Assembly: GCA_017989485.1 (NCBI GenBank)
Contig: JAGNPU010000167.1
Location: 1-5,267, forward strand
Reading direction: 5' to 3'
Source of the DNA: Neisseriaceae bacterium
GTDB taxonomy: Bacteria > Pseudomonadota > Gammaproteobacteria > Burkholderiales > Neisseriaceae
DNA: 5,267 nt
Shown here: piece by piece, positions 1 to 5,267 of the stretch
Layout: every line of letters starts with the position of its first letter
Numbering within the stretch: the stretch's first letter is position 1
Notes under the pieces: generated by a model
What the model saw: only the letters and a program-made list of their open reading frames with translations
What the model was told of the DNA's origin: nothing
Database searches by the model: none
Made by a program: the position numbers and the translations under genes

Positions 1-2
1 CC

Positions 3-1376
3 ACCGATTTTTGGTCTGCCCGTCAGGCCGTGGCCAAGCTGGACGTCGAGGTGGATCCAGGCGTCGGCGTGGCCGTGTCTTCGGCCAGCATTGATGCCGC
101 CAACAAGGCCGCGCTCAATGGCCCTGGTGCCATCACCGCCGTCAACATTGGCACGGCGGCCGAACAGGTGGCGGCGGCCAAGGGCAGCCAGCGCATCATC
201 AGCGCCGAATACCACACCCCTTACGCCACCCACGCCACCATGGAGCCCTGTAACGCCACCGCCCACGTCCACGCCGACGGCATTGAGGTCTGGGGCCCGA
301 TTCAAGGCCAAGACTATGTGCGTGAGTTTTTGGCCAAGGCTTTTGCCTTCAAACATGAGCAAATCATCGTGCACACGACGTTCTTGGGCGGCAGCTTCGG
401 GCGTAAATTCCTGCCGGATGCCTCGCTACACGCCGCCTACGCCTCCAAGGCCGTCGGCAAGCCGGTTAAAGTCATTTACACCCGTGAATACGACACCCAG
501 CAGGGCTATTATCGTCCCGCTTGCAGCAGCCGCTTCAGCGCCGTCCTCAACGACAAAGGCTACCCTGACGCCCTCGTGGCGGAATATGCAGGCCAGGCGT
601 TGTATGGCGTGATCAAGCCCAAGCGGATGAAGGAGAATGGCGGCTGGGACGAAACCATGTTGGAAACCGTCTACGATTTGGCCTACCGCGTGCCCCATCT
701 TAAAGTGGTCGCCAGCGACGTCAAACAGCCCTTGCCGCTCAGTTTCTTACGCGGCGTGGGCAGCGTCTCCAGCGTGTTTTACCTAGAAAGCTTCATCAAT
801 GAGCTGGCCGCTCATGGGAAGATTGACCCGCTGCTGTATCGGCTCAATTTACTCAGCCACGACCCACTGGCCACGCGCGTGCTCAAAGCCGTCGGTCAGG
901 CCGCTAAATGGCACCAAAAACCAGCCAAAGGCGTGTTTCGTGGCCTGGCCTTTCAGGTGTGGACCGGTCGCGGCATGGCGTTTGAATCCTATGTCGCCAT
1001 CGTGGTGGAGCTCACCCTCAAAGACGGTGAGGCCAAGGTGACCAAAGCCGTCTGTGCCTTAGACTGTGGCCACCCCATCAACCCAGGCTTGATTAAGGCC
1101 AATATTGAAGGCGGCATCGGCTTTGCCCTGTGTGGTGCATTCAAGCAAAAACTACATTTTGCCGAGGGCGCCGTGGTGGAAAGCAACTTCACCGACTACC
1201 CCCTCTTGAGCATCGCCGAAATGCCCCACGTCGACACCGTCATTCTGGCCAGCGATCGCGCCCCTCAAGGCTGTGGTGAGCTCTCCAGCGCCGTCGTCGG
1301 CCCCGCCGTGGCCAGCGCACTTCATCAGGCAACGGGCAAAGCCCATCGACACATGCCCTTTGACCTAACCGCCTAA
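3..1376 (+). CDS. Molybdopterin-binding subunit of a xanthine dehydrogenase-family Mo hydroxylase (isoquinoline 1-oxidoreductase beta-like), 5'-truncated by the window
   Basis: The frame is open from the first bases, so the true start lies upstream; 457 C-terminal residues are visible of a family usually a little over 700 residues long. Family members bind molybdopterin cytosine dinucleotide and hydroxylate aldehydes or N-heterocycles, passing electrons to a small 2Fe-2S partner subunit. Visible landmarks in order: the HATMEP segment (near 228-248); the glycine motif GGSFGRKF (387-410); RGVGSVSSVFYLESFINELA (about 750-812), matching the family's R-S-V-G...ESF-DELA stretch; CALDCGHPINP with IEGGIGFAL (about 1056-1130), matching the cofactor-binding C-(A/V)-D-C-G...NP segment; SNFTDYPLL; and GCGE, whose Glu (1278-1280) sits where the family has its catalytic glutamate. 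The residues after that Glu (LSSAVV) differ from the usual proline-rich stretch, so the substrate is uncertain. The xdhC gene starts 80 bp downstream on the same strand, implying an operon. The 2Fe-2S subunit gene is probably upstream, outside the window. Confidence 0.93.
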   Translation, partial: TDFWSARQAVAKLDVEVDPGVGVAVSSASIDAANKAALNGPGAITAVNIGTAAEQVAAAKGSQRIISAEYHTPYATHATMEPCNATAHVHADGIEVWGPIQGQDYVREFLAKAFAFKHEQIIVHTTFLGGSFGRKFLPDASLHAAYASKAVGKPVKVIYTREYDTQQGYYRPACSSRFSAVLNDKGYPDALVAEYAGQALYGVIKPKRMKENGGWDETMLETVYDLAYRVPHLKVVASDVKQPLPLSFLRGVGSVSSVFYLESFINELAAHGKIDPLLYRLNLLSHDPLATRVLKAVGQAAKWHQKPAKGVFRGLAFQVWTGRGMAFESYVAIVVELTLKDGEAKVTKAVCALDCGHPINPGLIKANIEGGIGFALCGAFKQKLHFAEGAVVESNFTDYPLLSIAEMPHVDTVILASDRAPQGCGELSSAVVGPAVASALHQATGKAHRHMPFDLTA

Positions 1377-1382
1377 TCCCTA

Positions 1383-1430
1383 GGCCGTCCCCGTTCTTGC
1401 GCCACCCCAGCGCCGCAGCGGGAGACGGCC
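1383..1430 (+). promoter_or_regulatory. Intercistronic hairpin between the Mo-hydroxylase subunit and xdhC
   Basis: GGCCGTC-CCCG (1383-1393) pairs with CGGG-A-GACGGCC (1419-1430), giving an 11-bp GC-rich stem with one bulged A around a 25-nt loop. No T tract follows, so it is unlikely to be a full terminator. It could modulate the upstream:downstream mRNA ratio by partial attenuation or by blocking 3' decay; that role is inference. Confidence 0.45.
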
Positions 1431-1456
1431 CTCCACGTACAGGAAAAGAGAGACAC

Positions 1457-2494
1457 ATGGAAAGTTTAGACCTGATTGTGTTGCGCACCCTCCATCGTTG
1501 GCGCCAGCAGGGGCAGGCCGCATTGCTGGTGACGGTGATTCGCACCTGGGGCTCATCACCCCGCCCCGTGGGCGCCATGATGGCGATTAATGCCGAAGGC
1601 ACCGTCGTCGGTTCGGTTTCGGGTGGCTGCATCGAGGACGATTTAATCCGGCGTCACAGCCACATCGGCCAAGCCCAATGGCAGCACCGCCAAGACACCG
1701 AAACCCTGAGCTACGGCATCAGCGCGCAAGAAGCACAGCGCTTTGGCCTGCCCTGCGGCGGCACCATAGAGCTGTTGTTAGAATATGGCAATCAAGCCTC
1801 TGACCTGGCCGACCTATTGGCCCTACTCGATCAAGGCCATTTGGTGCGCCGTGAGGTACAACGCGCCGACGCACGCATGCGCTTAACCGTGGTGACTCAG
1901 CCAGAGCCCTTGCACGTCCAAGCGGACACCGTGCGCACCTGCTGCGGCCCTGCCTATCGGATGCTGCTGATCGGGGCCGGCCAGCTCAGCCAATACTTGG
2001 CCACCATGGCCCAGTTTTCTGGCTTTACCGTCACCGTGTGCGATCCCCGCCAGGAATATCAGCAGGGCTGGACCTTGCCCGACGTTCAGCTGGTGCAAAC
2101 CATGCCCGACGACACGGTGGTGGCCTTTCGGCCTGACCACCGCAGCTGCGTCATCGCCCTCACCCACGACCCCAAGCTAGACGACTTGGCCATCTTAGAA
2201 GCCTTGGCCAGCCCAGCGTTTTACATCGGCGCCATCGGCTCGCGCAAAAACAATCAGGCCAGGCGGCAACGCCTGATAGCGCACTTTGAGCAAACCGAGC
2301 ACACGCTGAAACGCCTACACGGCCCAATTGGCGTTTACATCGGCAGCAAAACCCCGGCCGAGATAGCGGTCAGCATCATGGCGGAAATCATTGCCAAGAT
2401 TAACGGGGTGGTGCTGCCCCAAAGCATGGACGTCGACGTCGCCAAAACCCTATTAGACGCCCAGCAACACCGGCGCTCCGCCACCGCGGCCTAA
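1457..2494 (+). CDS. xdhC: XdhC/CoxI-family molybdenum-hydroxylase maturation protein
   Basis: A 345-residue cytoplasmic protein, close to the usual length. XdhC proteins bind molybdenum cofactor and deliver it, in sulfurated form where needed, to xanthine dehydrogenase-type enzymes. The N-terminal XdhC/CoxI domain shows TWGSSPRPVGAMM (about 30-42), GSVSGGCIE (52-60) and GLPCGGTIELLLE (97-109), each with a family-conserved Cys or Gly cluster. A C-terminal Rossmann-type domain starts at LLIGAGQLSQYL (170-181) and continues with CDPR (195-198), ALTHDPKLDDLAI (234-246), YIGAIGSRKN (256-265) and IGSKTPAEIAVSIMAEI (295-311). I chose the ATG at 1457 because AGGAAAAGAGAGA lies just upstream (1441-1453) and the family begins close to this point. 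A TTG at 1397 would add 20 unrelated residues running through the hairpin. It follows the Mo-hydroxylase catalytic subunit and is closed by a strong terminator, so that enzyme is its likely client. Confidence 0.93.
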   Translation: MESLDLIVLRTLHRWRQQGQAALLVTVIRTWGSSPRPVGAMMAINAEGTVVGSVSGGCIEDDLIRRHSHIGQAQWQHRQDTETLSYGISAQEAQRFGLPCGGTIELLLEYGNQASDLADLLALLDQGHLVRREVQRADARMRLTVVTQPEPLHVQADTVRTCCGPAYRMLLIGAGQLSQYLATMAQFSGFTVTVCDPRQEYQQGWTLPDVQLVQTMPDDTVVAFRPDHRSCVIALTHDPKLDDLAILEALASPAFYIGAIGSRKNNQARRQRLIAHFEQTEHTLKRLHGPIGVYIGSKTPAEIAVSIMAEIIAKINGVVLPQSMDVDVAKTLLDAQQHRRSATAA

Positions 2495-2508
2495 GCGCGC
2501 AGACACGC

Positions 2509-2536
2509 AAAAGGACAGCTTAAGCTGTCCTTTTTT
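2509..2536 (+). terminator. Intrinsic terminator after xdhC
   Basis: AAAAGGACAGC (2509-2519) and GCTGTCCTTTT (2524-2534) form a perfect 11-bp stem closed by a TTAA loop, with the T run reaching 2536. It lies 15 bp after the xdhC stop. The A-run before the stem also makes it potentially bidirectional. Confidence 0.92.
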
Positions 2537-2696
2537 GATCACTGTCTGTTTGGCACGGTCCCTGCCTGAGGGCGAACTGGCACAGTCGCAGCCCCAACAT
2601 CTTAAAGACTATCTTTTTATATATTCACATGGTATTTTATAGATAACTGATTAATAATGAAATAAATACCGACCGCTACACGAAAAGGACTTTATT

Positions 2697-2936
2697 ATGG
2701 AAATCGTCATTGTACCGATTCTGGCATTTTTATGCTTCGCCTGTCTGGTCTTCTCTTTGGCCTCTCTGATGTCGGCCAATCGGCTCAAGCCGGATGCGCC
2801 TCAAGCCCGCACGATGGGGGACGCCCAGCGTCAAGACCAGCGACGCGCGGCGCTGAAAAAATCAGGCATTTTGTTTCTGGTTGCGCTGGCCGCCCTTATT
2901 CTGTTGGCGATTCTGACTTTTTCTGTGCCCAGTTAA
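2697..2936 (+). CDS. Small protein with two predicted transmembrane helices, function unknown
   Basis: A 79-residue protein I do not recognise. Hydrophobic segments at about residues 3-25 and 57-76 flank a hydrophilic loop rich in Lys and Arg (K31, R38, R45, R49, R50, K54, K55). By the positive-inside rule the loop should be cytoplasmic and both ends periplasmic. The ATG is supported by AAAAGGA (2683-2689), seven bases upstream. The gene stands alone: a terminator ends the xdhC unit 160 bp upstream, and the next gene is convergent. The AT-rich stretch at about 2600-2680 probably carries its promoter, but I cannot pick a convincing -35/-10 pair. Codon use is GC-rich like the genes to its left, which supports it as a resident chromosomal gene. 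A second open frame overlaps it, but this one has the better ribosome binding site and membrane-protein composition. Confidence 0.72.
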   Translation: MEIVIVPILAFLCFACLVFSLASLMSANRLKPDAPQARTMGDAQRQDQRRAALKKSGILFLVALAALILLAILTFSVPS

Positions 2937-2975
2937 CCCCTCGCACCACGGTCACCCAAATGGCCAATAAACCCT

Positions 2976-3019
2976 CGGCTGCGTAGGGCTAGCCGAACGC
3001 CGACCCCATCAGGGTCGGC
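2976..3019. terminator. GC-rich hairpins between convergent genes
   Basis: GCCGACCC (2999-3006) pairs with GGGTCGGC (3012-3019) around a CATCA loop, an 8-bp perfect stem. Just before it CGGCT (2976-2980) can pair with AGCCG (2991-2995). Neither is followed by a T run on either strand. They sit between the stops of two convergent genes, a typical place for a shared, possibly Rho-assisted, termination region. Confidence 0.45.
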
Positions 3020-3033
3020 CTCACCCCTAGGGC

Positions 3034-3309
3034 TTAATAGGTTGACGTAAAATCACCCTCCTTAGGATTTAAAATAAACCCTGATAACCCACCCTCACAC
3101 GCTATTTTTCTGTAGGCATAAATCTTGGCGATTCGCAGGTCTTTCCCTAATCGACATTGATCACCTGGCTGTATGACGCCTATCTCACCAGCAAGGTCTT
3201 TAACCTCTTTTTGCACGCTAATCGCCACTTGTGCCGTCACAGGCTGCATCGGTTCAGAGCACCCGGTGATGGCCAACACCATTAAAGTAAAAAATAAGCG
3301 TTGAGGCAT
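3034..3309 (-). CDS. Small putative lipoprotein, function unknown
   Basis: A 91-residue protein. Its N-terminus is a type II signal peptide: a basic start (MPQR), a hydrophobic core (LFFTLMVLAI) and the lipobox ITGC with the lipidated Cys at position 17, leaving about 75 mature residues. Ser at +2 after the Cys suggests outer-membrane rather than inner-membrane retention by the usual Lol rule. The mature part has two further cysteines (C52 in GDQCRLG, C71 in KIACEGG) that could form a disulfide in the periplasm. I do not recognise the family. The ATG is preceded by AAAAGGG on the minus strand (3319-3325) at normal spacing. It lies just left of the duplicated tRNA terminator and convergent with the small membrane protein gene. 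No clear promoter is visible. Confidence 0.75.
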   Translation of the reverse strand: MPQRLFFTLMVLAITGCSEPMQPVTAQVAISVQKEVKDLAGEIGVIQPGDQCRLGKDLRIAKIYAYRKIACEGGLSGFILNPKEGDFTSTY

Positions 3310-3343
3310 TTTTCTGATCCCTTTTAATCTGGTTCACACTATC

Positions 3344-3389
3344 TTCAACAGGCACAAAAAAAGATGCGTATTCAAAAAATGCACATCTT
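3344..3389 (-). repeat. Diverged second copy of the tRNA-Leu terminator region
   Basis: The 27 bp at 3344-3370 match 4704-4730 at 24 positions, and the second hairpin arm is also shared. The hairpin pairs AAGATGCGTA (3361-3370) with TGCACATCTT (3380-3389), with one mismatch and one G-T wobble, so it is a weaker, decayed form of the perfect stem at 4716-4750. Like that copy it lies downstream of a tRNA-Leu 3' end (here the 16-bp fragment at 3453) when read on the minus strand. It may still act as a terminator on the minus strand, where the A run becomes a T run. Confidence 0.7.
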
Positions 3390-3452
3390 GTTTATTGGCC
3401 TTAGCCTGATGATGCCCGTACGGTCAGCCCTGCAGAACAAATCTTTAATGAG

Positions 3453-3468
3453 TGGTGCCCAGAAGAGG
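3453..3468 (-). repeat. Distal copy of the tRNA-Leu 3' end (putative attachment site)
   Basis: Sixteen bases identical to 4827-4842, starting exactly at the terminal A of the tRNA's CCA and running into the T arm, in the same orientation as the tRNA. Beyond 16 bp the match to the tRNA stops. This is the structure expected for the displaced half-site left after integration into a tRNA gene. A 60-codon open frame crosses it but has no ribosome binding site and is not annotated. Confidence 0.8.
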
Positions 3469-3714
3469 CTTCTGGCTGTATTAATTAATATTCTTGCTTA
3501 TTCTGCTTTATGCCAACATGCCCATATTCCTTACTGCGCCCAATAAATTCTCGGAAAACCTTATTGGTTTTATAGCACCCATTTTGTGGCACCAGCTTGG
3601 CACCCATAAATGGCATTAAGCTAAAGGCATGGCCGCCCTCAGTTAAGAGGGCTTTTTACACTATTAAATAACTAATCATGCTTAGCTAAAAAATGAGCAT
3701 TAATTGACAAAAAA
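3469..3714. other. AT-rich stretch without a convincing protein gene
   Basis: Together with 3310-3468 this is about 400 bp without a supported coding region. It contains the duplicated hairpin and tRNA fragment at its left, two imperfect copies of a GCACCCAT motif (3575 and 3600), a possible two-tier stem (AGCTT 3594-3598 with AAGCT 3618-3622, enclosing CCAT/ATGG) and an intrinsic terminator at 3635. The frames crossing it lack ribosome binding sites and recognisable residues. Confidence 0.5.
3635..3657 (+). terminator. Intrinsic terminator on the + strand
   Basis: GCCCTC (3635-3640) pairs with GAGGGC (3647-3652) around AGTTAA, followed directly by TTTTT (3653-3657). It would stop + strand transcription, yet no supported + strand gene lies before it inside the element. 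It may serve a small RNA or be left from a lost gene. It would also protect the opposing lipoprotein gene from readthrough. Confidence 0.75.
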
Positions 3715-4152
3715 TCAATAACGACAATTAGAAGAAGACCAATCTTTAATAATGCCTTTTTTATCTGTAATAAAATTATCAACGCACACACGTGGATTAT
3801 TAAGATAAGGGTCATGTGAGCTATTTTGCGTTTTCTTAAATGTATATTGTGAGCCACCATCAGTTCTTTTATGCACACCCCAAGGACTGCCTCTTCTCAT
3901 AATAAGATCATCAATAGATTTACCAACCCATACTTGTCTGACGCTTCTAAATTCTTCGGCTTCTCTATCTCTTTTTAGTTTAATGGCAGCATCTCTTTCC
4001 GCATTTTTTCTTTGGCTTTTTGTCCCCAGCGGATCATTTAACAACTCTTCTAATATAAAATTACTGCCAGAGTTAACACAACCACTTAAAGCCCCTACAA
4101 AAAAAATCATAATGACTAGCCGTAATGGCTTTTTAATGTCCAAAAGATTCAT
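3715..4152 (-). CDS. BamE/SmpA-like small outer-membrane lipoprotein
   Basis: A 145-residue protein with a type II signal peptide: basic residues (KKPLR), a hydrophobic core (LVIMIFFVGAL) and lipobox LSGC with the lipidated Cys at 25. A charged, probably helical stretch follows (about 47-70, rich in K, R, D, E). The C-terminal part has the layout of many small proteobacterial lipoproteins of the BamE/SmpA-like fold: WVGKSIDDLIMRRGSPWGV (75-93), a central strand ending in SQYTF, then a region with C123 (RVCVDNF), a strand with an acidic turn and a final C143 (NCRY); the two cysteines may pair. The exact role is unknown. I chose ATG at 4152 because AGG lies nine bases upstream; a TTG at 4161 is the only nearby alternative. 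It is the only intact gene of the tRNA-Leu element and has its own promoter. Confidence 0.8.
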   Translation of the reverse strand: MNLLDIKKPLRLVIMIFFVGALSGCVNSGSNFILEELLNDPLGTKSQRKNAERDAAIKLKRDREAEEFRSVRQVWVGKSIDDLIMRRGSPWGVHKRTDGGSQYTFKKTQNSSHDPYLNNPRVCVDNFITDKKGIIKDWSSSNCRY

Positions 4153-4196
4153 AAGATTCAACCTAAATTCTAAATTAGTAACATGTTAAATAAATT

Positions 4197-4213
4197 GATA
4201 ATGATATCATTTA
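4197..4213. promoter_or_regulatory. Possible Fur-type operator over the lipoprotein promoter
   Basis: GATAATGATA followed by TCATT matches the classical 19-bp Fur box except for one missing base and the last three positions. It is centred on a palindrome overlapping the -10 box, where a bound repressor would block RNA polymerase. The AT-rich setting makes chance similarity possible, so this is a weak assignment. Confidence 0.3.
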
Positions 4214-4228
4214 AAAAACACCAGTCAA
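4201..4228 (-). promoter_or_regulatory. Sigma-70 promoter for the BamE/SmpA-like lipoprotein gene
   Basis: On the minus strand TTGACT (4223-4228) and TATCAT (4201-4206) are separated by 16 bp, each one base from consensus. Transcription would start near 4194, giving a leader of about 40 nt before the ATG at 4152. The -10 box lies inside a perfect 12-bp palindrome (AATGATATCATT, 4200-4211). Confidence 0.72.
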
Positions 4229-4236
4229 TAATCACA

Positions 4237-4740
4237 CTAATCTAATTCAAAATAATCCAGCGGATTTAATCGATTGCCTAGGCCAGTGCCAGCAAATGCC
4301 TTGGTGCGCACTTCAAAATGTAGGTGCACGCCTTTAGATAAGGTATCCATGCCCTTGGCGTTGCCAGTATCGCCACTCAGGCCAATCTGCTGCCCAGCCA
4401 CAACCAAGTCACCCTGCTTTACATCAATGCGCGACAGGTGGGTATAGAAGGCAAACAAGCCGCCGCCAATATCAATACACACTTGCTTGCCGTAGTCGGG
4501 GTTACATCCCCAAGGTATTTGCCAATCACGTCGCCAAAGGGCATGTGCTTTGGTAGAAAGCCAACAGACTTGTTTACAATGTTCAATTTGATTGACCCAC
4601 GCTTTCGCATCGGCTTTTGTTGGAAGCAACTTAGATCGCCCTATGCCCTTTAGGCGAACGCGGGCAAGATACCCAAGTTGTGTTTTGAGAAGATGCCCAT
4701 GTTTTCGACAGGCATAAAAAAAGATGTGTATTTTATACAC
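4237..4740 (-). pseudogene. Fused remnant: tyrosine-integrase N-terminus joined to the C-terminal half of an M23 metallopeptidase
   Basis: A single open frame of 167 codons with two unrelated parts. Residues 12-54 (RKHG...GYLARVRLKGIGRSKLLPTKADAKAWVNQIE) have the pattern of the arm-type DNA-binding domain at the start of many tyrosine integrases: RK-G, a strand ending in A-VR-KG, then a (P)TKA-A-AW--QIE helix. The core-binding and catalytic domains are absent. Residues about 80-167 are the C-terminal half of an M23 (LytM-type) peptidase: NPDYGKQVCIDIG, FAFYTHLS (96-103), KQGDLVVAGQQIGLSGDTGNA, and HLHFEVRT (139-146) with the H-x-H pair. The upstream H-(x)n-D zinc ligands are missing, so peptidase activity is unlikely. 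The listed start is a GTG inside the tRNA terminator hairpin; an ATG at 4715 is in another frame, suggesting an indel near the integrase start. Residues 55-79 belong to neither part. It lies directly beside tRNA-Leu, the normal place for an integrase gene. Confidence 0.68.
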
Positions 4741-4746
4741 ATCTTT
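4704..4746 (-). repeat. tRNA-proximal copy of the duplicated terminator region
   Basis: Pairs with 3344-3389: 24 of 27 bases match in the first part (4704-4730), and the second hairpin arm is also shared. Each copy lies at a similar distance from a copy of the tRNA-Leu 3' end (80 bp here, 63 bp at the distal site). The duplication therefore covers a longer block than the 16-bp attachment core, although the sequence between hairpin and tRNA end has diverged strongly. Confidence 0.7.
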
Positions 4747-4750
4747 TTTT
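4716..4750 (-). terminator. Intrinsic terminator of tRNA-Leu (bidirectional form)
   Basis: A perfect 16-bp inverted repeat, 4716-4731 against 4735-4750, with a 3-nt loop. Each arm ends in seven A/T bases, so either strand yields a hairpin plus a U run. On the minus strand it lies 77 nt after the CCA end of the tRNA. It covers the GTG start of the fused frame, so a functional start there is doubtful. Confidence 0.9.
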
Positions 4751-4826
4751 ATAAAGCTCGATTATTTAACCAACTGGCACCCGTTTGTCACCGATGCACT
4801 GCCAACCATTGATTAATAAGTAATTA

Positions 4827-4842
4827 TGGTGCCCAGAAGAGG
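4827..4842 (-). repeat. tRNA-proximal attachment repeat (3' end of tRNA-Leu)
   Basis: The 16 terminal bases of the tRNA gene, identical to 3453-3468 in direct orientation. The identity begins exactly at the 3' terminal base of the tRNA, so insertion leaves a complete functional tRNA, as in most tRNA-targeted integrations. Confidence 0.8.
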
Positions 4843-4911
4843 ACTCGAACCTCCACACCTTGCGGCACATGGACCTGAACCATGCGCGTCTACCAATTCC
4901 GCCACCTGGGC
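4827..4911 (-). tRNA. tRNA-Leu (anticodon CAG)
   Basis: Read on the minus strand, an 85-nt class II tRNA. Acceptor arm GCCCAGG pairs with TCTGGGC (last pair G-T), followed by discriminator A and an encoded CCA. The D arm has the typical leucine form (TGGCGG-AATTGGTAGAC). The anticodon arm is CATGG-TTCAGGT-CCATG with anticodon CAG at 4875-4877, reading CUG codons. A variable arm with TGCCGCAAGGTG precedes the T arm, GGAGG-TTCGAGT-CCTCT. The long variable arm and D-loop pattern are diagnostic for Leu. It has its own promoter, structured leader and terminator, and serves as the integration target of the element on its 3' side. Confidence 0.97.
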
Positions 4912-4923
4912 ACTGCGCCTATC

Positions 4924-4968
4924 TTGCCAAAAGACCACACACGCTAGCGTTTAGCGTCTGCTTGGCAA
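4924..4968 (-). other. Stem-loop in the 5' leader of the tRNA-Leu precursor
   Basis: TTGCCAA and TTGGCAA (4924-4930, 4962-4968) are perfect complements enclosing AGAC/GTCT (4932-4935, 4956-4959) and an inner stem ACGCTA/TAGCGT. The leader between promoter and tRNA therefore folds into a multi-tier hairpin before RNase P cleavage. It may help processing or shield the precursor; that role is inference. Confidence 0.5.
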
Positions 4969-4980
4969 CACAGAGACGGA

Positions 4981-5009
4981 ATTATGCATAGCTTTTCGAA
5001 AAAGTGCAA
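4981..5009 (-). promoter_or_regulatory. Sigma-70 promoter of tRNA-Leu
   Basis: On the minus strand TTGCAC (5004-5009) and CATAAT (4981-4986) are spaced by exactly 17 bp; each box is near consensus. The start of transcription would fall near 4974, about 60 nt before the mature tRNA. Confidence 0.82.
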
Positions 5010-5101
5010 GTCATATGGCCGCTTTTGTTAAAAATCGGGGGATTTGCGTATCAACCGGGCCTAACGCCCTGCCCTTGGGCCAAAACAAAATAATTGTGAC
5101 G

Positions 5102-5156
5102 CGCCTATTTACAAGTTGCATGCAACATGTAACCATAGGCGTCAGTTGCATGCAAC
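5102..5156. repeat. Nested inverted repeat with a duplicated 12-bp palindrome
   Basis: GTTGCATGCAAC, itself a perfect palindrome, occurs at 5115-5126 and 5145-5156 with identical flanking A on both sides (14 bp identical, 30 bp pitch). The first copy is the centre of a larger inverted repeat: TTACA/TGTAA (5109-5113, 5128-5132) and CGCCTAT/ATAGGCG (5102-5108, 5135-5141). As RNA the two palindromes could also pair with each other. It lies between the 3' end of a minus-strand gene and the tRNA promoter, so it may be a terminator, a protein-binding site or an intergenic repeat. Confidence 0.75.
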
Positions 5157-5174
5157 AGTAAAAGAAGCTTCTGC

Positions 5175-5267
5175 TTACTCAGGATTAATCCAGCTTAATT
5201 GATGCATCACATCATTGCCCTGCCAGTCCGGCCGCTTGATGGATTCCTGTGTAATCAACAATGAAGC
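5175..5267 (-). CDS. C-terminal end of an unidentified protein (truncated by the window)
   Basis: On the minus strand the frame runs from the window edge for 30 codons to a TAA at 5175-5177, ending in ...DWQGNDVMHQLSWINPE. Amino-acid composition and GC-leaning codons look like real coding sequence, and palindromic, potentially terminating DNA follows the stop (a near-palindrome at 5157-5179 and the repeats at 5102-5156). Too little is visible to name a family. It is transcribed in the same direction as tRNA-Leu but is separated from it by the tRNA's own promoter. Confidence 0.5.
   Translation of the reverse strand, partial: ASLLITQESIKRPDWQGNDVMHQLSWINPE

What the first reader, a model, noticed from the sequence alone, without database searches (positions are those of the whole stretch)
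3453..4842. Miniature tRNA-Leu(CAG) integrative element bounded by exact 16-bp repeats of the tRNA 3' end
The sequence shows a 16-bp exact direct repeat beginning precisely at the CCA end of a tRNA-Leu gene, 1374 bp apart, enclosing AT-rich DNA with an integrase-like fragment next to the tRNA and one intact lipoprotein gene. By established knowledge this is the signature of site-specific integration at a tRNA. The very small size, with a lipoprotein as the only surviving cargo, suggests either a heavily deleted island or a minimal passenger element mobilised in trans.
Basis: partly seen in the sequence, partly recalled or inferred. Interest (0 to 1): 0.72.

Follow-up and report, generated by a model that had tools for sequence, protein, structure and literature searches.

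The report
Gutted prophage beside tRNA-Leu gene
The last 16 bases of a bacterial leucine tRNA gene recur exactly 1.4 kb away, and the only recognisable genes between the copies are the start of a phage-type integrase, the end of a cell-wall peptidase of a kind found in phages and one intact lipoprotein gene: most likely the two ends of a virus that inserted there and lost its middle, an ordinary but unusually clean fossil.

Summary
The 16-bp repeat is exact (3453-3468, 4827-4842), starts at the CCA end of tRNA-Leu(CAG) and is not expected by chance. The segment is most likely a tailed-phage prophage with its middle deleted, not a purpose-built mini-element. About 65 codons of a tyrosine-integrase 5' end, already frameshifted, run at 4495-4501 into the last ~85 codons of an M23 peptidase gene whose full-length relative lies among phage tail and lysis genes in G002. 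A lipoprotein gene lies between that and attR. Integrase relatives sit at tRNA-Leu(GAG) in 3 of the 6 relatives that have one; in G032 that tRNA end is repeated 46 kb apart around phage genes. Site pairs 11 bp apart, at nearly the same distances from the tRNA end, flank both cores in the window and in G032. A second 29-bp repeat outside attR suggests an older related remnant in tandem. No empty site could be shown: the three same-genus genomes have no close match to this tRNA gene. It resembles defective prophages and the att-only state called CIME. Mobilisation in trans is untested. Low-to-moderate interest.

The parts
4827..4911 (-). tRNA-Leu(CAG), the likely integration target
4827..4842 (.). 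likely attL core: last 16 bp of the tRNA gene including encoded CCA
3453..3468 (.). likely attR core: exact copy of the 16 bp
4775..4792 (+). paired sites TGGCACC/TGTCACC 11 bp apart, 34 bp from the attL core; likely integrase arm-type sites
   Evidence: pairs with the same spacing 35 bp from the tRNA end in G005 and G032
3587..3604 (+). paired sites TGGCACC/TGGCACC 11 bp apart, 118 bp inside the attR core; likely the other arm
   Evidence: G032 has a TGTCACA pair 11 bp apart 129 bp inside its far core copy
4714..4752 (.). strong hairpin with A/T runs, likely bidirectional terminator downstream of the tRNA
   Evidence: I2; z -5.05 for 4700-4826
4494..4700 (-). integrase 5' fragment, about 65 codons, frameshift near 4584, no catalytic domain
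4495..4501 (-). junction: integrase homology ends, M23 homology begins
   Evidence: read by eye against sequences
4237..4495 (-). 3' part of an M23 peptidase gene, likely a phage endolysin
   Evidence: (PF01551, 9.2e-16)
3715..4161 (-). intact lipoprotein gene, likely phage cargo next to attR
4704..4732 (+). repeat D1, inner copy: integrase start region plus hairpin arm
3344..3372 (+). repeat D1, outer copy, about 90% identical over 29 bp, beyond attR; possibly a remnant of an older related element
3034..3309 (-). second small lipoprotein gene left of attR; its G002 homologue lies beside tRNA-Gly(CCC)

Best explanation
The segment most likely holds the two ends of a tailed-phage genome that likely entered at the 3' end of tRNA-Leu(CAG) by tyrosine-integrase recombination and then likely lost its middle in a deletion that joined the start of the integrase gene to the end of an M23 peptidase gene. 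Shown directly: the exact 16-bp cores, the truncated and frameshifted integrase 5' end next to the tRNA, the M23 3' part fused to it, the lipoprotein gene before the far core, and the paired 11-bp-spaced sites inside both ends. Inferred: that the cores are attL and attR, that the paired sites are integrase arm sites, that the M23 gene was an endolysin of the same phage, and that one deletion of perhaps 40 kb or more made the junction. The remnant should not be able to excise by itself, since the integrase fragment lacks its catalytic domain; it would stay put unless a related phage supplies integrase and excisionase. The lipoprotein was likely cargo of the lysogen, perhaps changing the envelope or excluding other phages. 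The repeat outside attR suggests that an older related remnant lies in tandem, as in accretion at tRNA sites.
For: Repeat and tRNA. Integrase: the 65-aa fragment matches integrases in 6 of 60 relatives (48% over 60 aa in G005), plus Kingella, Aquitalea and Neisseria records and Mannheimia phage integrases. Of those 6, 3 lie beside tRNA-Leu(GAG), 2 beside tRNA-Thr(CGT) and 1 has no tRNA in the fetched flank. Full-length relative: G032 has the tRNA-Leu(GAG) 16-mer at C1:2046339 and C1:2092492, with the integrase at the tRNA end and a tape measure and a CHAP protein towards the other. M23: PF01551 at 9.2e-16; window 4238-4495 is 81% identical in DNA to G002, where the whole gene follows tail-fibre and Rz-like spanin genes. 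Sites: two close pairs in the segment, as many in 0 of 2000 shuffles, with matching geometry in G005 and G032. Cargo position: the gene after the lysis gene matches PADLOC PDC-S49 in G002 and RmrA in G032; the lipoprotein's Acinetobacter homologue lies one gene from what I read as phage lysis genes.
Against: No empty site: the three other genus members have no close match to tRNA-Leu(CAG). No DNA match to the integrase or lipoprotein part was found in 60 relatives (at most 6 candidates scored per genome), so the time and number of deletions are unknown. No DNA match to the segment in 50,697 phage records, and the lipoprotein has no tblastn match in phage or plasmid records. The nearest full-length relative uses another leucine tRNA, is in another genus and has a CHAP instead of an M23 gene; G002, which has the M23 gene, has no match to the integrase fragment. 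The site motif was chosen after seeing the sequence.
Confidence: 0.85

Rival explanations
1. A minimal passenger or satellite element that lost its own recombinase but is still moved in trans through intact attL, attR and arm-type sites, carrying the lipoprotein.
For: Both cores exact; both 11-bp-spaced pairs present; lipoprotein intact, with the last 71 residues strongly conserved against A. rudis.
Against: No second copy of the segment found in 61 genomes (capped scoring) or in the phage collection; apart from the lipoprotein the recognisable genes are truncated pieces. No search for a helper phage by site type was made.
Confidence: 0.08
2. A decayed duplicate of the tRNA-Leu gene and its terminator, as in the tandem tRNA-Leu(CAG) pairs of other genera, with unrelated DNA between.
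For: G008, G010 and G026 have two tRNA-Leu(CAG) copies close together; in G008 each is followed by a similar hairpin (my reading). D1 repeats the hairpin region on the same side of both cores.
Against: Identity ends after 16 bp with no trace of the tRNA body; the enclosed DNA includes integrase and M23 pieces; inner D1 reaches into the integrase start, not only a terminator.
Confidence: 0.04
3. A narrower rival to the tandem part only: the outer D1 and the left lipoprotein are native host DNA with a shared terminator style, so there is one remnant and no accretion.
For: GGCAYAAAAAAR is common in the genus: 35 (G000), 33 (G003), 45 (G001) and 56 (G002) sites against 5, 8, 9 and 5 for the reversed pattern. 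The interval between D1 and the core is only weakly alike, 13 of 1000 shuffles as good. The outer stretch does not fold unusually well (z -0.66). No third tRNA-end copy was found.
Against: The rest of D1 is rare: TTCRACAGGCA occurs 3 times in the held draft genome, two of them here. The D1 local alignment scores 46 against a shuffle maximum of 27 in 1000.
Confidence: 0.35

Closest known systems
Defective ('cryptic', 'grounded') prophage remnants at tRNA genes (passages of PMC6379469 seen)
   Same: tRNA 3'-end repeat, integrase next to the tRNA, lysis-type gene and cargo at the other end, recombinase lost
   Different: Reduced to about 1.4 kb with both cores and likely arm sites kept; integrase and M23 gene fused at one junction
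CIME (cis-mobilizable element: lost integration and transfer genes, kept attL and attR; passages of PMC5704250 seen)
   Same: att-only state and probable tandem accretion
   Different: Phage-derived here, not ICE- or IME-derived; mobilisation not tested
46-kb prophage-like element of G032 at tRNA-Leu(GAG)
   Same: Integrase group, tRNA-Leu target, 11-bp-spaced paired sites on both sides at nearly the same distances
   Different: tRNA-Leu(GAG); CHAP gene and RmrA-type gene instead of M23 and lipoprotein; about 15 kb of its middle was not read
Phage gene cluster of G002 carrying the M23 gene
   Same: M23 gene 81% identical in DNA over window 4238-4495; one long gene follows it
   Different: Its integrase and att sites were not found here; the following gene matches PDC-S49, not a lipoprotein

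Membership tests
Defective prophage integrated at a tRNA gene | Direct repeat of the tRNA 3' end at both ends | tested here: met
Defective prophage integrated at a tRNA gene | Phage-type integrase gene next to the tRNA, same group in relatives at tRNA genes | tested here: met
   5 of 6 relatives' integrases lie beside a tRNA, 3 of them tRNA-Leu; in the window only the 5' fragment
Defective prophage integrated at a tRNA gene | Phage structural or lysis genes inside | tested here: met
   M23 3' part with a full relative among phage genes of G002; no structural gene left
Defective prophage integrated at a tRNA gene | Empty site or full-length copy in conspecific strains | not testable with these tools
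   one genome per species held; the three same-genus genomes have no close match to the tRNA
CIME | attL and attR kept, recombinase lost | tested here: met
   site function inferred
CIME | Derived from an ICE or IME | tested here: not met
   Recognisable genes are phage-type; no conjugation or mobilisation family reached its cut-off for the ORFs searched. ORF 2697-2936, outside the segment, has a sub-threshold match to a pilin-like conjugal transfer family (E 0.052, 13.2 against cut-off 40)
CIME | Mobilised by a related element | not testable with these tools
   needs an excision assay
Phage satellite (PICI-like) | Own integrase plus replication or packaging-interference genes | tested here: not met
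   integrase truncated; no such family among the ORFs searched; the smallest ORFs were not searched
Known phage-defence gene (lipoprotein) | Match to a PADLOC model | tested here: not met
   no match at E <= 0.01

The most novel reading that the evidence does not exclude
A 1.4-kb phage-derived counterpart of a CIME that still moves: both att cores and both arm-site pairs are kept working by selection so that related tRNA-Leu phages excise and carry it, stacked in tandem on an older copy, with an envelope lipoprotein that excludes competing phages as its only cargo.
Probability: 0.07. Interest if true: 0.6.

Novelty: new member of a known kind. Interest (0 to 1): 0.25.

Why it matters
It is a clean example of how a large prophage likely shrinks to its two ends while the att sites and one cargo gene survive, and perhaps of repeated insertion at one tRNA. 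The conserved 11-bp paired sites may help to recognise att regions of this integrase group. The lipoprotein family, whose C-terminal part is almost unchanged in Acinetobacter and close in Providencia, is an uncharacterised, likely phage-associated cargo worth a phage-exclusion test. None of this changes what is known about prophages.

Tried and rejected
Decayed second tRNA gene: rejected, identity ends after 16 bp. D1 as nothing but a genus-wide terminator style: half true for its GGCAYAAAAAA part, not for TTCRACA. A third copy of the 16-mer marking the far end of an older element: not found; the next best match in the window has 4 mismatches, on the other strand at 4955. Loci at tRNA-Gly(CCC) in G001-G003, where M23 3' tails (G001, G003) or the second lipoprotein (G002) sit beside the tRNA: no tRNA-end direct repeat in the G003 and G002 stretches searched (G001 not searched), so not claimed as insertions. 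The G002 phage cluster as source: it has the M23 gene, but the genome has no match to the integrase fragment. Fold of the lipoprotein: mean pLDDT 74.8, best PDB match OsmE at E 0.014, target TM 0.50, none at E <= 0.001; a BamE/OsmE-like C-terminal domain is only suggested. Lipoprotein in phage and plasmid collections by tblastn: no match. Viral contigs: one locus, by both a single-sequence and an alignment query. Integrase fragment by blastn in phages: no match. Genome-contig scan with XdhC: one distant hit, of no use.

Full report
What is there. The window is the whole contig C57 of a draft genome (G000: 81% complete, 356 contigs). tRNA-Leu(CAG) lies at 4827-4911 on the minus strand. Its last 16 bp recur exactly at 3453-3468, and the match stops at 16 bp on both sides. 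With 3 mismatches allowed there are just these two places, and none of 200 shuffles had two. The 1,358 bp between are 39% G+C, against 57% on the left and 46% on the right.

Integrase fragment. On the minus strand, from about 4700 to 4494, two reading frames joined by a frameshift near 4584 give about 65 codons. They align to residues 9-74 of the G005 integrase (332 aa) and 6-71 of the G032 one (329 aa as aligned). The joined 65-aa sequence matches integrases in 6 of 60 relatives: G005, G032, G029, G015, G040 and G044, the last two weakly (E 9e-4 and 0.006); G000 matched itself. It also matches 4 plasmid-collection records (Kingella, Aquitalea, two Neisseria) and 10 Mannheimia phage records. 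By itself it matched no Pfam model, while the G005 and G032 proteins carry the catalytic domain PF00589, which is missing here. Of the 6 relatives, 3 have their integrase beside tRNA-Leu(GAG), 2 beside tRNA-Thr(CGT), and 1 has no tRNA in the fetched flank.

M23 fragment. ORF 4237-4740 carries an M23 peptidase domain in its second half (PF01551, 9.2e-16). DNA at 4238-4495 is 81% identical to G002 C5. There the full gene (157 aa) follows genes that match a central tail fibre and an Rz-like spanin, with a small gene between that I read as holin-like (its PHROG has no known function). The protein search listed 48 sequences, one of them the window's own. The three best others (94, 89 and 88% identical) cover 51% of the query, and no other listed hit covers more than 58%, so the int-M23 fusion is in no listed hit. 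Integrase homology ends and M23 homology begins at 4495-4501 (read by eye).

A full-length relative. G032 holds the last 16 bp of tRNA-Leu(GAG) twice, at C1:2046339 and C1:2092492; G005 holds one exact copy. Between the G032 copies, start to start 46,153 bp, I read the two outer stretches, about 31 kb of the 46. They hold the integrase beside the tRNA, a tape measure protein (PF20155), a CHAP protein (PF05257) and an HTH-M78 gene near the far copy. This is the layout the window would have had before deletion. Its lysis-type gene and cargo differ.

Att-like sites. TGKCACC occurs four times inside the window's segment, as two pairs exactly 11 bp apart (3587/3598 and 4775/4786). Counting pairs 10-12 bp apart, none of 2000 shuffles had as many. 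The motif was chosen after seeing the sequence, so this number is optimistic. Independent support, read by eye: the gap between integrase and tRNA has a pair 11 bp apart in G032 (16440/16451 of L107) and in G005 (1777/1788 of L074). Each ends 35 bp from the tRNA end, against 34 in the window. G032 also has a pair (985/996 of L106) 129 bp inside its far core copy; the window's pair starts 118 bp inside. The name arm-type site is recalled from phage integrases; binding was not tested.

Lipoprotein. 3715-4161 encodes 148 aa (or 145 aa from an ATG at 4152) with a lipobox-like LSGC. 13 proteins were listed, one of them the window's own; named ones are Acinetobacter and Providencia. Against the A. 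rudis copy the last 71 residues are 67 of 71 identical, with dN 0.039 and dS 2.3, the latter saturated. That copy, in viral contig L072, lies one gene away from genes that I read as Rz-like, endolysin-like and holin-like. No Pfam model matched the window protein and no PADLOC model. The gene after the lysis-type gene matches the PADLOC models PDC-S49 in G002 and RmrA in G032; in G032 it lies between that gene and the far core, in G002 the edge was not found. Lysogen cargo is therefore the likely role, and phage exclusion a guess.

Second repeat. 3344-3372 and 4704-4732 are 90% identical over 29 bp and lie on the same side of each core, 80 and 94 bp away. The local alignment scores 46, against a maximum of 27 in 1000 shuffles. 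Part of it, GGCAYAAAAAAR, is common in the genus: 35 sites in G000, 33 in G003, 45 in G001 and 56 in G002, against 5, 8, 9 and 5 for the reversed pattern. The rest is rare: TTCRACAGGCA occurs 3 times in G000, two of them here. The interval between repeat and core is only weakly similar (13 of 1000 shuffles as good), and the outer hairpin stretch is not unusually stable (z -0.66, against -5.05 for the inner). I read this as an older, related remnant outside attR, at somewhat better than even odds. No third tRNA-end copy was found.

What could not be shown. The three other genus members have no close tRNA-Leu(CAG): their best match is 76%, the level of G000's tRNA-Leu(CAA), and none lies in the fetched flanks of their rnr-like genes, where the gene sits in the three other genera that I read (G008, G006, G060). 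In G003 the 3' end of the GntR-type gene follows mocA and a small gene, with no tRNA between (gene names are my reading). So the tRNA itself sits at an accessory place here, and a true empty site is not available. DNA of the segment plus its left border (3300-4820) matched only the M23 part, in G001-G003, that is 3 of 60 relatives, with at most 6 candidates scored per genome. The lipoprotein was not searched as a protein in those genomes.

Literature. CIMEs are defined in PMC5704250 (passages seen). Grounded or cryptic prophages are discussed in PMC6379469 (passages seen). Four paper searches (listings only for the other papers) showed no title on this element; they were narrow and I claim no absence in print.

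Verdict. The finding is real and its integration reading holds. The thing is best filed as a defective prophage remnant in an att-only, CIME-like state. It is a new member of a known kind.

Noticed in passing
window 4827-4911; L108-L111: tRNA-Leu(CAG) is beside an rnr-like gene in the three other genera read (G006, G008, G060) but not in the fetched rnr flanks of the four genus members; in this genome it sits beside a GntR-type gene, so the tRNA gene itself was moved or acquired, or lost elsewhere.
   Followed up: partly
L067 6910-6994, L068 7725-7806, L070 6434-6709: Beside tRNA-Gly(CCC), G003 and G001 carry a tail of the same M23 gene (in G003 next to small lipoprotein-like genes), and G002 carries a homologue of the window's second lipoprotein; no tRNA-end repeat found in the L067 or L070 stretches searched.
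   Followed up: partly
L083 5925-6607, L087 5264-6050: G008 and G026 have two tRNA-Leu(CAG) genes 596 and 700 bp apart (start to start); in L083 each is followed by a similar hairpin, an apparent tandem duplication.
   Followed up: no
L066 5407-7452; L106 1988-3067: Genes after the phage lysis-type gene match PADLOC PDC-S49 (G002) and RmrA (G032).
   Followed up: no
genus G000-G003: GGCAYAAAAAAR is 4 to 11 times more frequent than its reversed control, probably a common terminator context in this genus.
   Followed up: no
window 5097-5157: Palindromic GTTGCATGCAAC repeats near the 3' end of the GntR-type gene, seen also in G003 and in a stretch that aligns in G001 (74%); possible operators.
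   Followed up: no
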